Shown here: piece after piece, positions 1-64,000 of the stretch
Layout of the letters: the number at the start of each line of letters is the position of its first letter
Numbering within the stretch: position 1 is the first letter of the stretch
Origin: Paludibacteraceae bacterium
Lineage (GTDB): Bacteria; Bacteroidota; Bacteroidia; Bacteroidales; Paludibacteraceae
Direction of reading: 5' to 3'
Assembly: GCA_017451525.1 (NCBI GenBank)
Contig: JAFTOD010000002.1
Coordinates: 124,001 to 188,000, forward strand
Length of the DNA stretch: 64,000 bases
Translations under genes and position numbers: made by a program
Notes under the pieces: model-generated
Told to the model about the DNA's origin: nothing
Databases searched by the model: none
What the model saw: the letters and a program-made list of their open reading frames with translations, nothing else

Positions 1-1
1 G

Positions 2-2026
2 TTTGTATGTGATGGTTATGATAGTCAAAATTACTTCCACTTTAATTGGGGATGGAGTGGAAGTTGCGATGCTTACTACCCTCTAACTGCTTTAATTTCT
101 GGGGAAGGAGGTATCGGAAGTGGGACAAGTGGAGATTACACGGTGAGACAAGGAGCGATTTTAGACATGGTACCTCGAAGTACTAATTCAAATGTTGCTG
201 ATCTACAGCTAAATTCAAATTGGTATGTTAGTGCTGATTCTATTAGATATGGAGGGACATTAGCATCATCTGTCACAGTTAAAAATTATGGAACGACAAG
301 TTTTACTGGTGATATAATAGCAATGGTTCTAGATAAAGATGGTAACTATTTTGCTGATTATGTAATTGAAGAAAATTGTACAATAGCAAAAAATGGAACT
401 AAAACATTTAACCCTTATGTTTCAGGTAATGCTGGTTTAGTACCTGGAAAGTACTATGTCTCTTTGTTCTGTAAAAGTAATGATTTAGGCTATCAAATTA
501 TAGGTTCAGAATACTATACTAATTTAACATCATTCAAGGTTTATCACAAAGCAGATATTGAAACATATTCTGATTTTACAATTTATAGTGATGATAGCAA
601 TCAACTAGTAACAGGTAAGACTTCAAGAATCAGCTTAACCATGAAAAATACTGGCTCTAAGAACTTTAATGGTTCTGTTGCTTTAGTTTTCTATACAACA
701 GACTTGTCTGGTGGACAAGATTATGATGAAATCAGCTTAAGCTTGACGGGAATTGATGCAGGAGTTTCTCGTACTCTAACATTTTCGGGAACAATTAATC
801 TCGCTCCTGGGACATATATTTTAGCTCTAGCCTTTAGAGATACTGAAGGTAACGTTAATTTTGCAGGAAGTACATATTATGCAAATCCAATTTATGTTAT
901 AGTAAGATCTTCTAAAGAGGAAGAAATACCAGACGATTATGAAGAATTTCAGCCTAAGCCAGGCAAATATGTCATTGTAACTAACCGTATAGAAGAGAGT
1001 AAGAACAACTGGTACTACATGACTTCAGATTTAGGCACTGCTTCAACGAAACGCTTTCAAGCTGTATCTGCTAGCACAGAAAACATAGATGCAATAGCAA
1101 CAAGTAACTTGGATGCACAATACATTTGGGAGTTAGAAGCCGATGGCTCTAATTGGAAACTGAAAAATGGCGACCAATATGCGACTTGGAAATCAGGAAA
1201 TAGTGCTAATTTAGATGCAACTGGAAAATCATTTACTTTTGATATAACAGACAATCAAGTCGTTGTGCATTTCAACGATGGCTCTGCTGAACGATATTTA
1301 TCGCTTCATACTGGCAATGATTATTTTGCGTTTTATGGTAACACAGGTCAAATAGAGCAATTGTATTTCTTGCCATATGAAGACAAAACCACACCACCAA
1401 CACCTGAGCGAGAATGCAAGTCTGTTCCATATACAGAAACATTTGCTTCTTCACAAGGTGATTTTACTGTCTATAATGCATTACTGCCAAGCGGTTTTAC
1501 ATCAATATGGAATTGGAGTTCACAATATGGAATGGTTGCTAAATGTATAAAAGGTTCTACTAAATATGCTTCCGAAGCATATCTAATCTCGCCATGTATT
1601 GAATTACCTGAGAATTCACAATGCGTGCTTACATTTAGTCATGCTGCTAAGTTTTTCCAAGATACGAAGCAAATGTCTTTATGGATTTCAACGAACTATG
1701 ACGATACTAATCCAGAATCTGCTGATTGGGATCGATTAGTTATACCTACATATCCTACTGGAGATAACTGGAATTGGTTCGAATCAGGAGCTATAGATTT
1801 GTCTAGTTATAGTGGTAAGAATGTAAATATTGCATTCTGCTATACAAGTACAGAAAGTTATGCTCCGCAATGGGAAATTAAGAATTTTGCAGTTAAACAA
1901 GCTACTACAACCGTTTTAGAGAATATAGATATAGAAAAATCTACTTCAACCAAGATCCTTCACAACGGTCAACTCCTCATCCTCCGTGATGGTAAGACCT
2001 ATAATGTCATGGGACAGGAGTTGTAA
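2..2026 (+). CDS. C10-family (streptopain-like) secreted cysteine protease, 5' truncated
   Basis: The open frame runs from the window edge; the true start lies upstream. The first visible residues (FVCDGYD, then FHFNWGWSG) match the segment just after the catalytic His of peptidase family C10. They are followed by two beta-sandwich, CARDB-like modules (about residues 60-310 of the visible part), a ricin-like or lipocalin-like stretch, and a choice-of-anchor-J/cleaved-adhesin-like domain (starting near CKSVPYTETF). The C-terminus ends with a tail reading KILHNGQLLILRDGKTY then NVMGQEL. Very similar tails occur on the proteins ending at 24452 and starting at 25919, so this is probably a T9SS sorting signal. 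The protein is likely secreted or surface-attached and proteolytic. The catalytic Cys cannot be checked because it would lie outside the window. Confidence 0.85.
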   Translation, partial: FVCDGYDSQNYFHFNWGWSGSCDAYYPLTALISGEGGIGSGTSGDYTVRQGAILDMVPRSTNSNVADLQLNSNWYVSADSIRYGGTLASSVTVKNYGTTSFTGDIIAMVLDKDGNYFADYVIEENCTIAKNGTKTFNPYVSGNAGLVPGKYYVSLFCKSNDLGYQIIGSEYYTNLTSFKVYHKADIETYSDFTIYSDDSNQLVTGKTSRISLTMKNTGSKNFNGSVALVFYTTDLSGGQDYDEISLSLTGIDAGVSRTLTFSGTINLAPGTYILALAFRDTEGNVNFAGSTYYANPIYVIVRSSKEEEIPDDYEEFQPKPGKYVIVTNRIEESKNNWYYMTSDLGTASTKRFQAVSASTENIDAIATSNLDAQYIWELEADGSNWKLKNGDQYATWKSGNSANLDATGKSFTFDITDNQVVVHFNDGSAERYLSLHTGNDYFAFYGNTGQIEQLYFLPYEDKTTPPTPERECKSVPYTETFASSQGDFTVYNALLPSGFTSIWNWSSQYGMVAKCIKGSTKYASEAYLISPCIELPENSQCVLTFSHAAKFFQDTKQMSLWISTNYDDTNPESADWDRLVIPTYPTGDNWNWFESGAIDLSSYSGKNVNIAFCYTSTESYAPQWEIKNFAVKQATTTVLENIDIEKSTSTKILHNGQLLILRDGKTYNVMGQEL

Positions 2027-2027
2027 C

Positions 2028-2203
2028 CTTCGGCACAATCTTCGGCACGAAGAAAAAAATAACAAAAAAATAACCCAAGCGGGAGGCGTTGGTAATCAAC
2101 ACCTTCCGCTTGCTTTAAGCACCTTTTTATAGCAAAATTTACAAACCTTCGGCACAAAACACCTTCCGCACCGAAGATTTTTGCAGCATTATTATAGAGA
2201 CAC
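2028..2203. repeat. Dispersed 176-bp intergenic repeat, copy A
   Basis: The element starts CTTCGGCACAATCTTCGG two bases after the protease stop codon and ends near CCGAAGATTTTTGCAGC followed by ATTATTATAGAGACAC. A near-identical 176-bp copy lies at 62061-62236, and a shorter relative with the same ends at 63719-63826. The ends are inverted (CTTCGGyrC against GyrCCGAAG). The middle forms a 16-bp stem, 2076-2091 against 2097-2112, with a 5-nt loop, one G-U pair and one mismatch. No coding potential is seen. It could be a miniature mobile element or a structured terminator-like repeat. Confidence 0.85.
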
Positions 2204-2333
2204 ATTGCACAAATTGAAAGGTGAAAACAGGAAATAACAACGATTTAATGGAACATTTTGGTACGTTCAAAGCGAATATTGGTGAAAAATCACCAAAAAA
2301 CTCTGTAAAACAATATTTTTGCTAATAAATCTC

Positions 2334-2365
2334 TTGCACATTTCATATAAAAGCAGTACCTTTAC
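2334..2365 (+). promoter_or_regulatory. Bacteroidota-type promoter upstream of ATPase relic
   Basis: TTGC at 2334 is separated by 19 bp from TACCTTTAC at 2357-2365, which fits the -33/-7 pattern. The only thing downstream is a short peptide frame and the relic of a DUF4143-type ATPase, so this looks like the surviving promoter of a decayed gene. Confidence 0.55.
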
Positions 2366-2372
2366 AGCGTAA

Positions 2373-2466
2373 TGACGAAAATAAGAAAATTTATAATAAT
2401 TCGTCAGTAGAACAAGTAGCATATACCGCTAATGACGAAAAAATACTAAAGCGCGAACTTTCGTCA
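2373..2466. repeat. Two copies of an inverted repeat TGACGAA/TTCGTCA
   Basis: TGACGAA at 2373-2379 pairs with TTCGTCA at 2400-2406. The same pair recurs at 2433-2439 and 2460-2466. Each has a 20-nt spacer, and both left arms lie in the longer direct repeat TAATGACGAAAA. The pair sits just after the -7 box at 2357-2365, so it could be an operator, or a by-product of the deletion that destroyed the gene here. Confidence 0.6.
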
Positions 2467-2580
2467 CTACGCAACATTCGTGATTCGTATCCGAAATATC
2501 TATTGACGTTAGACTACGAAACAAGCAACATAGATGGTATACAAAGAGTTCATGTCATAGACTGGTTATTAAAGCAATAA
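2401..2580 (+). pseudogene. C-terminal relic of an AAA ATPase with DUF4143-type end
   Basis: The frame from 2401 to the stop at 2578-2580 encodes about 59 residues. They contain EQVAYTANDEKILKREL, then IRDSYPKYLLTLDYE, and end HVIDWLLKQ. This is the typical C-terminal pattern of Bacteroidota ATP-binding proteins (AAA_14/DUF4143): a re-typed '(E/Q)VAYL' block, a 'xDNYPKYxLTLD' block and a final 'DFLL'. No Walker motifs precede it, and the frame upstream reads into the promoter. It is therefore an internally deleted gene. An intact relative from the same broad family lies at 62493-63686. Confidence 0.7.
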
Positions 2581-2627
2581 ATTGCATAGCCTTTCACTAT
2601 CTATTTCTCATAAAATTGGCATATTTC

Positions 2628-2659
2628 TTGCACATATCAAAAAAAAATCGTACCTTTGC
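2628..2659 (+). promoter_or_regulatory. Promoter of the DUF3791/ART cassette
   Basis: TTGC at 2628-2631, 19 bp, then TACCTTTGC at 2651-2659 give a textbook Bacteroidota promoter. The first start codon is about 25 bp downstream at 2684. Confidence 0.8.
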
Positions 2660-2683
2660 GCCGAAAAGGTCAAAAGAATAGAT

Positions 2684-2899
2684 ATGAGCAAGTACGAAAT
2701 CAAATTTATAACAAGTGCAGTCCAAGCATTTGCACGCAGGTTTGCTATTACACGTCAAGCCTCATTTCGTTATTTGCAACAGCATAAAGCACTCGCTTTT
2801 TTAGTGGAGTTTTATGATGTACTGCACCTACAATCAATGGATGATACCATCGACGAGATGCTTATTGTTTGTCGCCAAAATGGAGGAACTCTCGCATGA
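2684..2899 (+). CDS. Small DUF3791-like protein, putative antitoxin partner
   Basis: This 71-residue protein has no signal peptide or membrane segment. The pattern AFARRFAITRQASFRYLQQHKALAFLVEFYDVLHLQSMDDTI resembles DUF3791, a small helical family common in gut bacteria. The ATG at 2684 was chosen because earlier in-frame codons overlap the promoter at 2628-2659. Its last codons overlap the start of the next gene (ATGA at 2896-2899), indicating translational coupling. Pairing with an ADP-ribosyltransferase-fold protein suggests an antitoxin or targeting role; this is inference from context. Confidence 0.75.
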   Translation: MSKYEIKFITSAVQAFARRFAITRQASFRYLQQHKALAFLVEFYDVLHLQSMDDTIDEMLIVCRQNGGTLA

Positions 2900-3387
2900 T
2901 ACTTTATCATGGTACAAATATGGATATTGAAAAGATAGACCTGTCGCTAAGCCTTAATCACAAGGACTTTGGTAAAGGATTCTATCTTACTCCTGAGCGA
3001 AAAACCGCTTGTCGTATGGCAACAAAGAAAGCGCGGTTGTTTGGAGGAAAAGCAACATTGATTATCTATGACTTAGATGAAAAGGCTCTACAGTCTGACG
3101 ACCTAAAAGTCAAAATCTTCCCAGAGAAGGCAACCGTGGAGTGGTTTTTGTTTATTGATGCTAATCGTGACCGAGAAAATAAGTTACCAGTACATGATTA
3201 CGATATTGTTGTTGGACCTATTGCAGATGATGGAGTGGTACTACAATTGAATAACTATCGTGAGAATATCTATACGCCCGAACAAGCTGCTATTGCTTTG
3301 CAAGATAAGTATCTGGATCAACAATATTATTTCGGTACAGAGAAGGCATTAAATTACATAAAGAAAATAGAAGTTCAGACACTATGA
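2896..3387 (+). CDS. DUF3990-like ADP-ribosyltransferase-fold protein (putative toxin)
   Basis: This is a 163-residue cytoplasmic protein. It begins MILYHGTN (His5), followed by FGKGFYLTP (Tyr30). These are the His and Tyr positions of the H-Y-E/Q class of ADP-ribosyltransferase (ART) folds. A later DYDIVVGPIADDGV strand and a C-terminal QQYYFGTEKAL match the DUF3990 pattern, whose last block probably holds the third active-site residue. The ATG at 2896 overlaps the preceding stop and removes a nine-residue extension with no family match. The stop overlaps the next start at 3384. The family is known mainly by sequence. A toxin role by modification of protein, RNA or DNA is inferred from fold and operon layout. 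Confidence 0.8.
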   Translation: MILYHGTNMDIEKIDLSLSLNHKDFGKGFYLTPERKTACRMATKKARLFGGKATLIIYDLDEKALQSDDLKVKIFPEKATVEWFLFIDANRDRENKLPVHDYDIVVGPIADDGVVLQLNNYRENIYTPEQAAIALQDKYLDQQYYFGTEKALNYIKKIEVQTL

Positions 3388-3602
3388 TACCAGCTACTCA
3401 TCATCAAATAGCAACATATCTGACTGATTACGCATTGAGCGAATTAGTTCGGTATGTCATGGAGGATACGGGTTGCAACCTGGAGCAGGCTATGGAGAAA
3501 GTATATAATTCGTCTCTCATGACAGCGCTTCAAGATGAAGAAAATGAGCTCTATATTCAAAGCCCCGCATATCTCTATGAATTGATGAATCGCATGCGTT
3601 AA
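3384..3602 (+). CDS. Small acidic protein, third member of the ART cassette
   Basis: This is a 72-residue helical protein. Its core LSELVRYVMEDTGCNLEQAMEKVYNS is followed by ELYIQSPAYLYELMNRMR. I recognise the general pattern (a small protein often encoded beside toxin-like genes in gut Bacteroidota and Firmicutes) but know no function for it. It overlaps the ART gene by four bases, so the three genes are almost certainly one transcript. It could be an antitoxin or a cofactor for the ART protein. Confidence 0.75.
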   Translation: MIPATHHQIATYLTDYALSELVRYVMEDTGCNLEQAMEKVYNSSLMTALQDEENELYIQSPAYLYELMNRMR

Positions 3603-3672
3603 ATTACATGGCTATTATTACTTTACGCAATCGATAAAATAAATAATAAACAACTTTTAAATAACTACAACA

Positions 3673-4209
3673 ATGAAAGATCTTAAAGGCACAAAGACCG
3701 AAGCCAACCTATGGGAGGCATTCGCAGGCGAATCTAAAGCTCGCAACAAGTACACCTACTATGCAAGCAAAGCTAAGAAGGACGGTTATGAGCAAATAGC
3801 AGCTCTCTTTGAGGAGACCGCTGCACAAGAGAAGGAGCACGCTAAATTGTGGTTCAAACTCATTCACGGTATTGGTTCTACTATGGAGAACCTCAAAGAC
3901 GGCGCAATGGGCGAGAACGAGGAGTGGACCGACATGTATCCACGTATGGCAAAAGAAGCTCGCGAAGAAGGTTTCGAGGAGATCGCTATCATGATGGAAG
4001 GCGTGGCTGCTGTGGAGAAAGCACACGAAGAGCGTTATCTCAAACTGCTGAAGAACATCGAGGACAAATTGGTGTTCAGCCGCGATGGTGATGCTATCTG
4101 GCAATGCCGCAACTGCGGACACTTGTATATTGGTCAGGATGCTCCTGTAGTTTGTCCTGTATGCAAACACCCACAAGCATACTTCCAATTGCAACAAAAC
4201 AACTTCTAA
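3673..4209 (+). CDS. rbr: Rubrerythrin
   Basis: A non-haem di-iron peroxidase that detoxifies hydrogen peroxide in the cytoplasm of anaerobes. The 178-aa protein has the two expected parts. The ferritin-like helical bundle carries iron ligands in [31 protein letters not shown] and [13 protein letters not shown]. The C-terminal rubredoxin-like knuckle is [10 protein letters not shown] followed by [11 protein letters not shown]. Codon use is strongly biased, suggesting high expression. It has its own leader and is followed by a strong terminator. Confidence 0.95.
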
Positions 4210-4219
4210 TCAATTACTT

Positions 4220-4255
4220 AAGGACTTGTGCACCAACGTGCGCAAGTCCTTTTTA
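4220..4255 (+). terminator. Intrinsic terminator after rubrerythrin
   Basis: AAGGACTTGTGCAC at 4220-4233 pairs with GTGCGCAAGTCCTT at 4238-4251 (one G-U pair, loop CAAC), followed by a short T-run. The next gene starts only nine bases later. Confidence 0.85.
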
Positions 4256-4263
4256 CTTTGAAT

Positions 4264-5961
4264 ATGGACATAACTATCCTCCTTCAAGCCATCTTGCAAC
4301 TCGTTGCAGGTATTGGTATTTTCTTGGTGGCATGCCAAATGATGTCTTCTAACTTGGAGACTGCTAGCAGTGCCCGCCTCAAAAGTCTGTTTTCTCGCAT
4401 GTCCAACTCTCGCATGTTGGGCGTGGGTATTGGTACAGTAGCCACAGCTGCCATTCAGTCTTCTGGTGCCACAACCGTGATGGTCATCGGTTTCGTGAAT
4501 GTCGGCATCATGTCTTTGGCGCAAGCGGCTACTATTATTTATGGTGCGAATATCGGTACTACGGTCACAGCACAAATTGTTGCCCTCGGTCTTAGTGGCG
4601 GTGGCGGTATATCTACTACCGTTATTTTTGCTGCTTTCGCAGGTTTAGGTGCATTTATCGAACTCTTCTCAAAGAAAGATACATGGAAGACGTGGGGCGG
4701 TATCATCACTGGCTTTGGTATGCTCTTCGTCGGTCTCAGTTTGATGAGTGGCTCCATGAAAGAGTTGTCTGGATTGCAAGAAATCAAGGATTTCCTTGCT
4801 TCCATTGAGCATCCGTTGATGCTCGTGCTCTTTGGTGCGATATTGACAGCTATTGTGCAGTCATCATCTGTTGTAACGTCTATTGCGCTCACTATGGCAG
4901 TGACAGGACTCATATCCCTCAACCAAGGTATTTACCTTACCATGGGTTCGAATATCGGTTCGTGCGTGGTGGCTATCATAGCTGGTTTGACTTCGGGTCT
5001 CAATGCTAAGCGTACTGCCCTTATCCACTTGCTCTTTAACTGTTTTGGTGTCTGCATCTTCCTAATCGCCGCATGGATCATGCACCTCGTTACGTCGGGC
5101 ACACTTAACTATGGCGTCATCTTTGAGACCATGCTCCCAGGCGCACCACAATTGCAATTGGCGATGTTCCATACCATCTTCAACTGCTGTACGGTAGCTA
5201 TCATTTTGCCATTGACCAATGCGTTGGTGAATTTGGTATGCAAGGTGATACCCGAGAAACCTTTGGCAGTGGCGGAAGATGCCAACCAACCACACTTCCA
5301 CTTTGTGGACGATAAGATGTTGCGTACTCCTATCATCGCTGTTAATCAGGTGAAACTAGAGATTGAGAACATGGCTGCTGTGGCTATCCACAATTTCGAT
5401 TTAGCGGTAGATATTATCACGAAAGTGGATTTTGAGAAGATGGACGAGTTCAATACGAATGAGCAACAACTCAACTATCTCAATCGCAATCTCATTCCGT
5501 ATATTGTGCAGCTCAACAACCTGCCTATCAGCGAGGAAGACCACCGTTATTTGGCTACTGCTATCCGCACCATTGGCGATTTGGAGAGGGTAGGTGACTA
5601 TGCTGTGAATATTACGGAGTATGCCGAATTGTTGAAGAACTTTAATGAGAAATTTACTAAGGATCTTCTTTTCGAGGTAGAGCATTTGCGTGAAACGATT
5701 GCTTCGCTCTATCAATCTTCGATGAAGGCGTATATGGATCAAGATTTCGCTGCGTTGGATGATGTGAATAAGTACGAGGATGAAGTGGACGATACGGTAG
5801 CCACGATTGAGAAACTGCACTTGCAACGCTTGATGGATGGTATCTATCCAGCCAGCGTAGGTCAGGTATATCAAGAGTTTGCTTCGGATACCGAGCGTAT
5901 TGCCGACCACTTCTTGAACGTGGCTAAGTCCATCCGCCAACTCCACGTCGGAGAGGATTGA
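4264..5961 (+). CDS. Na/phosphate symporter with PhoU-like C-terminal domain
   Basis: A 565-residue inner-membrane transporter of the NptA/PNaS family, importing phosphate with sodium. The N-terminal part holds eight or more hydrophobic segments. It includes the duplicated signature GTVATAAIQSSGATTVMVIG and GAILTAIVQSSSVVTSI, the QSS motifs that bind substrate in this family. The last 220 residues form a helical PhoU-like domain (for example DLERVGDYAVNITEYAE and DTERIADHFLNVAKSIRQL). The ATG at 4264 was chosen over an earlier in-frame codon that falls inside the terminator. No phosphate-regulatory gene is adjacent. Confidence 0.92.
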   Translation: MDITILLQAILQLVAGIGIFLVACQMMSSNLETASSARLKSLFSRMSNSRMLGVGIGTVATAAIQSSGATTVMVIGFVNVGIMSLAQAATIIYGANIGTTVTAQIVALGLSGGGGISTTVIFAAFAGLGAFIELFSKKDTWKTWGGIITGFGMLFVGLSLMSGSMKELSGLQEIKDFLASIEHPLMLVLFGAILTAIVQSSSVVTSIALTMAVTGLISLNQGIYLTMGSNIGSCVVAIIAGLTSGLNAKRTALIHLLFNCFGVCIFLIAAWIMHLVTSGTLNYGVIFETMLPGAPQLQLAMFHTIFNCCTVAIILPLTNALVNLVCKVIPEKPLAVAEDANQPHFHFVDDKMLRTPIIAVNQVKLEIENMAAVAIHNFDLAVDIITKVDFEKMDEFNTNEQQLNYLNRNLIPYIVQLNNLPISEEDHRYLATAIRTIGDLERVGDYAVNITEYAELLKNFNEKFTKDLLFEVEHLRETIASLYQSSMKAYMDQDFAALDDVNKYEDEVDDTVATIEKLHLQRLMDGIYPASVGQVYQEFASDTERIADHFLNVAKSIRQLHVGED

Positions 5962-6034
5962 CCCTTTCAATAACCAGTTGCCTGTAGCTCGCTCTGCGAG
6001 CGTCCTATAGGAGGAACGTCATCCTATATCTAAT

Positions 6035-6071
6035 AAAAGAGAGTATTCCCACTTGAAATACTCTCTTTTTT
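6035..6071. terminator. Bidirectional terminator between convergent genes
   Basis: AAAAGAGAGTATT at 6035-6047 pairs perfectly with AATACTCTCTTTT at 6057-6069, with a nine-base loop and A- and T-runs on either side. It serves the symporter (plus strand) and the metallo-hydrolase (minus strand). A smaller GCTCGC/GCGAGC hairpin lies upstream near 5987-6001. Confidence 0.85.
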
Positions 6072-6105
6072 GTGCTCACTGACATTTCAAAGGATGCAAA
6101 AAAGA

Positions 6106-6645
6106 TTATAGATAGGGATTATACTGTTTCTCGTGCTCTATAGTGGTAGGATAGCCGTGCCCAGGATACACTTGGGTGTTCTCGGAGAGAAGTACCAGTT
6201 TCTTGAGTGAGCAAATCAAAGTGTGCATATCGCCACCTGGGAGGTCGGTACGACCAATTGATTCTTGAAACAATGTATCGCCTGTAAACAAGATATTGTC
6301 ATCGGGTAGGTGATAGCATACCGCATCCTCCTTGTGTCCAGGAGTAGCAATTACATGAATGTTAAAATATGGGATATCCAGCTGACCTTCATCAGGTTGG
6401 ATAATTGCGTCTAGGTTGTAGGTTTGTTCTACGAATGTTTGACCACAAACATGGTCTGGGTGTGCATGAGTGATGAGCAAAGCAATCGGCGTGAGTTGCT
6501 CTTGTTGGATATACGCTGCAAAACGTTGCTGTTCATGCTCCTCATACATACCCGCATCAATGATGATGGCATGCTTGGCATCATCTGTGAGTACATAGGT
6601 GCACTCGCGGTAAGGATTGAAATAAAATGTCTTGATATGTACCAT
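6106..6645 (-). CDS. MBL-fold metallo-hydrolase, glyoxalase II-like
   Basis: A 179-aa cytoplasmic metallo-beta-lactamase-fold enzyme. Metal ligands are visible in LLITHAHPDHVCG (the HxHxDH motif), TPGHKEDAVCY, FTGDTLF and YPGHG. The length and motif spacing match the short glyoxalase II-like hydrolases, which cleave thioesters such as S-lactoylglutathione analogues; the substrate here is unknown. It starts eight bases after rsmG and closes the run of five minus-strand genes. Confidence 0.9.
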   Translation of the reverse strand: MVHIKTFYFNPYRECTYVLTDDAKHAIIIDAGMYEEHEQQRFAAYIQQEQLTPIALLITHAHPDHVCGQTFVEQTYNLDAIIQPDEGQLDIPYFNIHVIATPGHKEDAVCYHLPDDNILFTGDTLFQESIGRTDLPGGDMHTLICSLKKLVLLSENTQVYPGHGYPTTIEHEKQYNPYL

Positions 6646-6653
6646 TTGATCAA

Positions 6654-7307
6654 TCAGAGTGGTAGGTAAAGCACAAACTTCTCTTTATACCAATCGCCTG
6701 CAAAGATTTTAGATATATCGGTGGTTTCTACGTATTTTCGATATGGATGAATCTCGCCTTCGAGGTTACCGCCTTTGAGCACCATCAGACCATTAGGCAT
6801 GGCGTTCTGATGTTTGCTACTAACATTCTTGCGGATAAGTTTGACCAAGTCGCCCAGAGGCATCACGGCACGACTAATCACGAAATCGAACTTCCCCTTC
6901 TCCATCTCTGCACGTTCTTGGATACAGGTAACGTTCTTTAGTCCGATGGCATTGGCAACCTCTGTAGCTACACGAATCTTCTTACCGATACTGTCAATCA
7001 ATGTGAATTGACATTCTGGGAATAGAATCGCCAATGGAATACCAGGAAACCCGCCTCCTGTGCCTACATCGAGTAGGGTAGTACCTGGCTGAAAATGAAG
7101 CACTTTGGCAATTGCTAATGAATGGATGATATGATGTGGATATAGATTATCAATATCTTTTCGAGAGATGACATTGATTTTGGCATTCCAATCACGATAG
7201 AGTTCGCCTAATGCTATGAATTGTTGCTCTTGCAGAGGCGTCAGGGAGAAATGCTCCCTGATGCACTCTACACCAGCAATATCCAATGGATTAATCATTT
7301 CAGCCAT
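6654..7307 (-). CDS. rsmG: 16S rRNA (guanine527-N7)-methyltransferase RsmG
   Basis: Methylates G527 of 16S rRNA using S-adenosylmethionine. The 217-aa sequence has the family layout: a helical N-terminus with LTPLQEQQFIALGELYRDWNAKINVISRKD, then the SAM-binding loop LLDVGTGGGFPGIPLAILFP, and FDFVISRAV in the catalytic half. It lies nine bases after yebC, so the two are probably co-transcribed. Confidence 0.95.
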   Translation of the reverse strand: MAEMINPLDIAGVECIREHFSLTPLQEQQFIALGELYRDWNAKINVISRKDIDNLYPHHIIHSLAIAKVLHFQPGTTLLDVGTGGGFPGIPLAILFPECQFTLIDSIGKKIRVATEVANAIGLKNVTCIQERAEMEKGKFDFVISRAVMPLGDLVKLIRKNVSSKHQNAMPNGLMVLKGGNLEGEIHPYRKYVETTDISKIFAGDWYKEKFVLYLPL

Positions 7308-7316
7308 TTATTTAGA

Positions 7317-8033
7317 TTATCCCAAGTTGGTGAATACGTTTTGTACATCCTCATCTTCCTCAATGCGGTCAATGAGTTTTTGTACACTCTCCATCTCCTC
7401 GTCGCTGAGGGTCTTGGTGTCGTTAGGGATACGCACAAACTCGCATGACTGAATATCGAAGCCATTGTCCTCAAGATACTTCTGCATTTGCGAGTATTGG
7501 TTGAAGTCTCCATAGATGACGATGGTACCTTCTTCTTCATCGTGACCAAGCTCCTCTACACCAAAGTCAATAAGCTCAAGTTCGAGTTCGTCCAAGTCAA
7601 TGCCTTCTTTCGCTGAAACGGTGAAGCATGCTTTGCGGTCAAAGAGGAATTGCAGACATCCTTGTGTACCTAAGTTACCACCATGCTTGGTAAAATAACT
7701 ACGGATATTGGCTACTGTACGCATATTGTTGTCGGTAGCTGTCTCTACAAAGATAGCTACTCCGTGAGGGCCATATCCCTCATAGCAAATCTCTTTGTAA
7801 CCCTCTGAAGATTTGTCGGTTGCTTTCTTGATAGCACGCTCAATATTCTCTTTGGGCATGTTCTCTTTCTTACATTGTTGCATCAATGTACGAAGACGAG
7901 GATTGCTGTCTGGATCTGGACCACCATCGCGTGCAGCCATAGTGATTTCCTTACCCAATTTAGTAAATACACGGGCCATATGACCCCAACGTTTTAATTT
8001 TGTCGCTTTGCGATATTCAAAAGCTCTTCCCAT
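7317..8033 (-). CDS. yebC: YebC/PmpR-family protein
   Basis: A 238-aa member of the YebC/PmpR/TACO1 family. It begins MGRAFEYRKATKLKRWGHMARVF, and the KWGHMAR-like N-terminal motif and DPDSNPRLRTLMQQCK block are diagnostic. The family was annotated as a transcriptional regulator; recent work links some members to translation of difficult peptide stretches. Bacteroidota versions often carry this RAFEYRK start. It lies between the OmpA-family gene and rsmG in the same direction. Confidence 0.93.
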   Translation of the reverse strand: MGRAFEYRKATKLKRWGHMARVFTKLGKEITMAARDGGPDPDSNPRLRTLMQQCKKENMPKENIERAIKKATDKSSEGYKEICYEGYGPHGVAIFVETATDNNMRTVANIRSYFTKHGGNLGTQGCLQFLFDRKACFTVSAKEGIDLDELELELIDFGVEELGHDEEEGTIVIYGDFNQYSQMQKYLEDNGFDIQSCEFVRIPNDTKTLSDEEMESVQKLIDRIEEDEDVQNVFTNLG

Positions 8034-8059
8034 ATGTTTAATTTGATATTTATTTTTAG

Positions 8060-10666
8060 TTATTGTGCTACAGTAGTTTGTTGGATTTTGATAGAGTCGC
8101 CTTGTACATTGGCAACAGGCGCTTGGATACTATCAGCTGCAGTTGGAGCAGCTGTAGTATCTTGTTGTACGCGGTCGTAGATGATTTCAATCTTCACCTC
8201 TTCGAAAGTGATGTTGAATTCCACGCGGCGGTTCTTAGCGCGACCTGCTTTGGTCTTGTTGTCTGCAATTGGTTTGTCAGGACCATAACCATGAGCAGTC
8301 AAGCGTTCTGCTGGTACACCTTGGTTGATGAGGTAGGTACGAACAGCTTGTGCACGACGCTCAGACAGGTCAACGTTGTAGTCGTATTTACCTACGTTGT
8401 CGGTATGACCTTGTACCTCAACTAGATAGTTAGCATTGTCAATGAAAATCTTAGCAATATCATTCAATATCTTGTATGAATTCTTTTTGATAGTAGCCTT
8501 GCCATTCTCGAATTGGATACCCGACATTGCCTTCTTGAGCAAGTTACGTACTTCGCGTTTCACCTCAGGACAACCCTTGTTCTCCTTCACACCTACTACC
8601 AATGGACATTCGTCTATATAGTCATATACGCCGTCGTTGTCGGTATCAAGCAGACAACCCTTAGCATCCACAGCATGACGTCCCTCCTCTGGTGTATCAG
8701 GACATTCGTCGAGATAATCTGGTACTCCGTCAAGGTCGGTATCAATTGGACAACCAAGTGAATCAACCATACCATATGCTGCGGTTGGAGTACCAGGACA
8801 TTGGTCAATATAGTCATATACACCATCACCATCAGTGTCAAGTGGACAACCTACAGAGTCAATATATCCATAGGCTTCCACTGGTGTGCCAGGACATTGA
8901 TCCATATAGTCAAATACGCCGTCACCATCGGTGTCAATAGGACAACCATATTCATCTACATAGCCCAATGCTGCTGCTGGAGTATTGGCGCAAAGATCAA
9001 TATAATCTGGCACTTCATCGCCATCGGTATCAAGCGGACAACCTACAGTGTCAATTAAACCGTATGCAGCAGATGGAGTGAATGGGCACTCGTCGAAGTA
9101 ATCAGGAATACCATCACCATCACTATCAATAGGACAACCTACCTCATCCACGCGTACGTTGGTTGGTGTATTTGGACATGCGTCAAAGAGATCGAAGATA
9201 CCATCTTTATCAGCATCTTTATTCTTCTTAGGATTGGTTCCGACTACGATAGCAATACCAAATGATAAGTTCACACCAGGAGTCTTGTAAGGAAGTGATA
9301 ATTTACTATCCTCAGCCGCTGCAGTAGCGTAGGTGGTAGGGATGTAGTCGGTGGCTAAAGTCAGCATCAAACCATCGTAAGGAGCTAGCGACAATGCTGC
9401 TCCGATATTGCTCCAATGACCATTGATGAAGGAATATGATGCTGCCAAGTTAAACCAATTGACAGGACGGAAGGCAGCACCAAAGGTGAGTTCTTCAGTC
9501 ACAGCATTATTGTAGAAGCGCGTGCGCGAGTACAAACCTACGCCTACGCGATTATCCCAGAAATTGGCGTCAATACCAATATTGAGGTTAGCAGTAAGCA
9601 TGCGTGCTAAAGGATGTCCTTTTTTGAGATCTTTGATTTGCAGTGCATCAGTATAACCCATAAGTTCATTGGTTAGATCAGAGGTTAGGCTATCTACTTG
9701 GAAAGAACCATCATATACATAGTCGTTGTATTCTAAATCTAAACCATTAAATGTGGTATCAACGGAAAAGGCTCCTTGTGCAAGATTGGTCCAGCGGATA
9801 AATCCTAAGTCGGTTACAGATGCAGTAATTTGCAGTTGTTCGATAGGTTTGTATGTCATACCTAAATCAAATGCAGCACCTAAACCTGCTGGTTTAATCA
9901 AATCAGTAATATTTTTGCTTACCAAGGAGTTGAAGTCCATTTCTGGTAAATTCTCAATATTTTCTGGCAATTGCTCCCACATTAAAGGCGCTGCAGCGAT
10001 GATATTACCTTCTCCAGTTGCCTGTAATTGATCGTAGCCAGTAGCCACTTGCAAATCATCAATATTAGCTCCTACGTATGCTTGTCCTACCAAGAACTTG
10101 AACTTACCACCTACAGTCCATTGGTCATTGATTTTGTGTGAATATCCCAATGCAATGTCGGTGTAGGCTGTAGCATTAACTCCCACTGACAATGGACCTA
10201 CGATTCCAGAACTCAAATCGTTCAGCCCGAATAGCGATTTGCCGAGCCCAATGCCACCTATGATATGTTCAGAAATATTCACATGCACATAACCAAAATC
10301 TTTTATGCGGAAACCAAATCCTAAAAGATTGAGATATGCATCAGCATCAAATAGTACTGTATTAGGTTTTTTATCCAACCAATTTGGATTGGCATTAGGG
10401 TGCAGTGGAGTAATGGTGTTACCTGTAATAGCATCTTTGTAAATAAAATCCTGCATGGTAAAAGCATTATTACCCGCCCAAAAACTAGTATAACCGATTG
10501 CAGGGAGAGTTACGTACACCTTGCTAACTGGTTGAAAAGCAGGGTTGATAATATGACGCATAGGTGCATTTTCCAAGAAATACAGGGTGTTTACTTGTTG
10601 CGCACTAACGATAGAGGTACTCATTAGGAGAACCGCTACGAATAAATTACGAAATGTTGTTTTCAT
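8060..10666 (-). CDS. OmpA-family outer-membrane protein with TSP3 repeats
   Basis: This 868-aa protein has a signal peptide (MKTTFRNLFVAVLLMSTSIVSAQ). Residues about 25-480 form a DUF5723-like beta-barrel region beginning with the typical 'NAPMRHIINPAFQP'. Next come about seven thrombospondin type-3 calcium-binding repeats (DTDGDGVxDYxDxCPGTP pattern, residues about 490-690). A C-terminal OmpA peptidoglycan-binding domain follows (VEVQGHTDNVGKYDYNVDLS and ERRAQAVRTYL, about 730-835). A short Thr/Ala-rich end follows. It probably anchors the outer membrane to peptidoglycan. It starts 20 bases after the upstream lipoprotein gene, so the two are likely a functional pair. Confidence 0.9.
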   Translation of the reverse strand: MKTTFRNLFVAVLLMSTSIVSAQQVNTLYFLENAPMRHIINPAFQPVSKVYVTLPAIGYTSFWAGNNAFTMQDFIYKDAITGNTITPLHPNANPNWLDKKPNTVLFDADAYLNLLGFGFRIKDFGYVHVNISEHIIGGIGLGKSLFGLNDLSSGIVGPLSVGVNATAYTDIALGYSHKINDQWTVGGKFKFLVGQAYVGANIDDLQVATGYDQLQATGEGNIIAAAPLMWEQLPENIENLPEMDFNSLVSKNITDLIKPAGLGAAFDLGMTYKPIEQLQITASVTDLGFIRWTNLAQGAFSVDTTFNGLDLEYNDYVYDGSFQVDSLTSDLTNELMGYTDALQIKDLKKGHPLARMLTANLNIGIDANFWDNRVGVGLYSRTRFYNNAVTEELTFGAAFRPVNWFNLAASYSFINGHWSNIGAALSLAPYDGLMLTLATDYIPTTYATAAAEDSKLSLPYKTPGVNLSFGIAIVVGTNPKKNKDADKDGIFDLFDACPNTPTNVRVDEVGCPIDSDGDGIPDYFDECPFTPSAAYGLIDTVGCPLDTDGDEVPDYIDLCANTPAAALGYVDEYGCPIDTDGDGVFDYMDQCPGTPVEAYGYIDSVGCPLDTDGDGVYDYIDQCPGTPTAAYGMVDSLGCPIDTDLDGVPDYLDECPDTPEEGRHAVDAKGCLLDTDNDGVYDYIDECPLVVGVKENKGCPEVKREVRNLLKKAMSGIQFENGKATIKKNSYKILNDIAKIFIDNANYLVEVQGHTDNVGKYDYNVDLSERRAQAVRTYLINQGVPAERLTAHGYGPDKPIADNKTKAGRAKNRRVEFNITFEEVKIEIIYDRVQQDTTAAPTAADSIQAPVANVQGDSIKIQQTTVAQ

Positions 10667-10686
10667 ACTATTGTCCTCCTAGTAAA

Positions 10687-12585
10687 TTATTGTGGTTGAT
10701 TTTGAGTATCATCTTCTTGAGCAAATAGTGAATTGAGGTTCAATAAAGCCTTTAAGTCAGCACCTATTCCTAAACCTATCTGCAAACCTTGTTGGTCTGT
10801 TAATTTAATATTAAGCATTCCTTTGTCATAAGCTCCTTGTAGGGATTCATCATCCAAGGATACATTGAATACTATACTTTTGATTTGAGCAAGTGTACTC
10901 AATATGTCTTCCGTTATAGTAAGAAGATAGGTAACTTCAGTAGGAGTTCCAATCCAGTTTCTGTTCATGTCTTCTTCGTAAATTGGAGATGCAATCAACA
11001 GAGTATCTTGCTCCACAAATCGAAATGGCTTGGTAGGGTCTTTAGGATCCATCACTATATTTCCTACAGAATCTAAGCATGTGAGTACACCTTTGAATTG
11101 CAGTGGAATGCTATTTTTTATGCCTAATGCTAACTTCAAAGTGGCCTCCTCTATTGTGTCTATAATCTCTACCTCCGCCAACAACGAGTCTAATGTTAAT
11201 TGACTCAAATCAATATCGGTAATAGTGTCAGAATAACTCAAAGATACACCTTTATTGAACATAAATGGAACCGAGCATGCCGCTTCCAATTGAATGCCAG
11301 CATCATTGCCAATACGTATTTGTGGCGTCTCTTGGCGGTTGAAATCTACCGAATACTTGTATCCAAACTTTTCGGGGTGCACCGTGAATAAACGATCTAT
11401 ACGTCCGCGAGCAGGATCTTTGTCAAATAATAGATGCATTGTTGCAGAATCACCAATTGCACTATTGAGTGATAGGTACTCGCTTGGAGTGTAGTACTTG
11501 TACAGTTCGGTTGAACCATTAAACGTTGCATTTACTTTCTGACCATCTGTACCTGTCACATATAAATAATCGCCATGCAAAACTAACGCACCAGCAATTT
11601 TTGCGGTAATTGCTAAGTCAATGCGGGGATCTGATAATGGCAAACTCAAATCCTTTAGCAAACGATAACCATCCCAAGCTTCTGTCAATACAATCTCATT
11701 CTCATCCGACATGTCGCCACTTGGCTTAAACATACCCCATACGGCGTGATAGTCAATAAATCGAACTCCAAGATGATATTTAAACGCAGCATCTTCTGGT
11801 ATCGCAATTTGACCCGCTGACGTTGGAATTTTGATATACATTGTAATTAAGAAATTACATGAATCTACTACATTGCCACGATAATCTTCCCACTTACTTG
11901 GCTGACGATTCTTCATCAAGTTCATAGAAAATTCATCTACGTTGATAGGAATATCTTGATTGTAACCATATGAATCGCTTTCGCCTTTCTTATACACGGT
12001 CACTACATTGCCTTGCTCGCGAGAGAACTCTTTGCCTAATTCAATAGTAACTTCTTCTATCCATTCCCAATCCAAAGGGAGATTGTGGCGAGTGATAGTA
12101 CTGATGAAACTCGCATTCTTAATCAATGCGCTATCCAATCGTTGATAATCTTCATCGTTGTTGATATTCCTGAGATGTAATGTAAGAGGAAATTCCAAGG
12201 GAATAGTAATGTTGTCTGTTCCAGTAATTTTACCATCACTGAAAAAAGGTAAATCTTTCAACTTATCATATACTTTCATGTCTAGCGTTTTCTCATTGAG
12301 ATATTGGCTTAAATTTACATTGTGGAATGGACGATCCCACTCAAATGTGTCCCTGAAAGTCAATACTCCTCGATTATCTAACGAATCAACATAAATTCCC
12401 CAAGTGCCATCACCTACAAAATCGCCAATGGTAGCACTAACAGTTCCGATTGGTAATGCCAAATTGGCTTTTACCGATGTGGTTGTATCGATGTTGCCTA
12501 AATCTACATCGGCCTTGCAACCAAACATCACCAATGCAAGGCATAATACACCTGCAAATGGTAAAACTAAAAATGTTCGTTTCAT
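10687..12585 (-). CDS. Large lipoprotein of unknown function
   Basis: A 632-aa protein with a lipoprotein signal, MKRTFLVLPFAGVLCLALVMFGC, so Cys23 would be lipidated. The ATG at 12585 was preferred over an upstream in-frame codon because it gives a clean signal peptide. The rest is beta-rich with no catalytic motif that I recognise. It begins with a block, ANLALPIGTVSATIGDFVGD, seen in other Bacteroidota surface lipoproteins. It precedes the OmpA/TSP3 gene by 20 bases and may be its periplasmic or surface partner. Confidence 0.8.
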   Translation of the reverse strand: MKRTFLVLPFAGVLCLALVMFGCKADVDLGNIDTTTSVKANLALPIGTVSATIGDFVGDGTWGIYVDSLDNRGVLTFRDTFEWDRPFHNVNLSQYLNEKTLDMKVYDKLKDLPFFSDGKITGTDNITIPLEFPLTLHLRNINNDEDYQRLDSALIKNASFISTITRHNLPLDWEWIEEVTIELGKEFSREQGNVVTVYKKGESDSYGYNQDIPINVDEFSMNLMKNRQPSKWEDYRGNVVDSCNFLITMYIKIPTSAGQIAIPEDAAFKYHLGVRFIDYHAVWGMFKPSGDMSDENEIVLTEAWDGYRLLKDLSLPLSDPRIDLAITAKIAGALVLHGDYLYVTGTDGQKVNATFNGSTELYKYYTPSEYLSLNSAIGDSATMHLLFDKDPARGRIDRLFTVHPEKFGYKYSVDFNRQETPQIRIGNDAGIQLEAACSVPFMFNKGVSLSYSDTITDIDLSQLTLDSLLAEVEIIDTIEEATLKLALGIKNSIPLQFKGVLTCLDSVGNIVMDPKDPTKPFRFVEQDTLLIASPIYEEDMNRNWIGTPTEVTYLLTITEDILSTLAQIKSIVFNVSLDDESLQGAYDKGMLNIKLTDQQGLQIGLGIGADLKALLNLNSLFAQEDDTQNQPQ

Positions 12586-12673
12586 AATAATATTATTGTT
12601 TTCATTAATTTTCGATTGTGGATTGCATAAATTGCCTGCAAAGTTACAACATTTTTTTGAAATACGCAAGTGT

Positions 12674-14074
12674 TTATTCGTTTTTTATGAAATAAACTTT
12701 TTCGCTGGCACGTGTGATTGCGGTGTATAACCATCGGTAAAAACCATCCTCCTCTGCGTGTAATCCTCCTCCTTTGTAGGCATCAATATAAACATGCTTC
12801 CATTGCCCACCTTGTGATTTGTGTCCCGTTACCGCATACGCAAATCGTACTTGTAGAGCATTGTAATATATTGATTGGTAGATAGTTTCTACCAGTTTCT
12901 TCTTGTTATGTGCCAATTCGGGATAATCTTCGGCAATACGCTCAAATAGTTGTCGATGCAATGCGTTGTTGGCTTCTGGCGAATCGCTATATAGTGTGTC
13001 TAACCATACCACAGCATCAATCTCCCAATCATAGTCCAATGATTGCAGTTGTACATCAGCAAAGCGAAAACCATACATTTCGCGCACGTTGCGCAAGCGA
13101 CTAATTTCCAAAGTGTCACCATTGGCTAAAAAGGGCAAGTCGTCATATTGTTCCGTCCAAAAATAATTATTTTTGCTCACCATCAGTCTATCGCCATTCT
13201 CAATGTCTTCTTCTCGCCATAAGATACGTGTTCGAATCCCCTGATTATATCGGTTGGTGCGTATGTTGGTGCGTGTGAGGAATATCACTTCTTCTAATCC
13301 TACTTCATTGTACGATTGTTCCAATCGTTCCACCACTTCGTTCACTGGGATAAATACGCAATCTTGTTCCGCGTGCAAGATGTCCCACACAGAGTGGGGT
13401 GGCATTTCTTCTTTGAGGGCTATGGGACGAATTCTGCTTGCGTTGTCTAGTATTTCACTGTCCAATGCCTGACGTGCTACTTCTGTTAATCTGCAACGTG
13501 TTAGATGCAAACCATATTTGACCATGTAATCACAATCCAACGCAGGCGAAATGCTTGATCCCACAGGAGGTAACTGTGCATTATCGCCCAAGAGCAACAA
13601 ACTGCAACCTTCTCCACTATATACATATTTTATTAGGTCATCTAACAGCATTCCAGAACCAAAGGTCGTGTTATCGCGAATGCCAGAAATCATAGACGCT
13701 TCATCTATGATAAATAGTGTATTTCTATGCAAATTGTTATTCAAACAAAATACGTCTTCCCCTAGTTTCTTTTGGCGGTAAATATATTTATGGATGGTGT
13801 ATGCGGGAGAGTGGGCATAGTGTGACAGCACCTTTGCTGCTCGCCCCGTAGGTGCCAATAGCACCACTTTTTGCTGCAACTCTTTGTATGCTTCTACCAA
13901 TGCGGCCACGATGCTTGTTTTTCCCGTACCTGCATATCCCAACAGGATAAACGCTTTCTTTGTAATTGGAGCAACCACAAATCGGCTCAATTGTTCCAAT
14001 AGTTCGTTTTGCCCCTTATTTGGTGCAAACGAAAGGTGTGATATAATCCTATTTTTGATGAACTGCTCCAGCAT
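12674..14074 (-). CDS. RecD2-like ATP-dependent DNA helicase
   Basis: A 466-aa superfamily 1B helicase. Motifs: Walker A LGYAGTGKTSIV, motif Ia LLAPTGRAAKVL, Walker B LFIIDEASM, motif III LLLGDNAQLPPVG, and the C-terminal UvrD_C_2 motifs TGHKSQGGQW and YTAITRASEKVYF. It is shorter than RecD2 of other phyla and lacks the N-terminal extension, as is usual for this Bacteroidota family. The start at 14074 was chosen because the longer frame to 14161 would run through the SRP RNA gene. It probably acts in recombination or repair. Confidence 0.9.
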   Translation of the reverse strand: MLEQFIKNRIISHLSFAPNKGQNELLEQLSRFVVAPITKKAFILLGYAGTGKTSIVAALVEAYKELQQKVVLLAPTGRAAKVLSHYAHSPAYTIHKYIYRQKKLGEDVFCLNNNLHRNTLFIIDEASMISGIRDNTTFGSGMLLDDLIKYVYSGEGCSLLLLGDNAQLPPVGSSISPALDCDYMVKYGLHLTRCRLTEVARQALDSEILDNASRIRPIALKEEMPPHSVWDILHAEQDCVFIPVNEVVERLEQSYNEVGLEEVIFLTRTNIRTNRYNQGIRTRILWREEDIENGDRLMVSKNNYFWTEQYDDLPFLANGDTLEISRLRNVREMYGFRFADVQLQSLDYDWEIDAVVWLDTLYSDSPEANNALHRQLFERIAEDYPELAHNKKKLVETIYQSIYYNALQVRFAYAVTGHKSQGGQWKHVYIDAYKGGGLHAEEDGFYRWLYTAITRASEKVYFIKNE

Positions 14075-14139
14075 CTCGCGAAATCTTTTAAAACTCTTAG
14101 AACTATTTCTAATTTTTTTTGTTACTTGCGACAAAAAAA

Positions 14140-14236
14140 GGGTAAGCTGACTACATCGCACCGCTACAACCTCTTACCCTTGCTTCGGTCAAGACCTGGG
14201 GGAGTTCAGAGGGAGCTGGTCGTGTAGGACTTACCC
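14140..14236 (-). ncRNA. ffs: Signal recognition particle RNA, small bacterial type
   Basis: Read on the minus strand, the RNA starts GGGTAAGTCC and ends CAGCTTACCC, and these ends pair. The core contains CAGGTCTTGACCGAAGCA, corresponding to the conserved SRP domain IV, then GTAGCGGTGCGATGTAG, which aligns with the 3' strand of E. coli 4.5S RNA. The ends are immediately followed by TTTTTTT, so the RNA stem doubles as a terminator. A strong promoter lies just upstream. The RNA binds Ffh for membrane protein targeting. Boundaries are accurate to a few bases. Confidence 0.87.
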
Positions 14237-14246
14237 TAAATCGGCT

Positions 14247-14279
14247 GCAAAAGTACTGCTTTTTTTTGATATATACAAA
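14247..14279 (-). promoter_or_regulatory. Promoter of the SRP RNA gene
   Basis: On the minus strand, TTTG (14276-14279), 20 bp, then TACTTTTGC (14247-14255) match the -33/-7 consensus, with transcription predicted to begin near 14239. Confidence 0.85.
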
Positions 14280-14379
14280 TTTTTTCTGAAAAATATACAC
14301 ATGTTCCTTAATTTATTTCCCGATTCGCTATTGTTACACTACTTTTATCTATCCATTTTTGTTTTTTATTTGCTAACTA

Positions 14380-14411
14380 TTGCATATATGCAAAAAAAGT
14401 CGTATCTTTGC
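14380..14411 (+). promoter_or_regulatory. Promoter of the carboxyltransferase-serC run
   Basis: TTGC at 14380-14383, 19 bp, TATCTTTGC at 14403-14411. The spacer contains ATATATGC. A leader of about 80 bases precedes the start at 14494. The 14075-14493 stretch otherwise holds only ffs and its promoter. Confidence 0.85.
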
Positions 14412-14493
14412 AGGCTGAATGATATGCAGCGTTATGTTATTCGGTGAACGCAACGATAAATAAACTAAATACCATATAAAACAAAGAACCATT

Positions 14494-16410
14494 ATGGCTA
14501 AAAAAGAAATTCAATTCTCCCTTGTCTATCGCGACATGTGGCAGAGCAGTGGCAAGTATGTGCCACGCAAAGATCAATTGGCAAAGATTGCTCCCGTTAT
14601 CATTGATATGGGATGTTTTGACCGTGTAGAAACCAATGGCGGTGCCAGCGAACAAGTCAATCTTCTCTATGGCGAGAATCCAAATATAGCAGTACGCACC
14701 TTTACCAAGCCCTTCAACGAGGCAGGTATCAAGACCCACATGCTCGACCGTGGTCTCAACGCACTGCGTATGAACCCTGTGCCTGCGGATGTGCGCCAAC
14801 TCATGTATAAGGTTAAGCATGCGCAAGGTGTGGACATCACGCGTATCTTCTGTGGACTCAACGACCCTCGCAATATCATCCCATCCATCAAATGGGCGAA
14901 AGAGGCAGGCATGACAGCGCAAGCTACCATGTGTATTACCTATTCTAAGGTGCACAATGCGGAATACTATATCAACCTCGCAGAAGAGCTTATCGCCAAT
15001 GGCGCACAAGAAATCTGTCTCAAGGATATGGCGGGTATCGGTCGCCCTGCAATGCTCGGCACTATAGTATCTGCTATCAAGGAGAAGCATCCTGATATCA
15101 TCATCCAATACCACGGTCACTCGGGTCCTGGCTTCTCTGTAGCCAGTATGCTGGAGGTGGCTAAGGCTGGTGGCGATGTGCTCGACGTAGCTATGGAGCC
15201 ACTCAGTTGGGGTATGGTCCACCCAGATGTAATCACTATCCAATCCATGCTCAAAGACGCGGGCTTCCTCGTGAAGGACATCAATATGAAAGCGTATATG
15301 GAGGCACGTTCGCTCACCCAGTCCTTCATCGATGATTTCCTCGGCTACTGGATCGACCCACGCAACTCGAAGATGACTTCGCTCCTCGTAGGTTGCGGTC
15401 TTCCTGGTGGTATGATGGGCTCGCTCATGGCTGACCTCAAGGGTATGCATGCTGCTATCAACGCCAATCTCGTGAAACGTGGTCAAAGTGCCCTCAGTGA
15501 AGACGAACTGCTGGTTGAGCTCTTTGACGAAGTACAACGTATCTGGCCTATGCTCGGTACTCCTTGCCTCGTGACACCATTCTCTCAATATGTGAAGAAC
15601 GCTGCGCTCATGAACCTCTACAGCAAGTCTATGGGCGAAAAACCATTCACTCGCATGGACCCTGCTATGTGGGGCATGATTCTCGGCAAGTCGGGTAAGT
15701 TGCCTGGTGAACTTGCACCAGAGATTATCGAACTCGCCAAGGAGAAAGGCATGGAGTTCTATACCGATGACCCACAAGCCCTCTATCCAGATGTTCTCCC
15801 ACAATTCATCGCAGAGATGGAGAAGAACGGTTGGGATCGTGGTCAAGATGACGAGGAACTCTTTGAGTTCGCTATGCACGAGAAGCAATACCGCGAGTAC
15901 AAATCGGGTCAAGCCAAAGAGCAATTTAATAAGGATTTGCTTGAGCGCATGGAGAAAGCAGCACAAGGAGGCAAACAAGTTACCTTCATCTCTGCTGCTG
16001 ACAAACGCGCTATCTTGCATCCTAACGCTGAACCATTAGAGGCAACGCTCTCTGGTAAAGTGCTTTGGGAACTCGACTTTAACGAGGACAGCAAAGCCCC
16101 TGCATTGGGTACCTTCTACAAGCAAGGCGATGTGATATGCTACCTGCAAACGCCTCATGGTATCGAGCCAATCCGTGCGTTTGAGCACTGCCGCGTAGTG
16201 GCTATTGACAAAGAGCAAGGTGCTACTGCGGTCAAAGGCGATGCACTCTGCTGGGTGGAGAAAGCCGACCTCGTAGAGGAGATTATCACCGATGTCAAAG
16301 GTGCTGCCAAGAAGGTTAAAGATGCTATCAAAGACGCAGTCAAGAAAGCAGACGACCAAGTCATTGAGGGCGCTGAAAGTAAATGGAAATTCACGAAAAA
16401 TCATAAATAA
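14494..16410 (+). CDS. Pyruvate carboxylase/oxaloacetate decarboxylase-type carboxyltransferase with degenerate biotinyl-like domain
   Basis: The 638-aa protein has the HMGL-like TIM barrel of carboxyltransferases: [22 protein letters not shown], the active-site lysine block [11 protein letters not shown] and the metal-ligand block [17 protein letters not shown] conserved region follows (about 300-480). The final 150 residues look like a biotinyl/lipoyl beta-barrel, with the half-repeats [20 protein letters not shown] and ALCWVEKAD. The usual biotin-carrying AMKM is replaced by TPHG, so no biotinylated lysine is evident. It may decarboxylate or transcarboxylate with a separate biotin carrier, or be biotin-independent. 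Codon bias suggests high expression. serC starts one base after the stop. Confidence 0.85.
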
Positions 16411-16411
16411 T

Positions 16412-17503
16412 ATGAAGAAATACAATTTCAATGCAGGACCAAGTATCCTGCCCGCAGAAGTGATCAAACAAACAGCAGACGCTGTTATCGATTTTCAAGG
16501 CGAAGGCCTGAGTATCCTCGAGATTTCTCACCGCGCCAAGTATTTCCAACCCGTTGTGGATGAAGCAGAAGCACTCATGAAAGAGCTGCTGAATATCCCA
16601 GAGGGCTATCGTGTGATTTTCGTAGGCGGTGGTGCCAGTATGCAATTCTGCATGGTGCCATTCAACTGCCTGGAGCATAAAGCCGCATACCTCAATACGG
16701 GCGTATGGTCGAAGAAGGCCATCAAAGAGGCAAAGGCCTTTGGCGAAGTGGTAGAAGTAGCTACCTCTGCTGCGGATAACTTCACCCATATCCCTATGGA
16801 TTTCGAAGTGCCACAAGATGCTGATTATCTGCATATCACTACCAACAATACCATCTATGGTACCGAGATCTCCGACGAGAAACTCCAAGCTATCTACGAG
16901 AAAAAGGGCAACGTGCCTCTCATCGCAGACATGTCTTCTGATATCCTCTCTCGCCCAATTGATGTGAGCAAATACGATATTATCTACGGTGGTGCACAAA
17001 AGAACCTCGCACCTGCAGGTGTCACTTTCGTAATTGTGAAAGAGGCATTCCTGGGTAAGGTTACTCGCCATATCCCAACAATGTTGGATTACCGCACTCA
17101 CGTAGAGAATGGCAGTATGTTCAATACCCCTCCTGTATTGCCTATCTATACCGCAATGCTTACTTTGCGTTGGCTAAAAGCCAATGGTGGATTAGAGGCA
17201 GCATTAGAGCGCAACGTGGCTAAAGCAGAACTCCTCTACAATGCCATTGACGAGAGCAAGATTTTCGAGGGTACAGCCAAGAAAGAGGATCGCTCACTCA
17301 TGAATATCTGCTTTGTTTTGAAACCAGAGTATGCCCACTTGCAAGACGATTTCTTCAAGTTTGCTACTGCAAAGGGTATGGTCGGAATCAAGGGACACCG
17401 CCTCGTAGGTGGCTTCCGCGCAAGTACCTACAATGCTATGACCCTCGAAGGCGTACAAGCATTGGTAGATTGCATGAAGGAATATGAACAAATAGTTCTC
17501 TAA
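16412..17503 (+). CDS. serC: Phosphoserine aminotransferase
   Basis: Converts 3-phosphohydroxypyruvate and glutamate to phosphoserine in serine biosynthesis, and also serves pyridoxal phosphate synthesis in some bacteria. The 363-aa protein begins [17 protein letters not shown], the family's hallmark. The cofactor-binding lysine lies in [12 protein letters not shown]. Also present are [14 protein letters not shown] and [17 protein letters not shown], which bind phosphate and cofactor. The ATG at 16412 follows the previous stop by one base; an upstream in-frame start lies inside the previous gene. The usual partner serA is not in the window. Confidence 0.96.
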
Positions 17504-17535
17504 AAAGCATAAATAGTGCGTTAATACGACAAGTC

Positions 17536-18870
17536 ATGCGAATCATTATTGCAGGCGCTGGAGCAGTAGGACGCCATTTGGCTAAACTGCTGTCGCGCGA
17601 GGATATGGATATTAGTCTTATCGATGATCGCCAAGACAGATTGGGCGATCTGGGTGCTAACTACGACCTGCTGACCAAAGTGGGTAGCCCTACATCTATA
17701 TACGACTTGAAAAGTATTGGGGTGAAGGATGTGGACCTCTTCATCGCAGTTACACCATCCGAGTCAGATAATATCACTGCGTGTTTGCTTGCTAACCAAT
17801 TGGGAGCCAAGAAAACACTAGCGCGCATTGACAACTACGAGTACCTCATTCCAGAGAACAAACGCCTCTTCGAGCAGATGGGACTCAACCACCTCATCTA
17901 CCCCGAGCTACTGGCTGCGCAGGAGATTACCGCTTCGCTCAAAACCAACTGGATGCGATACCATTTGACTTTATGCGGAGGAGCTTTGGAACTCTGCGTA
18001 GTTAAGGTACGAGAAGGCGCTGATGTTATTGGGAAGCAATTTATGTCGGGGTTCTTTAACCATGGATTATATCGCATAGTGGCTATCAAACGCGGACAAG
18101 AGACCATCATTCCTAGCGGACCTGATGAAATACAAGCCGATGATATGGTATATGCTGTCTGCACACGAGAGAATATGAAAGTGTTGCGCGAGCAATTGGG
18201 TAAGCAAAAGAAGGACATCAATACTATCGTTTTCTTTGGAGGATCAAAGATTGCACAAAAGACGGTACAGAACCTGCCCGATGACCTCAATATCAAGATT
18301 CTCGAAGCCGATCGCGAGTATTGCTACCATCTCAGCGAGAAAATCAACAACGCACTCATTATCAATGCAGACGGCAGCGATATGGCTACGCTCAAAGACG
18401 AGGGAATAGAGGATGCTGATGCTTTTGTAGCAGTCACTGACAGCAGCGAAGCGAATATCTTTGCCTGTATGGCTGCCAAGCGTTTTGGCGTGAAAAAGAC
18501 CATTGCCGAGGTAGAGAATATCGACTATATCCCGATGGCAGAGGGCTTGGATATCGGTACGGTACTCAATAAGAAAACCATTGCCGCTTCGTATATCTAC
18601 CAAATGCTACTAGATGCTAGCGTACTCAACGTGCGCAACTTGACCAGTGCAGATGCAGAGATAGTGGAATTTATGGCGGAGGAGGGTAGCCGCATTACCA
18701 AAGCTAAGATTCGTGATATGCGCTTGCCTAAGGATGCAAATATCGGTGCTATCGTGCGCGCAGGAGAAGGTATCCTCGTGAACGGCGATACGCAAATCTT
18801 GCAAGGCGACCAAGTGGTAGTTTTCTGCAAGAATCAAGTAATCAGACAATTAGAGAAATTCTTTCAATGA
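17536..18870 (+). CDS. trkA: Trk potassium uptake regulatory subunit TrkA
   Basis: Peripheral NAD(H)-binding subunit that gates the TrkH potassium channel. The 444-aa protein has two RCK units: Rossmann motif MRIIIAGAGAVGRHLAKLL at the N-terminus, a TrkA_C lobe around 140-220, a second Rossmann fold (NTIVFFGGSKIAQKT) from about 230, and a second TrkA_C at the end. The stop overlaps the trkH start by four bases, indicating tight coupling. Confidence 0.95.
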   Translation: MRIIIAGAGAVGRHLAKLLSREDMDISLIDDRQDRLGDLGANYDLLTKVGSPTSIYDLKSIGVKDVDLFIAVTPSESDNITACLLANQLGAKKTLARIDNYEYLIPENKRLFEQMGLNHLIYPELLAAQEITASLKTNWMRYHLTLCGGALELCVVKVREGADVIGKQFMSGFFNHGLYRIVAIKRGQETIIPSGPDEIQADDMVYAVCTRENMKVLREQLGKQKKDINTIVFFGGSKIAQKTVQNLPDDLNIKILEADREYCYHLSEKINNALIINADGSDMATLKDEGIEDADAFVAVTDSSEANIFACMAAKRFGVKKTIAEVENIDYIPMAEGLDIGTVLNKKTIAASYIYQMLLDASVLNVRNLTSADAEIVEFMAEEGSRITKAKIRDMRLPKDANIGAIVRAGEGILVNGDTQILQGDQVVVFCKNQVIRQLEKFFQ

Positions 18871-20336
18871 CACGCACGTTTAACACACGGATGGTCTTCC
18901 GTACCATGGGCGCACTGCTGCTCATTGAGGCGGTGTTTATGACTATGGCACTGGGGGTTAGTCTATGGTACAACGAACCAGACAGTGGAGTGTTTCTGCT
19001 ATCCACTATCATCACGCTGCTGGCAGGTGTCATTGGCTTGCTAGTGGGTCGCCGTGCCGAATCGCGCATGGGCGAGCGAGAGGGCTACGTGATTGTAGCA
19101 ATGGTATGGGTGGTGTTCTCTGCCTTTGGATTGCTGCCCTATTACCTCAGTGGACAAGTGCCCACGCTGACCGATGCGTGGTTTGAGAGTATGTCGGGCT
19201 TTACCACTACAGGTGCTACTATCATCCCTGATTTGGAGGTCATTACCCACGGACTGCTCTTCTGGCGGTCGCTCACGCAGTGGATTGGCGGTATGGGAAT
19301 CATTGTGCTGTCTATTGCTATATTACCCATCTTCGGACTGAATGGCATGCAGCTCTACGCTGCCGAGGTGTCGGGCTTGACTTACGAAAAACTATCGCCT
19401 CGTATTGCTGATACGGCAAAAATGATGTGGACAACCTATGTATTGCTGACTGCTGCTGAGGTGTTAGCCTTGTGGCTATGTGGCATGGATGTGTTCGACG
19501 CGGTGTGTCACTCGTTCTCTACGATTGCCACTGGCGGTTTCTCTACGCACAATAATAGTTTGGAATTCTACGACTCGGCGGCTATTCACTATATAGTGAC
19601 GTTCTTCATGTTTATTTCGGGTATCAACTTCGTGTTGCTTATCTATCTGTTGCGTGGCAAAGCTCGCTATTTCTTCCGAGATGAGGAGTTGCGTTGGTAT
19701 AGTGTAGCAGTAGCGATGTTTGCAGTATTGCTGACTTTAGGACTGTATATTGCTCGCCCAGGTTGGTCAGGTGTTGAGATGGAGCGCGCTTTCCGCGATA
19801 GTTTGTTCACGGTGATTAGTTCGATGACCTCTACGGGCTATACCATTTCCGACTATATGTATTGGCCAGTAGTGGCATGGGTGGTGATTTTCTTCTTGAT
19901 GCTGACGGGTGCTTGTGCAGGTAGTACAGCAGGTGGAATCAAGTGGGTGCGCTTGGCGATTATTATGAAGAATGGTGTGGCTGAGTTCCAACGCCGTATT
20001 CATCCTAATGCGATTATCCCTGTGAGACTCAACGAGAAAACTGTTCCTCAGCAGACTATTAATAATATCATGGCGTTTTTGATATTCTATGTCTTCATCA
20101 TAGCTGTCACGGTGGTGATTTTCTGTGCTACTGGTGTAGATTTCGATGAGGCTATAGGTTCTGCTGTTTCGGCTATTGGTAATGTAGGAATTAGTATTGG
20201 TCAGTTTGGTCCAGCAGGTACGTATGCCACGTTCCCGACTGTGGCTAAATGGGTGATGAGCTTCGTGATGTTGATTGGCCGTCTGGAGATATTCACCATC
20301 CTCTTGCTGTTCACCAAAGCGCTGTGGAGAAAGTAA
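18867..20336 (+). CDS. trkH: Trk potassium transporter membrane subunit TrkH
   Basis: A 489-aa inner-membrane potassium channel-like transporter. It has about ten membrane segments and the four pore loops of the family, visible as SMSGFTTTGATII, HSFSTIATGGFSTHN, SSMTSTGYTISDY and SAIGNVGISIG. The second and third loops have the Thr/Gly pattern expected at the selectivity filter. It overlaps trkA by four bases. Confidence 0.95.
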   Translation: MTRTFNTRMVFRTMGALLLIEAVFMTMALGVSLWYNEPDSGVFLLSTIITLLAGVIGLLVGRRAESRMGEREGYVIVAMVWVVFSAFGLLPYYLSGQVPTLTDAWFESMSGFTTTGATIIPDLEVITHGLLFWRSLTQWIGGMGIIVLSIAILPIFGLNGMQLYAAEVSGLTYEKLSPRIADTAKMMWTTYVLLTAAEVLALWLCGMDVFDAVCHSFSTIATGGFSTHNNSLEFYDSAAIHYIVTFFMFISGINFVLLIYLLRGKARYFFRDEELRWYSVAVAMFAVLLTLGLYIARPGWSGVEMERAFRDSLFTVISSMTSTGYTISDYMYWPVVAWVVIFFLMLTGACAGSTAGGIKWVRLAIIMKNGVAEFQRRIHPNAIIPVRLNEKTVPQQTINNIMAFLIFYVFIIAVTVVIFCATGVDFDEAIGSAVSAIGNVGISIGQFGPAGTYATFPTVAKWVMSFVMLIGRLEIFTILLLFTKALWRK

Positions 20337-20362
20337 TGGTCATAATTAGTACCTTGTAGTTT

Positions 20363-21724
20363 GTGAAACCAAGGCATATAGCATACATCATCTGGATAAT
20401 CATCGCGCTGTTAGGCGTGGTTTGTTGGATGGTACCCGAAGACGGGTTCTCCATCGGCAAATACACCCTGCGTTGGCCTACTCTCGCTGAAGCACTGGAC
20501 TTAACGAATGAAGAGATGATGGAATTAACGAGTGATTCCTTGTTGGCGGCAATAGATACCACAGCTTTGATACCAACTGATAGCGTCATCCAACAAGATA
20601 CGTTTGTAGCCAAAGACAGCGTTCCGAAGAAGCCGCAACCTATTATCCCTGAGGTGAATGTAGTAAATACTGACTCTCGCGCCTACATGGCTGCTTTCTA
20701 CGCGGCATTGGACAGCGCAAGCACTCAGCCCGTACGCGTGGTGCATTATGGCGACTCGCAGATAGAAGAAGACCGTATCACCAACGTACTGCGTGAGCGC
20801 TGGCAAAAGCAATATGGTGGTGGCGGCGTGGGACTATTGCCTTTGCATCAGACTATACCTACACGCACCATACGCCAATGGCTATCTATCAATGGCGCAG
20901 TACAAACAGCACAACAGGGACCGAAACGCTACTTGGTATATGGTCTGCGCTCTATGCGCTTGGCAGACAGCGATGACTATGGTGTGATGGGACAAGTGGC
21001 AGTGATGGACAGCACACTCGTGGCTGGCAGCGAAGACATTGTGATGAACATTGAGCCCATTGACAAGAAACGCAAACCGCACAACTATTTCAATCGCGTG
21101 CGTGTGCTCACCTCATTGCCCGACAGCCTCCTCGTACTCCCCGATAGCACTACACATTATCAACTACACCTGCAAGGCAAAAAAAATGTGTATGGCGTGA
21201 GTTTGGAAACACCAACGGGTGTGATTGTGGATAATATACCTATGCGTGGTTGTTCGGGTACTATCTTCACAAAGATAGATAGCACGCAGCTCAGCGACTT
21301 CTACCGCGAGACCAATACACGACTGATTATCTTGCAGTTTGGTGGTAATATGATTCCGCAAACCGAGAACCCGTCCACCATTAGTGGGTATGTGCGTAGC
21401 ACGCTGCGCCAACAAATACGTTACATACGCGCTTGCGCGCCACAGGCGTCGATATTGTTTATTGGTCCGAGCGATATGTCCACTCGCATTGACGGCGAGA
21501 TGAGCACCTATCAGCTTTTGCCATACATGGATAAACTGCTCAAGAAAATGGCAGAAGAGGAACAGATTGCTTATTGGAGCATGTACGATGCTATGGGTGG
21601 CAAGAATAGTATGGTGCATTGGGTAGAAGTGGGGTTGGCAGGCAGCGACTATGTGCATTTTACTCGCTCGGGTGCCAACAAAGTAGGACGGATGTTGCAT
21701 GAATGGATAGATGGCTATAAATAG
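20363..21724 (+). CDS. Membrane-anchored SGNH/GDSL-type hydrolase-like protein
   Basis: A 453-aa protein beginning with a GTG codon. An N-terminal membrane segment (HIAYIIWIIIALLGVVCWMV) is followed by a Ser/Thr/Asp-rich linker. An SGNH-like domain from about residue 125 starts with VVHYGDSQIEEDR, the GDS block with the nucleophile Ser. It contains LILQFGGNMI in place of the usual GxND Asn block. It ends with SDYVHFTRSGANKVG, containing the Asp-x-x-His pair. Such proteins often modify cell-surface polysaccharides, for example by O-acetyl removal or transfer; the substrate here is unknown. It follows trkH by 26 bases and is probably co-transcribed, although no functional link is known. Confidence 0.8.
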   Translation: MKPRHIAYIIWIIIALLGVVCWMVPEDGFSIGKYTLRWPTLAEALDLTNEEMMELTSDSLLAAIDTTALIPTDSVIQQDTFVAKDSVPKKPQPIIPEVNVVNTDSRAYMAAFYAALDSASTQPVRVVHYGDSQIEEDRITNVLRERWQKQYGGGGVGLLPLHQTIPTRTIRQWLSINGAVQTAQQGPKRYLVYGLRSMRLADSDDYGVMGQVAVMDSTLVAGSEDIVMNIEPIDKKRKPHNYFNRVRVLTSLPDSLLVLPDSTTHYQLHLQGKKNVYGVSLETPTGVIVDNIPMRGCSGTIFTKIDSTQLSDFYRETNTRLIILQFGGNMIPQTENPSTISGYVRSTLRQQIRYIRACAPQASILFIGPSDMSTRIDGEMSTYQLLPYMDKLLKKMAEEEQIAYWSMYDAMGGKNSMVHWVEVGLAGSDYVHFTRSGANKVGRMLHEWIDGYK

Positions 21725-21770
21725 AGAACTATAGTTGTTTTATATAAAAACGTATTTTTTTATAAAATTA

Positions 21771-21803
21771 TTTGTATAAACCAAATTTTTTTACTACCTT
21801 TGT
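21771..21803 (+). promoter_or_regulatory. Promoter of the 854-aa secreted protein gene
   Basis: TTTG at 21771-21774, 20 bp, TACCTTTGT at 21795-21803. The leader to 21888 is AT-rich. Confidence 0.85.
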
Positions 21804-21887
21804 CGCGATTTTTTAAGGCAGCAAATAATATATACCCAAATATATTATTCTATTTACTATTTTATTAACTTCAAAACATTAGTCTGT

Positions 21888-24452
21888 ATGAAGAAATTTT
21901 TTACCCTTTTCATCATGGCTGTAGTGGCTATTTCTATGAATGCTATGCCACAAAAATTAACGACTATCAACAATGGTCAAGTCAAACAACCTACCGAGTT
22001 TAACAAAGAGCGCGTAGCTAAACTCGAAAAAGCAGTTGCATCTGTTGCTCAAAACAAGATTGAGCGTCATGCTTTGCCTCAAGCTAAACAAACAGAGCAA
22101 GCCCAGAAACTCGCTCCTGCGGCAAAGAAACATGTTGCAGCTAAGAAAGCAGCGCAAGAAGATGTAGTTGTACTCAACTTCGAAGGCTTTGCGGTTGGTC
22201 CCAAGTACTACGAAGAGACTTTAGACTGGTACATCGGTGTACAATGTCTTGACGAGTCCAAACCCGAATACGGATGGTCGGCTCGTTTCGACTATTTTGC
22301 TCCAGCAGACGATTTCTGCGGTACATTTACTACCGAGGATTTCGATCTTGACTATTCTTACATGTATAGTCCATATAGCTATGGATCTATCACTTATGAG
22401 GACATCACTATGACTGTATCTGCGGAGAAAGTAAGCGAGACTTTATCTACTGTAACACTCAAAGCAACTATTCTTGGTAGCGATGGCGTTACCTATGAGG
22501 TAAATGCAGTTCAAGAAATGATTACTCCTAAGGCTGTAGTAGAGTCCTCTATCATGGACGCTACTCTTGAGCAAGGCGAAGAATCTTTCGTTTTGGCAGG
22601 TAAGAGCGAAGAGTTGGATTTGAGCCTTGTGGTATTGAATCCAGAAGGAGTGGTTGGTACGTATCAATATGTATCCTACTTTGACCTTGAGAATAGCCAC
22701 TTCATTTACAACGGCACAGAGATCACCCCTATGCAAATGGTTTTAGCAATCAAAATCGCACCTAATGCAAACGGCGAATTAGCATACATCGCACAACTCA
22801 ACATGTTGGGCAATGACACCGTACAATACAATGTTGCTCTTGAAGCTGCAATGCCTGCACCACTCGACACTGTAGATGTCGTATGTAACAACCTGACCAT
22901 TGATGACTCATGGGCAGTGTGGTTTGGCTCCGTATCACTCGAAGCAGAGAATAACGACTATTACGTCTATGGTGCTTGGGCTGCTGATTTGGCAGAGGAA
23001 GGCACATACGATGTTTCTCTCTTTATCACCGACAAAGCAACTAACATGGAATACGAATCGTTGATGGCTACTATCACTATTGCCACTGCCGAGGATGGAA
23101 CATGGGTGGCTACAGGTTCTGCACTCTGTACTGACAACGTACTCTACAATTTGGATCTCTCTTGGTACATTCCAGAACCAACTGATACCGTAGTTATTTC
23201 GTATGACTATTCATCTAAAGCATACTATTACTACTCTTCTAACGACCTGCAAATGTACAACCAAGATGATAAGTATGTAGCAGCAATTGATGTCATTGGA
23301 TTAGACTTCGGAAGCACCTTCACAGAAGAAGATGTAGATTTGTACTATTGCGGTGTAGGTAAAATTGACGGCGAAAATGTAGTATATGAGAGTATTGCCT
23401 CTGTACAAAACGGTTGGTATGACCAAAAAGGCGACACTACTATATTGCAAGCAGAATTTATTACCTTCTCTGGCGTGCTATATCAAGTAGCATTGTGGTA
23501 TGTAGCACCTACCCCAACAGCTACTCAAACAGTGACTTGCAAACACTACGCTACATACTACAACGAAGTAGCAGATTGGGGTTCATACACCATGATGGCA
23601 TACTCCGAAGACTCGCTCATTATCGCAGGAGCTTCTATCTATGTGGAGACAGAAGAGGAAATGGCTGGCACTTTCGTGAATGAAGGTAAGTTCATGGGTG
23701 GCAAATACGAGTTTGATGGTATGAACACTTTTGTTGCTTTCTGGAACGAAAAAACAGGTGAATACGACATCGTTTATGCTCAAAAGGGCGAACTGACCAC
23801 AACTTACGCAAATGATAGCGTATATGTAGTAGGTACTATAGTTTGTGATGACGCAGTAGAGTACAACGTTACTATGGCTGCTGCTACCAAGGTTCATCTT
23901 CCTTACGATACTGAAGAAGGTTATGTAGAACGCACCTACACTGCAAAAGACCAAATGGTTATAGAAGATAATACCGCCGATTATGGCAATATCTATTTCG
24001 AAGTTAAGGCAGCAGACGCATCCGACCTCCTCGCTATGTATTTCTTCGCATTGGAATCTGATCCTGACATCATTATCCCTGAAGGGACCTATTATATCGA
24101 CGAAAGCTATAACTACAACACAGTTCTTGCAAGTATAGGTGTTGTTTCAGAGGGCGTAATGCCATCGCTTTACTCTACTATGGACGAAGAAGGTTATTTG
24201 GTTAATCTCTATTTCTTCGTCGGTGGTACTGTAGAAGTATCTAAGAACGAGGCAGGCACACTGCACATGGAGATCAATGCCGTGAACTCATACGATGTTC
24301 CTGTACACATTGTATATGATGCATCTATAACAGCTATTGAGAATATCCCAACCGAAGATATGATTGGCTTCAAGAAGATGATGATTGATGGTCAACTGGT
24401 AATCATTCGCAATGGCAAAGCATACAATGCTATTGGTGCACAAGTAAAGTAA
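21888..24452 (+). CDS. Large secreted beta-repeat protein with T9SS-type C-terminal tail
   Basis: An 854-aa protein with signal peptide MKKFFTLFIMAVVAISMNA. A Lys/Ala/Gln-rich segment (to about residue 85) precedes a body of five or six acidic modules of about 100-130 residues. Each module ends in a related strand: VTYEVNAVQEM, VQYNVALEAAM, VLYNLDLSWYIPEP, VLYQVALWYVAPTP and VEYNVTMAAAT. The last 25 residues (MMIDGQLVIIRNGKAYNAIG) match the tails of the neighbouring secreted proteins and are probably the T9SS sorting signal. No enzyme motif was found. It may be a surface or matrix protein. Confidence 0.8.
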   Translation: MKKFFTLFIMAVVAISMNAMPQKLTTINNGQVKQPTEFNKERVAKLEKAVASVAQNKIERHALPQAKQTEQAQKLAPAAKKHVAAKKAAQEDVVVLNFEGFAVGPKYYEETLDWYIGVQCLDESKPEYGWSARFDYFAPADDFCGTFTTEDFDLDYSYMYSPYSYGSITYEDITMTVSAEKVSETLSTVTLKATILGSDGVTYEVNAVQEMITPKAVVESSIMDATLEQGEESFVLAGKSEELDLSLVVLNPEGVVGTYQYVSYFDLENSHFIYNGTEITPMQMVLAIKIAPNANGELAYIAQLNMLGNDTVQYNVALEAAMPAPLDTVDVVCNNLTIDDSWAVWFGSVSLEAENNDYYVYGAWAADLAEEGTYDVSLFITDKATNMEYESLMATITIATAEDGTWVATGSALCTDNVLYNLDLSWYIPEPTDTVVISYDYSSKAYYYYSSNDLQMYNQDDKYVAAIDVIGLDFGSTFTEEDVDLYYCGVGKIDGENVVYESIASVQNGWYDQKGDTTILQAEFITFSGVLYQVALWYVAPTPTATQTVTCKHYATYYNEVADWGSYTMMAYSEDSLIIAGASIYVETEEEMAGTFVNEGKFMGGKYEFDGMNTFVAFWNEKTGEYDIVYAQKGELTTTYANDSVYVVGTIVCDDAVEYNVTMAAATKVHLPYDTEEGYVERTYTAKDQMVIEDNTADYGNIYFEVKAADASDLLAMYFFALESDPDIIIPEGTYYIDESYNYNTVLASIGVVSEGVMPSLYSTMDEEGYLVNLYFFVGGTVEVSKNEAGTLHMEINAVNSYDVPVHIVYDASITAIENIPTEDMIGFKKMMIDGQLVIIRNGKAYNAIGAQVK

Positions 24453-24482
24453 GATGATGGATTGATACTTTAACGTGTAAAC

Positions 24483-24520
24483 AAAAATGGGCTTCCTCTG
24501 GTGAGGGAGCCCATTTTTTT
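24483..24520. terminator. Bidirectional intrinsic terminator
   Basis: AAAAATGGGCTTCCTC (24483-24498) pairs with GAGGGAGCCCATTTTT (24503-24518), with loop TGGT and one G-U pair. It separates two convergent secreted-protein genes. Confidence 0.88.
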
Positions 24521-24566
24521 GTCTTATAGTTTTGTTACATAATTCGTAATATAAATACTAACGATT

Positions 24567-25919
24567 TTATGGCTTGATGATATTGCCCATAATATCATAT
24601 TCTTTGCCATCTTTAATGATGATGAGATGACCGTTGCGTAGAATCTTTTGTACGTTATTATCATTAATAAAGACATTATCTACAGCCACTTCTGGAGTTC
24701 CGTAAATAGCAGATACTTTGGTTCCTCCGAAGGTAGTGAAGACGAATGAAATATCTCCATCTTCTTCTACTGTCATTTCGCCTTCTTTTATGCGCCACAT
24801 ATGAGCAACACTGATTATTCCTTGTGTAAGATAATTAGACAATGCAAGTGCTACAAGTGATCCACCTAATGCTCTTTGTTCATCAATGCGATAACCTGCG
24901 GTGATTGCTCCTAATGAGTCGCCTTCACAAACAGGATATATACCAGCTTGTAGCGAATCGGCTTCTGTATTGAGATATACAACACCTAGTGTTTTGGTTG
25001 GACCATAATCGGTTTTAACTGACTTACTTGATATTAAGAGGATTTCCAATTTGTTTTCTTCTACCTTACTAGTTTGGATGCTATCGAATTCAATGGATTT
25101 ATTAGGGCCACTTTTCTCCTCAATACCATAAGGGTAGAACTCTTCGCCACCAGTAGTTCCTTCTACTAAAGGTGCTTGCTCTGCATTGATAATAGGTTTC
25201 TTGGTCAGTGGTGTAAGATATGCTACTACGCAACAGTTCTCAGGTACCCATTCTTCAGCAATAGTATAGGTAAGAGTGTGGCTATATGCTTGATTTTCCA
25301 CTTGGACAGTGTCACCGAAGTGGGCTGTCACAAAGTCGCGTATTACGCGTGCATGCATATACTCCTTCCAACCACTACCTTTGTAAGAATAGTAGTAGTC
25401 TGCTTGCTTGCCGACCAATCTATTTTCTTTGATGAGTACAGAGAGTAGGTATTCTGTGGCTTCGGTGTTAGCCACTTGACCGCTCACAGTGATATCCAAC
25501 TGACGTGTTTCTGCGTTGTATGTATGGCTGATAACCACCGATGCTTCTGCTACAGTATCATCTTTAATTGTGATTTCTGGCAAGTAACCAGGATGAAATG
25601 CTATTGTAGTTCCCATTTGTTTTGTACGGTTAAGTGCCATATTTGGTGCACCGCTTACTCCTACTGCATTACCGATTTTAGCGCTTTCGGGTATGGTATA
25701 TTCATCATTGTTGTAGCCATAGTGATGACTTACCCAGATGGCTGATGGATTTTGTTCTTGGAGGTAGTTGGTAATAGCATACATACCGCCTGGGCAATAA
25801 CCACAGCCATCACCCGTGAAATGCTCAATTAAGAATTTTCGTGGGAATGAGGCGGGCACATCTTGTGCTGATGTAAAAGCTGCTGCTGTGAGCAGTATAA
25901 AAGTAAAAATCTTTTTCAT
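24567..25919 (-). CDS. Omp28-family thioredoxin-like secreted protein with T9SS tail
   Basis: A 450-aa protein with signal peptide MKKIFTFILLTAAAFTSAQ. The region FPRKFLIEHFTGDGCGYCPGG has a redox-like C-G-Y-C pair in the place expected for Omp28-family proteins. The following blocks, AIWVSHHYGYNNDEYTI and GVSGAPNMALNR, also fit that family. The C-terminus (QKILRNGHLIIIKDGKEYDIMG) is the shared T9SS-like tail. It is the last gene of a minus-strand run with two other Omp28/T9SS-type proteins and DUF6029. It probably acts outside the cell or on its surface in thiol-disulfide chemistry or heme binding; the exact role is unknown. Confidence 0.83.
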   Translation of the reverse strand: MKKIFTFILLTAAAFTSAQDVPASFPRKFLIEHFTGDGCGYCPGGMYAITNYLQEQNPSAIWVSHHYGYNNDEYTIPESAKIGNAVGVSGAPNMALNRTKQMGTTIAFHPGYLPEITIKDDTVAEASVVISHTYNAETRQLDITVSGQVANTEATEYLLSVLIKENRLVGKQADYYYSYKGSGWKEYMHARVIRDFVTAHFGDTVQVENQAYSHTLTYTIAEEWVPENCCVVAYLTPLTKKPIINAEQAPLVEGTTGGEEFYPYGIEEKSGPNKSIEFDSIQTSKVEENKLEILLISSKSVKTDYGPTKTLGVVYLNTEADSLQAGIYPVCEGDSLGAITAGYRIDEQRALGGSLVALALSNYLTQGIISVAHMWRIKEGEMTVEEDGDISFVFTTFGGTKVSAIYGTPEVAVDNVFINDNNVQKILRNGHLIIIKDGKEYDIMGNIIKP

Positions 25920-25933
25920 ACACTTGTTGTTTT

Positions 25934-26539
25934 TTATTGTTTGATGTATTTCTTTCCGTTGATGATGTAGATACCTTTAGGCAATTCGCTGAGGTTGTTG
26001 CTTGGCATACGTTGTCCGAGTAGGTTATAGATACTATTGGTAGTAGGAGTCACCTCGACATTGTCTATCGCAGTACCGTTATAATCATATTCAATAGTGA
26101 GTGATAGCGCTGGATTTATGCCATCATTGAAGGTATAAACAATCGTTTCTTTGCCTATCGCGAGTGGTGTGTAGTGTGTAAACCAATGGCGCATAGTCTC
26201 CATGCTTCCGATTGTGAATGATAATTCTTGAGATAATTCACCATTGCCAGGAACACAATTACCAGCAGCACAGAATTGATCAATAATCCCTTCAGAAGAG
26301 CGAGTGATAGATACATTGATGTTTTCTGAATCGTCAGAGTATATTACTCCTTCAACTCCCATCTCTGCTTCTTCCAAATCTTCATCGTACTCAAATTCTG
26401 TAACAATGATTGTAGTGTCCTTGGTAATATCCACACTTAATAGGTCTTCTTCAACCCACTTTTCGATGGTCAAATGCATGGAAGCATTCAATGCTATCGC
26501 CATACTTAAAATCCAAATAGTTGTAAAAATCTTCTTCAT
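25934..26539 (-). CDS. Small secreted protein with T9SS type A-like sorting domain
   Basis: A 201-aa protein with signal peptide MKKIFTTIWILSMAIALNA. A single beta-sandwich domain of about 130 residues contains a Cys pair (FCAAGNCVPGNGE). A C-terminal sorting motif follows: SIYNLLGQRMPSNNLSELPK then GIYIINGKKYIKQ. This is the classic type A form of the tail, in contrast to the RNGK-type variant on neighbours. It lies between two Omp28-like genes with gaps of 14 and 6 bases, so it belongs to the same operon. Function unknown. Confidence 0.82.
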   Translation of the reverse strand: MKKIFTTIWILSMAIALNASMHLTIEKWVEEDLLSVDITKDTTIIVTEFEYDEDLEEAEMGVEGVIYSDDSENINVSITRSSEGIIDQFCAAGNCVPGNGELSQELSFTIGSMETMRHWFTHYTPLAIGKETIVYTFNDGINPALSLTIEYDYNGTAIDNVEVTPTTNSIYNLLGQRMPSNNLSELPKGIYIINGKKYIKQ

Positions 26540-26545
26540 ATTCTT

Positions 26546-27394
26546 TTAATGTTTAGTTAATTTTGTTTCTTTCACTTGTACCACTACTCCTGCTATAGTC
26601 AATATACTTACCACATTGCAATTCTCTGCGATTACTTTATCTGGTAATGTGTAGTGGTAGATACATACATCGGACTCTCCTGTGGCGATGGAAGATTTAG
26701 TGCCCCATAATGGTGAAATGCTTGCACGTAGCAAATGATTGTGGATATATGCATCGTTTGTGGTATTGTCAGGCATTTTTTGTTTGCCGACGATATTATC
26801 TTCAGTTAGCCACACCTGTAGGGTTGCGTCTATGAGATGGTCGGTTTGGTTGGTGATGTTAACTTCAATGTCAATACTATTATCATTTGTATGTGTGATT
26901 TCTTGCTCAATACGCACGCGCGTTACTTCGCGTGAGGCTTGGCTCAGCAAGGTTGCCCATGTGTTCTCGGAAAAGAAATATCCTGCTCCCACACCGCTGG
27001 TATTCATCATGTTTACATTACCAGTAGGGAATGGAGTTGTACTTGTGCCTCCCATATGCACATAAATGCTATCAGCTTCTGGGCAAGTGTAATTGACAGA
27101 TTGATTATTACCATAGCGCGTGTTGGGATTACTTTCAGGGTGCATAACGACTACTACCAATTCTTCGCCATATTGTTCTTTTAATCCATGCGCTACTTCA
27201 GCAGCATTGGGGCAATTGACACAACGCCAACCAGAGAACTCTATCAACAAAGAAGTGCGTTTGAAAGAGGTAGAATCTGCTGGAGTAAATACTTCGATAA
27301 GTTGTTCGTCTTGTGGAATTACTTGACATGCTGTCAGCAATGAACCAAGAACCAAGAGCAAGGAACAAAGACTTATTTGTATATTCGATTTCAT
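26546..27394 (-). CDS. Omp28-like lipoprotein
   Basis: A 282-aa lipoprotein; signal MKSNIQISLCSLLLVLGSLLTAC gives lipidated Cys23. Residues 48-80 (LLIEFSGWRCVNCPNAAEV) carry a CxxC pair in an Omp28/thioredoxin-like context. Downstream blocks HPESNPNTRYG and PFPTGNVNM parallel those of the neighbouring Omp28 protein. There is no T9SS tail, so it is probably a periplasm- or surface-facing lipid-anchored partner of the secreted copy. It is encoded 6 bases before the small secreted protein and 14 bases after DUF6029. Confidence 0.82.
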   Translation of the reverse strand: MKSNIQISLCSLLLVLGSLLTACQVIPQDEQLIEVFTPADSTSFKRTSLLIEFSGWRCVNCPNAAEVAHGLKEQYGEELVVVVMHPESNPNTRYGNNQSVNYTCPEADSIYVHMGGTSTTPFPTGNVNMMNTSGVGAGYFFSENTWATLLSQASREVTRVRIEQEITHTNDNSIDIEVNITNQTDHLIDATLQVWLTEDNIVGKQKMPDNTTNDAYIHNHLLRASISPLWGTKSSIATGESDVCIYHYTLPDKVIAENCNVVSILTIAGVVVQVKETKLTKH

Positions 27395-27408
27395 AAATTA
27401 TAAAAAAC

Positions 27409-29094
27409 TTACCATGTGAAATTATATGTTAATGAAATGCCTTCTTGTTTTGGTACATAGCGGCATACTCCTCCTGAGCAGTTGAAACCATCTCGCGTCT
27501 TGGTATAACCTGCCATCACACGGTGGGCACCATGTGTGTAGGTGGCAGCCACGGTATAGAAATGCTCATTTGTAGCTTCGTGCGCATAACCGATATTATA
27601 CATCCATTGCCCAGATAGTACTAACTGACGCCATAGACTGAGTTCGTACAAGGCTGCTACCCATTGCCCCATATCTTGTTTCGTGTAGAGATATTGCAGT
27701 TCTCCACGCATCTGAATATTCTTGTTGATTGTGTATTTTGCTTCCACTACTCCAATACCTGAACGCACTAAATCTCCATGACCTTCTACAATTTTTTTAT
27801 TGTAGGTTTGATACATGACCATTGCTCCGAGATACCATTGCTTGCTAATTTTCTTGTTGAGTTCAAGATTAACATCTGTGTAGTATGGATCAACGCTCAT
27901 ATCAAACCACCTTTCGCCTGTACCACGAATATGTGAAGCATTGAGTTTGAGGGTAGTGCCATACTTGCCACCCATCTTTGTGCCGCGTTTCCATGTATAG
28001 CGTATTTCACCTTGAAAAGCCCATTCGTTGGCTGTAGCGTGGGTACCGTAAGGATATATGGATGGTAACATATACGTATGTTGCGTGGCAAATGGCGGCA
28101 TATGGTTGATTGTACCTGCCATATTGTTTAGTCCACGATCCGAGCGGAATGACATGTTCTCTGAGCGCTTAGCCTGTGCAATGATAGCGAGTCCTTTTTG
28201 TGAGTAACTTAACGACATAAGCAATGCCTGACCATGGGCATAACTATACTCATTAAGCACACTTGGATCGTTGGCTTTATACGCATATTCCACCATCGCG
28301 TTCCATCCTTTCATTTGCAATTGTGTGCGCACACTACCTGCACCTACCCATGCAGGCAGATTATAGTAGTAGTCGTATTTACCTTCTGGCTTAATGATGG
28401 TTTCTGCGATGATTGAATCTGGAGTTTGATATTTGCTTACATAACTTCCTCCAATCGTTAGGTTAGCACCTGCATCTTGCAATTGAGGAATCCACTCTTG
28501 GAGTCCCAACTCTAGATTAGCCCCCAATACAGCATCTTGCTTGTAGTTCCATCCCCAAGCGCCGTCATCGTAGCAATTCCAATAGCGACGTTGCTTACCT
28601 CCTAATGCAGTGAGGTAGATACCCTTGTATGGAGTTACCTCAATCTTTCCACCACGCAATGCGTTGTCCACACCCAATGCACGGTCTTCATATAAGCGTA
28701 GTACCATGCCACTGCCGAACTGACCATACACATCGCCAATCGTAATTTTACCCCAGTCAAAATTAGCACCTACGTGTAAGTGACTAATACCATAACCTCC
28801 AAAATCGGTGTCATAGCCCAACATCGGCCATTCAGTAAGTTCTGCACGGGTAATGAGTTCTAAACCACGGAAACCAGCATTGTTGTCGGTGTTGTGGTCC
28901 CAGCGTATGCCCAAGTCGAGATAGGTGTTGCTTAAGTGGGTGATTTTTGCCCAATCAGGTTGTTGAGGCACTTCGCTCATGTCGGTAGGGAATAGACCTT
29001 CATGCTGAATGCCACCTACGACAATTACCGTATCCTGTGCCTGTAGCAGAGTAGGGATGATGGATAGAATGAGTATGAATTTTTTTATTTTCAT
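27409..29094 (-). CDS. DUF6029-family outer-membrane beta-barrel protein
   Basis: A 561-aa protein with signal peptide MKIKKFILILSIIPTLLQAQ. The rest is a succession of amphipathic beta strands rich in aromatic residues and Gly, ending in Phe-Thr-Trp as outer-membrane proteins do. The sequence blocks HNTDNNAGFRGLELI and GDVYGQFGSGMVLRLYEDRALG identify the DUF6029 family, often found with Omp28-like and thioredoxin-like genes in Bacteroidales. Its role is unknown; it may be the membrane partner or channel of the Omp28 lipoprotein. Confidence 0.83.
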   Translation of the reverse strand: MKIKKFILILSIIPTLLQAQDTVIVVGGIQHEGLFPTDMSEVPQQPDWAKITHLSNTYLDLGIRWDHNTDNNAGFRGLELITRAELTEWPMLGYDTDFGGYGISHLHVGANFDWGKITIGDVYGQFGSGMVLRLYEDRALGVDNALRGGKIEVTPYKGIYLTALGGKQRRYWNCYDDGAWGWNYKQDAVLGANLELGLQEWIPQLQDAGANLTIGGSYVSKYQTPDSIIAETIIKPEGKYDYYYNLPAWVGAGSVRTQLQMKGWNAMVEYAYKANDPSVLNEYSYAHGQALLMSLSYSQKGLAIIAQAKRSENMSFRSDRGLNNMAGTINHMPPFATQHTYMLPSIYPYGTHATANEWAFQGEIRYTWKRGTKMGGKYGTTLKLNASHIRGTGERWFDMSVDPYYTDVNLELNKKISKQWYLGAMVMYQTYNKKIVEGHGDLVRSGIGVVEAKYTINKNIQMRGELQYLYTKQDMGQWVAALYELSLWRQLVLSGQWMYNIGYAHEATNEHFYTVAATYTHGAHRVMAGYTKTRDGFNCSGGVCRYVPKQEGISLTYNFTW

Positions 29095-29122
29095 CTTGTG
29101 TTGGTTACTTTAACCTTTAGGA

Positions 29123-29219
29123 TAGTTTCGGTTATCTACCGTGTATCTACCGTATATCTATCGTGTATCTACCGTATATCTACCGTGATTGACACGGTAT
29201 TGCAAGGGTATTGGATTAG
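29123..29219. repeat. 11-bp tandem array (ATCTACCGTGT type)
   Basis: Five consecutive 11-bp units of ATCTACCGTGT/ATCTACCGTAT type run from 29134 to 29188. They are followed by looser 11-bp units beginning TTGACACGGTA, TTGCAAGGGTA and TTGGATTAGTT, up to the stop codon of the thioredoxin gene. It fills the whole spacer between the thioredoxin and DUF6029 genes. It is one of several 11-bp arrays in the window. Confidence 0.85.
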
Positions 29220-29690
29220 TTATTGCAATGCATCATAGATATCTTCTTCGCCGCCATCTACATAACCTGCGTGGTTATAGACGATTTTGCCTTTGCCGTC
29301 AAGCACGAATACGTGAGGTACGTTTTGCACATTCATAGCTCGTTTAAAGTCACCGTTAGGGTCAAGCAATACCTCATACTCCCATCCGAAACCATCAACG
29401 AGTGGCTTTACTTTGTTGGCATCTTGCGCTTGGTCAATGCTGACGATAATCATCTTTACTCCAGTCTCATCTTGCCAATCTGGATATACTTCGTGAATGG
29501 CTTTCAATTCGCGCAAACATGGCTTGCACCAAGTTGCCCAGAAAGAGATAATCACAGGTTTGCCATCATTGCTGATTGCGCTTGTTTGTACGGTATTACC
29601 ATTGATGTCTTGTAGTTTTACGTTTGGCAATTGTGCGCTAATAGTTAATGCGCAAATGGCCATCATACTGAGTAATAAAATCTTTTTCAT
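29220..29690 (-). CDS. TlpA/ResA-like thiol-disulfide oxidoreductase
   Basis: A 156-aa periplasmic thioredoxin-fold protein. Signal peptide MKKILLLSMMAICALTISAQ is followed by PVIISFWATWCKPCLRELKAI with the WCKPC active site, and VQNVPHVFVLDGKGKIV with the cis-Pro. ATG at 29690 was chosen over an in-frame TTG two codons earlier. It heads the DUF6029-Omp28 group, separated by the 11-bp array. It probably supplies reducing or oxidising equivalents to exported Cys-containing proteins. Confidence 0.9.
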   Translation of the reverse strand: MKKILLLSMMAICALTISAQLPNVKLQDINGNTVQTSAISNDGKPVIISFWATWCKPCLRELKAIHEVYPDWQDETGVKMIIVSIDQAQDANKVKPLVDGFGWEYEVLLDPNGDFKRAMNVQNVPHVFVLDGKGKIVYNHAGYVDGGEEDIYDALQ

Positions 29691-29700
29691 ATTCAAGTTA

Positions 29701-31800
29701 TTATTTTTTCATTGATAATTGTATTCTTCCGCGTGATTTGTCGATGTCAATCACTTTTACCATCACGTGTTGATGCAGTGCGACCACTTCCGTTGGGCTG
29801 CTGATGCGGCGATTGCTCATCTCGGAGATGTGTACTAGTCCATCTTTATGCACGCCTATATCCACAAAAGCACCGAAATTAGCAATATTGGTCACTATGC
29901 CTGGTAGCACCATGCCTATTTGCAGGTCATCGATGGTATGCACGTTCTCGTCGAAATGCCATTCTTCCAATTGTTCGCGTGGATCGCGACTAGGTTTCTC
30001 CAACTCGCGCATAATGTCTTGTAGCGTAGGCAATCCCACTTTATCGCTCACGTAGCGTTGCAGATCAATCTTCTCGCGTAGATTAGCATGGCTCATCAGG
30101 TCATTCACACTGCATTTTAGGTCTTTTGCCATCTGCTCTACGATATTGTAGCTCTCTGGGTGAACGGCGGAATTATCCAGTGGGTTATCGGAATTAGTGA
30201 CGCGCAAGAATCCTGCTGCTTGTTCAAAAGTCTTTGCCCCCATCTTAGGTACTTTCAGTAGTGCTTTGCGGTTAGGGAACGCACCATTCTCGCTTCGGTA
30301 GTTGACGATATTCTGCGCCAATGCAGGTCCTAATCCTGAGACATATGTCAATATATGCTTGCTCGCGGTGTTGACATCTACGCCTACATGGTTTACTACG
30401 CTCTCTACTGTCTGTTGCAGGCTCTCTCCGAGGCGCGTTTGATTTACATCGTGTTGATATTGCCCTACACCAATTGATTTTGGGTCAATCTTTACTAATT
30501 CTGCCAACGGATCCATCAATCGTCTGCCTATGGATACCGCACCGCGCACGGTCACATCCTCATCAGGAAACTCCTCGCGCGCAATCTTGCTAGCCGAATA
30601 CACCGACGCTCCGCTCTCGCTGACCACGAAGAGTTGTGGTGGTGTAGAGTGGTTCTCTAAGGCGATGCGCACCATTTGCTCACACTCACGAGATGCCGTG
30701 CCGTTGCCAATGGCGATGGCTTCGATTTGGTAGCGCGCGATCAAGTCTTGGAGCGTTTTAGTGGAAGTAATGTTGTTGACGAATACCACCGTATGATACA
30801 ACAGATCTCCTTGTGCGGATAATACGACGGTCTTGCAACCAGTACGGAACCCAGGATCAAGTGCTAAGACGCGCTTCTGACCTAATGGTGACTCAAGCAA
30901 TAGTTGACGCAGGTTTTGTGCAAATACACGTATCGCTTCTTCGTCTGCTCTTTCTTTGCTCGCTGCGGCAAATTCGGTTTCGATGGATGGTTTGAGTAAC
31001 CGCTTGTAGCTATCCTCCATAGCCAGTTCCACTTGGTACGTGGTGTCGCTGTTGGTTTTGAGGAATAGTCGCGCTAACTTATCCAATGCTTTTTCGCTAT
31101 CGGGAGATATGTCCACGCGGATAAATCCTTCTGCTTCTGCACGACGGATAGCCAATAGGCGATGGGAAGTGATGCGACGGAGTGGCTCTTTCACGGAAAA
31201 ATAATCGCGGTACTTTTGCGCCTCTTCGTCTGATTCTTTGCCTTTTATGACTTTGGTGGTCAATATTGCAGAATAGGTAAACTCACGACGAATACCATTT
31301 CTCGCTTGCTCGTCTTGACTAATCCATTCAGCAATGATGTCGCGTGCACCTTGCAACGCCTCTTCTCGCCTCTCGCCTAATCGCCTAATTGCCTCATCTC
31401 CTTCGCGTTTTTGTTCAAAGATTGCTTTCGCCAATGGCTCATATCCTTGTTCGCGAGCCACATCAGCACGTGTTTTTCGATGTGGCTTATATGGTAAATA
31501 GATATCCTCTAGTTCGGTCAAATCCCATGATTTCTCAATACGTGCTTTGAGTTCATTGGTCAATTTCCCTTGTTCTTCTATCGTTTTTAGGATAGTTGCT
31601 TTGCGATCTTCAATCTCTAAATAACGATGGTATTCATCAGCAATGGCAGCAATTTGTACTTCATCCAAACTTCCCGTTTTCTCTTTACGATAGCGTGCAA
31701 TAAAAGGTATAGTCGCATTCTCATTGAGCAATGCCACTGTCGCTGCAACTTGCTTTGCAGATACCCCTACTTTGTTTGATATTAGGTCAAAATATTCCAC
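29701..31800 (-). CDS. tex: Tex-family S1 RNA-binding protein
   Basis: A 699-aa cytoplasmic nucleic-acid-binding protein of the Tex/Spt6 family. Parts in order: N-terminal helical Tex_N, YqgF-like domain (KRVLALDPGFRTGCKTVVL, AIAIGNGTASRECE), HhH motifs (GLGPALAQNIVNYRSENGAF), and a C-terminal S1 domain (GMVLPGIVTNIANFGAFVDIG). It is linked with transcription or translation processes and stress survival. It follows aroK by 27 bases. Confidence 0.95.
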   Translation of the reverse strand: MEYFDLISNKVGVSAKQVAATVALLNENATIPFIARYRKEKTGSLDEVQIAAIADEYHRYLEIEDRKATILKTIEEQGKLTNELKARIEKSWDLTELEDIYLPYKPHRKTRADVAREQGYEPLAKAIFEQKREGDEAIRRLGERREEALQGARDIIAEWISQDEQARNGIRREFTYSAILTTKVIKGKESDEEAQKYRDYFSVKEPLRRITSHRLLAIRRAEAEGFIRVDISPDSEKALDKLARLFLKTNSDTTYQVELAMEDSYKRLLKPSIETEFAAASKERADEEAIRVFAQNLRQLLLESPLGQKRVLALDPGFRTGCKTVVLSAQGDLLYHTVVFVNNITSTKTLQDLIARYQIEAIAIGNGTASRECEQMVRIALENHSTPPQLFVVSESGASVYSASKIAREEFPDEDVTVRGAVSIGRRLMDPLAELVKIDPKSIGVGQYQHDVNQTRLGESLQQTVESVVNHVGVDVNTASKHILTYVSGLGPALAQNIVNYRSENGAFPNRKALLKVPKMGAKTFEQAAGFLRVTNSDNPLDNSAVHPESYNIVEQMAKDLKCSVNDLMSHANLREKIDLQRYVSDKVGLPTLQDIMRELEKPSRDPREQLEEWHFDENVHTIDDLQIGMVLPGIVTNIANFGAFVDIGVHKDGLVHISEMSNRRISSPTEVVALHQHVMVKVIDIDKSRGRIQLSMKK

Positions 31801-31827
31801 GCTTATAATTATAAAACAAGTATGTTT

Positions 31828-32424
31828 TTATTTATAGGTAGATTGAATCATTTCGTATAGCATGTTAGCTATATGTATATCATTTTCTTCTGCGAGTGTA
31901 ATTGTTCCATTGATGAAAGAGATTGGAGCCTTTATTATATAGTCCGCCATCATATAATATGGCTCTCGGGCTTTCAATTGAGTGCTGATAAACTGCAATA
32001 ATTCTTCTTCGGTGCGTCCTTGCAACATGGGACGTTGGCTTAGGTCAGTGAGCATCAGGCGTTGAGCGAGGTGCTTAGGTTCCCATTTTAGATAAATGCT
32101 AGTACCCAATTCTGCTAGACATTCCATATTATCTTCCCAACACGGATAACCACCACCAGTAGCATAGATTACCTTCTCAATAGGCAACTCTGCAAGGTCT
32201 TCTACCACATATTTCTCTTTGCGGCGAAACTCTTCAATACCATGCAGACGGATATACTCCGCAGGCGTTTGCCCATGAATCTCTGCAAATGCTTCGTCCA
32301 AATCCACGAAGTGCCAGCCCAAACGCTCTGCCAAAAGGCGACCAACAGTCGTCTTGCCAGCAGCCATGTAGCCAATCAAATAGATTGGGAGTTTTAATGG
32401 TTTTATGAGTTTGAGCGGTTTCAA
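31828..32424 (-). CDS. aroK: Shikimate kinase
   Basis: Phosphorylates shikimate in the chorismate pathway. The P-loop IGYMAAGKTTVGRLLA, the shikimate-binding DLDEAF, FRRKEKYVVEDL, the TGGGYPCW glycine block and the LTDLSQRPML lid are all present. No ATG precedes the P-loop. The frame begins with TTG at 32424 right after a stop codon. The resulting N-terminus (KPLKLIKPLKL) is an odd repeated peptide coded by 18-nt repeats. An ATA two-thirds into the repeat is an unlikely alternative. 198 residues from the TTG. Confidence 0.92.
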   Translation of the reverse strand: MKPLKLIKPLKLPIYLIGYMAAGKTTVGRLLAERLGWHFVDLDEAFAEIHGQTPAEYIRLHGIEEFRRKEKYVVEDLAELPIEKVIYATGGGYPCWEDNMECLAELGTSIYLKWEPKHLAQRLMLTDLSQRPMLQGRTEEELLQFISTQLKAREPYYMMADYIIKAPISFINGTITLAEENDIHIANMLYEMIQSTYK

Positions 32425-32457
32425 TGGCTATTTTGGAAATTAGTGGTATGTTAGCGG

Positions 32458-32523
32458 GAAAGTATTGGATGCTATCGAAATGGTATTGAGTTGGTATCGA
32501 GGTGGTAATGAGATTTCAATGGA
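32458..32523. repeat. 11-bp tandem array (WTGGTATYGAG type)
   Basis: Six 11-bp units run from 32458 to 32523; the best are ATGGTATTGAG, TTGGTATCGAG and GTGGTAATGAG (32480-32512). It fills the 103-bp spacer between the 119-aa secreted protein gene and aroK. Confidence 0.75.
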
Positions 32524-32527
32524 CTAT

Positions 32528-32887
32528 CTAACGGCAGGGCGTATAATCAAAGGTGTCGTTGTCGCGCCAAAGGATTTTGTTATTTTCGATATATGCTTCT
32601 GGAAAAGCAGATTTGAATGGTGCTTTCAGCACACCAAGATATTGCCACTCCTTATTATATACGCGCACGTGCGAGGAGCATATAGGAGCGCAGACGGTAT
32701 GGATGACTATGATACTGTCGTTCGTCTGCAGCGTATCGCGCATACAGACAAGTCCAGCGTTCAGCTGTTCACCATTGTTCAACTCCTGCGTACCTGACAG
32801 TTCAGCAGTAGCTGTTTGCTGTGCAAACGAAAAGTGACTTATTCCGCAAGCAAATAATAGGATTGATATGAATTGCTTATAATTCAA
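32528..32887 (-). CDS. Small exported protein of unknown function
   Basis: A 119-residue protein with signal peptide MNYKQFISILLFACGISHFSFAQ. The rest is one small beta-rich domain with conserved-looking CMRDTLQTNDSIIVIHT and CAPICSSHVRVY containing a CxxxC pair. No family recognised. It starts two bases after ispF and is probably in the same transcript. Confidence 0.72.
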   Translation of the reverse strand: MNYKQFISILLFACGISHFSFAQQTATAELSGTQELNNGEQLNAGLVCMRDTLQTNDSIIVIHTVCAPICSSHVRVYNKEWQYLGVLKAPFKSAFPEAYIENNKILWRDNDTFDYTPCR

Positions 32888-32889
32888 AC

Positions 32890-33366
32890 TTACTTCTTAA
32901 TTATCATTACTACAGCTTGAGCGGCAATACCTTCTTTACGCCCAACGAAACCGAGTTGCTCAGTGGTAGTGGCTTTGATACTGATTTGGTGTTCGTTCAC
33001 ATCCATTACTTCTGCCAGACAAGCAGTCATGGCTGGGATGTGTGGGTTGAGTTTCGGTGCTTCTGCACAGATGGTGCAATCACAGTTGCCCAACTCGTAT
33101 CCTGCTTCTCGGAGCATAGTCATAACTTTGCGGAGCAGAATCTTAGAGTCGATATTCTCGTACTCATTACCTTTGATAGGCGGAAAATGATAGCCAATAT
33201 CGCGCATAGCAGCTGCGCCGAGCAGGGCATCGCATAGCGCGTGAATCAGTACATCCGCATCGGAATGTCCTAGCAGTCCTTGTTCGGCAGGCACACGAAT
33301 GCCGCCCAACCACAATTCGCGATTGGGGGCAAAAGCGTGTACATCATATCCGAAACCGATACGCAT
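32890..33366 (-). CDS. ispF: 2-C-methyl-D-erythritol 2,4-cyclodiphosphate synthase
   Basis: Fifth step of the MEP isoprenoid pathway. The 158-aa sequence has metal ligands in GFGYDVHAF (Asp and His) and GHSDADVLIHALCDALLGAA. It also has the substrate loop DIGYHFP and the C-terminal ATTTEQLGFVGRKEG signature. Its start overlaps the porV stop by one base (TAATG). The porU-porV-ispF order is the same as in Porphyromonas gingivalis. Confidence 0.97.
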   Translation of the reverse strand: MRIGFGYDVHAFAPNRELWLGGIRVPAEQGLLGHSDADVLIHALCDALLGAAAMRDIGYHFPPIKGNEYENIDSKILLRKVMTMLREAGYELGNCDCTICAEAPKLNPHIPAMTACLAEVMDVNEHQISIKATTTEQLGFVGRKEGIAAQAVVMIIKK

Positions 33367-34568
33367 TATTTACGGTTGTTTACGAGGTCTTTGATACCAG
33401 CGAGGTCAAAGCCAAGGGTGAAACGCATGGTGTTATCAAGTGGGTTGGATGGTGCAGTAGCGATGCAGTAAGCAAAGTCCAAAGAGAAAATGCTTAGGTG
33501 GAAACCAGCACCAAGAGTCACGTAACGACGGTTGCCTTTGTAGAAGTTCTCGTGACTATAACCTACGCGACCAAAGAATTGGCGATTGTAGCTATACTCA
33601 AGACCAACACCCCATTGCACTTCTTGAAACTCTTCTAGTGAAGAAGATACCGTTTTACCAGTTGTTTCGTTGATATAACCAGGAGCATCAGCAAATGATT
33701 GGAACCAACCTGCAGTAGAACTTATTGCAGAATACTCTTCTTGTGAGTAGCGATGTGTGGTTTGATCACTTGCTTTGTTTGAATAATAGGTTGGTACCAA
33801 CATTTTGTTGCACTCTACAGTTGCCATCAAACGGTTATAGTTATCAAATGGAATCTCGTAGCTCACACCCAATCGCATATTTGCAGGAATAAAGTTGGAT
33901 ACATAATCATCGTATGTCATCTTACCACCTAAATTGCTTAGGTTAAATCCTAATCCAAAATAACTTTCTCCCATAGGCAATGAAATAGGCTGTTTGTAAT
34001 ATAGTGCAACGTCTGCAGCCATTGTCCATGCTGGATGCATTTCTTGTGAGGCACCGCTTACAGAGGCATTCACACCATTATTGAGATCACTATACAAAAA
34101 ACGCAAAGCAACCGCCATACTCACATATTCATGTAATTTACGTGAGTAAGCCACATCAACAGCCCACTCATTAGGGTGTGCCTCTTGGAATGCTGTACCA
34201 GAATAATCAACCAATTGTACTTCACCCATTGAGAAATAGGTAAAACTACCTGAGATAGTACCTGCCATATCGCCCATGTTGTAGTAACCTGCGATATATG
34301 CCAAGTCTATATCACTAACGAGTTTGGTCAACCATGGAGTATAGTTGGCAGTCAAGCCACCTTTGCTCTCCATGAAAGCATACTTAGCAGGATTCCAGTG
34401 CTGTGAGTTGAGGTCAGCATTGGTAGCTACACCCACATCACCCATACCTGCAGCACGTCCATCAGGTGCGATGCTAAGCGATGGCATGGCGGTGATTACT
34501 GGATTAGTTGCCAAAATAGGCAACGATAAGATAGAAAATGTTAGAATTGAAAAAAATGTTTTTTTCAT
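33366..34568 (-). CDS. porV: T9SS outer-membrane protein PorV
   Basis: A 400-aa FadL-like outer-membrane beta-barrel that shuttles T9SS cargo to the attachment complex with PorU. Signal peptide MKKTFFSILTFSILSLPILA. The N-terminal block PSLSIAPDGRAAGMGDVGVA is the family signature. Strand-rich body, then LSIFSLDFAYCIA near the end. The neighbours porU upstream and ispF downstream match the P. gingivalis order, which supports the identity. Confidence 0.93.
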   Translation of the reverse strand: MKKTFFSILTFSILSLPILATNPVITAMPSLSIAPDGRAAGMGDVGVATNADLNSQHWNPAKYAFMESKGGLTANYTPWLTKLVSDIDLAYIAGYYNMGDMAGTISGSFTYFSMGEVQLVDYSGTAFQEAHPNEWAVDVAYSRKLHEYVSMAVALRFLYSDLNNGVNASVSGASQEMHPAWTMAADVALYYKQPISLPMGESYFGLGFNLSNLGGKMTYDDYVSNFIPANMRLGVSYEIPFDNYNRLMATVECNKMLVPTYYSNKASDQTTHRYSQEEYSAISSTAGWFQSFADAPGYINETTGKTVSSSLEEFQEVQWGVGLEYSYNRQFFGRVGYSHENFYKGNRRYVTLGAGFHLSIFSLDFAYCIATAPSNPLDNTMRFTLGFDLAGIKDLVNNRK

Positions 34569-34653
34569 TGTAGTAATTGTTTATTTATTATTGTTAATTT
34601 ACAGAATAGTTGAATCTTTTTTGTACGCTTATTTAGATTTGTTTCATAGGCAA

Positions 34654-37600
34654 TTATTTCGATACAATGATTTTACCCGCTTTCGAAACGTAATTCGAAG
34701 TGGTGGTTTTTATACTTACTTGATATACATATATGCCAGAGTTGATACCGAGTTCTCCTAAATTCCATTCTATTCCTTTTACTCCTTTTTGCATGTGAGT
34801 GTGGATTAATTGCCCGCCTATATCAAATAGACGGATAGTTGTTTCCACGATTTCGTTTGGTTGATCATATTCAATGTGGAACATAAGGTTTTCTGACTGA
34901 GATACAGGATTAGGATAAGTAATGATTTTGTAAATTTGCGGATCTTGCCCTTTCACCACTTGGAAGTTGAGCATAGCTGTAGAACTATTATTTATCAAAT
35001 CCCATGCACGGAAGGTCAGGGTATGCTGTCCGTCTTCCATTTCAGGCATCTTGTAGCTAATTGTCCCTTGTTGATAACTGTTGTTGTCTGCTACAAAATA
35101 CTCATTTAGTACATAGGTATGTTTTGGGTTGCCATCGATTACCATTAGCAAGTCATGACCAATACCTGTTCCCACGGTGTTGATACCATTTTCATCATAA
35201 ACTTCAGCGAAGAATTGTGGGAACTCATATGTAGTTCCCCCATCTTGGAATTCTGGAGTATTAAGGTATACACGAATATCAGGTCCTATAGTATCTTGAA
35301 TAGCCACTGTACTAGTACCTCCAATTATGAAATCTTCGTAGTGACCAATGCCTTCTTCCTTACTCTCATTATCATAAGCATAATAAACGATACGTCCATG
35401 ACCATAGTTATAACGAATATCTTTTGGTACCATAAAGGTGAACTCAAACTGACCATCTATCACGTCTGTTTGTCCTGCAAATAATGTGTTGGGATAATCG
35501 TTATATGTGATTTTTACTTTTTGTGATTCATTGAGTTCATCATTGTCACGTGTAGTAATCTGTTGCATTTTATCCAAGATAGTGATATCCATATTTCCGT
35601 TGAACCATGTTGCGGTGTCATGTTCGGGCGTAAGTACATATCCTTTGATGGTTTGTACGCTGAGCGCATGCAGGGTATCAATATCTGTACTTGTTTTTAT
35701 TTGATAGTCTGTTGGATAATTTAAGCGTAATGCAGGATCTCCTAGTAGTATATATGCCATCTTGTTCGCATCGCGTCCCGTCATATTTTTAGCAATTCTG
35801 GTTGCTTCACCAATAGTCATTTTGTATTCGAATGCATTCTTGTGTCCAAACAATGTATCACACAAATTACGATTGATAATTGTATTTTGTGTAGCATAAA
35901 CGGTACGACATGCCGACAAAACGCCTATCGCTCCACCATTGGGGTTGAGTACTGCCTCTTCTCCAGCAGAAGTGACTCCACCATCGAAATGCGAGAAACT
36001 ACACGTAGCTAAAAACCAAAATGCCTGATTGACATTGTTCATATTCTGGATGTCCTTAAGAGTCATGAATAATTCATTAGTAATATTGTTGTAGCCTCCG
36101 TGACCAGAATAATTAAAGAATAACATACCATTATTGACTAAATTGTCAAATTGATTTTTAGCTAAAGGATAACTCTCGCCTGCAGCACTTACTTCTTGTG
36201 TGTAGGCGTCAAGATAAATTTTGTTCACGTTAAAGCTTAAATTCTCTTTGCGCAATTTCTCGGCGCCTGATTCTGCTGTTTGTACGTGCAATCCATGATC
36301 ACCATCATCTGCTAAAAAACAGATTTGTGTTTTCCACTTACCTAATACTTGATTGTCCATGTAGGTGCAGATCTTATCCACCACTTGGTTGGCTTCGTCC
36401 AATGTCTTTGCAGGTAAACGCCCTACACCGATATTCATTTGGGCACGAATCTCATTAAAAGTACCTTTATTATCCACTCCAGCATTGTCCAATAGGAATC
36501 CGCAATAGTCATCTGTAGCATATGCTTGTGTTTCAATAGTAGAGTTCTTTGCTTGATATGTTAACAACTTGCATTCACCTGAACGTGACAAGATTTTTCT
36601 ATTATCAAATGTTCCATCTCCCAGTAACAACAAACTTTTTGGTTGATGTTGCGATTTTCCATTTGCTTTGTCATAGAGCATTTTCATTAGCCAACGATAA
36701 GCAGTCACATCGGGTGTGCCCGATGAAAACTCATTATATACTTGTTCGTCAGTTACTACTGCCCATGTTAACTGGTCGATCTCCTCGTGCTTTTGAGCCA
36801 AACGTGTGGCAGGTTCTACAAATTCTTCTGGACAGATAATCACATAATCAATATTATACAATGCGTGTAAATCTTGATTAGCTACTTTACCTACTAAGGT
36901 CGGTGTTTTCCATTGGGTTTTATTGTTCACATTTACTGCCACGTACTTCTCAGCAGTAGTATTACTTCCTATCCATGATAGCGTATCATCAAACCATGTT
37001 ACAGGCATTTTTTCGATGTTTATCCCATCTGTCACGCGCCAAATTTGTGTGTGTGCATTGGCTTCAGTCATATGGAAGCACAGCCCAGAAGACGATCCCA
37101 ATAGAGTTGTATTGCTAATTGCCAAATCATTTCCATGCATTGCTAAACGACATGGAATGTTCATCTCAATGTAATTCAAATAAACCTTTGCACTAGGTGT
37201 TGATTTATCGAATGTTAATGTTACTGTTTGAGTAGCATTATTCAAAGCATGTACTACCATCCACAGCGTATCTTGTTCCGCTTTAGTGTAATAATCCGAA
37301 ACTTTGATAGCGGGAATTAGACTATTTGCTGTCATATTAGCTATAGTAATAGTTGTGTTGGTCGGTGTACTTGTATTTCCTGCCAAATCAATGAAGCAGT
37401 GCATATCTAAATCTGTACGAACACTAGGCGACGCAAAGTTTAGCGAGATAGTCTTGTTGCTTTCACTAAGCAGTTCACCATACATTTCTCGACCACCGCC
37501 ACTAACTCCAGTAGGATCAATCAAATTGACTTCATCTTTTTCGTGCAATTGATAGTTGGTGTACCAATCTACGTCTATGATATCCGACATTGTTTCCGTA

Positions 37601-38055
37601 ACTGCTTCATCAATCAAACGTTGTTCTCCCGCATTGTCACTCAAAAAATAGTATCCCAAATTGCTATATGGATTGGTTGTGTGTCGCCATCTTCCTTGAG
37701 TGTCAGATTGCCAACTAACAGGACCTTGTGCATAAAACAATACGTAGTCACCTGCGTTGAATACGCCATCGTCACCTTTATGCATATAAAAGGCTACTGA
37801 AGGTAAGTCATCCCAATGATGAAGCATAAAGTTCTCTGATAGCATACTGCCACCATAACCCAAAATTCGCAATTGTGCAGGATTTAATCCCCACGATTTC
37901 AGTTGCTCATAGGTCATCATATGAACACCCGTTTCTTTTACGCTAACTTTTAAAAATTGCCCCTCTTTTAGTACAGAGTGTTCACTATATGTATGTAGCC
38001 CTGCGTATGAGAAACTGCTCAATAATACTCCTATTACTACTAATAATCGATTCAT
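34654..38055 (-). CDS. porU: T9SS sortase PorU
   Basis: A 1133-aa gingipain-family (C25) cysteine protease that cuts the T9SS C-terminal signal and attaches cargo to the surface. Signal MNRLLVVIGVLLSSFSYA. An N-terminal prodomain-like beta region is followed by the caspase-like domain. The active-site His lies in LFFNYSGHGGYNNITNE and Cys in FWFLATCSFSHFDGG. After an Ig-like region, the protein carries its own type A C-terminal domain: ITYPNPVSQSENLMF, RLFDIGGQLI and YVYQVSIKT. It is encoded 5 bases after the FAH-like gene. Confidence 0.95.
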   Translation of the reverse strand: MNRLLVVIGVLLSSFSYAGLHTYSEHSVLKEGQFLKVSVKETGVHMMTYEQLKSWGLNPAQLRILGYGGSMLSENFMLHHWDDLPSVAFYMHKGDDGVFNAGDYVLFYAQGPVSWQSDTQGRWRHTTNPYSNLGYYFLSDNAGEQRLIDEAVTETMSDIIDVDWYTNYQLHEKDEVNLIDPTGVSGGGREMYGELLSESNKTISLNFASPSVRTDLDMHCFIDLAGNTSTPTNTTITIANMTANSLIPAIKVSDYYTKAEQDTLWMVVHALNNATQTVTLTFDKSTPSAKVYLNYIEMNIPCRLAMHGNDLAISNTTLLGSSSGLCFHMTEANAHTQIWRVTDGINIEKMPVTWFDDTLSWIGSNTTAEKYVAVNVNNKTQWKTPTLVGKVANQDLHALYNIDYVIICPEEFVEPATRLAQKHEEIDQLTWAVVTDEQVYNEFSSGTPDVTAYRWLMKMLYDKANGKSQHQPKSLLLLGDGTFDNRKILSRSGECKLLTYQAKNSTIETQAYATDDYCGFLLDNAGVDNKGTFNEIRAQMNIGVGRLPAKTLDEANQVVDKICTYMDNQVLGKWKTQICFLADDGDHGLHVQTAESGAEKLRKENLSFNVNKIYLDAYTQEVSAAGESYPLAKNQFDNLVNNGMLFFNYSGHGGYNNITNELFMTLKDIQNMNNVNQAFWFLATCSFSHFDGGVTSAGEEAVLNPNGGAIGVLSACRTVYATQNTIINRNLCDTLFGHKNAFEYKMTIGEATRIAKNMTGRDANKMAYILLGDPALRLNYPTDYQIKTSTDIDTLHALSVQTIKGYVLTPEHDTATWFNGNMDITILDKMQQITTRDNDELNESQKVKITYNDYPNTLFAGQTDVIDGQFEFTFMVPKDIRYNYGHGRIVYYAYDNESKEEGIGHYEDFIIGGTSTVAIQDTIGPDIRVYLNTPEFQDGGTTYEFPQFFAEVYDENGINTVGTGIGHDLLMVIDGNPKHTYVLNEYFVADNNSYQQGTISYKMPEMEDGQHTLTFRAWDLINNSSTAMLNFQVVKGQDPQIYKIITYPNPVSQSENLMFHIEYDQPNEIVETTIRLFDIGGQLIHTHMQKGVKGIEWNLGELGINSGIYVYQVSIKTTTSNYVSKAGKIIVSK

Positions 38056-38059
38056 GTAT

Positions 38060-38560
38060 TTATTTGATTTTGCAATACAACAATTCCTTATCGGCTTGTT
38101 GTAGAGTTATTATTTCTTCTTTTACTACGCTACGCGGTAAAATGTTTCGGTTAATTACAATTAAATCACCTTGACGAATAGTCATTATTTTGCTTGCCTC
38201 CACTATAGCAGCATCCATGTTGATTACCAAATCGCTGTATGGATTTTCTTCCACTTCTATCCAACCTCCCATTGGCAACGAACCATCAAATGCGAAGGCA
38301 CGTGTCCAATCGTTTTGTTTCGCATAGTCAGCAGCAAACAGGTTCACTCCTATTGCCACTGCATCATAATACCTCCGAGCGAAGCGCAAACCAACATATT
38401 TACCCATTCGGCTTACGCGTAGCACTACGCATGGCGTTAGTTGAATATCATTACTCCATTCAGGAATGAAAAATGGTTTACGATTCACCAATAGCGACGA
38501 ATCGCATTTTAGTATCATCTTTACATTTCCTTCTATTTGATTAAAAGTGATAATCTTCAT
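38060..38560 (-). CDS. Shortened fumarylacetoacetate hydrolase-like protein, probably inactive
   Basis: A 166-aa protein. The core PFFIPEWSNDIQLTPCVVLRVSRMG and LRFARRYYDAVAIGVNLFAADY, then AFDGSLPMG, aligns with the FAH-family protein encoded upstream of porU in P. gingivalis. That family has a metal-binding Glu pair in 'N-E-x-x-x-E-x-E'; here the same strand reads NDIQLTPCV, without the acids. The N-terminal Gly-x-x-Tyr-x-x-His region is replaced by about 20 unrelated residues. It may be a degenerate enzyme kept for a structural role. It is immediately upstream of porU. Confidence 0.75.
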   Translation of the reverse strand: MKIITFNQIEGNVKMILKCDSSLLVNRKPFFIPEWSNDIQLTPCVVLRVSRMGKYVGLRFARRYYDAVAIGVNLFAADYAKQNDWTRAFAFDGSLPMGGWIEVEENPYSDLVINMDAAIVEASKIMTIRQGDLIVINRNILPRSVVKEEIITLQQADKELLYCKIK

Positions 38561-38568
38561 TCAGCCGA

Positions 38569-38598
38569 CAAAGTTACAAAAAATCTTGCACGTGCGCA
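38569..38598 (-). promoter_or_regulatory. Promoter of the FAH-like/porU/porV/ispF operon
   Basis: On the minus strand, TTG (38596-38598), 20 bp, TAACTTTG (38569-38576). The -33 box lies within a near-palindrome CTTGCACGTGCGCAAG at 38584-38599. Confidence 0.75.
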
Positions 38599-38650
38599 AG
38601 CGTTCGCGCGACTTTTTTTTATCTTCTTAATAAAACGCGTATTTTTTCCA

Positions 38651-39964
38651 TCATTTAGCACGAATAAATATTTGTACAGGTGTGCCATTAAAATCCCACC
38701 ATTCACGCAGTTTATTCTCTAAAAAACGACGATAAGGCTCTTTCACATATTGTGGCAGATTGGCGAAGAACACAAACGTAGGAATTTGTGTATTAGGCAA
38801 TTGCGTACAATACTTGATTTTGATATACTTGCCCTTCGTTGCAGGTGGGGGATAGTTCTCAATCAATGGCAGGAAGCGTTCGTTGAGTTGCGCGGTAGGC
38901 ACTTTGCGTTGCTTGTTCTCATACACGTGCAAGGCAGTCTCCATTACCTTGAAAATGCGCTGTTTGGTCAACGCTGAAGTAAAGATAATAGGGAAGTCCT
39001 TGAATGGTGCAATGCGCTCACGGATAGCACGTTCATAGCCTTTGATATCTGCATTGGTCTTGCTCTCAATCAAATCCCATTTGTTGACGCACACCACCAA
39101 ACCTTTCTTGTTCTTTTGTATGAGTGAATAGATGTTCAAGTCTTGCGCTTCGATACCACGTGTGGCATCAATCATCAATATGCAGACATCCGAGTTCTCT
39201 ATCGCACGAATACTACGTACTACCGAGTAATACTCCAAATCTTCATTCACTTTGGCTTTTTTGCGAATACCCGCAGTATCAACGAGATAAAAATCTTTAC
39301 CAAACTTGTTGTATCTAGTGTAAATGCTATCTCGTGTGGTGCCAGGAATGTCAGTTACAATCGTTCTCTCTTCTCCAATAAAGGCATTCAAGATACTGCT
39401 CTTGCCTGCATTCGGACGACCTACAATAGCAAAACGTGGCAAATCCTCCAAATCTTCGCCTGCTACGGTGTCTTTGAATCGACTGCAAATCTCGTCCAGC
39501 AAATCGCCTGTGCCTAATCCATTTTCAGCCGACAAGATATATGGCTCGCCTAAACCAAGCTTATAGAACTCTGGCGCACCATATTGTTGGTCAAACTGAT
39601 CCACCTTGTTCACTGCCAACACAGTCTCTTTCTTGGCTTGACGGAGTAGGTGAGCCACCTCCATATCAAATTGCGTCACACCCGCGTTCACATCCACCAC
39701 CAAGAGAATCACATCCGCTTCCTTGATGGCGAGATTTACTTGACGGTTGATCTCGCTTTCAAACGTATCATCCGAATTGACCACCCATCCGCCAGTATCA
39801 ATGACGGAAAATTCTTTGCCACACCATTCGCTTTTGCCGTATTGACGGTCACGAGTAGTGCCTGCTGCATCATTTACTATTGCTCGACGCGTTTTGGTCA
39901 AGCGGTTGAATAGGGTCGATTTCCCGACATTAGGACGACCCACTATCGCTAAAATATTTGCCAT
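38651..39964 (-). CDS. der: Ribosome biogenesis GTPase Der
   Basis: A 437-aa GTPase with two tandem G domains. First: [12 protein letters not shown], then DTGGW and NKVD. Second: [20 protein letters not shown] and NKWD. A C-terminal KH-like domain is present ([23 protein letters not shown]). It is required for 50S subunit assembly. It lies upstream of the FAH-like gene on the same strand with a 90-base gap that contains the latter's promoter. Confidence 0.97.
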
Positions 39965-39994
39965 AGTATTTTTAGTTTTTTATAATTCTTAGTT

Positions 39995-40137
39995 GCCTAT
40001 TATATGCCTATTGTTTGCCACCTATTTGCCACCTATTTGCCACCTGCCTCCATAGGGACTTCATCGGAACCTCATCGGAATCTCATCGGAACCTCATCGG
40101 AACCTCGCCGAGACTTTACCGTGACTTCTTCGTGCCA
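39995..40137. repeat. Thirteen consecutive 11-bp units with drifting consensus
   Basis: Starting at 39995, the sequence reads in uninterrupted 11-bp steps. GCCTATTATAT-type units come first, then GCCACCTATTT (40017, 40028), a transition unit at 40050, then TCATCGGAACC (40061, 40083, 40094) with a variant at 40072. It ends with the divergent units TCGCCGAGACT, TTACCGTGACT and TCTTCGTGCCA. The array fills the der/slyD-like spacer almost completely. Confidence 0.88.
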
Positions 40138-40145
40138 TCTACGGA

Positions 40146-40724
40146 CTAGCAATTGCAGTTTCCGCAGCCTCCTTCTTGGCAATCACCGCCACAGTCTCCG
40201 CCATTGCAATGACCGCCACAGCCGCCACAACCTCTGTGGTGCAGTGCTTTCAACTCGCCTTCGGTTACGTCGCGCAGATTCAATACCTTGCCCACAAAGT
40301 GCAAGTTCTCGCCTGCCAATGGGTGGTTGAGGTCAATGGTTACGTTATCTGCGGTAATCTCTGCTATCTGAGCATTGATGACTTGTCCGTCAACAGTATT
40401 CATCGGTACGATAGCACCTACATATACGCGTTCACTATCGAACTCGCCATCGCCATTGTAAAACATCTTCTTGTCCAATGTCAATACGCCCTCGTCGTCG
40501 TACTCGCCGTATGCGTCTTGGCAGGCAATGCGGAAATCAAATGATTCGCCTTCTGCCAAACCTTCCATTTGTTGCTCAAAGGCAGGCAACATCATGCCTT
40601 CGCCGTGGCAATATACCAATGGAACTTCAGCGGTAGCTTTCTCCATCAATTCTTCTTTACCATTTTCGCCATCTACGTACAAGTCGTACTCCAGCGTTAC
40701 TACTTTCTTTGCTTCAATTTTCAT
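40146..40724 (-). CDS. slyD: SlyD-like FKBP-type peptidyl-prolyl isomerase with metal-binding tail
   Basis: A 192-aa cytoplasmic prolyl isomerase and chaperone. The FKBP core is interrupted by the insert-in-flap domain as in SlyD (VPLVYCHGEGMMLPAFEQQMEGL, then DAYGEYDDEGVLTLDK, and LNHPLAGENLHFVGKVLNLR). The last 30 residues are rich in Cys, His and Gly (GCGGCGGHCNGGDCGGDCQE), as in nickel- or zinc-binding SlyD proteins. It is encoded 67 bases after lptD. Confidence 0.92.
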   Translation of the reverse strand: MKIEAKKVVTLEYDLYVDGENGKEELMEKATAEVPLVYCHGEGMMLPAFEQQMEGLAEGESFDFRIACQDAYGEYDDEGVLTLDKKMFYNGDGEFDSERVYVGAIVPMNTVDGQVINAQIAEITADNVTIDLNHPLAGENLHFVGKVLNLRDVTEGELKALHHRGCGGCGGHCNGGDCGGDCQEGGCGNCNC

Positions 40725-40791
40725 ATTTTCTTAACTTTTTAACTCTAAACTCTAAACAGTAGCGGCTCAGCCGCGTTCACTAAACACCAAA

Positions 40792-43590
40792 CTACCACCA
40801 ATCAATCCGCTTACCAGTGGCATCTGCGCTGCTCTTATCATACTTCAAGTCTGCCAACATGCTTGCGTTTACACCGATGTGGAAGGTATAACTTTTGTAC
40901 GGACCAAAAGGCACAAAACTTGCACTCATGCTCCAGCAGTGCAAATCGCGGCTCACATTGATGCTGGTGTAGGACATCTTCTTGGCATTCACGTCGTAAC
41001 TGAGCGAGGTGCTTGCTTTCCATCCACTACCTAATCCGATTGACGCAGAGAAACTCAAGTTGTGCCTAAATTCCATCTTGGGGTAATTGCGTTTCTCATC
41101 CCATTCTGTACCTGCTGCATAGCGTAAATTATACGATACACTCAAACTCCACGGAATTTTCGCAAACAGATAACCATCATCGGTTACTTCATCTTTCTTC
41201 TTCGGTTTTTTCTCAGCAGGCTTTTCTGGTTCAATGATTTCTCCTGTCAATGGGTCAATCGTAGGTTCGGCTAATGCCTCCTCTTCCGCAGGTTCTTCAT
41301 TTTTTTTGTCATCACGATTGAACCATCGCTTCACCACATCGTTATTGAATGTGTAGCTGAAACTGGTGCTTGTTCCCAAGAAGTGTGGAAAGCGACCGTG
41401 ATTCCAATATAGCTCATTGCAGCGCACGTGCTGTCCGCTGGCAGTAGTGGTGTACATATATGGATCGAACTGTCCGCTGAGGTTGATGGTGTAGTTCACT
41501 TTTGGAATCTTGATACGCAAATTCACCGAGAAGTTCTGCCAGTTCATAGAGTCGGCGATAAAGTTATATCCACCACTAATGCTCAAATTATCAATGATAC
41601 TATACACCTTATATGGCTCTTTGCCTGTGGTATCTTTGTCATTGCGCAGTTTCATCTCTAAGTTGTTGCCCAGCGAGAAACCCAATGTAGCTGCTGCACC
41701 TCGGCTGGGTGCTTCCTTAAAGCGCGAATAGTGTACCACTTCGTAAATTGGCAAACCATTCTCGTCCAGCTTGGGCACGATATTGCCTGCTGCATCGCGA
41801 GTTGTAATCAATCGGTCATAACTGCCGTGGAAACCACCATAGCGTTTTGCCCAGTAATCTTTGCCGAAGTCGGGGTGATAGCTAAAGCTTACAGATGGTG
41901 TCATCACATGGCGGAAACGGTCCACCTTGTCGCCAAACCATTTGCGGAATGGGATATAGAAACCATATAGTTTGGTTGACATACTGATGCTGGCATTGAA
42001 GTCGTACACGTTGTAGAAGCCCATGACGGTATCTTTCTGCACTTGGTTGAGTTCTTCGTTCCAACTCTGATCCACACGCGAGAAGAACATGCGGTCAGTG
42101 AAGTTGATGCTAGGTGTGATACTCAAGTACTTGAATGCCATGAACGATGCCGATGAACTCAATGTGTGCTTCAATCGGTTGTCCCAATCTTTCACAAAGT
42201 TCGACTTGAAGAAATAGTCCTCCTTACATGTGATGGAGTTGGTGAAATTACCATTATACTGCAAACTAATCTTCTCATACCATTTCTCTTTGCCCACTCG
42301 CACTTTGCGTTTGAATGGGTAGATACGGCTCATGCTTACATTCAAGCTTGGTAGGGTGACATTGAGCGTAGAGTCTTTGGTACGCTGTGTGAGGTTCATG
42401 CTTATGCCGATATTCCACGGACTATCAGGGAAGCGTTGTGTATAGTTGATGCTACTGCTGGTGGTGTTTTCCGAGTTGGCAGCCACGTTGTAATAGCTAT
42501 TGATATTGCTGCGGTTATATCCTGCGGTCTTGAAGTTGACGCTCGCTGAAAAGTTATTGTATGGATTGGCTTTGCTGTCTTGTGTATGCGACCATTGCAC
42601 TTGCAAGTTCTTTGCCACATTGTAGTCTGGCATATCTTTTTCGCCAGTGACGTCCCATCGGTAGTTGATGCTGAGATTACCTCTAAACTTGTATCGCTTC
42701 AGGTATTGACTTCTTGCTCTTATAGCCCATGTGCCTCGTGTGTAGATATCGCCTGTTACTTCCAAGTCCATATAGTCGTTGATGGCGAAGTAATAGCCTA
42801 TGCCCGATAGGTATAATCCGCGTGTGTAATCATCTCCGAAGTTAGGCATGATGAATCCACTGCTGTATTGATTGGTAAATGGGAAGAATCCGAATGGTAT
42901 AGCCAGTGGCAATGGCACATCGCCCACCACCAAGTAAGCAGGTCCTGTGGCAATAAAATCGCCTGGTTTGACTTTGGCTTTGGTTAGTTTTAGGTAGAAG
43001 TGTGGATGATCATGTTGGTCGCAGGTGGTGTATTTACCACCGGCCATCATCAGCATATCGCCGTCCACTTTCTTTGTCTTGTCGGCTATGATATATCCTT
43101 CTCCTTGTTCGGTGATAGCGTTTCTGATAAATCCTTTTTGTGTTTTGAGATTATAAGTTATCTCATCGGTCTCGTAACTATCATTCCCTTCTGAGAATAT
43201 GGGTTTACCTATCCACTCGTTTTCGATGGTGTCAAGTACGCCTTTTGCAAATAGGGTGCTGCTGTCCATACTCACGCGGATATATTCGGCTGTGAGTCCC
43301 ATGGTTTTGTATTTCAAGTCACCTTGTCCGTAGATATGCGCGATGCCTTTTCCTGTGATGACCATCGAGTCGTTGGAGGTGTATTCAATACGTGCATCAA
43401 TAGTATTTGCTTTTGGTTGCTCACTCGTTCCTATGCTATCAGTTCTTATGGTATCGGTTCTTTGCTCCTGATTCCTGATTTCCGATTCTTCATTTCTGAT
43501 TCCTTGTTCTTGACTCCATGCAGTTTGTGCCATCATTGGCATCGCCAACAATAGCATTCCTATCAATATGTTTTTCCATATTCTCTGCAC
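40792..43590 (-). CDS. lptD: LPS-assembly outer-membrane protein LptD
   Basis: A 932-aa protein that inserts lipopolysaccharide in the outer leaflet. Signal MQRIWKNILIGMLLLAMPMMAQ is followed by a low-complexity Arg/Asn/Glu/Thr stretch (residues 29-55). Next comes the periplasmic OstA/LptA-like jellyroll (ITGKGIAHIYGQGDLKYK and ITYNLKTQKGFIRN) and a long beta-barrel. An acidic/Lys-rich loop (about 790-835: EEPAEEEALAEPTIDP and EKPAEKKPKKKDE) interrupts the barrel. Bacteroidota members lack many enterobacterial Cys pairs, as here. Confidence 0.88.
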   Translation of the reverse strand: MQRIWKNILIGMLLLAMPMMAQTAWSQEQGIRNEESEIRNQEQRTDTIRTDSIGTSEQPKANTIDARIEYTSNDSMVITGKGIAHIYGQGDLKYKTMGLTAEYIRVSMDSSTLFAKGVLDTIENEWIGKPIFSEGNDSYETDEITYNLKTQKGFIRNAITEQGEGYIIADKTKKVDGDMLMMAGGKYTTCDQHDHPHFYLKLTKAKVKPGDFIATGPAYLVVGDVPLPLAIPFGFFPFTNQYSSGFIMPNFGDDYTRGLYLSGIGYYFAINDYMDLEVTGDIYTRGTWAIRARSQYLKRYKFRGNLSINYRWDVTGEKDMPDYNVAKNLQVQWSHTQDSKANPYNNFSASVNFKTAGYNRSNINSYYNVAANSENTTSSSINYTQRFPDSPWNIGISMNLTQRTKDSTLNVTLPSLNVSMSRIYPFKRKVRVGKEKWYEKISLQYNGNFTNSITCKEDYFFKSNFVKDWDNRLKHTLSSSASFMAFKYLSITPSINFTDRMFFSRVDQSWNEELNQVQKDTVMGFYNVYDFNASISMSTKLYGFYIPFRKWFGDKVDRFRHVMTPSVSFSYHPDFGKDYWAKRYGGFHGSYDRLITTRDAAGNIVPKLDENGLPIYEVVHYSRFKEAPSRGAAATLGFSLGNNLEMKLRNDKDTTGKEPYKVYSIIDNLSISGGYNFIADSMNWQNFSVNLRIKIPKVNYTINLSGQFDPYMYTTTASGQHVRCNELYWNHGRFPHFLGTSTSFSYTFNNDVVKRWFNRDDKKNEEPAEEEALAEPTIDPLTGEIIEPEKPAEKKPKKKDEVTDDGYLFAKIPWSLSVSYNLRYAAGTEWDEKRNYPKMEFRHNLSFSASIGLGSGWKASTSLSYDVNAKKMSYTSINVSRDLHCWSMSASFVPFGPYKSYTFHIGVNASMLADLKYDKSSADATGKRIDWW

Positions 43591-43644
43591 GGTGCGTTCC
43601 TAGATATATTTCGCGCATATGCGCGCATTTGCACAAAAAAGCGT

Positions 43645-43677
43645 GCAAAGGTACAAAAAAAAATGCACAAATACAAG
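43645..43677 (-). promoter_or_regulatory. Promoter of lptD
   Basis: On the minus strand, CTTG (43674-43677), 20 bp, TACCTTTGC (43645-43653). The -33 box is inside the left arm of a 16-bp inverted repeat (43669-43722). A perfect 14-bp palindrome CGCGCATATGCGCG lies in the leader at 43612-43625. Confidence 0.8.
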
Positions 43678-43722
43678 AAAAATCGCAGAAAGTTTACTTT
43701 TAGCGTGATTTTTCTTGTATTT
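43669..43722. repeat. 16-bp perfect inverted repeat over the lptD -33 box
   Basis: AAATACAAGAAAAATC at 43669-43684 is exactly repeated in inverse as GATTTTTCTTGTATTT at 43707-43722, spacer 22 bp. It could be an operator for lptD or a terminator-like hairpin. Confidence 0.75.
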
Positions 43723-43726
43723 GGGC

Positions 43727-43850
43727 TGCGTAGGGTGGCAGTAGCTTCGAGGTGGGATTGCCTATGGGCAATGTCGATGCCCTCGAAGGTACAACCATGC
43801 CACTCTACGTAAGGACGAACTCCGTATCGGCTACGTGGAGTGGTAGTCCA
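43727..43850 (+). ncRNA. Candidate structured RNA or imperfect palindromic element
   Basis: Nested stems: TGCGTAGGGTGGCA (43727-43740) with TGCCACTCTACGTA (43798-43811), including two G-U pairs on the plus strand. CTTCGAGG (43745-43752) pairs with CCTCGAAG (43781-43788), and ATTGCC/GGCAAT around loop TATG (43757-43772). A second hairpin follows: GGAC, ACTCC...GGAGT, GTCC at 43813-43849. The G-U pairs favour an RNA read on the plus strand. No clear promoter is seen just upstream. Function unknown. Confidence 0.5.
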
Positions 43851-43957
43851 TATGACAAGCGCATTCAGACGACGAGGTGGGTAAGTATCTTTGTGGTGCG
43901 AGGTTGACTTATATAATTTTGGTATAGATTTATTTCCTTGTCTTTCCCTTATCAATT

Positions 43958-44012
43958 ACGTAGGATATACGTAGGATATACGTAACATATACGTAGGATA
44001 AACGTAACATTC
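43958..44012. repeat. 11-bp tandem array (ACGTAGGATAT type)
   Basis: Five units in 11-bp steps: ACGTAGGATAT at 43958 and 43969, ACGTAACATAT at 43980, ACGTAGGATAA at 43991 and ACGTAACATTC at 44002. It lies in the 648-bp lptD/thrS spacer, together with the structured element and the promoters. Confidence 0.85.
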
Positions 44013-44104
44013 TGCTACCTTAACCGAAGGAGTACCGCTTTTACAGAAGACAACGCAGAAGTGGCAAAGCCTCCATTATCCATTAGCGCAGTGTCCATTA
44101 TCCT

Positions 44105-44133
44105 GAAAATAGCGATTTTTTTTCGCTATTTTC
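44105..44133. repeat. Perfect 11-bp inverted repeat abutting the thrS -33 box
   Basis: GAAAATAGCGA (44105-44115) and TCGCTATTTTC (44123-44133) with loop T7. The right arm ends directly at the TTGC of the thrS promoter. Confidence 0.7.
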
Positions 44134-44165
44134 TTGCACATCCGCAATATTTTCACTACCTTTGC
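44134..44165 (+). promoter_or_regulatory. Promoter of thrS
   Basis: TTGC at 44134-44137, 19 bp, TACCTTTGC at 44157-44165. A leader of about 70 bases has GGGCATTTGTGAGCCCTGAGC, which might fold, but no T-box or other leader RNA is recognised. Confidence 0.85.
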
Positions 44166-44238
44166 ACCGAAATTGGCTTCTTAGGGCATTTGTGAGCCCT
44201 GAGCCGTAAACATTTGTAGGTTTATTTAAAAGAAAAAC

Positions 44239-46200
44239 ATGATTAAAATCACTTTTCCGGACGGAGGCGTCCGCGAGTACGAGAGCGGTATCACCGCTTA
44301 CGAAGTAGCTGCTAGCATCAGCAGCCGTTTGGCACAAGACATCCTTGTTGCAAGCATCAAAACCGCCAACGACGAAGATTGGCAAATCGTAGAACTCAAT
44401 GCCCCAATCACCGAAGATTGCGAAATTAAACTCCACAAGTGGGAGGACAAGGAGGCAAAGCATGCCTTCTGGCACACTTCATCGCACTTGATGGCAGAGG
44501 CATTACAGGAGTTGTATCCTGGCATCCAATTCGGTATTGGTCCTGCTATCGAAAATGGTTTCTACTACGATGTATATCCTGCTGAGGGACAAACGATTAA
44601 GGATAGCGACTTTGCTGCAATCGAACAAAAAATGGCAGAACTTCGTGCCAAGAAAGAGCCATTGGTAAAGAAATCTATCGCAAAAGCCGATGCACTGGCT
44701 GAGTTTGGCGCAAAGGGTCAGACATACAAGTGCGAGCTCATCAGCGAACTCGAAGACGGACATATCTCTACCTATACACAAGGTGCGTTCACCGACCTCT
44801 GTAAAGGTCCACACCTTGTTTCAACGGAGGCAATTAAAGCAATCAAAGTGCTCAGTTGTGCAGCTGCATACTGGCGTGGTGACGACTCTCGCCCAATGAT
44901 GACCCGTATCTACGGTATCACTTTCCCAAAGAAAGCGATGTTGGATGAGTACTTGACCCTCCTCGAAGAGGCGAAGAAACGCGACCACCGCAAGATCGGT
45001 AAAGAGTTGGAACTCTTTATGTTCTCCGACATGGTGGGCAAAGGTCTTCCAATCTGGTTGCCAAAGGGTACTGCGCTGCGTCTGCGCCTTGAGGACTTCC
45101 TCAAGAAGATTCAAAAACGCTATGGCTATCAACAAGTTATAACCCCACATATCGGAAACAAGAACTTGTACATCACTTCTGGTCACTGGGATCACTATGG
45201 TAAGGACTCCTTCCAACCAATCACCACTCCAGAGGAAGGCGAGGTATATCTGCTCAAGCCAATGAACTGCCCTCACCACTGTACAATCTTCAAGAATACT
45301 CCTCACTCATACAAAGACCTTCCATTGCGTATTGCAGAGTTCGGTACGGTATACCGCTACGAGCAATCGGGTGAGCTCCACGGTCTCACGCGCGTGCGCT
45401 CTTTTACTCAAGATGATGCACATATCTTCTGCCGTCCTGACCAAGTGAAGAGCGAGTTTATCCGTGTGATGGAGATCATCGAGATTATCTTCAAGTCACT
45501 CGCATTCGAGAACTTTGAGGCACAAATCTCACTCCGTGACCCTAACAATACTACCAAGTACGTAGGTTCAGACGAGGTATGGGAGAAAGCAGAGCAAGCT
45601 ATCATCGAGGCATGCCAAGAGAAGGGTCTTCCTGCTCGCGTAGAGACTGGCGAGGCAGCGTTCTATGGCCCAAAACTCGACTTTATGGTGAAAGATGCCC
45701 TCGGCCGTCGTTGGCAATTGGGTACTATCCAAGTGGACTACAACTTGCCAGAGCGTTTTGAATTGGAGTATGTAGGCGAGGATAACCAAAAGCACCGCCC
45801 TGTGATGATTCACCGTGCGCCATTCGGAAGTATGGAGCGTTTCGTGGCTGTGCTCATCGAGCACACCGCGGGTAAGTTCCCATTGTGGTTGACACCAGAC
45901 CAAGCTGTGGTATTGCCAATCTCTGAGAAGAGCAACGAGTATGCACACAAAGTGAAAGAGATGCTCGAGGCACAAGATGTACGCTGCATCGTGGACGACC
46001 GCAACGAGAAACTCGGCCGTAAGATTCGCGACAACGAACTCAAGCGTATCCCATACATGCTCATCGTAGGTGAGAAAGAGGCAGAGCAAGGACTTGTATC
46101 TGTTCGCCAACAAGGTGCAGAGGAGAAAGGTCAGATGACTATCCAAGAGTTTGCTGACATGATCACTGCTACCGTCAAAGAGCAAATGAATGCATATTAA
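44239..46200 (+). CDS. thrS: Threonyl-tRNA synthetase
   Basis: Charges tRNA-Thr. The 653-aa protein has the full layout: TGS domain ([22 protein letters not shown]), editing domain with the HxxxH zinc motif ([15 protein letters not shown]), class II catalytic core (motif 2 [24 protein letters not shown], the zinc ligand Cys in MNCPHHC, motif 3 [11 protein letters not shown]), and an anticodon-binding domain at the C-terminus. The usual Bacteroidota followers infC-rpmI-rplT are absent; a hairpin and a CotH-type gene follow instead. Confidence 0.98.
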
Positions 46201-46247
46201 TTATCTATCGGGAGTCGGATAACGCTGTCGGACGCCTGTGTAAATTG

Positions 46248-46276
46248 ATTATAGGCGGGAAGTCCCCGCCTATAAT
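46248..46276 (+). terminator. Strong hairpin after thrS
   Basis: ATTATAGGCGGG (46248-46259) pairs perfectly with CCCGCCTATAAT (46265-46276), loop AAGTC. There is no T-run, so it may be a terminator or an RNA-stability element before the CotH gene at 46295. Confidence 0.65.
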
Positions 46277-46294
46277 CGTAATAAAAACAACACA

Positions 46295-47974
46295 ATGAAA
46301 CGAACACTATTTTTCTCACTTGTAGTGTGCTTATGTGCTACACTTCGTGCTGCTGTATCCCCTTCGGGCACGCTGCCAGTCTTGTACATCCAAACGGAGA
46401 ACAATGCCCCTATCACTAGCAAAGAAGACTACATCAATGCCACTTACTACCTCGATAACAAGGGACTAAGTGACTATCAGAGTATTGGCTCAAAAGCGCA
46501 ACCTCTGAACATGGAAATCAGAGGGCGTGGCAACTACACATGGAGGGATTTTGATAAAAAGCCCTATCGTATCAAACTTGCTGACAAACAGCCACTTCTC
46601 GGTATGACCAAAAGTAAGCATTTTGCTTTGCTTGCACATGCCGATGACAGCAAAGGTTTTATGCGCAATGCCATTGGATTCCAACTGAGCAAATTGATTG
46701 GTCTCACATGGACGCCTACTGCTAAACCTCTCGAAGTAGTACTCAATGGTGATTATATCGGACTGTATTTCCTGACCGAAACCATTCGTGTGGATAAAGA
46801 TCGCGTGAATATCGTAGAGCAAGAGGACGAGGCTACTGACCCCATGGCTATCACGGGTGGCTGGCTCGTAGAGATTGACAATTATCGCGAGGATCCACAG
46901 ATTATCATCACTGAAGGTGATTATTATAATACAGAAACTGCGTTTACATATAAGACACCAGAGGTACTTTCTTCAGCGCAAGAGCAATTCCTTAGAGAGG
47001 AAATGGAGCGTATCAATACACTGGTCTATGGCGATAAGAACTCCGATGAATTGTGGAAATACCTTGATATGGAAGCGTTAGCGCGATTCTATATTGTGCA
47101 AGAACTGACCGACAACTACGAGTCTTTCCACGGCAGTTGCTACCTTTATCGCGAGATGGGGGAAGGCGAAAAGTGGTATTTTGGACCAGTATGGGATTTT
47201 GGTAGTGCGTTCAATCGCGATAAATCGCAATACATTTTCGAAGGTGATGTATGGCATAATCACTGGATACCCGAAATATGTAAATTTCCTGCTTTCAATA
47301 CATGTCTAAAAACGCTATGGACTGACTTCTACAAGGGCGATTTCAATCAAATATATGATTATATTGTTCAGCAAAAGGATCTCATCGCTTCTGCCGTACA
47401 AGCGGATTACCAACGTTGGCCCGATTATGGCAACAATGATTTCAGCAATCGTGTGACAAAGGTAACTAATCGTCTGCGCAGTTATGCTCAATGGCTAAAT
47501 GAAAATAATTGGGCAATACCAGAGGATAATAGTGGGGGCGACGATGATGAGGAAGAAGATAATACGAATGATAATCCTGAGATAGAGGATGATGACTTGA
47601 TGCTCACCGATATGCTCGTATGGAGAAACGGGAAAAGCGTGGTCTATAGTGTAGCTGATGTGGATAGTATCACGTTTGTTCAAAAGCAGGGCATTGTTGT
47701 GAAAGCTAAAGTACCAGATACTTGGAAGGAAACAATCTACGTATGGATTTGGGGCGATGGCATAGAGGACTACGAACATGTGGCAAAAAAACAAGGCGAT
47801 TGGTATGTCTTTGCTTATGAGGGCAAGGAATTGAATATCATTTTCAAAAACGGTGAAGGGTGGACAGGGCATCCTAATCAAACGGAGGATATTTATACCA
47901 CTCGCAGTGCATGCTATATCCTCACCCAAGAGGGCGAAGAAAAAGCCGTAGCTACACAGGTAGATTGCTATTAG
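46295..47974 (+). CDS. Secreted CotH-kinase-like protein with starch-binding-type C-terminal domain
   Basis: A 559-aa protein with signal MKRTLFFSLVVCLCATLRA. Residues about 25-395 are the CotH kinase-like domain. The pattern includes IRGRGNYTWRDFDKKPYRIKL, LLAHADDSKGFMRNAIGFQLS, and the catalytic-type WDFGSAF. A very acidic linker (GGDDDEEEDNTNDNPEIEDDD) and a short strand pair (LVWRNGKSVVYSVADVDSITF) follow. The last 85 residues resemble the CBM26-type starch-binding module (VWIWGDGIEDYEHVAKKQGDWY). CotH proteins phosphorylate secreted substrates in Bacillus spores and eukaryotes; substrate here unknown. Confidence 0.82.
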   Translation: MKRTLFFSLVVCLCATLRAAVSPSGTLPVLYIQTENNAPITSKEDYINATYYLDNKGLSDYQSIGSKAQPLNMEIRGRGNYTWRDFDKKPYRIKLADKQPLLGMTKSKHFALLAHADDSKGFMRNAIGFQLSKLIGLTWTPTAKPLEVVLNGDYIGLYFLTETIRVDKDRVNIVEQEDEATDPMAITGGWLVEIDNYREDPQIIITEGDYYNTETAFTYKTPEVLSSAQEQFLREEMERINTLVYGDKNSDELWKYLDMEALARFYIVQELTDNYESFHGSCYLYREMGEGEKWYFGPVWDFGSAFNRDKSQYIFEGDVWHNHWIPEICKFPAFNTCLKTLWTDFYKGDFNQIYDYIVQQKDLIASAVQADYQRWPDYGNNDFSNRVTKVTNRLRSYAQWLNENNWAIPEDNSGGDDDEEEDNTNDNPEIEDDDLMLTDMLVWRNGKSVVYSVADVDSITFVQKQGIVVKAKVPDTWKETIYVWIWGDGIEDYEHVAKKQGDWYVFAYEGKELNIIFKNGEGWTGHPNQTEDIYTTRSACYILTQEGEEKAVATQVDCY

Positions 47975-48026
47975 TGATATTTTAAACTAAAAAATACGCA
48001 ATTTATATGTTTTAAAACATATATGC

Positions 48027-48058
48027 TTGTGTGTATGAAAAAAAAGTAGTATCTTTGC
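48027..48058 (+). promoter_or_regulatory. Promoter of the repeat lipoprotein operon
   Basis: TTG at 48027-48029, 20 bp, TATCTTTGC at 48050-48058. The leader to 48122 is AT-rich. Confidence 0.85.
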
Positions 48059-48121
48059 CACCATAAAAAATGTTAAAACCAATAAATTAACTTAAATATT
48101 CACTTTAAATTGACAAATCGT

Positions 48122-51100
48122 ATGAAACAGAAATTTGTTTATTTATTCATCGCAGCCCTATTTATTGGGTTGGTTGGATGCGAACGCGAACAGTCCGAAT
48201 TAGATTTCGGTAGTTTGCAAGAGAAAGCTTTGGTTACAGGTCGCGTGACTTATAGCCTTGGTCAAGACACTTTATCTGATGACTATGTAGCAGAGCGAAT
48301 CTTGCCTGCTGTTGGTCGCAAGATTTACGTAGAGATTCCTATGTCAAGTTATCAAGCAGGCTCTCAAGGCAACAAGATCTTTACTGGTGTAGTTGACTCA
48401 TTAGGTAACTTCTCCATCGAAGTTCCTGTAAAGTCAGAGGGTATTTCTGGCGCAACATTGCGCTATGAGGAGTTTACAGCAGAGCGTGCTACATACCTCA
48501 AAATGGAGAACGGTAAGCCTGTATTTGAGGTACGTATGTGCAAATTTGAAACTCCTGCTGCGATTGCTTCACTTCCTACGTTGATGCCTGGTAGCAATCA
48601 TATCGGTGAGGAAGCTGACTTGCGCTATGACTATACTATCATTGACATGAAAGATTATTCAGAAACAGCTGTATTCACTGGTAAACTCTTATTGCCTTAC
48701 GAGGTAAGTTATCATACTGGTGCATACAAACCTGCTGCTGATTGTACTATCGAAATCACAATCAAAGATGGCGAAGATGTAGAAGAGCAAGGTTATTCTA
48801 ACGCTTCATCTTTCACTTATGGTTGCACTACCGATAAGAACGGTATCTTCACTTTGAATTTGCCTATCAAGAATTTGCGCAAAGGTTTCTGTATCGAAGA
48901 CGCTACAGTTGTTCCTTCTGCTGATGCTGCATTTGTTCATTATACCGACGTTACTGGTAAATCTGTAAAAGTGGCTGGTGCATATAAGTTGCGTACAGAT
49001 TGGGTTGCAGGTGCTAATATCTATGATGTTGCTGAAGTAATAGAAGGCGTAGAATGCTCAATCGGTGAATGCCCATTGAAATTTGTTCCTGGCTACAACA
49101 ATGGTATCGTTGATGAAGTGCTTCCTCCAGCATGGAATGATGATTTGGCAGGTTGGGTATTTGGCGAACAAGCATTTGCTGATATGACCGCTACCATCAA
49201 ATTGACTGGTTCTGTCAAATTAGCGCAAGAGGATGCTTATGCTGTGGGTTCGTATACTACATCTGCTCAAAGCGTTCTTGTTAGTGGAGATGTTTATCCT
49301 TATAATAAAGCCTTTGCTGTATTGACACAAGCAGATGGTACATTCGAATTGGAGATTCCTATAGAGCAAGAAGGTGTTAAACCTGACGCAAGTTGGACTG
49401 TGGAATTGATTCAACCAGCAGCTATTGCATTCACACACTACGAGTCTGTTGCAAAATCCATCGTAATCAAAGAAGGTTCTTATAACCTCAATGAGAAATT
49501 ACGTGCTTCAGATGCGGAGTGGAATCAATTAGGTGACTTCTATTTCACTTTCACTCCTGCTTCTACTCCTGATACTTGGTCATCAGACCTTGCAGGTTGG
49601 GTTCTAAAAGAAGATTACAATGCAACTGTAACTTTAACTGCAAAGATTTACCTCGCTAAAGAGAGTGCATTGGCTGTTGGTGAGTACAAGGGTGCAGAAG
49701 GTCATCGTGCTATTGCATATGTCAACTATCCTGATGGTGATAATAAAGCATTCGTTGTGCCTGTTAAAGCAGATGGTACAGTATCTGTAGCTATCCCTGC
49801 TAAAGAGGCTAAGAGCAAATACGAATCTTATTCAATAGAATTGTTGGATACAGAAGTTGAATATTTCCAACACTATACTAAGAAAGGTGTAGAAGAAATT
49901 GCTGGTAAATATTATATGTATGAGGATGTTGAAGATAAGGATGCAGAATGGAACAACAAGTGGGCTTACTACTATAAGTTCAATCCTAACACAACTCCTA
50001 CACCATGGTACGAGAACCTCGCAGCTTGGGTTGTAGTAGAGGGATATAAGTATTCTGCTACAGCAACTGGTAAAGCAATGTTCGCAAAAGAGGATTCGTA
50101 TGCGAAAGGTAGTTACAAAGCTGCAACTAATGAGGTTGTAACTGTTACTGCTGTTGAATTACCTGGCTTAGAGTTCCAAGTTCCAGTTAAGAATGATGGC
50201 TCATTCTCTGTAAAATTGCCTTTGAAAGACGCACAAGATGAGTATAAATTAGCGGTTTCTGCTGATAATGTAACTGTTGATGATTTCGTACACTATCGTG
50301 ATCATGGTAAAACCAAAACATTGGAAGGTACATACGTAGCACAAGATCCTATCAAAGCTGCTGATGCTGCTTGGAATGATTTGGGAACTTACTACTTTAA
50401 GTTTGATCCAAAGGGTACTGATCCTGATACATATACGGACAAACTCTTAGGCTGGCAACAATTCGATGCAAAGTATTCCAACAAAGATAAATCAGTAACA
50501 GGTACGATTATGCTTGCTGAGGAAACTGGATTCTGGAAAGGAGCATATGCACCTTATGCGAACGAAAAAATCGAAGTAAGATATACATTACCAGGTGCTT
50601 CTGAGCCATTTGAGATGGTGTTGCTTACAGACGCTGATGGAGCATATGATTGCGTAGTATATCGTGAGTTTGGTGATCAAGAGCCTAACATTATTGTTAC
50701 TCCTCTGTTACTCAATGTGGATGATTTCGTTCACTACTATCACGTTACTTCTCCTACTCCAATGAAGATTGCTGGTGAATACTCCCATTATGTAACTCTC
50801 AACGACAATGCTTGGAATAATAAAGGTACAGCTTACTATAAATTTAATCCAGATGGAGCACCAGCAGAGTGGCCAAGCCATAACTTGTTGGGTTGGTACA
50901 AACAAAAAGATGCTGAGGGAAAAGCTACATTTAAATTGTATGCTCAAAAAGCAATTGAAACTACTACATCTGGTAGCCACGAAGCTGATTGGACTGCTGC
51001 TGGCAATGGTGTAATGGCAACTGTTACATTGGCACGTGGATACGAAACTAAAACATTTGATATCTTGGTGTCTGGACAAGCTATTACACTCTCAAATGTG

Positions 51101-51409
51101 CCATTTGCTCAAAAGGTAGAAGATGGTGATAATTTCACAGTATCAATCAGCTTGAAGCACCCAAGTACACTTGATGGTTATCCTGAAGTAAATGACTTTA
51201 AACACTATCCAGACCCAGCAGAAAATACGGTTAAGACTATTTCAGGTAAATACACTGGTGTTGCATTCAATGAGGCTGAAACAGCTACTAGTGGTGCTGT
51301 GGAAATTAAGAAAACAGCTAAGTTGTTGTTTAATCCAAATTCTCCTACACCAGATGGTTGGGGCAACTATGATTGGTATTCAATTCTTGACCATACAATT
51401 GATGACTAA
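48122..51409 (+). CDS. Giant repeat-containing surface lipoprotein
   Basis: A 1095-aa lipoprotein; MKQKFVYLFIAALFIGLVGC gives lipidated Cys20. ATG 48122 is preferred over an upstream TTG because of the signal peptide. After two less regular modules, the body holds about five modules of 130-150 residues. Each has AWNxLGxxYFKFxP, then LxGWV, an AKESxAxGxYK strand and F-x-HY. Six F-x-HY and five L-x-GW are visible. The repeats have no enzyme motif and look like Ig-like beta-sandwiches. The next gene encodes an outer-membrane barrel 44 bases downstream, so the pair may form a surface complex. Confidence 0.8.
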   Translation: MKQKFVYLFIAALFIGLVGCEREQSELDFGSLQEKALVTGRVTYSLGQDTLSDDYVAERILPAVGRKIYVEIPMSSYQAGSQGNKIFTGVVDSLGNFSIEVPVKSEGISGATLRYEEFTAERATYLKMENGKPVFEVRMCKFETPAAIASLPTLMPGSNHIGEEADLRYDYTIIDMKDYSETAVFTGKLLLPYEVSYHTGAYKPAADCTIEITIKDGEDVEEQGYSNASSFTYGCTTDKNGIFTLNLPIKNLRKGFCIEDATVVPSADAAFVHYTDVTGKSVKVAGAYKLRTDWVAGANIYDVAEVIEGVECSIGECPLKFVPGYNNGIVDEVLPPAWNDDLAGWVFGEQAFADMTATIKLTGSVKLAQEDAYAVGSYTTSAQSVLVSGDVYPYNKAFAVLTQADGTFELEIPIEQEGVKPDASWTVELIQPAAIAFTHYESVAKSIVIKEGSYNLNEKLRASDAEWNQLGDFYFTFTPASTPDTWSSDLAGWVLKEDYNATVTLTAKIYLAKESALAVGEYKGAEGHRAIAYVNYPDGDNKAFVVPVKADGTVSVAIPAKEAKSKYESYSIELLDTEVEYFQHYTKKGVEEIAGKYYMYEDVEDKDAEWNNKWAYYYKFNPNTTPTPWYENLAAWVVVEGYKYSATATGKAMFAKEDSYAKGSYKAATNEVVTVTAVELPGLEFQVPVKNDGSFSVKLPLKDAQDEYKLAVSADNVTVDDFVHYRDHGKTKTLEGTYVAQDPIKAADAAWNDLGTYYFKFDPKGTDPDTYTDKLLGWQQFDAKYSNKDKSVTGTIMLAEETGFWKGAYAPYANEKIEVRYTLPGASEPFEMVLLTDADGAYDCVVYREFGDQEPNIIVTPLLLNVDDFVHYYHVTSPTPMKIAGEYSHYVTLNDNAWNNKGTAYYKFNPDGAPAEWPSHNLLGWYKQKDAEGKATFKLYAQKAIETTTSGSHEADWTAAGNGVMATVTLARGYETKTFDILVSGQAITLSNVPFAQKVEDGDNFTVSISLKHPSTLDGYPEVNDFKHYPDPAENTVKTISGKYTGVAFNEAETATSGAVEIKKTAKLLFNPNSPTPDGWGNYDWYSILDHTIDD

Positions 51410-51453
51410 TTTGAAGTTAATAGAGGTATAACAATTATAATATTTGTATCGCT

Positions 51454-52383
51454 ATGAAATTCAACAAGATATTCACGTTGGCTCTGTCGCTCTTGGTAGC
51501 GACAGCAGCCTTCGCTGACGGGGCTAATAAGCCTTCGCCAGAAGAGCGAGCTAACAAGGATTATTCTTCTTGGTTGCCTGCTCAAGGAGATATGTCTATC
51601 GGATTTTCTTTAGATCCTATTGCTACATTCGTAGGCAATATGTTCAACGGAAATGTTGATAATGCTCTCGATGATTGGGCTGGTGAACCATTGCTTGGTC
51701 AAGAATTGCCCAATTCATTGGTATCTATCATGGGTACATATATGCTTACCGACAATTTGGCTATTCGTGCTAACTTGGGATTTGGTTTGTTTGCTAAGAA
51801 GTATAATCAATATGTACAAGATGATGCTGCACTAATGATTGAACCTTTGAGCAATGCTAAGGTTATCGACCAAATTGGATACAAATCTTTTTCAGGAAGT
51901 TTCGCACTTGGCGTAGAATATCGTCTTGGCAAACGTGCTGTACAAGGTGTCTTTGGAGGTGGGCTTAACTATGCATGTGGTTCTTCATCAATGAATTTTG
52001 CATATGGTAATGCAATTACAGAGATGAACCAAAACCCATCAATCAGTGATCCTAGTTTGTATCAATCAGTTGTTCCTTACTTGCCTAGTGCACGTCCATT
52101 ATCAATTCACTCTGCTGACTTAATACATGCAGTGGGTGCGTATGGTAGCATTGGGGTAGAGTGGTTTGTCGCTCCTAAAATTGCTTTAGGCGCAAATGTA
52201 AATCTTGGTATTTACTATGAAATCAATCCTGCACGTGCTGAGGTTTACGAAGGCTGGAATACACTTACTGAAGCGCATACCACTCATACCGAGTTGGTGG
52301 CTCCTTCTAACCATGGTTTCCACTTCGGAACTGATAATATTGGTGCTAACTTGTATATGGCATTCTATTTTGGGACAAAATAA
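51454..52383 (+). CDS. Outer-membrane beta-barrel protein, BT1926-like
   Basis: A 309-aa protein with signal MKFNKIFTLALSLLVATAAFA. Alternating strands include GDMSIGFSLDPIATFVGNMFNGN, LTDNLAIRANLGFGLF, SFALGVEYRLGKRAVQGVFGGG and AVGAYGSIGVEWFVAPKIALGANVNLGIYYEI. The last residue triplet is aromatic-Gly-Thr-Lys. The pattern matches the BT1926 family of outer-membrane barrels. It follows the repeat lipoprotein closely and ends before a strong terminator. Family name given with moderate confidence. Confidence 0.8.
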   Translation: MKFNKIFTLALSLLVATAAFADGANKPSPEERANKDYSSWLPAQGDMSIGFSLDPIATFVGNMFNGNVDNALDDWAGEPLLGQELPNSLVSIMGTYMLTDNLAIRANLGFGLFAKKYNQYVQDDAALMIEPLSNAKVIDQIGYKSFSGSFALGVEYRLGKRAVQGVFGGGLNYACGSSSMNFAYGNAITEMNQNPSISDPSLYQSVVPYLPSARPLSIHSADLIHAVGAYGSIGVEWFVAPKIALGANVNLGIYYEINPARAEVYEGWNTLTEAHTTHTELVAPSNHGFHFGTDNIGANLYMAFYFGTK

Positions 52384-52404
52384 GAATAATCCAGTGTAAT
52401 ATTC

Positions 52405-52432
52405 AAAAAAGCTGCCTCAGGGCAGCTTTTTT
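52405..52432 (+). terminator. Intrinsic terminator after the barrel gene
   Basis: AAAAAAGCTGCC (52405-52416), loop TCAG, GGCAGCTTTTTT (52421-52432). It ends the lipoprotein-barrel operon. Confidence 0.92.
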
Positions 52433-52453
52433 GTTAAAAAATATGCATATTAC

Positions 52454-52485
52454 TTTGTCAACTCATATTTTTTTTGTATTTTTGC
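52454..52485 (+). promoter_or_regulatory. Promoter touching the histidine kinase start codon
   Basis: TTTG at 52454-52457, 19 bp, TATTTTTGC at 52477-52485. The GTG start of the kinase is at 52489, so the predicted transcription start falls at or next to the start codon. Confidence 0.8.
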
Positions 52486-52488
52486 AGC

Positions 52489-54693
52489 GTGAAAAATCGT
52501 ATTAGCATATTGCTACTCTTACTTTGCATGATTGCTTTCTCGTCATGCAATAGTTTTGATGCAAATGCGCGTCGCCTTCAACGTACCTTGAATGAGCAGC
52601 AGAAGAAGGCAGAAGTGCTAACCGAACATCTCAAAACGGCTATCCAAAATAATGATTTCGATTCAATATGGCATCATACGCATGCTGATAATAGCATCAT
52701 TTTTTATGTTTACAAAGGTAAGCAACTTGTTTATTGGTCTAATTCATGGCTCAGTGCTTCCAATCGCTCAATACAATATATCTATGATAAATGGCAATAC
52801 ATGCAATGGGATAATGCAGTTGGTATATGCCATCGGGTGAAAGTAGGAGATTATCAGATAGTTGTTGCTATCCCTATAAAATACAACTATGCACTTACGA
52901 GTACACAATTGCACAATGGTTTTATTCCTCCATTCCGAGGAAAAGAGCACTGGAATCTACGATTGAATCAATCCCAAAACCACGTTATCCCTATTTTTTC
53001 TAACGATGGTGCATATCTTTTCTCACTTGAAGAATTGTCCAAAGAAGAAATGGAACAACAAAGCAGTCAATATGAAGTGATTGAAAGTTTCTCATACCAA
53101 TCATTATTGGCTGTAGATAAGCAGGACACTACCTTTTCTCGCATCAAAATCAGAGCATACTATGTGATAGTATTCACAATGATAGCTATCTTGCTCATTA
53201 TTGCTATTGGTAGTTTGATACGCTATCAGGGGTTCCGTCATATGCGTTTAGGTGGTAAGTTCCAAATAGTTCTTACGCCTACTGTGATGGTAATCTTACT
53301 ATCAATCTTTTTGGTATCGATCGAACATTCCCAACGTGTTTTCATCGAAACGCAGCAACTGCGATTAGGCAAAAAGGCTCAGTATGTACAAATGGCATTG
53401 CAAAATATGTACTTTTGGGATATGAACCTTTCCCCTTCCAATACGTCAGCACTAAATATAGACCTAAGAGATATGAGCTTCGCGTATGAAACTGATATCC
53501 ATGTCTATGATTTGCATGGTCGGTTAATAGGTACATCCACCCCTCAACTTTTTGAAAAAGGAATTCTTCCTCCATATATTGCACCTGAAGTATTTTTCTC
53601 TGATGCAAAAAAACTAGTGCAATACGACCATATTGGCAATGTACGTTATCTGTCGGCTTATACTGAATTTATAAATGGTAATTATACCCAGATGGGCTAT
53701 ATTGCTTTGCCTAGTTTCATTTCCCAAGAAGAGATGGCCGCGCATTTACAAGGATTCATTCTGAAGCTCTTACCATTGTATATCCTATTGCTTATCGGGT
53801 CAATTATTGTAGTGTGGATTGTATCCAATCGCGTAACGTCTTCCTTGAGTATGGTAACTACCCAACTTCAAGATAACAAAGCAGGACAACATATCCATTA
53901 TCCGTATTCCGACGAATTCGGAGAGATGGTTGGACATTATAATCAAATGATGGATGCGTTGGCTGACTCCACCGAACGCTTAGCTCGCAGCGAACGTGAA
54001 ATGGCTTGGCGTACAATGGCACGTCAGGTGGCACACGAAATCAATAATCCACTTACTCCGATGAAACTTACCTTGCAGCAATTACAACGTACCAAGGGAA
54101 CCGAGCGATTTGAAGAATATTTCAACGAGTCTACGCAATTGCTCATCGACCAAATAGATACTCTTAGTCATATTGCTCAATCTTTTTCTTCGTTTGCCAA
54201 GATGCCAGAAGTAAAACCTACAGAAGTGGATGTGGCAGCCAAATTATTTGCTTTTGTTGCGCTTATGAGCAATAATCAAGATAATATACCTATTCGTTAC
54301 GTTGGCCCTGAATCTGGAGTTATTGCAATTGCTGATGCAGATCAAATCACACAGGTGTTCACCAATATTGTACGCAATGCTTTGCAGGCTATGGAAGGAA
54401 GACCTAATAGCGATATCATTATCATTTTAAAATCTGCGAATTCCAAGTCAATAATAAAAAATGAGTTAGATACTACAAAACAATGGATAAAAATTTCCTT
54501 CTCCGACAACGGACCAGGTATTCCAGTGGAAATGCAAGAGAAAGTCTTTATACCCAACTTTACAACCAAGAATACAGGAGCAGGTCTTGGATTGCCAATC
54601 TCAAAGAATATCGTAGAAGGAAGTGGTGGAAAAATATGTTTCCAAACATCAGAAAAAGGCACCACATTCTTTGTGTATTTGCAAAAAAAGTAG
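52489..54693 (+). CDS. NtrY-like sensor histidine kinase with lipobox-type signal
   Basis: A 734-aa membrane sensor kinase. From GTG 52489, KNRISILLLLLCMIAFSSC has the form of a signal or first membrane segment with a Cys. A periplasmic domain (about 20-235), a second and third membrane segment (VIVFTMIAILLIIAIGSLI, IVLTPTVMVILLSIFLVS), another outside domain, and a final one (LLPLYILLLIGSIIVVWIV) precede HAMP. Next come the phosphoacceptor block MARQVAHEINNPLTPMKLTL, Asn box IVRNALQAM, DNGPGIP and GAGLGLPIS. It resembles NtrY-class kinases. No partner regulator is adjacent. The gdhA promoter overlaps its 3' end. Confidence 0.9.
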   Translation: MKNRISILLLLLCMIAFSSCNSFDANARRLQRTLNEQQKKAEVLTEHLKTAIQNNDFDSIWHHTHADNSIIFYVYKGKQLVYWSNSWLSASNRSIQYIYDKWQYMQWDNAVGICHRVKVGDYQIVVAIPIKYNYALTSTQLHNGFIPPFRGKEHWNLRLNQSQNHVIPIFSNDGAYLFSLEELSKEEMEQQSSQYEVIESFSYQSLLAVDKQDTTFSRIKIRAYYVIVFTMIAILLIIAIGSLIRYQGFRHMRLGGKFQIVLTPTVMVILLSIFLVSIEHSQRVFIETQQLRLGKKAQYVQMALQNMYFWDMNLSPSNTSALNIDLRDMSFAYETDIHVYDLHGRLIGTSTPQLFEKGILPPYIAPEVFFSDAKKLVQYDHIGNVRYLSAYTEFINGNYTQMGYIALPSFISQEEMAAHLQGFILKLLPLYILLLIGSIIVVWIVSNRVTSSLSMVTTQLQDNKAGQHIHYPYSDEFGEMVGHYNQMMDALADSTERLARSEREMAWRTMARQVAHEINNPLTPMKLTLQQLQRTKGTERFEEYFNESTQLLIDQIDTLSHIAQSFSSFAKMPEVKPTEVDVAAKLFAFVALMSNNQDNIPIRYVGPESGVIAIADADQITQVFTNIVRNALQAMEGRPNSDIIIILKSANSKSIIKNELDTTKQWIKISFSDNGPGIPVEMQEKVFIPNFTTKNTGAGLGLPISKNIVEGSGGKICFQTSEKGTTFFVYLQKK

Positions 54694-54702
54694 TACCTTT
54701 GC
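54671..54702 (+). promoter_or_regulatory. Promoter of gdhA inside the kinase gene end
   Basis: TTG at 54671-54673, 20 bp, TACCTTTGC at 54694-54702. The -33 box is within the kinase codons, and the stop codon (54691-54693) adjoins the -7 box. Confidence 0.85.
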
Positions 54703-54756
54703 ACCCGATATCCAATAAAATTGCCAATAACAATAACCCTTAAAAATATTACAACA

Positions 54757-56100
54757 ATGAAAGTAACGGACATCATGCAGCACCTTGCTGCAAAGCATCC
54801 AGGCGAGGCAGAGTATTTGCAAGCCGTAGAAGAAGTCCTTGTATCCATCGAGGAAGTGTACAACCAACATCCTGAGTATGAGAAAGCCAAGATCGTGGAG
54901 CGTATGGTCGAACCAGACCGTATCTTCACCTTCCGCGTAACATGGGTGGACGACCAAGGTCAGGTGCAAACCAACCTCGGTTATCGTGTGCAATTCAACT
55001 CCGCTATCGGCCCCTACAAAGGCGGATTGCGTTTCCATAAAGCAGTTAACCCATCCATGCTCAAGTTCTTAGGCTTTGAGCAAACATTCAAGAACGCGCT
55101 GACTACCCTGCCTATGGGTGGCGCAAAGGGTGGTTCTGACTTCGATCCAGTAGGCAAATCGGATGCCGAGATCATGCGTTTCTGCCAAGCCTTTATGCTT
55201 GAACTTTGGCACAATATTGGTGTGGATACCGACGTTCCTGCGGGCGACGTAGGCGTAGGCGGTCGCGAGATTGGTTTCCTCAATGGTATGTACCAAAAAT
55301 TGGCTCGCCAATACCACACAGGCGTACTCACAGGCAAAGGCATGACATGGGGTGGCTCTATCCTCCGTCCAGAGGCAACGGGCTATGGTGCACTCTATTT
55401 CACCGAGCATCTCCTCCACGAGGCAGGCAAGTCTATCGAGGGTAAGACTGTGGCTATCTCTGGCTTCGGCAACGTGGCTTGGGGTGCTGCACAAAAGGCA
55501 ACCGAACTGGGTGCTAAGGTGGTGGCTATCTCTGGTCCTGACGGCGTATGCGCTATCCCAGAGGGTATCACAGCGGAGATGATTGATTATATGCTCGTTA
55601 TGCGGTCAAGCAACCGCAATAAGGTGCAAGACATGGCGGATAAGTTCCCAGAGAAGGCGCACTTCACCGCAGGCAAGAAGGCATGGTCTGTTCCTTGCGA
55701 TATTGCTCTCCCATGTGCTTTCCAAAACGAGCTCAGCGAGGACGATGCTAAGGAACTCAAAGCCAACGGCTGCTGGTGCTGCTGCGAGGTTAGTAACATG
55801 GGTTGCCAACCGGGTGCTATCCACTATTTCCAACACAATGGCGTACTCTTTGCACCAGGCAAAGCGGTCAATGCTGGTGGCGTAGCTACTTCGGGCTTGG
55901 AGATGACACAGAACTGCGAACACCTCAGCTGGACAGCACAAGAGGTGGACAGCCGTCTGCATCATATCATGGAGTCCATCCACGAGCAATGTGTGAAGTT
56001 CGGTCGCCAAGCCGATGGCTCTATTGACTATGTGAAGGGTGCGAACATCGCTGGCTTCATGAAGGTCGCACAAGCTATGCTTGAACAAGGAATTGTATAA
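54757..56100 (+). CDS. gdhA: NADP-type glutamate dehydrogenase
   Basis: Interconverts 2-oxoglutarate plus ammonia and glutamate. The 447-aa sequence contains FNSAIGPYKGGLRFHKAVN and TLPMGGAKGGSDFDPVGKS with the catalytic Lys and the Asp. It also contains AGDVGVGGREIGFL and the Rossmann block VAISGFGNVAWGAAQKA. Length and KGG/GGAKGG pattern match the hexameric NADP-dependent form, but the coenzyme was not tested. ATG 54757 replaces a TTG 12 codons earlier. Strong codon bias suggests a very abundant enzyme. The upstream kinase may not regulate it. Confidence 0.96.
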   Translation: MKVTDIMQHLAAKHPGEAEYLQAVEEVLVSIEEVYNQHPEYEKAKIVERMVEPDRIFTFRVTWVDDQGQVQTNLGYRVQFNSAIGPYKGGLRFHKAVNPSMLKFLGFEQTFKNALTTLPMGGAKGGSDFDPVGKSDAEIMRFCQAFMLELWHNIGVDTDVPAGDVGVGGREIGFLNGMYQKLARQYHTGVLTGKGMTWGGSILRPEATGYGALYFTEHLLHEAGKSIEGKTVAISGFGNVAWGAAQKATELGAKVVAISGPDGVCAIPEGITAEMIDYMLVMRSSNRNKVQDMADKFPEKAHFTAGKKAWSVPCDIALPCAFQNELSEDDAKELKANGCWCCCEVSNMGCQPGAIHYFQHNGVLFAPGKAVNAGGVATSGLEMTQNCEHLSWTAQEVDSRLHHIMESIHEQCVKFGRQADGSIDYVKGANIAGFMKVAQAMLEQGIV

Positions 56101-56112
56101 GATAGTTTAGAT

Positions 56113-57303
56113 ATGTATACAGAATTTCAAAAACACCTGCAAAGTATCCTCGACGATATTCGTGAAGCAGGATTGTATAAAAACGAGCGCGTGATTATCA
56201 CGCCTCAATCCTCTGCCATTCAGGTCGAAGGAGGCAAGGACGTCATCAACTTCTGCGCCAACAACTACCTTGGCCTTGCAGACAACCCCGAACTTATCCA
56301 AGCTGCCAAAGACCGCATGGACGCGCGTGGCTATGGTATGGCATCGGTGCGTTTCATCTGCGGTACACAGGACACCCACAAGCAACTCGAGCAAGCCATC
56401 TCCGACTTCTTCGGTACTGAGGACACTATCCTCTATGCCGCTTGTTTCGATGCCAACGGTGGTTTGTTTGAACCACTCCTCACCGACCAAGATGCCATCA
56501 TCTCCGATGCGCTCAACCACGCCTCTATCATCGACGGCGTGCGCCTCTGCAAGGCAGTGCGTTATCGCTATGCCAATGGCGACATGGCAGACCTCGAGGA
56601 ACAACTGAAGAAAGCGCAAGCACAACGCTTCCGCATCATCGCTACCGATGGCGTGTTCTCCATGGACGGTAATGTCTGCCCACTCGATAAGATCTACGAA
56701 CTAGCGCAGAAATACGATGCCCTCGTGATGGTAGACGAGAGCCACTCCGCAGGTGTGGTAGGTAAGACTGGTCACGGTGTCACCGAGCGTTATGACCTCC
56801 GTGGCAAGATTGAGATTATCACAGGAACATTGGGCAAGGCCTTCGGCGGTTCAGTAGGTGGCTTCACCACAGGTAAGAAAGAGATTATCGACCTCCTTCG
56901 CCAACGCAGCCGTCCATATCTCTTCTCCAACTCTATTCCTCCGTTGATTGCAGCGGCAGGCCTCAAGACCTTTGAGATTCTTACGCGCAGCAACGAACTC
57001 CAAGACCGCTTGCACGCGAATACCGAGTACTTCATCAGTAAGATGAAAGCCGCGGGCTTTGATATCAAGCCAACCGAGTCGGCTATCTGTGCAGTGATGC
57101 TGTACGACGCTCGTTTGAGCCAAGACTTCGCTGCGGCATTGCAAGAAGAGGGTATTTATGTGACGGGCTTCTACTACCCTGTAGTGCCACAGGGCCAAGC
57201 GCGTATCCGCGTCCAACTCTCCGCAGCTCACACCACCGAGCAACTCGACCGCGGTATCGAGGCCTTTATCAAAGTGGGCAAAGCCCTCAATGTTCTAGAG
57301 TAA
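56113..57303 (+). CDS. kbl: 2-amino-3-ketobutyrate CoA ligase
   Basis: Splits 2-amino-3-ketobutyrate with CoA to glycine and acetyl-CoA, the second step of threonine breakdown after Tdh. The 396-aa protein is a fold-type I PLP enzyme: FCANNYLGLADNPEL, SVRFICGTQDTHK, VDESHSAGVVG, and the PLP lysine in IITGTLGKAFGGSVGG. It starts 12 bases after gdhA. The start of tdh lies 6.6 kb downstream, beyond the accessory island. Confidence 0.96.
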   Translation: MYTEFQKHLQSILDDIREAGLYKNERVIITPQSSAIQVEGGKDVINFCANNYLGLADNPELIQAAKDRMDARGYGMASVRFICGTQDTHKQLEQAISDFFGTEDTILYAACFDANGGLFEPLLTDQDAIISDALNHASIIDGVRLCKAVRYRYANGDMADLEEQLKKAQAQRFRIIATDGVFSMDGNVCPLDKIYELAQKYDALVMVDESHSAGVVGKTGHGVTERYDLRGKIEIITGTLGKAFGGSVGGFTTGKKEIIDLLRQRSRPYLFSNSIPPLIAAAGLKTFEILTRSNELQDRLHANTEYFISKMKAAGFDIKPTESAICAVMLYDARLSQDFAAALQEEGIYVTGFYYPVVPQGQARIRVQLSAAHTTEQLDRGIEAFIKVGKALNVLE

Positions 57304-57327
57304 CTTATCAGTTATAGTTCATACATA

Positions 57328-57362
57328 AACAAGCGCATCGTCTTTTTAGCGATGCGCTTGTT
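57328..57362 (+). terminator. Terminator-like hairpin after kbl
   Basis: AACAAGCGCATCG (57328-57340) pairs perfectly with CGATGCGCTTGTT (57350-57362), loop TCTTTTTAG. Confidence 0.8.
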
Positions 57363-57423
57363 GTATAGTACTATTATTAAGATTCCCTTCCATTGTACTC
57401 TCCCTTTCTCTCTCGGGTAAAAG

Positions 57424-57478
57424 ACCAAGGACGAACCAAGGATGAACCAAGGAACGACCAAGGAACTCTGAATCAGGA
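57424..57478. repeat. 11-bp tandem array (ACCAAGGAACG type)
   Basis: ACCAAGGACGA, ACCAAGGATGA, ACCAAGGAACG and ACCAAGGAACT at 57424, 57435, 57446 and 57457, then a divergent unit. It marks the left border of the accessory island. Confidence 0.88.
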
Positions 57479-57497
57479 AATGTGCTGTTTGTTAAGA

Positions 57498-57573
57498 TTG
57501 ACTAAAACACTTGACTTGATTCCTAAAACAGTTGACTGTTTTCCCGAAAAAGTTGACTCATTAGTTTCTAAGA
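57498..57573. repeat. TTGACT direct repeats, 21 bp apart
   Basis: TTGACT occurs at 57498, 57511, 57532 and 57553. The last three are exactly 21 bp apart and share an A-rich end (CCTAAAACAG, CCCGAAAAAG). They lie just upstream of the WYL operon promoter and could be regulator-binding sites spaced by two helical turns. Confidence 0.65.
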
Positions 57574-57600
57574 AAAATCGCTCAAAAAGCGATTTTTCTT
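57570..57600. promoter_or_regulatory. Perfect 13-bp inverted repeat at the WYL-operon promoter
   Basis: AAGAAAAATCGCT (57570-57582) and AGCGATTTTTCTT (57588-57600), loop CAAAA. The right arm ends inside the -33 TTG (57599-57601). Possible operator of the WYL regulator (autoregulation) or a terminator against read-through from kbl. Confidence 0.7.
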
Positions 57601-57630
57601 GCTCAATCCAAAATAAATTTGTACCTTTGC
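57599..57630 (+). promoter_or_regulatory. Promoter of the WYL-nuclease operon
   Basis: TTG 57599-57601, 20 bp, TACCTTTGC 57622-57630. Start codon of the WYL gene at 57658. Confidence 0.85.
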
Positions 57631-57657
57631 CAAAACAATTTACTTCACAATAATATC

Positions 57658-58614
57658 ATGACATCGATTAGACAATTTCAGCGTTATATCTGGCTCGTTG
57701 ATTTGCTATATTCGCGGGGAGCATTAACTCGCCAGCAAATCAATGATTATTGGCAAAACGCATCGCTCAATGATGAAAATGAAGCAGCTATTCCACGGCG
57801 TACATTCTTCCGCATGAAAGATGATATTCTTATTCTGTTTGGTATTGAGATAAAATGTGTAGGCAATAAATACACAATAGCTAACCGTGATGACATCAAG
57901 AATGATGATGTCCAACATTGGTTACTGAATTCCTTTTCTGTCAGCAATCTTTTGATGGAGGGGCAATCGTTAAAAGACAGATTACTTTTAGAAGACATAC
58001 CTTCTGGCAATAAATACTTGACACAAGTGATTGATGCTATGCGGCAAAATCTAACACTACAAGTTGAGTATCAAAGTTTTAAGATGAGTGCTCCAAGAAA
58101 CTTCGAGATTGCTCCATATTGTATCAAGGTATTCAAACAACGATGGTATATTATTGGTCATCGAGAAGGCAATGATGAGGTACATTTCTATTCATTGGAT
58201 CGTGTGTTATCTATGCAAATAACCGAAAATGCTTTTAAGGTTCCTAAGAGTTTTAACGCAGATGCTTTTCTACACAACTATTATGGTGTAATGGCTGGTA
58301 CTATGCCAGCGGAGTCCGTTCTACTCCGTGTGACACCCTTCCGCGCAAACTACTTGCGCTCGCTGCCGCTCCATCACTCGCAGAAAGAGACTGAGCGCAC
58401 GGACAATTATTCCGTCTTCGAATATTGGATTGCACCCACAGCGGATTTTATTCAAGAACTCCGCTCGTTCCTTCCTGACATAATTGTCCTTCGCCCATTA
58501 TGGTTGCGTGAGAAATTCATTAATGAAGCAAAAAATATATTGGATAACTATAAAAATTATGACTATGACTTACAAAGAACGACAAAAACAGCATCAAATA
58601 AACTTGCTGAGTAA
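57658..58614 (+). CDS. WYL-domain transcriptional regulator
   Basis: A 318-aa cytoplasmic regulator. The N-terminus (RYIWLVDLLYSRGALTRQQINDYW and RRTFFRMKDDILILFG) is a winged helix-turn-helix. A linker precedes the WYL domain: LQVEYQSFKMSAPRNFEIAPYCIKVFKQRWYIIG (the RWY block corresponds to WYL). A WCX-like C-terminal part follows. WYL regulators commonly control phage-defence operons (such as BrxR and CapW). The next gene overlaps its end by 56 bases. Inverted and direct repeats at its promoter are candidate binding sites. The ATG at 57658 follows the promoter; an earlier TTG does not. Confidence 0.9.
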   Translation: MTSIRQFQRYIWLVDLLYSRGALTRQQINDYWQNASLNDENEAAIPRRTFFRMKDDILILFGIEIKCVGNKYTIANRDDIKNDDVQHWLLNSFSVSNLLMEGQSLKDRLLLEDIPSGNKYLTQVIDAMRQNLTLQVEYQSFKMSAPRNFEIAPYCIKVFKQRWYIIGHREGNDEVHFYSLDRVLSMQITENAFKVPKSFNADAFLHNYYGVMAGTMPAESVLLRVTPFRANYLRSLPLHHSQKETERTDNYSVFEYWIAPTADFIQELRSFLPDIIVLRPLWLREKFINEAKNILDNYKNYDYDLQRTTKTASNKLAE

Positions 58615-59509
58615 CCCTCGTATTTTCATCCCAGGCACAGAAGGTTACGGTGTTTTTCGGGAACGACCATACCCACACATTTTGAAAAATGGGAAAAGAA
58701 ATCTGTATCTCTCAATTACAGAAAATGAAGAAGAGGTCTGCGAGTATTTCAAAAAAAATGACATTCATTGGTGGGGTGGTAAGATAACAGGAAATCTACT
58801 ATCTTCACAAATAGCTTGTCTTAATCATTTATTTTCAATAAGAAAAGACAAAGATCTCGTACTTAAAATAATTCAAGGAATTGACCCTGATTTTGTTGAT
58901 GTATTCCAGCTCAAGAATGATAAATATCAATCACAATATATTTCTTTTGAGGTGGTTGTAAAAACTGACAATTTCATGAATGAGGGCAAACCTAAGCGCG
59001 GAGCCAGATGTACATCCATAGATGCGCTTATCATCGCACAAAGAAAAAACGGAGAGAAGTGCCTAATCCCTATTGAATGGAAATACACCGAACAAGAGAA
59101 ATCTAACAAGTTCGAAAATGAAACAAGGCATAGGCGCTACGATGAACTTATAAACGAATCACAGTATCTTCGCTCTACAGACGCAAAGTCAGACAAGACA
59201 CTATACAAAGAACCCTATTATGAATTAATGAGGCAGACACTTTGGGCTGAATTAATAGTCAAAAATGAAGCAAACAATGAAGCAAACAATTGGCATAATG
59301 TTACTGATTTTTTACATCTGCATGTCGTCCCCAATGACAATACTGCTTATAGAGGCAGGAACGGAGAAATGGAAGAAAAATGGAAATCTTGTTTAGAAGA
59401 TCCTAAGAAATACAAACTGATAGATCCTTCCGAATTATTTGAGCCAATAAAAAAAGAAGCCAAATGTCAGAAGTTAATAGATTACCTTAATGAACGTTAT
59501 TGGAAATAA
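58559..59509 (+). CDS. PD-(D/E)XK nuclease-like protein A (PGN_0703-like)
   Basis: A 316-aa protein with the PD-(D/E)XK layout: FEVVVKTDNF (Glu131), TSIDALII (Asp155) and LIPIEWKYTEQ (Glu173-x-Lys175). Upstream, LLSSQIACLNHLF (81-92) resembles the SSQ-helix typical of the PGN_0703 family of putative restriction endonucleases. ATG 58559 was chosen; it overlaps the WYL gene by 56 bases. Protein B (59611-60615) has the same motif order, so the two are distant relatives. A role in cutting DNA is inferred from motifs only. No methyltransferase partner is visible. Confidence 0.78.
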   Translation: MTMTYKERQKQHQINLLSNPRIFIPGTEGYGVFRERPYPHILKNGKRNLYLSITENEEEVCEYFKKNDIHWWGGKITGNLLSSQIACLNHLFSIRKDKDLVLKIIQGIDPDFVDVFQLKNDKYQSQYISFEVVVKTDNFMNEGKPKRGARCTSIDALIIAQRKNGEKCLIPIEWKYTEQEKSNKFENETRHRRYDELINESQYLRSTDAKSDKTLYKEPYYELMRQTLWAELIVKNEANNEANNWHNVTDFLHLHVVPNDNTAYRGRNGEMEEKWKSCLEDPKKYKLIDPSELFEPIKKEAKCQKLIDYLNERYWK

Positions 59510-59545
59510 AATTCTAAAAAATAACAATAAAGTGATTTTTCTTTA

Positions 59546-59572
59546 CGAGAGTGCCACAAGTTGGCACTCTCG
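59546..59572. promoter_or_regulatory. Perfect 11-bp inverted repeat upstream of nuclease B
   Basis: CGAGAGTGCCA (59546-59556), loop CAAGT, TGGCACTCTCG (59562-59572). It ends five bases before the -7 box at 59578, so it covers the place of the -33 region. It could be an operator or a terminator for nuclease A. Confidence 0.7.
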
Positions 59573-59577
59573 TGTTG

Positions 59578-59586
59578 TAATTTTGC
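59578..59586 (+). promoter_or_regulatory. -7 element of an internal promoter for nuclease B
   Basis: TAATTTTGC fits TAnnTTTGC. The -33 position falls inside the preceding inverted repeat and has no clean TTG at the standard distance, so the promoter may need an activator. Confidence 0.6.
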
Positions 59587-59610
59587 AGCAAATTTCAAAA
59601 TTACAGCATT

Positions 59611-60615
59611 ATGAAAAGAAAAATTTCTATCACAAACACAACAAAAGAGTCCACTAACCACCTCAAGAAAGTATTCTCTTTCCCTGAAGAAAGCAAGGGC
59701 AATTATTTTTCCACCTACACCGAAAATGTTTATGTCGGCGGTCGCAAGGCATTGACGGAAGGCAAGTTTCATGACATGTTTATGGCTGGTGACGGTCATG
59801 AACTAGAGGACTATATCGACAAGAATGGTGTACTGCACCTTGCACATGCTAAGTCAATCTATTCATCATCCATGTTGGCATACAACTTCTTCTACTGGGT
59901 GAGTCCAGAAAATCCTCTAGTACTTAATGGTACTACCTATGACAAAGTGTATTTTGAGGTAAAATTCCCCGTTCTACCAAAAGACTCTAACGGTAGTCGC
60001 AATAATCGTCCATCAAATATGGATGTACTGCTCATTAGCGATGATTGCCAAACCATATTCTGCGTTGAGAGTAAATATACCGAGCATACTCACCACCAAG
60101 CAGCTGAATTTAAGAATGCGTATTTCAAGCCCTCTTGTTACTACAAAGACAACCCATACCGAACTGCTTTTATTAAATGGGCACTCCGCTACAATGAAAA
60201 GAAGAATGGCTATTTTGCCGGTATCAAGCAGAACATCAGCCATATTATTGGCATTACCAATATCTTGCATGACGCTGATGCTTTGGCTTGGTTCAAAGCT
60301 AATAATCCATTTATTGAGTCCGAAGTGTTAGCGCAAATTAATCAGAATACCGAGATTATCTTCACCAATCTGCTATATTACTGCCCCGAAATAGGAACAG
60401 ACATCTATGGTGATATCCACGCAGAGGAAAAGAGCTATCCATATCTACTCGGCGAATTACTCTTCGACCACCTACAATGTGCATTGGACGAGCCTCTGCT
60501 CTTGTCCCGTTTCATCACGACTTATCCAGAACTCTTTGCAGAGATACAATCGCAAATGCCAAACGGACTTGCCGAATACCTTGATAACAAATATGTACTT
60601 ACTAATCATGCATAA
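59611..60615 (+). CDS. PD-(D/E)XK nuclease-like protein B
   Basis: A 334-aa cytoplasmic protein. Motifs: SSSMLAYNFFYWV (85-97), VYFEVKFPV (Glu116), SNMDVLLI (Asp138) and FCVESKYTEH (Glu153-x-Lys155). The order and spacing match nuclease A, and both end the active-site strand with KYTE. The middle and C-terminus are helical. It has its own -7 element and is followed by the DnaE-like gene one base after its stop. A DNA-cleaving role is inferred. Confidence 0.75.
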   Translation: MKRKISITNTTKESTNHLKKVFSFPEESKGNYFSTYTENVYVGGRKALTEGKFHDMFMAGDGHELEDYIDKNGVLHLAHAKSIYSSSMLAYNFFYWVSPENPLVLNGTTYDKVYFEVKFPVLPKDSNGSRNNRPSNMDVLLISDDCQTIFCVESKYTEHTHHQAAEFKNAYFKPSCYYKDNPYRTAFIKWALRYNEKKNGYFAGIKQNISHIIGITNILHDADALAWFKANNPFIESEVLAQINQNTEIIFTNLLYYCPEIGTDIYGDIHAEEKSYPYLLGELLFDHLQCALDEPLLLSRFITTYPELFAEIQSQMPNGLAEYLDNKYVLTNHA

Positions 60616-60616
60616 T

Positions 60617-62011
60617 ATGGAAAGAATAATTGCACAGAATGGAGATGAGATTATGCATATCATTCGAACATCTAAAAACACCCAAAGCGCTTGTTCACAA
60701 ATTCAAAGACAATTTGAGGTTGGTTACATAAAAGCACAACAAATTATCAATTATCTAAGTATGTCACCTCTGCAAATCCAATCTCAAAGTTCAATGTTTA
60801 ATGATCTTATTAAAATCCCCGAAGGCTTTGAGTCTTTATCACAATACTTTATCGCCAGAGTGAACGCTGGTGCTGAGTTGCGATATGGATTAGAAAGGGT
60901 GTCGTGTGACAATGCATTACATGACCGTATCGAACATGAAGTAAAACAAATCTGTGATTTGAGGTTTGAATCCTATTTTCTTTTTATTGCAGATCTTCTG
61001 CATGAGACATTTGAAAATATGAACATCTATCATGGGCCAGGTAGAAGTTCTGTCGCAGGTTCGGAGGTTGCATATTGTTTAGGGATAACAGAAATTGACC
61101 CTCTGAAATATGGACTGCTTTTTGAACGCTTTATAAATCCCATAGGAGTATCTAAAGTCCAAATAGATATTGATGTGGAATATGATGAGAGGTTGCGCAT
61201 TGTAGATTATCTGAAACAAAACTATGGAGATGATCAACTGGCTCACCTAATTGACTTGGATCTTCTTGCTCAAAAATCCGCTGTCATACAAGTTGGTAAG
61301 GTTTTAACATTTGATATAATAGGGCTTCGAATATTAAGTATAATGAAAGAGTGCTTAAAAAACATTGAGCACAAGTATGGTAGTGAGATCACGAAATCTG
61401 CAATGAATCCTCCGAAAGATGACCCGCAGACATTCCGCCTATTTCAGGAGGCTCATACTTTTGGTGTGTTCTACTTTGAATCGGATGAAATGCGCAGGTA
61501 TCTAAAGATATTGCAACCTTCTACATTTGAAGAACTTATTGCACTAAATACCATGTATCGTCCAAGAATAATAGATTGCATTGACGGATATACAAAGCGA
61601 AAGCATGGATTGGAAGCGATTACCTATTATCACCCAATTATGGAGAAGTACTTAAAAGAAACCTACGGTGTTACCATCTATCAAGAACAACTAATGTTGC
61701 TCAGTCAGGAAATTGCGAACTACACGCCTGAGGAGAGTGATTTATTAGCAAGGGCTATTTGCCATCAGAGACTAACTCAATCAAAACCTGCTTGGAAAGA
61801 AAAATTTATTAGAGGTGGTATGGAAAATGGATATACGGAAGAATTTCTTGAGAAAATTTGGAGAGATTGGATGAGATGTGGTAATTATCTCTTCAACAAA
61901 TCTCATGCAGTTTGCTATACATGGCTTGCGTATAAGATGGCATATCTAAAAGCGCATTATCCTGAGGAGTTTATGCAAGCCTATTTTACTATTAACGACA
62001 AAGCCATATAA
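60617..62011 (+). CDS. FtsK-gamma-like wHTH fused to a minimal DnaE-like polymerase core
   Basis: A 464-aa protein. Residues 21-48 (SQIQRQFEVGYIKAQQIINYL) match the FtsK gamma winged helix, where E. coli has VQRQFRIGYNRAARIIEQM. Residues 66-455 match DNA polymerase III alpha. Matching blocks are GPGRSSVAGSEVAY (140-153), DPLKYGLLFERFINP (161-175), VQIDID (181-186), TFDIIGLR (231-238), GVFYFES (283-289), YGVTIYQEQ (350-358) and FNKSHAVCY (426-434). The PHP domain and about 130 residues between GKVL and TFDIIG are missing. Q182 replaces the first catalytic Asp. D184 and D233 remain. A second ATG lies 9 bases earlier, at 60608. Role unknown. Confidence 0.8.
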   Translation: MERIIAQNGDEIMHIIRTSKNTQSACSQIQRQFEVGYIKAQQIINYLSMSPLQIQSQSSMFNDLIKIPEGFESLSQYFIARVNAGAELRYGLERVSCDNALHDRIEHEVKQICDLRFESYFLFIADLLHETFENMNIYHGPGRSSVAGSEVAYCLGITEIDPLKYGLLFERFINPIGVSKVQIDIDVEYDERLRIVDYLKQNYGDDQLAHLIDLDLLAQKSAVIQVGKVLTFDIIGLRILSIMKECLKNIEHKYGSEITKSAMNPPKDDPQTFRLFQEAHTFGVFYFESDEMRRYLKILQPSTFEELIALNTMYRPRIIDCIDGYTKRKHGLEAITYYHPIMEKYLKETYGVTIYQEQLMLLSQEIANYTPEESDLLARAICHQRLTQSKPAWKEKFIRGGMENGYTEEFLEKIWRDWMRCGNYLFNKSHAVCYTWLAYKMAYLKAHYPEEFMQAYFTINDKAI

Positions 62012-62060
62012 CATATGGAATGATTCAAAAGGAACTGGAAGTGATTTCAACATCCTATCA

Positions 62061-62236
62061 CTTCGGCACAATCTTCGGCACGAAGAAAAAAAATAACAAA
62101 AAATCACTCAAGCGGGAGGCGTTGGTAATCAACACCTTCCACTTGCTTTAAGTACCATATTATAACAAAATTTACAAATCTTCGGCACAAGTTCCCTTCC
62201 GCGCCGAAGATTTTTGCAGCATTATTATAGAGACAC
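62061..62236. repeat. Dispersed 176-bp intergenic repeat, copy B
   Basis: Nearly identical to copy A at 2028-2203, including CTTCGGCAC ends, the CAAGCGGGAGGCGTTG stem and the ATTATTATAGAGACAC end. The copies differ at scattered sites, so neither is a fresh duplication. The stretch 62240-62335 after it has loose 10- to 12-bp repeats (AGAAAGCC/CGAAAGCC, AGATGTCCT/AGATGTGCT, TTCAGCAC twice). Confidence 0.88.
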
Positions 62237-62366
62237 GTTTATAGAAAGCCACCGAAAGCCCACAGATGTCCTAGAGATGTGCTATCGTGGTCCCGAAACT
62301 TGCAGGTAACTTTCAGCACAACATTCAGCACCCAAAAACTTTTTTCAAAAAAATACACCTAAAAAC

Positions 62367-62398
62367 TTGCATAGTTCACAAAAATATAGTAATTTTGC
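62367..62398 (+). promoter_or_regulatory. Promoter of the DUF4143 ATPase gene
   Basis: TTGC at 62367-62370, 19 bp, TAATTTTGC at 62390-62398. Confidence 0.85.
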
Positions 62399-62404
62399 AC
62401 CGAG

Positions 62405-62463
62405 TTTGAGAATTTGGGAATGATACTTTGAGAATTTGGGAGAGAATGTTTGAGAATTTTGGA
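62405..62463. repeat. Three 22-bp leader repeats
   Basis: TTTGAGAATTTGGGA starts at 62405, 62427 and (with TTTTGGA) 62449, exactly 22 bp apart, in the leader of the ATPase gene. 22 bp is twice the 11-bp unit of the other arrays. Confidence 0.9.
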
Positions 62464-62492
62464 TTAGACAAAAAACTATAAATCAATTGTAT

Positions 62493-63686
62493 ATGATAGT
62501 TCGCTCACAATTAAGTACAATTATTGAACGTATGCAAGAACCCAGAAAATGTATTCAAGTTCTTGCAGGTCCACGTCAAGTAGGAAAAACTACACTCATC
62601 AAGCAATTTTTAGCACAATGCACTATACCTGCTACCAGTCTAAATGCAGATGAAGTAGCTACAAATAATCGTGCATGGATATCAGAGAAATGGCAATCCG
62701 TTCGTATTCGTATGCAATTGGAGGGGCAACAAGAGCATATACTGATTATCGACGAGGTGCAAAAAATAGACAATTGGAGCGAAATTGTCAAAAAAGAATG
62801 GGACTACGACACCTTTCATGATATCAATATCAAACTGATTTTGTTAGGCAGTAGTCGTTTGCTACTCAAAGACGGCTTAACGGAGAGTTTGATGGGACGC
62901 TTTGAGCTGATTCGTGTGCCACATTGGTCCTACACCGAAATGCACGAAGCATTCAACTTTTCAATTGAACAGTACATCTATTTTGGTGGATACCCTGGCG
63001 CTGCCCCCTATGTCAATAACGAGAAACGTTGGCGTCAATATATGCGAGATTCTATTATTGAGCCAGCTATTAATCGCGATGTGTTAATGACCAAACGCGT
63101 ACTTAAACCTGCTCTAATGAGACAACTATTCGAAATTGGATGTGCGTATAGTGGCGAAATTATTGCATTCAATAAGATTATTGGTCAATTAAATGAGGCG
63201 GGAAACACATCCACCTTAGCTAATTATCTCAAGACTTTAGATGAAGCATCTCTATTAGGAGGATTGCAGCGGTATGCAGTTGACTTTGCAAGACGCTATC
63301 AGTCGATTCCAAAATATCAAGTCTATAATACCGCTCTATTGAGTTATTTTCAAGGTCGAGGATTTAAGACCGAACAACTTGATCCAACTCGTTGGGGGCG
63401 TTGGGTGGAAAGTGCTATAGGTGCACATCTCATCAACCATGCGCAGGAGCAGGATTATGACCTGTATTATTGGAGAGACCACAATGATGAAGTGGATTTT
63501 ATCATCCGTCAAACAGGAAATCGATTGATGGCATTAGAAGTGAAAAGTGGTCACCGACAAGATAATAGTGGTCTTCATGTTTTTGCTGACAAATTTCATC
63601 CAGAGCACTCACTTGTGGTTGGTGGCGATGCTTTTCCAACAGAATTATTTTTCTCAACTCCGATAGAACGATTCTTATCCTTGTAA
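62493..63686 (+). CDS. AAA ATPase with DUF4143 domain
   Basis: A 397-aa protein. Walker A LAGPRQVGKTTLIKQF and Walker B HILIIDEVQK are in the AAA_14 domain, with LLGSSRLLLK as sensor-like block. A linker follows (FGGYPGAAPYV and RDSIIEPAINRDVLMTKR). The DUF4143 end carries a PD-(D/E)XK-like DEVDFIIRQTGNRLMALEVKSG. ATG 62493 is preferred over a TTG two codons earlier. Such ATPases are frequent in Bacteroidota, mobile-like and of unknown function. It is bracketed by repeats B and C. Confidence 0.9.
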   Translation: MIVRSQLSTIIERMQEPRKCIQVLAGPRQVGKTTLIKQFLAQCTIPATSLNADEVATNNRAWISEKWQSVRIRMQLEGQQEHILIIDEVQKIDNWSEIVKKEWDYDTFHDINIKLILLGSSRLLLKDGLTESLMGRFELIRVPHWSYTEMHEAFNFSIEQYIYFGGYPGAAPYVNNEKRWRQYMRDSIIEPAINRDVLMTKRVLKPALMRQLFEIGCAYSGEIIAFNKIIGQLNEAGNTSTLANYLKTLDEASLLGGLQRYAVDFARRYQSIPKYQVYNTALLSYFQGRGFKTEQLDPTRWGRWVESAIGAHLINHAQEQDYDLYYWRDHNDEVDFIIRQTGNRLMALEVKSGHRQDNSGLHVFADKFHPEHSLVVGGDAFPTELFFSTPIERFLSL

Positions 63687-63718
63687 AGCAATAATATTCC
63701 ACGCTGAATTCCACTAAC

Positions 63719-63826
63719 CTTCGGCACAATCGTCTTATCTCGCCCAATGGGTTCGAACGATTAATCGCAAGCGATTTCTGTCACAAGCCCCCTTCTGTGC
63801 CGAAGATTTTTGCAACATATTATTAG
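63719..63826. repeat. Short relative of the dispersed repeat, copy C
   Basis: Starts CTTCGGCACAATC as copies A and B and ends GTGCCGAAGATTTTTGCA, so its ends are perfect inverted repeats (CTTCGGCAC/GTGCCGAAG). The middle is unrelated to A and B and includes a CAAT/ATTG-type stretch and GGTTCGAACGATTAATCG. It lies 32 bases after the ATPase stop. Confidence 0.8.
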
Positions 63827-63855
63827 GAAGTGTTGTTATAAAATGCAACAAACTC

Positions 63856-63887
63856 TTGCATAATTCGTGATTTTTCACTACCTTTGC
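63856..63887 (+). promoter_or_regulatory. Promoter of tdh
   Basis: TTGC at 63856-63859, 19 bp, TACCTTTGC at 63879-63887. Confidence 0.87.
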
Positions 63888-63904
63888 GCCGAAATTGAAA
63901 AATG

Positions 63905-63944
63905 TGAACCACATTGAACAATACTGAACAATTTTGAACAATAC
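63905..63944. repeat. Four 10-bp leader repeats before tdh
   Basis: TGAACAATAC-like units start at 63905, 63915, 63925 and 63935, spaced by exactly 10 bp, in the tdh leader. Confidence 0.85.
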
Positions 63945-63950
63945 AACAAT

Positions 63951-64000
63951 ATGAAAGCGCTTGTAAAACGTTATGCCGAGCCAGGGCTCTGGATGGAAGA
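63951..64000 (+). CDS. tdh: L-threonine 3-dehydrogenase, 3' truncated by the window
   Basis: The visible 16 codons (MKALVKRYAEPGLWMEE) match the N-terminus of zinc-dependent threonine 3-dehydrogenases, which typically begin MKALVKxxxEPGLWxE. The enzyme oxidises threonine to 2-amino-3-ketobutyrate, the substrate of Kbl (56113-57303). Only the start is visible, so the identification rests on this short match and on the paired presence of kbl. Confidence 0.75.
   Translation, partial: MKALVKRYAEPGLWME

Follow-up and report, generated by a model that had tools for sequence, protein, structure and literature searches.

A probably polymerase-dead DnaE relative with a GyrA-like head in a nuclease operon of Bacteroidales, and its possible role as bait

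The nuclease operon and its mini-DnaE

The window, a 64,000-nucleotide stretch of DNA from a Paludibacteraceae bacterium (contig JAFTOD010000002.1), contains four co-directional genes that encode a WYL regulator, two PD-(D/E)XK nucleases (REase1 and REase2) and, last in the order, a DnaE relative (mini-DnaE). A single base separates the REase2 stop codon from the ATG of the mini-DnaE, and the four genes are presumably expressed as one transcript. The genes and the parts of the mini-DnaE are located as follows.

57658..58614 (+), WYL/WCX-domain transcriptional regulator that opens the presumed operon (Pfam WYL 2.6e-12, WCX 5.1e-9; PADLOC WYL 2.4e-29)
58565..59509 (+), REase1, PD-(D/E)XK nuclease of the REase-ARP family (Pfam REase-ARP 2.7e-43, PDDEXK_13 1e-20; the ATG at 58565 is the chosen start, with an alternative ATG at 58559, and the scanned stretch was 58571-59509)
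59611..60615 (+), REase2, second PD-(D/E)XK nuclease, with D138, E153 and K155 present (Pfam REase-ARP 2.5e-12; alignment)
60617..62011 (+), mini-DnaE, 464 residues, fusion of a GyrA-derived stub and a probably polymerase-dead DnaE core (ORF list, Pfam, alignment)
60617..60754 (+), head, residues 1-46, most likely a GyrA/ParC-derived remnant, earlier described as FtsK gamma (GyrA versus FtsK profiles)
60809..61303 (+), DnaE palm, residues 65-229, equivalent to E. coli DnaE 281-448 (alignment)
61160..61162 (+), codon of Gln182, at the site of the catalytic D401 residue (alignment)
61304..62008 (+), DnaE fingers downstream of the thumb deletion, residues 230-464, equivalent to E. coli DnaE 552-794 (alignment)

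REase1 and REase2 score 149 and 47.4 bits, respectively, with the REase-ARP profile (PF22558), above its cut-off of 27. Pfam names this family for an association with 'ARP'; the operons described here instead associate the nucleases with pieces of DnaE, GyrA and DnaB. No paper using the term REase-ARP was found in the open-licence literature. Among the five window proteins scanned with Pfam and NCBIfam (57658-63686), no DNA methyltransferase partner, as a restriction-modification system would have, was found. The mini-DnaE, REase1 and REase2 match no PADLOC family, and the only PADLOC matches among the five proteins are those of the generic WYL regulator and a neighboring ATPase. This AAA/DUF4143 ATPase is encoded downstream (62493-63686, +) and matches the PADLOC candidate defence family PDC-S01 with an E-value of 9.4e-176. 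ATPases judged by eye to be N-terminally similar adjoin nuclease genes at two related loci, L042 (12235-13398, opposite strand) and L047 (7322-8533).

The open reading frame of the mini-DnaE corresponds exactly to window positions 60617..62011. The Pfam domains DNA_pol3_alpha (E 1.7e-40) and DNA_pol3_finger (E 7.2e-43) span residues 78-405, which bears out the palm and fingers assignment of a preliminary description made from the DNA letters. The mini-DnaE aligns to residues 281-448 and 552-794 of E. coli DnaE and leaves residues 22-280, 449-551 and 795-1160 unmatched; an 18-residue match at the start of E. coli DnaE is taken as spurious. The PHP domain, whose loss had been noted before, is absent together with the thumb and the C-terminal third. 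The deletion between the palm and fingers parts is also present as described, but its size had been overestimated at about 130 residues and is 103 residues in E. coli numbering and ~114-121 in the host DnaE. The DnaE entries 2hpi/3e0d of the PDB are among the hits.

Comparison with E. coli DnaE places the Q182 residue of the mini-DnaE at D401, in agreement with the earlier reading of a Gln in place of the first catalytic Asp. D184, D186 and D233 are kept at the positions of D403, D405 and D555, and the GPGR.S, YQEQ and FNKSHA motifs, the last with K758, are retained. The mini-DnaE is probably dead as a polymerase. Its frame remains open for 70 codons further upstream, inside REase2 (window 60407-60616), and the mini-DnaE frames of the sister loci L034 and L079 are likewise open upstream into REase2 (534 aa).

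Origin of the head

The head was initially described as an FtsK-gamma-like winged helix that reads KOPS. A resemblance to FtsK gamma does exist. The Pfam FtsK_gamma profile (PF09397) matches the window protein with an E-value of 3.9e-5 and 23.7 bits, below the cut-off of 30.6 bits, over 28 residues that correspond to profile positions 17-44 of the 63-residue domain. Among public profiles applied to the window protein alone, FtsK_gamma outperforms the NCBIfam gyrA models, which give E-values of 0.007 and 0.017 for the head alone, and there is no Pfam gyrase match. The L039 protein similarly matches Pfam FtsK_gamma at 0.03 and no Pfam gyrase profile. In an FtsK_gamma scan of its own genome, the window protein reaches 25.7 bits and the genuine FtsK 84.4 bits.

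The identity of the head as FtsK gamma, in contrast to the resemblance, did not withstand comparison with its relatives. The head is homologous to part of the C-terminal half of free-standing 223-250 aa proteins from eight sister operons (phmmer, 2e-12 to 3e-10). Profiles built from 20 GyrA and 31 FtsK sequences of the order give the window head 21.4 bits as GyrA (residues 5-45) and 16.3 bits as FtsK (residues 20-49), and the eight full-length GyrA-like proteins 29.5-46.9 bits as GyrA over 78-88 residues and 2.1-13.1 bits as FtsK (seven listed); 19 of the 20 GyrA sequences had been chosen for their top similarity to the GyrA-like family, which biases these scores towards GyrA. With the same similarity-selected GyrA set, a reverse search from the full-length GyrA-like proteins recovers 20/20 GyrA sequences at E <= 1.3e-10 and FtsK at 0.42 at best. 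The Pfam results are free of this selection bias, yet agree with GyrA: DNA_topoisoIV and FtsK_gamma match the GyrA-like protein of L037 at 1e-8 and 0.0023, respectively, and that of L041 at 2.6e-7 and 0.011. NCBIfam topoisomerase/GyrA models are the top matches in all four GyrA-like proteins scanned, with E-values down to 1.9e-11. At E <= 1e-6, the GyrA-like family alignment has matches in 298 of the 393 genomes of the order; most of those listed lie within open frames of 820-940 aa, the size anticipated for GyrA. In a PDB search with this alignment, 35 of the 37 matches are gyrase or topoisomerase IV structures (best E 3.2e-6). A profile of the heads only leaves little between the two families (E 1.3e-5 for the best GyrA and 2e-4 for the best FtsK), so the case for a GyrA origin is carried by the full-length relatives. 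On these sequence comparisons, the head is most likely a stub derived from GyrA/ParC, the A subunit of gyrase/topoisomerase IV; this origin is well supported, and the FtsK-gamma head was set aside.

The likeness to GyrA/ParC concerns a fragment only. The GyrA-like proteins and the heads align to about residues 367-457 of GyrA, and the window head keeps only ~41 of the roughly 85 aligned GyrA-family residues. Since the pieces start at about residue 367, they lack the catalytic tyrosine region (E. coli Tyr122 lies far outside). An AlphaFold model of one sister GyrA-like protein has a mean pLDDT of 45.9 and is unusable. The N-terminal ~110 residues of the GyrA-like proteins (L035:11824-12492 and relatives) show good conservation within this group and are not part of the gyrase matches; no other convincing match was found for them in Pfam, NCBIfam and PDB searches.

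CcdB is the best-known protein poison of the GyrA region concerned, in which the GyrA14 fragment presumably also lies. In excerpts from two studies, GyrA14 is a GyrA fragment bound by CcdB (PMC9491731, PMC8814602), and the GyrA R462C mutation abolishes CcdB binding (PMC8814602). The residue at E. coli GyrA R462 is Pro in all eight GyrA-like proteins and is absent from 5/5 heads, and a simple CcdB decoy was rejected on these grounds.

Sister operons and history of the DnaE pieces

A REase2 scan of genome contigs yielded 25 loci, and whole-genome searches added L030 and L079-L082. The loci derive from MAGs or species genomes, except for the E. coli reference sequences and the viral contigs. Seventeen operons in 17 records, all from Bacteroidales, were counted (the window, L034-L044, L079-L082 and L030); L026-L029 and L031 were left out as duplicates of L034, L035, L036, L038 and L046. 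A DnaE derivative is present in 17/17 operons, a count that describes this clade and not all REase-ARP nucleases, given that the loci were found via REase2 or the head. In nine operons (L035-L038 and L040-L044), a DnaE derivative and REase2 form one in-frame fusion, and in L081, about the first 64 residues of REase2 are fused to a head-PHP-DnaE protein. L040, L041 and L043 contain two DnaE derivatives each. GyrA derivatives are found in 14 operons, as fused heads in six (window, L034, L079, L080, L039 and L081) and as separate proteins in eight (L035, L036, L037, L040, L041, L043, L030 and L082); none was seen in L038, L042 and L044. DnaB derivatives occur in three operons (L035-L037), and the 818-residue protein of L037 is arranged in the order REase2, degenerate DnaE, DnaB_C piece and DnaB_N. 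A regulator gene accompanies 13 of the 17 operons (WYL in seven and Xre in six, that of L030 judged by eye), and in L039, L040, L043 and L081, the contig starts at or close to the beginning of the operon.

Within the genus, 17 of 178 genomes have a match to REase2 by alignment or sequence, a set that differs from the 17 operons, and within the family sample, nine of 200 do. In the phylum sample, only its own genome is matched out of 395 (E <= 1e-10). From these counts, the nuclease is narrowly spread. Related nucleases without a replication piece are found at 13 further loci (L045-L055, L032 and L033); in L032, an ordinary 840-aa GyrA gene is located ~5 kb away. L056 is a fragment located at the end of a contig. 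In L049-L053 (e.g. L050:9163-9876), a conserved 224-237 aa gene lies just upstream of a divergent REase2 relative, and the one copy scanned has no Pfam match. In L057 and L058 (Kiritimatiellae/Verrucomicrobia), a REase is paired with a short DnaE in which the three Asp residues are all intact. This short second DnaE (L057:944-3406, 820 aa; L058:264-2582, 772 aa) has a REase-ARP-like nuclease and a histidine-phosphatase-like gene in its vicinity, and both genomes hold a second DnaE-like gene.

None of the nine complete mini- and short DnaEs of the clade that were aligned retains D401, which has given way to Q, Q, Q, L, V, T, T, K and K, and four of them have lost D555 as well (N, N, H and Q). 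D403 and D405 are kept in all nine, which also carry Ser at E. coli G363; R709 is replaced by Ala in the three window-type proteins. The REase2-fused DnaEs have lost most fingers motifs and the catalytic Asp. In 3/3 separate DnaB_C proteins, the Walker A Lys residue is changed to Arg (GRT, GRT and ERT versus GKT in E. coli). The D/E/K residues of REase2 are intact in 12 of the 14 operon copies that span the motif, a tally without L081, which lacks that part, and without L030 and L082, which carry other REases. The catalytic E and K residues are gone in L079 and L080, which suggests that dead copies can arise from the nuclease as well. In these two loci, part of the N-terminal half of REase2 is missing (L079:5522-6352 and L080:512-1342), and the gene still lies beside the mini-DnaE.

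The window-type architecture recurs in L034 (93% identity), L079 (95%) and L080 (cut by the contig end). dN/dS values, calculated by the Nei-Gojobori method with an in-house script, are 0.215 (window-L034), 0.251 (window-L079) and 0.262 (L034-L079) for the window-type mini-DnaEs and 0.09-0.22 with the partial L080 sequence. The window-L034 pair differs by 35.0 synonymous changes over 280.8 sites and 32.0 nonsynonymous changes over 1111.2 sites. Values of 0.12-0.34 were obtained for the other mini-DnaEs and 0.324 for the 881-aa L039-L081 pair. The mini-DnaE genes are under purifying selection, and this selection, together with frames that are open across species, disfavors a pseudogene reading. 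The GyrA-like proteins give 0.07-0.31 where defined, and 0.51 on three changes for L035-L036. The REase2::DnaE fusions give 0.14-0.27 in L035-L037 and, on few changes, 0.37-0.75 among the very close L040/L041/L043. The host genome contains a separate 1320-aa DnaE on another contig, to which the fingers of the mini-DnaE are 51% identical. A frameshifted or misassembled full-length DnaE was rejected on the basis of the separate host DnaE, the recurring architecture and the purifying selection; the preliminary description had named frameshifted DnaE fragments among the homologues as a refuting outcome.

A maximum-likelihood DnaE tree was constructed from 401 columns with 30 Bacteroidales host DnaEs, 30 phage DnaEs, the seven mini-DnaEs, L039/L081 and L057/L058. 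The seven mini-DnaEs and L039/L081 form one clade (support 100) that groups with 28 phage DnaEs (support 81) and then with L057/L058 (71). This clade is placed apart from the 30 host DnaEs and phage L104 and L105 (split support 71; long branches). A phage origin of the DnaE pieces would be compatible with the tree, whose deep supports are modest and whose branches are long. L039/L081 keep the PHP domain and the thumb and are nested between two thumbless groups. The junctions of the thumb deletion extend from host DnaE residue 548 to 663-670 in the window group and from ~523-531 to 637-673 in the L030/L040 group, positions that are approximate as the alignment ends overlap. Because the junctions differ and the thumb-containing L039/L081 nest between the groups, the thumb appears, most simply, to have been lost twice.

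Viral contigs contain at least 80 loci with DnaE relatives. Both DnaE halves occur in 72 of their ORFs, separated by 63-158 residues that have no counterpart in the window protein; at other viral loci, the halves reside in separate ORFs (e.g. L164, L168 and L178). The window protein has no pattern match in the viral contigs, and no REase2 relatives were found in the viral contigs, plasmids or phages searched. One viral contig carries two tandem DnaE genes (L128:3341-7027 and 7147-9783).

Possible function of the presumably dead replication pieces

The mini-DnaE, as a polymerase-dead DnaE stump with a GyrA-derived stub, is tentatively read as a subunit that serves a nuclease-based anti-invader operon as bait or sensor. 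It is also conceivable, though somewhat doubtful, that the operons represent a new kind of immune operon in which dead DnaE, GyrA and DnaB copies form a bait panel that is wired to PD-(D/E)XK nucleases and tripped by an invader seizing the replisome. The replication-protein pieces would present surfaces that are bound by a phage or plasmid takeover factor or by a disturbed replication complex. Binding would release the partner nucleases to cleave DNA of the invader or the host, and the WYL (or Xre) protein would hold the operon low until it is needed. Dead copies could be engaged in this manner without joining replication themselves.

Several features support the bait reading. The enzyme function is probably removed and the fold region kept in each kind of piece (D401 in DnaE, Walker A in DnaB and the catalytic region in GyrA), and the DnaE pieces, and once a DnaB piece, are fused to or located beside PD-(D/E)XK nucleases. 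Intact REase2 residues in most copies, the frequent regulator gene and the PDC-S01 neighbor point in the same direction. Mimicry fits better than recruitment of one activity because DnaE, GyrA and DnaB share little but the replication process. The two putative thumb losses would constitute independent trimming of DnaE towards the same core, which favors bait. The earlier suggestion that an inactive polymerase fold serves as a scaffold is likewise supported by the replacement of D401 throughout the clade, the loss of PHP and thumb in the window type and the purifying selection. Other features weaken the bait reading. The mini-DnaEs form their own clade apart from the host DnaEs, which is odd for a copy of a host target, and the short DnaE of L057/L058 with its three Asp residues fits a dead bait poorly. 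L079 and L080 contain a REase2 without E and K, 13 nuclease loci lack the pieces, the changed R462 site speaks against CcdB as a ligand in its usual mode, and PADLOC recognizes only the generic WYL regulator and the ATPase. To our knowledge, no phage factor that binds mini-DnaEs and no defence activity of the operons is known.

A 2026 survey of bacterial polymerases, in the excerpts available, describes inactive Y- and X-family polymerases, calls the PHP domain universally present in the C family, describes no polymerase-dead C-family protein and discards truncated or strongly diverged sequences before tree construction (PMC12926913). ImuB/iPolY and dead-site PolX in the same excerpts resemble the mini-DnaE in keeping a polymerase fold without catalysis, but belong to the Y and X families, whereas the protein described here is a C-family relative beside nucleases (PMC12926913). 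The excerpted main text of a BREX survey (PMC12839542) contains no whole-word 'ARP', 'DnaE' or 'decoy'. No such operon was found in a search of the open-licence literature for decoys, inactive or defence-linked DnaE and REase-ARP. In that literature, the combination of a C-family relative lacking PHP, thumb and D401, beside or fused to nucleases, with GyrA and DnaB fragments is undescribed. The newness lies in the operon composition; taken by itself, the protein would count as a variant among inactivated polymerases. Decoys are carried by immune receptors of plants, and if the bait reading is true, bacteria would guard the replisome with dead copies of its parts, and each operon would point to replication proteins attacked by invaders of these gut bacteria. 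The combination of replication-protein pieces and nucleases is directly testable even without the bait mechanism.

A less likely function than bait is targeting, in which primer-template DNA or a replisome partner is still bound by the palm-fingers core, which directs the nucleases to invader forks without sensing a foreign protein. The in-frame fusion of DnaE to REase2 in 9/17 operons and to the 64-residue REase2 piece in L081, and the FNKSHA motif with K758 and the D403/D405 residues of the window protein, favor targeting. The thumb and C-terminal domains of DnaE hold duplex DNA and the clamp, and both are gone; the fused versions also lack most fingers motifs and the catalytic Asp, and targeting leaves the GyrA and DnaB pieces unexplained.

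It is quite unlikely that the fragments inhibit host or phage replication in a dominant-negative manner, with the nucleases as the second arm of an abortive response. DnaE, DnaB and GyrA are all essential for replication, and the pieces lack catalytic residues or regions, as a poison might. DnaE, however, joins the replisome by its C-terminal region, which the DnaE pieces lack, and the nuclease fusions suggest control rather than a separate toxin.

The motifs retained in the window protein (GPGR.S, D403, D405, YQEQ and FNKSHA) could alternatively form a palm/fingers pocket that binds dNTP or a primer end and reports pool changes during infection. Such a sensor is improbable, as the pocket is altered by Ser at G363 in the nine clade members and Ala at R709 in the three window-type proteins, the motifs erode further in the REase2-fused versions, and GyrA or DnaB pieces would not be needed.

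A view of the pieces as functionless relics, broken replication genes in a rapidly rearranging nuclease island, draws on the variable, trimmed and shuffled architectures (the 64-aa REase2 fusion of L081 and the eroded REase2 of L079/L080) and on the higher dN/dS values of the close L040/L041/L043 fusions. It is rendered very improbable by the excess of synonymous changes between the window and L034 and by the frames that are open across species. Least probable, by a small margin, is an inactive polymerase scaffold targeted by a KOPS-reading FtsK-gamma winged helix, since the Pfam and own-genome FtsK_gamma scores that favor it, in proteins without a Pfam gyrase match, stay below the family cut-off over only 28 residues and far below the genuine FtsK of the genome, and the full-length relatives of the head are GyrA-like over 78-88 residues.
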